Shown here in pieces: positions 1-5,731 of a DNA stretch of 5,731 bases. The notes under the pieces are model-generated. The model saw nothing but the letters and a program-made list of their open reading frames with translations. It made no database searches and had not been told where the DNA came from. The DNA is taken from positions 1-5,731 of the forward strand of contig VAXX01000385.1 of the NCBI GenBank assembly GCA_005885115.1. Direction: 5' to 3'. The position numbers and the translations under genes are program-made. Position 1 is the stretch's first letter. The number at the start of each line of letters is the position of its first letter. Source of the stretch: Actinomycetota bacterium. GTDB taxonomy: Bacteria > Actinomycetota > Actinomycetes > Mycobacteriales > Micromonosporaceae.

Positions 1-1
1 G

Positions 2-547
2 CTCTGGCTCGCGTTGCAGCCGCCGCTGCTGCGCTACCTGCGGGTACTGGTGGGGGACTCGGCGGAGGACGTCGCGTCGGAAACCTGGCTGCAGGCCGCC
101 CGGGACCTCAAGAGCTTCCGTGGCGATCTGTCCGGTTTCCGGGTCTGGCTGTTCCGCATCGCCCGGCACCGCGGCATCGACGACCGTCGCCGGAGCCGCC
201 GGTACATCCAGGATCCGTACGACCCGGCCACCCAGGAGTACCTGTTCACCAGTCCGGACGCCGAACGGGAGGCACTGGACGGCATGGGTACCCGCTGGGC
301 CCTGGACGTGATCTCCACGCTCCCCCCCGACCAGGCCGAGGCGGTCATGCTCCGGGTGGTCGCCGGGCTGGACGTCGCGCAGACCGCGCAGGTGCTGGGC
401 AAGCGCCCCGGCGCGGTCCGGGTCGCGGCGATGCGCGGCCTACGCCGGCTGGCCACCCACCCGCACGTGCTTGCCCGCAGCCGGGCGCGGGTACGCGATC
501 CCGGAGCGCTCCCATCGGTCGACTCGGCCCAACCGGAAGGGGTGTAA
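2..547 (+). CDS. ECF-type RNA polymerase sigma factor, 5' end cut by the window
   Basis: This is a sigma-70 family (extracytoplasmic function type) factor that would direct RNA polymerase to a specific promoter set. The frame is open from base 2, so the true start lies upstream. A TTG at 14 is possible but would cut into the first helix of region 2. Region 2 is the segment from LLRYLRVL through SETWLQAARDLKSFRGD to FRVWLFRIARHRGIDDRRR, the usual core-binding and -10 recognition helices. A linker follows, then region 4 (ALDVISTLPPDQAEAVMLR, then a helix-turn-helix around VAQTAQVLGKRPGAVRV), which reads -35 elements. The 181 visible residues nearly fill the normal length of about 190. TAA is followed four bases later by the next gene, so the two are probably coupled. 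The family is clear. The subgroup and regulon cannot be read from this sequence. Confidence 0.9.
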   Translation, partial: LWLALQPPLLRYLRVLVGDSAEDVASETWLQAARDLKSFRGDLSGFRVWLFRIARHRGIDDRRRSRRYIQDPYDPATQEYLFTSPDAEREALDGMGTRWALDVISTLPPDQAEAVMLRVVAGLDVAQTAQVLGKRPGAVRVAAMRGLRRLATHPHVLARSRARVRDPGALPSVDSAQPEGV

Positions 548-551
548 CGCG

Positions 552-1313
552 GTGCGGTTCTGGCTCGCTCTCCGCGACCGGCAGGCGCGGCGCAACCGCC
601 GGATCGGCGGCCGGGAAGCCGAGGAACTCCTGCGCGGCATTAGCACCACCGGCGACCGGGAGGAACTACTCCGGCTGCTCGCCCTGGCCGCAGCGCCCCC
701 GCAGCCGGACGAGCTGGTCGGGCACGACGCCGCGCTGGCGGCCTTCCGCGCCGCGCCCGAGCCGGTACCGGCGCGACCCCGCCGGCACCGGTGGCGGTTC
801 GCGTCCCGGGCCCTGCTGGTGAAGCTGGTCGCCGGGGCCGGCGTACTCCTGGTCGGTGGGGCCGCGGTCGCCGCCGGTACGGGCAGCCTGCCGACCGGGG
901 TACAGCACGGCGCGCACAACCTGCTGTCCCCGCTCGGCGTCCAGGTGCCGGACGCGACCGGTCCGGGTACCGCCTCCGGGTCCGTACACAGCCTGCGGAC
1001 GCCGGCGCCGAGCCCGCCCCCGCCGACCCCGGGCACCTCCACCCCGGCCGGGCTGTGCCAGGCGTGGCGGGCGGCAAAGGGCAAGCCGGGCAAGGGGATG
1101 GAGCCGAGCCAACGCCAGGCGCTGATCCAAGCCGCCGGAGGGATGGATCGGGTACCGGCGTTCTGCGCGCAGATACTCGGGCCGGACCCGTCCGCCCCGC
1201 CGAGCCCGACCCCGCACCCGAGCAAGACGCCCAAGTCACATCCGAGCCAGAAGCCCAGCCACCCGACCAAGTCCAAGGGCGCGAACCCCTCAGCCACCAG
1301 CCGTCGTCACTAG
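552..1313 (+). CDS. Single-pass membrane protein paired with the sigma factor (possible anti-sigma-like partner)
   Basis: I do not recognise a named family. I chose GTG at 552 because it follows the sigma stop codon by four bases and has a GGAAGGG ribosome site about 10 bases upstream. A longer reading from 471 would overlap the sigma gene. The 253-residue product has an Arg-rich, Glu-rich cytoplasmic part (1-85), one membrane helix (about 86-109, ALLVKLVAGAGVLLVGGAAV), and an outer part. The outer part has a Pro-rich spacer (150-165), a compact segment with two cysteines (C169 in GLCQAW, C205 in AFCAQILG) that could form a disulfide, and a Pro/Ser/Lys/His tail (212-253) like wall-spanning regions. 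Position and topology suggest a membrane partner or sensor for the sigma factor. I see no zinc-binding anti-sigma HxxxCxxC motif, so an anti-sigma role is inference only. Confidence 0.8.
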   Translation: MRFWLALRDRQARRNRRIGGREAEELLRGISTTGDREELLRLLALAAAPPQPDELVGHDAALAAFRAAPEPVPARPRRHRWRFASRALLVKLVAGAGVLLVGGAAVAAGTGSLPTGVQHGAHNLLSPLGVQVPDATGPGTASGSVHSLRTPAPSPPPPTPGTSTPAGLCQAWRAAKGKPGKGMEPSQRQALIQAAGGMDRVPAFCAQILGPDPSAPPSPTPHPSKTPKSHPSQKPSHPTKSKGANPSATSRRH

Positions 1314-1329
1314 GGTCCGCGCCACACCC

Positions 1330-1731
1330 TCATTCGTCGTAGAGGTCGAGGACCAGACCGGCCGGGACCGCGGCAAGGCGCTGCAGGACGTCCGCCGGAA
1401 ACCCGACGGTGCCCTGCCCGTCGGCGTGGGACAGGAAGCAGATCCAGTCGATTTCGCAGTGGTCGCTCAGCTTCCGCAGGGTCGGTAGCGTCGACTCGTC
1501 CTGGACCCGGGCGAGCAGCGAGGTCAGGTGGTCGACCAGCGGCCGATCGGGACTGATCCCGCTCTCGAGTATCCAGACCGACTGCTCATAGACCCGCGTC
1601 GAACGGCCGCCGACCGGCGAACCGGCCTCGAACGCCTCCGTCGGTGGTACGCCCAGGGCCGCGGAGATGTCGTCCGGGCGCAGCTCCCGACTCATGATCC
1701 GAATGCTGGCCCGGCTCAGTATGACCGCCAT
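1330..1731 (-). CDS. DUF4279 domain protein, last gene of the fluoride operon
   Basis: The 133-residue soluble protein matches the DUF4279 pattern. It has an N-terminal strand, then RELRPDDISAALGVPPTEAF, a Gly/Arg turn, a SVWILESGISPDRPLVDHL stretch, a leucine-rich helix (SLLARVQDE), a central strand (EIDWICFLSHADGQGTVGF) and the end segment VLQRLAAVPAGLVLDLYDE. ATG at 1731 is preceded by GGAGG with a six-base spacer, so the start is well supported. An in-frame ATG at residue 13 is a weaker alternative. The gene begins 11 bases after the stop of the second channel gene, on the same strand, so it is very likely in the same transcript. The biochemical role of DUF4279 is unknown to me. The link to fluoride is by context only. 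It converges on the upstream + strand gene with a 16-base gap and no visible terminator. Confidence 0.85.
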   Translation of the reverse strand: MAVILSRASIRIMSRELRPDDISAALGVPPTEAFEAGSPVGGRSTRVYEQSVWILESGISPDRPLVDHLTSLLARVQDESTLPTLRKLSDHCEIDWICFLSHADGQGTVGFPADVLQRLAAVPAGLVLDLYDE

Positions 1732-1742
1732 GGGAGCCCTCC

Positions 1743-2111
1743 TCAGCCGGCGAAAGCGGCGGCGACGGCCGCACCGAGGGCGGCCGCGCCCAGGCCAGCG
1801 ACGATGCTCGCCCCGACGTTCAGGACGGCGAAGAGCCGGGCCCGGTCCTGAAGCAGCCGTACCGTCTCGTAGCCGAAGGTGGAGTACGTGGTCAGCGCTC
1901 CGCACAGCCCGGTACCGAGAGCCGCGAGCACCGGCGCCGGGGTGTGCAGCGTCCCGGCGGCGAGCAGGCCGAGCAGGAACGACCCGACCACGTTGACCGC
2001 GAAGGTACCCCAGGGAAACAGCGAGTCGTGCCGACCCTGTACCGCCCGGTCGACCAGGTACCGCAGCGGAGCCCCCACCGCCGCGCCCAGCGCGACCAGC
2101 ACGACGGTCAC
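1743..2111 (-). CDS. crcB: Fluoride efflux channel subunit FluC/CrcB (second copy)
   Basis: This is a small four-helix membrane protein (122 residues) of the FluC/CrcB family, dual-topology dimers that let fluoride leave the cytoplasm. Family marks are the N-terminal GAxxRY segment (G13-Y18, GAPLRY), the [17 protein letters not shown] block (32-48) with the conserved Asn at 40, and the [17 protein letters not shown] block (66-82) that carries the central sodium site and the pore aromatic positions. The first pore aromatic is Tyr76 where Phe is usual, and the second is Phe79. The GTG start overlaps the stop of the DUF190 gene as GTGA, so translation is coupled. It sits two genes after another crcB copy, which suggests that the two form a heterodimer, as in other bacteria with paired genes. 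Confidence 0.92.
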
Positions 2112-2458
2112 GACCCGGCCTCGGGACTGCGGCCGACGTACCGGATGACCTCCACCGGGTCGATGATGACCAGTCCCTCCGCCACCAGCTCGTCGAGCTG
2201 GGGCAGGAAGGCACGGATCTTGTCCTCCGCGTCGACGATGATCACCGCCACCGGCAGGTCCTCGGACAGCGACAGCAGCCGGGTCGTGTGTATCCGCGAC
2301 GACGCCCCGTACCCCTCGACGCCCCGCAGCACCGACGCGCCGGCCAGGCCGCTCTTGTGGGCGCGGTGCACGATCTCGGTGAATAACGGCTTGTGGTGCC
2401 ACTGGTCGTCCTCGCCGACGAAGATCGTCAGGCGCAGCGCCGGGCCTTCGATTCTCAT
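2108..2458 (-). CDS. DUF190 (PII-like) protein between the two fluoride channel genes
   Basis: The 116-residue soluble protein fits DUF190, a family with a ferredoxin-like fold resembling PII signal proteins. Typical stretches are [20 protein letters not shown] (9-28), the helix and turn [23 protein letters not shown] (29-51), the strand [14 protein letters not shown] (68-81) and the closing helix and strand [24 protein letters not shown] at 2458 overlaps the stop of the first channel gene as ATGA, and the gene's own stop overlaps the next GTG, so all three are translated as a block. DUF190 genes commonly lie beside crcB genes. A role in sensing or modulating the channel is a reasonable guess, but the ligand is not known. 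Confidence 0.9.
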
Positions 2459-2937
2459 CCCGTGGTCTCCTTGCGATGGCGGATGCGGGAGGTCAGCAGC
2501 CGGGTCGCACTCACCCCGGCGTACGTGGCGGTGAGCGCGGCGAGCACCGTGGCGGCGAGGTACACCAGGGCGGTACGGGCCGCCCCGGCGATGGCCAGGT
2601 GCTGGACATCGACGACGTACGGCGAGAAGGTCGTGTACCCGCCCAGCACCCCGGTACCGAGGAACGGCCGGAGCAGCCGCCGGGTCGGCCACACGTCGGC
2701 GACGAGCACCATCAGCACGCCGATGAGCAGGCAACCGGAGACGTTGATGCCGAAGGTCGCCCACGGGAACCCGGCGGCGGGGTGCGGGTACGCCTGGCCC
2801 AGGGCGTACCGGCCGAGGGCCCCGATGATGCCGCCGGCCGAGACCGCGCCGAGAACCGGCCACGGCAGGCCGGCCCGGGACCGCCGGGCGCCGGCGAAGG
2901 GGGACGTGCTGGTCAGATCAGCTCGGGTATCGGCCAC
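2455..2937 (-). CDS. crcB: Fluoride efflux channel subunit FluC/CrcB (first copy)
   Basis: This is the first gene of the operon and a FluC/CrcB fluoride channel subunit of 160 residues, longer than its partner because of a polar N-terminal extension of about 25 residues. Family blocks are [10 protein letters not shown] (36-45), [17 protein letters not shown] (57-73, with the conserved Asn at 65 but Ala in place of the usual Gly before Thr), and [17 protein letters not shown] (94-110). The usual TTFSTF pore motif is TTFSPY here, so the second aromatic is Tyr107. I chose GTG at 2937 over GTG at 2943 because AGGAG (2949-2945) lies seven bases before the former and only one before the latter. The ribosome site is part of a hairpin that competes with the upstream riboswitch. 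The stop overlaps the DUF190 start by four bases. Confidence 0.92.
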
Positions 2938-2943
2938 GGGCAC

Positions 2944-3021
2944 ACTCCTACCAAGGACTCTGGTAGGGACCGTTGGCGGGTACGCCCGCGGTTTCCGTCC
3001 GGACGGCGGGCCCCACCGCCG
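2944..3021 (-). promoter_or_regulatory. Variant fluoride (crcB) riboswitch with translational expression platform
   Basis: The minus-strand leader of the channel operon aligns to the fluoride aptamer. P1 is CGGCG (3021-3017) with CGCCG (3008-3004), closing an eight-base loop GUGGGGCC. The same loop in the well-studied Thermotoga aptamer is AUGAGGCC. AAAC (2994-2991) leads into P2, GCGGG (2989-2985) with CCCGC (2980-2976) and a CGUA loop. Then come CAACG and GGUCCCUAC. GGUCCC (2971-2966) pairs with loop GGGGCC (3014-3009) as a six-pair pseudoknot with one G-U, and CUAC carries the linchpin U. The two GAUG elements are changed (GGUG and CAACG). Downstream, CCUACCA (2967-2961) can pair perfectly with UGGUAGG (2953-2947), which holds the ribosome site of crcB, so fluoride binding should free translation. 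The fold was found by eye, not by a covariance model. Confidence 0.7.
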
Positions 3022-3044
3022 CGAGCCGTTCCGGCTCTCGGATC

Positions 3045-3050
3045 ATGTTA
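3045..3050 (-). promoter_or_regulatory. Possible -10 element of the fluoride operon promoter
   Basis: Read on the minus strand this is TAACAT, which fits TAnnnT. It would start transcription near 3038, about 17 bases before riboswitch P1, the expected spacing for a riboswitch leader. No good -35 hexamer is visible 16-18 bases upstream, so the call is weak. A perfect 6-bp hairpin (3023-3037, GAGCCG with CGGCTC around a three-base loop) would form at the very 5' end of the RNA, just ahead of P1. Confidence 0.3.
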
Positions 3051-3077
3051 TCCGTACGGGCGGGCTCGGTGCAGGAC

Positions 3078-3112
3078 GGTCCGTTCCGTCGGCCAAAGCT
3101 GGGAACGGGACC
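3078..3112. terminator. Imperfect hairpin between the DoxX-like gene and the fluoride operon
   Basis: GGTCC-GTTCC (3078-3087) is complementary to GGAAC-G-GGACC (3102-3112), giving ten pairs with one bulged G (3107) and a loop of about 14 bases. It lies about 100 bases past the stop of the DoxX-like gene and just upstream of the operon promoter region, so it could end the DoxX-like transcript. There is no T-run, so factor-independent termination is uncertain. The rest of 3113-3210 shows nothing I can name. Confidence 0.3.
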
Positions 3113-3210
3113 GCCGATACCGGCGACGGTCCTCGGCCAGGGACCCGCTGTCCGCACGCGTCTCGGAGTCCTGGTCTACCGGGCCTTGCAGTACCCGTTC
3201 AACGGCACGA

Positions 3211-3552
3211 TCACAGGCGGACCACGACGTACAGCACAACAAGCGCGAGGACCACGAGGTCGCCGAGCACCTGGACCACCGGGTCGTGTACCCGCAGCCG
3301 AGTGGCGGTCGCACCCACCATGAGCAGCGCCAGCCCGACGCCGGCAGCGACACCGAGTACCGCGACCGCGATACCGGCGAGCAGACCGACTGCGCCGGCC
3401 AGCTCCAGTACCCCGACCGCCCGCCAGAGCGACGGCGAAATACCGAACCGGTCCCGGTTCCGCTCTGAGTACGGCAGGCCCAGTACCTTCATCCCGCCAG
3501 AAGCCACGAATACCAGTACGAGCACGACGGTCAGTATCCAGACGACGATCAC
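3211..3552 (-). CDS. DoxX-like four-helix membrane protein
   Basis: The 113-residue hydrophobic protein has four predicted membrane helices (about 3-20, 44-62, 64-82 and 94-112). It has the DoxX-like layout: a first helix ending in VFVASGGMKVLG, a short polar loop with a basic and acidic stretch (SERNRDRFGISPSLWRAVG), then helix 2 beginning GVLELAGAVGLL. These features are typical of the small DoxX-like family, whose members are linked loosely to redox and thiol stress. No substrate can be named. The start is GTG at 3552. There is no convincing ribosome site, but TAGGCT lies six bases upstream, so the message may be leaderless. It is on the same strand as the fluoride operon but separated by 273 bases containing that operon's own leader, so it is probably a separate unit. 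Confidence 0.82.
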   Translation of the reverse strand: MIVVWILTVVLVLVFVASGGMKVLGLPYSERNRDRFGISPSLWRAVGVLELAGAVGLLAGIAVAVLGVAAGVGLALLMVGATATRLRVHDPVVQVLGDLVVLALVVLYVVVRL

Positions 3553-3558
3553 GCGGCG

Positions 3559-3564
3559 AGCCTA
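3559..3564 (-). promoter_or_regulatory. Likely -10 element giving a leaderless DoxX-like mRNA
   Basis: On the minus strand this is TAGGCT, followed by six bases and then the GTG start codon at 3552. That is the spacing at which transcription starts on the first base of the start codon. Leaderless transcripts with this layout are common in actinobacteria. No Shine-Dalgarno sequence lies between, which agrees. No clear -35 was seen. Confidence 0.45.
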
Positions 3565-3602
3565 GCGGGGACTGTGTGACTTGACCGACGCGCAGTGGGC
3601 AA

Positions 3603-3632
3603 CGGGCCGCCGTCGGTGAGGACGGCGGCCCG
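3603..3632 (-). terminator. Strong hairpin terminator after the chitosanase gene
   Basis: This is a perfect 12-bp stem (CGGGCCGCCGTC, 3603-3614, with its complement at 3621-3632) and a six-base loop. It begins 22 bases beyond the last stop of the lectin reading frame. It has no long T-run on the minus side, as is common for actinomycete terminators. It separates the chitosanase from the DoxX-like gene. Confidence 0.7.
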
Positions 3633-3653
3633 CGCTACTTTGCTACGTATCTC

Positions 3654-3881
3654 TTACCCGCGGCTCCAGTGCTCGTTGCCGCCGGAGTTGCAGGTCCACA
3701 GGATCAGCTTGGACCCGCTGGCCGTCGCCGCGTTCAGCACGGTCACGCACTTGCCCGACTGGCTACCGCGGATGGTGCCGTCGGACTGGAACGAGAACTG
3801 CTGGTTCGCGCCGCCGTTGCAGCTCCAGACCTCCACGATCGTCCCGTTGGCCGTCGCGCCGCCCGGCGCGTCGATGCTGGC
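3654..3881 (-). pseudogene. Out-of-frame remainder of the chitosanase lectin domain (CBM13)
   Basis: The frame ending at TAA 3654 encodes about 75 residues that continue a ricin-type beta-trefoil lectin: IDAPGGATANGTIVEVWSC, then NGGANQQFSFQSDGTIRG, then a GKCVTVLN repeat and a final ILWTCNSGGNEHW. It has no start or ribosome site of its own. It belongs to the chitosanase just upstream, whose lectin domain reads correctly as far as STCNGGASQ in another frame. The junction is near 3876-3881. About 15-20 residues that normally lie between these pieces (a QW...GKC segment) are absent, so this is an internal loss that also shifted the frame, not a single-base slip. An assembly error cannot be excluded. 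Confidence 0.8.
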
Positions 3882-4815
3882 TCGCGCCGCCGTTGCAGGT
3901 CGAAATCTGCAGCTGGGTGCCGTTGGTGGTGCTGCCGTTGGGGTCGTCCATGCACTTGCCGGAGCCGACGCCGATGAACCGGTTCCCACCGCCACCCCCG
4001 CCGCCCGACGGGGTCGGGGTCGGGGTCGGCGTAGGCGTACCGCTGCCACCCAGACCCATGCTATTGCCGAGGCTGTCCAGAGCCTTCTGAACCATGGCCT
4101 GGGCGTTGTTGTTCAGGGTGGAGTTGGTGCCGTTCACGACCCAGGACGAGCCAGAGAAGATCGTCACGGTCACCCCGTTGTCAACACCACCGGTGGTGCC
4201 GCTGCTGTTGATGCCCAGCAGCGAGGCCGCCTTCACGGACGCCTCGCCCAGCTCGCGGGAGTCGTTCTCCGACGTGGTCTGGCTGTTCCCGGTCTGCGTG
4301 TCACCGAAGATCGCACCGATGACCCTGCCCTTGTAGAACATCAGCGCGAACTGCCGACCCGAGATCCCGTGCTCCTTGTAGAAGAAGTGCGGGCAGGGGG
4401 ACCTGCGGTCCCAGCAGTCGTCACCCAGCACGTAGAACGGCACGTGGGACGCGCCCAGGTACCTGCCGTCGCTGGTCTTGAACGTCGTCTGGTTCTGGTG
4501 ATCGGGATCGGGGTTCGGGTCGCTGCCGTCATCGTCCACGGCCAGGCTGGAGCTGTAGGCGTAGACGCCCGGCGCCACCTGGTACACGTTGACGTTCATG
4601 GCCCGCGTCATCGTGTTGATGTGCGGCTTGGAGTTGACCTGCTTCGAGGACTTCATGTTCTTCTGGATGCCAGCCAGCACCTGCGCGGCCGTGTACTGGC
4701 CGGACGCCTGCGGGGTGGTGGTCGAGGCGTTGGCGCCGTGGTTCAAGACCAGCGGAGTGACCGCCGCCAGGCTGCCCACCGCGACGAGACTAAGTACCTT
4801 GCGCGAGATCTTCAC
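3763..4815 (-). CDS. Secreted GH75 chitosanase with a broken C-terminal lectin domain
   Basis: This is predicted to be an extracellular endo-chitosanase of glycoside hydrolase family 75, cutting beta-1,4 links in chitosan. The order is: signal peptide (1-30, KISRK, a hydrophobic core and an ANA-STT cleavage site); GH75 domain (about 40-230); Pro-Thr then Gly linker (260-277); start of a CBM13 lectin (279-313). The GH75 signature is seen in YQVAPGVYAYSSSLAVDDDG, a DGRYLGASHVPFYVLG stretch, two cysteines (134, 141), and the catalytic region IFGDT (D172) with LGEAS (E191), the usual acid pair. From residue 314 the frame is wrong and Arg-rich to TAG at 3763, while the real lectin continues in another frame. 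GTG at 4815 has GGGGAG eight bases upstream. Catalysis may survive, but carbohydrate binding probably does not. Upstream are a consensus -35 and a direct repeat, suggesting regulated expression. Confidence 0.88.
   Translation of the reverse strand: MKISRKVLSLVAVGSLAAVTPLVLNHGANASTTTPQASGQYTAAQVLAGIQKNMKSSKQVNSKPHINTMTRAMNVNVYQVAPGVYAYSSSLAVDDDGSDPNPDPDHQNQTTFKTSDGRYLGASHVPFYVLGDDCWDRRSPCPHFFYKEHGISGRQFALMFYKGRVIGAIFGDTQTGNSQTTSENDSRELGEASVKAASLLGINSSGTTGGVDNGVTVTIFSGSSWVVNGTNSTLNNNAQAMVQKALDSLGNSMGLGGSGTPTPTPTPTPSGGGGGGGNRFIGVGSGKCMDDPNGSTTNGTQLQISTCNGGASQHRRAGRRDGQRDDRGGLELQRRREPAVLVPVRRHHPR
4010..4039 (-). repeat. Hexamer repeat encoding the Pro-Thr linker
   Basis: On the + strand this is GGGGTC repeated three times, followed by degenerate units (GGCGTA). 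It encodes the alternating Pro-Thr linker between the GH75 domain and the lectin, next to a run of seven Gly codons. Slipped-strand length change here would alter linker length. Confidence 0.75.
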
Positions 4816-4855
4816 CGGTAGGTCTCCCCGGAGATAAATAGGAAGGGTATCTAAC

Positions 4856-4878
4856 TGATAGAACAGGGGTGATAGAAC
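4856..4878. repeat. 9-bp direct repeat over the chitosanase -10 region, possible operator
   Basis: TGATAGAAC occurs at 4856-4864 and again at 4870-4878, exact copies with a 14-base period. On the minus (coding) strand this is GTTCTATCA, CCCCT, GTTCTATCA. One copy covers the putative -10 and the other the region just after the start point, so a bound regulator would block transcription. Direct repeats in promoters of Streptomyces chitinase genes are known to mediate induction and glucose repression. This repeat has a different sequence, and its regulator is unknown. Confidence 0.6.
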
Positions 4879-4894
4879 CAGGTGAGAGTTTCCA

Positions 4895-4900
4895 TGTCAA
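4895..4900 (-). promoter_or_regulatory. Consensus -35 element of the chitosanase promoter
   Basis: On the minus strand this reads TTGACA, a perfect -35. A 17-base spacer leads to TTCTAT (4877-4872), a modest -10 that lies inside one copy of a 9-bp direct repeat. Transcription would begin near 4865, giving a leader of about 50 bases with the ribosome site GGGGAG at 4829-4824. Confidence 0.55.
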
Positions 4901-4912
4901 CGACGCTCGATG

Positions 4913-4948
4913 AACCGGGCGCCGCTTTGTCCACCTTCAAGCCCGGTT
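4913..4948. repeat. 8-bp inverted repeat upstream of the chitosanase promoter
   Basis: AACCGGGC (4913-4920) and GCCCGGTT (4941-4948) are perfect inverted copies 20 bases apart, just upstream of the -35. It could be an operator half-site pair or a weak hairpin. The remainder of the gene-free stretch 4949-5008 shows nothing I can name. Confidence 0.4.
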
Positions 4949-5008
4949 GTCGCCGGAGTCCCCGTAGCCATCCGCCACCGCCCGCTGGCACAAGGACCGG
5001 CTGTTTCC

Positions 5009-5053
5009 TGGTAGCGGGGACAGGATTTGAAGGTGTGACCTCTGGGTTATGAG
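5009..5053 (-). other. 3' half of an initiator tRNA-Met gene: likely attachment-site scar
   Basis: Read on the minus strand this starts in the anticodon loop (CTCATAA, anticodon CAT) and runs through CCCAG of the anticodon stem, AGGTC of the variable loop, the T loop TTCAAAT (5031-5025), the T stem CCTGT, the acceptor strand CCCCGC and an encoded ACCA end. The CCC next to the anticodon loop and the overall wording resemble the bacterial initiator tRNA. No 5' half precedes it. The 5' T-stem strand reads ACACC where ACAGG would be needed, so it is not a working tRNA. Many integrative elements insert at the 3' half of a tRNA gene and leave such a copy at the far end. The fragment directly abuts the truncated relaxase. 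Confidence 0.72.
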
Positions 5054-5629
5054 CCTGGGCCTTGTTCAGCTCCCGCCCGTGTACACCCCGTGCCGCCGTA
5101 CCGTCGGCCGGCGCCGTGGAGCGCAGCCCGTACCGGCGCTCCATGTCCAGCACCGCAACACGTACCCGGCGGGTAGTCGTTGCGCGCCCACTCGGTACGC
5201 CCGTCCTGCCGGACCAGTGTGGCGGCGATGTAGACGTGATCGTCGCGTGGCGGACGGCCACCCACCGGATCGCGCGTCGTCCCGACGCCGGGCGAGACCG
5301 GCCTGGGCCATGATCTCCCGCGCGATGTGGTCCCACTGCGCGTCGCTCAGCGTCCGGTCGCCGGGCGCGAGCCGCAGCGAGCAGTGCCACACCGGCTTGC
5401 GCGGCGTACGGAACGCGGCACGCAGCGGATCTTCCAGCATCGCCACCAGCGCCCGCACGTCCCGCCGGCCGTTGGCGGCAGCCGGCGGCTCCAACCCGCC
5501 CAGGTCACCGGCGCCCTCCGACGGCGGAGACCAGGCGCCGCCGTATGTGGTCCTCCCTGCGGCCCGGGCCGAACAGGGTACGCCAGCAACCCGCCGATCC
5601 GTACCGCGCGGATGGATCCGGGCGATCAC
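5054..5629 (-). pseudogene. Decayed relaxase (mobilization nuclease) gene
   Basis: In three changing frames the strand encodes pieces of an actinomycete plasmid/ICE relaxase, the enzyme that nicks DNA at oriT and pilots the strand. The order is: VIARIHPRGTD, GLLAY, LFGPGRREDH, then RDVRALVAMLEDPLRAAF, PRKPVWHCSLRLAPGDRTLS, DAQWDHIAREIMAQAGLA, WVAVRHA, DDHVYIAATLVRQDGR, and VLDMERRYGLRSTAPADGTA ending in GRELNKAQ. Frame changes are near 5596, 5577 (one extra C), 5540-5550, 5285, 5244 (one G missing) and 5170. The metal-site block normally reads like HADDHVH, and here the last His is Tyr. The GTG start at 5629 overlaps the MobC-like stop. The 3' part, normally a few hundred residues more, is gone and replaced by the tRNA fragment. 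It is not functional. Confidence 0.85.
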
Positions 5630-5731
5630 CACGGTAGCTCGCGACGGACCTGCGCGACCGCCTCGTCAACCCGCTCGACCGCCCGCCGGCATACGGCGAC
5701 CGCCTCACCCAGCCACGCGCTGGCATGTAGC
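5626..5731 (-). CDS. C-terminal end of a MobC-like mobilization protein, cut by the window
   Basis: The last 34 residues are visible: SAWLGEAVAVCRRAVERVDE then AVAQVRRELPW and TGA. This is a charged amphipathic helix of the kind that ends MobC proteins, relaxosome accessory factors that help the relaxase open oriT. The stop overlaps the relaxase GTG as GTGA, the usual mobC-relaxase arrangement. The start lies beyond the window edge. With so little sequence the family call leans on this neighbour, and whether the rest is intact cannot be told. Confidence 0.6.
   Translation of the reverse strand, partial: LHASAWLGEAVAVCRRAVERVDEAVAQVRRELPW

What the first reader, a model, noticed from the sequence alone, without database searches (positions are those of the whole stretch)
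2961..3021. Fluoride riboswitch with altered ligand-site residues
P1, the 8-base loop, AAAC, P2, the pseudoknot strand and CUAC all align with the Thermotoga fluoride aptamer, in the right place before crcB. The normally near-invariant GAUG in the loop is GGUG, and the UGAUG after P2 is CAACG. Mapped on the aptamer, the reverse pair A6-U38 becomes G-C while the A40-U48 linchpin is kept, so the change looks compensated. There is also a longer joint between P1 and AAAC with a self-complementary CCGUCCGGACGG (overlapping the P1 3' arm). This could be a natural variant with changed affinity or a form missed by standard models.
Basis: partly seen in the sequence, partly recalled or inferred. Interest (0 to 1): 0.75.

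Follow-up and report, generated by a model that had tools for sequence, protein, structure and literature searches.

The report
Overlooked fluoride riboswitch variant in actinobacteria
Before fluoride-channel genes in many actinobacteria lies an RNA built like the known fluoride-sensing switch but with a matched pair of letters swapped at its binding site; the standard model scored every copy tested below its cut-off, and the RNA is likely a working fluoride switch that would turn on translation of the channel gene.

Summary
Minus strand 3021-2945 holds a fluoride-aptamer architecture with G6-C38 instead of the reverse Watson-Crick A6-U38 pair and the A40-U48 linchpin kept. Rfam RF01734 gives 20.2 bits (cut-off 34). 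It is no private oddity: of 267 distinct actinobacterial aptamers, 143 have G6-C38, 120 A6-U38, only 4 are mixed. A second swap travels with it: U41/C44 becomes C41/U44 (259 of 267 are one or the other), residues that NMR work places in contact. The G-C form precedes crcB in 128 of 143 cases. None of 49 G-C loci tested reaches Rfam's cut-off. The aptamer's 3' end also pairs with the Shine-Dalgarno region, so the likely mechanism is a translational ON switch: fluoride locks pseudoknot and linchpin and frees the ribosome site. Caveats: on a CrcB tree the swap needs only 3 changes (1 on well supported branches), so it is largely one inherited shift; fluoride binding is untested; key subscription papers could not be read. 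Verdict: a real, widespread variant of a known riboswitch, missed by the standard model.

The parts
3005..3021 (-). P1 hairpin: 5' arm 3017-3020 (GGCG), 8-nt loop 3009-3016 (GUGGGGCC; G6 at 3016, U7 3015, G8 3014, G11 3011), 3' arm 3005-3008 (CGCC); a fifth pair C3021-G3004 is U-A in L013
   Evidence: the four P1 pairs are formed in 35 of 35 rows of A5
2994..3004 (-). J1/2 insert with a small hairpin UCC/GGA (3003-3001 with 2996-2994, loop GGAC)
   Evidence: 128 of 143 G-C rows could be parsed; of the 66 with J1/2 of 10 nt or more, 66 have a stem of at least 3 bp and 64 of at least 4 bp (the window has 3), against a mean of 21 for at least 4 bp in shuffles
2976..2993 (-). AAC (2993-2991), C2990, and the second stem (P2, called P3 in some papers): 2989-2985 with 2980-2976, loop CGUA
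   Evidence: the stem varies with compensation in A5
2971..2975 (-). CAACG, positions 38-42: C38 2975 (partner of G6 3016), A39 2974, A40 2973 (linchpin), C41 2972, G42 2971
   Evidence: 6-38 is G-C in 143, A-U in 120 of 267 aptamers
2966..2971 (-). 3' strand of the pseudoknot: G42-G43-U44-C45-C46-C47 pairs with C13-C12-G11-G10-G9-G8 (3009-3014), with a G11-U44 wobble
   Evidence: G11-U44 in 139 of 143 G-C aptamers
2963..2965 (-). U48 (2965, linchpin partner of A40), A49 and C50
   Evidence: A40 and U48 were required by the filter; 5 of 272 distinct rows failed it or the pseudoknot test
2947..2967 (-). Predicted expression platform: hairpin 2967-2960 (CCUACCAG) with 2954-2947 (UUGGUAGG), which uses C46, C47 and U48 and covers part of the Shine-Dalgarno sequence
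   Evidence: fold of this stretch; helix of at least 7 bp in 124 of 143 G-C leaders against 59.3 with swapped partners
2945..2948 (-). Shine-Dalgarno GGAG, 7 nt before GTG 2937-2935, the likelier start of crcB; the ORF list begins at GTG 2943
   Evidence: sequence
2455..2943 (-). first CrcB (fluoride channel family) gene
   Evidence: PF02537, 85.4 bits, cut-off 32.9
2108..2458 (-). DUF190 gene, start overlaps the end of the first crcB
   Evidence: PF02641, 132.1 bits; start read from the sequence
1743..2111 (-). second CrcB gene, start overlaps the end of DUF190
   Evidence: PF02537, 94.5 bits; start read from the sequence

Best explanation
The leader of the crcB-DUF190-crcB operon carries a fluoride-riboswitch-type aptamer in which the reverse Watson-Crick A6-U38 pair is replaced by G6 and C38, and it likely works as a fluoride-induced ON switch of translation. 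Shown by sequence and comparison: the aptamer architecture, the swap at 6/38, the coupled swap at 41/44, the kept linchpin residues, the position before crcB, and complementarity of the aptamer's 3' end to the Shine-Dalgarno region. Inferred: without fluoride the stretch 46-53 pairs with the Shine-Dalgarno region and the channel is hardly translated; with fluoride and Mg2+ the aptamer docks, positions 45-47 stay in the pseudoknot and U48 stays with A40, so the hairpin cannot form and ribosomes load. G6-C38 is expected to form the same trans Watson-Crick pair (as the Levitt pair of tRNA does). Because the ligand is held by Mg2+ ions on backbone phosphates (recalled from the crystal-structure literature; passages of PMC11586693 speak of Mg2+, fluoride, phosphate and water), base identity at 6, 38 and 41 could change without losing the pocket.
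For: Rfam aligns its full fluoride model end to end with no broken pair. Same form before crcB in five other genera at once. 267 distinct aptamers: 6-38 G-C 143, A-U 120, A-C 2, G-U 1, C-C 1, aligned with a model that has no pairing between these columns. 41/44: C-U 145, U-C 114, others 8; NMR in Bacillus cereus puts these residues in contact (PMC8004769 passages; U38/C41 there equal 41/44 here, offset 3). Intermediates exist: 5 A6-U38 with C41, 3 G6-C38 with U41. CrcB downstream of 128 of 143 G-C aptamers (one more, L395:7361, by Pfam) and of 109 of 122 pattern matches in named genomes. Other genes behind G-C aptamers include MutS_V, MFS and Nudix proteins, of which mutS is a known crcB-motif gene (PMC2864571 passage). 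The G-C set keeps pseudoknot pairs 9-46 as GC in 143 of 143 and 10-45 as GC in 141 of 143, and a G11-U44 wobble in 139 of 143, which G+C drift would not produce. Shine-Dalgarno pairing of 7 bp or more in 124 of 143 versus 59.3 swapped.
Against: Few independent events: on a quick tree of 160 CrcB proteins (with warnings of long branches) the swap needs 3 changes, 1 forced by well supported branches, and the independent-pairs test has 1 supported pair (3 on all branches), too few for significance. 84 of the 143 G-C aptamers come from the window's own family, so part of their uniformity is kinship. U41 is replaced by C in 140 of 143; U41A abolishes the response in B. cereus (PMC11077080 passages), and C has no imino proton for the contact seen by NMR. 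The isolated G:C trans pair is called a rather unstable geometry (PMC3902895 abstract; passages). A minimum-energy fold of the window's 99-nt leader prefers a non-aptamer structure (pseudoknots are not modelled). No fluoride data for any G-C member were found.
Confidence: 0.78

Rival explanations
1. A refinement rather than a full rival: the G-C/C41/U44 set is an adaptation that shifts affinity or kinetics and so sets the switch point of the channel operon, while A-U copies serve other genes.
For: G-C copies are mostly with crcB (128 of 143), A-U copies less so (37 of 120); both forms sit on one contig: G279:C188 has six G-C and two A-U aptamers.
Against: The two sets also differ in lineage, so gene preference may only reflect ancestry; flank lengths searched for CrcB differed between loci. 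No binding data.
Confidence: 0.35
2. An orphan relative that keeps the fold but senses another small anion or Mg2+ itself.
For: The changed residues 6, 38 and 41 lie at or next to the ligand site.
Against: The genes are of the fluoride set (CrcB, MutS type, MFS), and linchpin and pseudoknot are kept.
Confidence: 0.06
3. Decayed aptamer drifting under high G+C pressure; the leader now acts only as a Shine-Dalgarno hairpin.
For: A-U to G-C is the direction expected in G+C-rich genomes; the swap is mostly one inherited event.
Against: Conservation of loop and pseudoknot letters, a conserved G11-U44 wobble (139 of 143) and the C41/U44 coupling go against drift; P1, the second stem and the pseudoknot still covary in a set of both forms.
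Confidence: 0.05
4. Chance resemblance in G+C-rich sequence.
For: Sub-threshold Rfam score; R1 hits below about 35 bits are mostly in unrelated sequence.
Against: Over a hundred recurrences at the same place before crcB.
Confidence: 0.01

Closest known systems
Fluoride riboswitch aptamer, crcB motif (Rfam RF01734), A6-U38 form
   Same: P1, 8-nt loop, AAC, second stem, H-type pseudoknot, A40-U48, CUAC-like end, crcB/mutS context
   Different: A6 to G, U38 to C, U41 to C, C44 to U (G11-U44), G39 mostly A; 16.7-25.7 bits where listed, cut-off 34
Translational fluoride riboswitches (Burkholderia pseudomallei and Pseudomonas syringae, used as translational controls in PMC13273304; passages)
   Same: expected control of translation rather than of termination
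   Different: other aptamer letters; here the predicted partner of the Shine-Dalgarno region is the pseudoknot/linchpin strand itself (46-53). The platforms of those two were not compared here
Levitt pair of tRNA (trans Watson-Crick G-C; PMC3902895 abstract and passages)
   Same: a long-range trans Watson-Crick purine-pyrimidine pair; the A15-U48 alternative in tRNA is recalled, not read here
   Different: in tRNA it joins distant loops; here it would border a Mg2+/fluoride site

Membership tests
Fluoride riboswitch (RF01734) | score at or above the curated gathering cut-off (34 bits) | tested here: not met
   window 20.2 bits; 0 of 49 G-C loci (window, 20, 8 and 20), best 25.7; 29 of the 49 are not listed at the E limits used
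Fluoride riboswitch (RF01734) | P1 with 8-nt loop, AAC joint, second stem and H-type pseudoknot | tested here: met
   alignment; 99.5% of 558 cells paired in A5, 8 of 16 pairs with changes on both sides (A5 holds both forms)
Fluoride riboswitch (RF01734) | near-invariant GAUG in L1 and UGAUG after the second stem | tested here: not met
   GGUG and CAACG; same in relatives
Fluoride riboswitch (RF01734) | long-range 6-38 pair able to form (reversed Watson-Crick A-U in the crystal, PMC11586693 passages) | tested here: inconclusive
   compensated G-C in 143 of 267, but only 1-3 independent switches and no structure
Fluoride riboswitch (RF01734) | linchpin A40-U48 | tested here: met
   both residues kept in the window; 267 of 272 distinct rows passed the filter for them and the pseudoknot
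Fluoride riboswitch (RF01734) | U41, which contacts positions 43 and 44 | tested here: not met
   C41 in the window and in 140 of 143 G-C aptamers; contact taken from PMC8004769 passages
Fluoride riboswitch (RF01734) | genes of fluoride defence downstream | tested here: met
   CrcB twice and DUF190; CrcB behind 128 of 143 G-C aptamers
Fluoride riboswitch (RF01734) | selective fluoride binding with Mg2+ | not testable with these tools
   needs probing or calorimetry
Fluoride riboswitch (RF01734) | expression platform that excludes the docked aptamer | tested here: met
   by prediction only: the hairpin shares 46-48 with pseudoknot and linchpin; pairing kept in 124 of 143

The most novel reading that the evidence does not exclude
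The coupled C41/U44 swap makes a pH-gated fluoride sensor: C41 can give the hydrogen bond that U41 gives only when protonated at N3, so the actinobacterial aptamer would bind fluoride best in acidified cytoplasm, exactly when HF enters, and G6-C38 would be the compensating strut. That would be a riboswitch reading fluoride and protons together.
Probability: 0.08. Interest if true: 0.85.

Novelty: new variant of a known kind. Interest (0 to 1): 0.62.

Why it matters
It gives natural sequence exchange at a tertiary ligand-site pair of the fluoride riboswitch; a recent analysis names P1, pseudoknot and P3 as the covarying regions of the Rfam motif (PMC13273304 section 33). It reveals a second coupled pair, 41/44. 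And counts such as 'only about 15% of Flucs are regulated by riboswitches' (PMC11139923 passages) may be too low if they rest on the standard model: in one 396-genome sample RF01734 passes its cut-off in 68 genomes and has no match at E 0.01 in any of the five f18 genomes in which R1 finds the G-C form, nor in the window's own. The variant is a natural multiple mutant with which to test how much of the pocket is base identity and how much backbone.

Tried and rejected
Fluorinase link: seven R1 matches in G279 suggested a fluorometabolite cluster, but the only SAM_HAT_N match of that genome lies on another contig, and 6 of 7 genomes tested have one. Rejected.

Own-genome scan with RF01734 did not list the window's site, presumably because only 150 of 302 candidates were scored; not taken as evidence of absence.

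R1 hits of about 26-35 bits were inspected and mostly lie in unrelated sequence without crcB; L072:4734 and L073 are exceptions that look real. In the 267-row set I dropped 10 duplicates, 8 rows with odd loops or ends and 5 rows failing the A40/U48/pseudoknot filter. One of the four mixed rows (C-C, L375:1686) is probably not an aptamer but was kept in the count.

A first scanner set (171 rows, duplicates and chance rows included) and its relaxed version (many chance rows) were replaced by the model-based alignment. Alignment A4 misaligned the joint and was not used.

Alternative pseudoknot register with bulged U44 (G9-C47, G10-C46, G11-C45, G8-U48): not excluded by pairing alone, but it would use up the linchpin residue U48. 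Not computed.

Plasmid search with the first CrcB: 56 records with a match, not followed.

Literature: searches showed no description of a G6-C38 form in the listings and passages that I saw. Seen as passages, sections or abstracts, none read whole: PMC13273304, PMC10687018, PMC8752731, PMC11586693, PMC11077080, PMC2864571, PMC3902895, PMC9495176, PMC11139923, PMC7657543, PMC8004769, PMC6429828. The discovery, crystal-structure and variant-riboswitch papers (the last recalled) are subscription papers that I did not look up; the Streptomyces cattleya regulation paper was tried and is not held. No supplement was read. Priority is therefore not established.

Full report
Observation. On the minus strand, 3021-2945, just before a crcB-DUF190-crcB operon, lies a sequence that Rfam's fluoride model aligns end to end with no broken pair, but at 20.2 bits against a cut-off of 34. 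Two further points were missed: position 41 is C (2972) and position 44 is U (2969), the latter making a G11-U44 wobble in the pseudoknot.

Not a private mutation. A nucleotide search of 61 genomes, the window's own included (all 61 gave some match at E up to 1; only the best ones matter), led to the same core before crcB in four other genera of the window's family and in one genome of another family of the order. A covariance model of these six (R1) matches 91 of 354 genomes of the family at E 0.01 or less, 83 of them at E below 1e-5 by my count of the table (strict filters, so lower bounds). In a phylum sample it matches 12 of 396 genomes at E 0.001 or less: the window's own, five of family code f18 that carry the G-C form, and six weak ones, two of which (L154, L156) are A-U forms. 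In the same sample RF01734 matches 99 genomes at E 0.01, 68 over its cut-off, but not the window's own nor those five. A lineage look-up puts 119 of the 120 in Actinomycetota; the other carries the title Kocuria, an actinobacterial genus (recalled). They span Streptomyces, Nocardioides, Brevibacterium, Actinomadura, Kribbella, Amycolatopsis, Nocardia, Mycobacterium, Rothia, Jiangella and more. Of 122 matches in these, 109 have a CrcB-like frame within 700 nt downstream; of the 13 without, two have under 130 nt of flank and four are in Mycobacterium records. Whether the form exists outside actinobacteria was not searched with the models.

Two-state exchange. To avoid a model that favours one form, I built R2 from 35 aptamers of both forms, with columns 6 and 38 unpaired. 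In those 35 the tertiary pair is A-U 21, G-C 14, none mixed, and the whole structure (P1, pseudoknot, second stem, linchpin, 6-38) pairs in 99.5% of 558 cells with 8 of 16 pairs changed on both sides. R2 matches 141 of 384 class genomes at E 0.001 or less, 61 of them at E below 1e-8 by my count; the weaker ones I did not follow, apart from a few. Aligning R2 matches from 88, 88 and 68 loci (94, 106 and 90 rows) and removing 8 odd rows, 10 duplicates and 5 rows failing the A40/U48/pseudoknot test leaves 267 distinct aptamers: G6-C38 143, A6-U38 120, A-C 2, G-U 1, C-C 1. Positions 41/44 behave the same way: C41/U44 145, U41/C44 114, 8 others. The two swaps nearly coincide; the exceptions are five A6-U38 aptamers with C41 and three G6-C38 aptamers with U41, which look like intermediates. 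The 267 are not a random sample: they came from three searches seeded with one form or both, the seeds are included, and 84 of the 143 G-C rows come from the window's own family.

How strong is this. Shuffle counts ignore ancestry. On a quick tree of 160 CrcB proteins, with several long branches flagged, the 6-38 state needs 3 changes (1 forced by well supported branches; 29.6 for shuffled labels), and only 1 supported or 3 total independent pairs exist, too few for a test. So the G-C form among crcB leaders is mostly one inherited shift. What argues that both partners moved under constraint is the rarity of mixed forms, the presence of both forms in one genome (G279:C188 holds six G-C and two A-U aptamers; also L072 and L395), and the conservation of the rest.

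Why the change can be tolerated. The 6-38 pair is a reversed Watson-Crick pair and A40-U48 a reversed Hoogsteen pair in the crystal (PMC11586693 passages). A trans Watson-Crick G-C is a known long-range strut, the Levitt pair of tRNA; it is weak alone but helped by divalent metal at guanine N7 or by clamping contacts (PMC3902895 abstract and passages), and a Mg2+ cluster is close by. NMR work assigns contacts of U41 (imino and 2'-OH) to positions 43 and 44 (U38, A40, C41 in that paper; PMC8004769 passages; the offset of 3 follows from PMC8752731). Thus the second swap, 41/44, also joins two touching residues. Since C lacks that imino proton, the contact must be different or need protonation; U41A kills the response of the B. 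cereus switch (PMC11077080 passages), but I saw no test of U41C. A wobble in the pseudoknot was found critical for switching in that study, at another position (13-42 here); the G-C form mostly has C13-G42 (111 of 143) and carries a wobble at 11-44 (139 of 143). That this wobble takes over the role is a guess.

Mechanism. The stretch 46-53 (CCUACCAG, 2967-2960) is predicted to pair with UUGGUAGG (2954-2947), which overlaps the Shine-Dalgarno GGAG (2948-2945) of crcB. Docked aptamer and this hairpin cannot coexist because C46, C47 and U48 are shared. Of 143 G-C leaders 124 can form such a helix of 7 bp or more with their own downstream sequence, against 59.3 with partners swapped among leaders; compensated versions occur (CCUGCAG/CUGCAGG, CCUACUC/GAGUAGG, CCCUGUCUC/GAGAUAGGG). 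For A-U leaders it is 71 of 120 against 32.4. G-U pairs count in these helices. This supports a fluoride-ON translational switch; it is inference, not experiment. A whole-leader energy fold without pseudoknots prefers another structure.

J1/2. Of 143 G-C rows 128 could be parsed; the 66 with a long joint all have a stem there, 64 of 66 with 4 bp or more against 21 in shuffles; in the window it is reduced to UCC/GGA. G-C forms outside the family have a 3- or 7-nt joint in 43 of 53 parsed rows, so the insert is a lineage ornament, not a requirement.

Ligand. CrcB follows 128 of 143 G-C aptamers and 37 of 120 A-U ones; the flank searched varied between loci, so these are lower bounds. Among the G-C aptamers without a CrcB hit, genes examined behind nine encode NUDIX, MFS (twice), dynamin-type GTPase (twice), DUF4129, MutS_V, UPF0014 and BacA domains; a tenth, L395:7452, is CrcB by Pfam. 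mutS is on the original crcB-motif list (PMC2864571 passage). Fluoride is therefore by far the likeliest ligand; affinity may differ.

Classification. It fails the curated cut-off and the near-invariant letters, so I file it as a variant form beside, not within, RF01734 as now defined; it very likely works like a fluoride riboswitch. None of 49 G-C loci tested passes the cut-off (window; 2 of 20 listed at E 1 or less; 4 of 8 at E 1 or less; 13 of 20 at E 10 or less).

Noticed in passing
L069:1-20000 and L070:1-11291 (G279:C188): A 31-kb contig with eight fluoride-type aptamers (six G6-C38, two A6-U38) and crcB-DUF190-crcB, MFS, dynamin-type GTPase, UPF0014, BacA and DUF4129 genes: looks like a fluoride-defence island.
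   Followed up: partly
L395, L398, L399 (both forms); L394 (A-U only): Similar clusters of several aptamers within about 5-15 kb in other genomes; a dynamin-type GTPase recurs behind G-C aptamers (L069, L408).
   Followed up: partly
   Followed up: yes
L386, L388, L398:552, L399:10182, L070:2932, L072:4145: Six of 143 G6-C38 aptamers have U7 replaced by A.
   Followed up: no
window 1330-1731, minus: DUF4279 gene directly behind the second crcB on the same strand; may belong to the operon.
   Followed up: no
window 3654-4815, minus: GH75 chitosanase with a ricin-type lectin tail; the lectin-like end seems to continue in another reading frame (ORFs 3763-4815 and 3654-4049): possible frameshift or assembly error.
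   Followed up: no
window 5066-5632, minus: Relaxase-like match below the Pfam cut-off (20.3 of 24.6 bits).
   Followed up: no
L281, L283, L336 (Mycobacterium records) and L241: G-C aptamer-like elements without a CrcB frame in the flank searched; their target genes were not identified.
   Followed up: no
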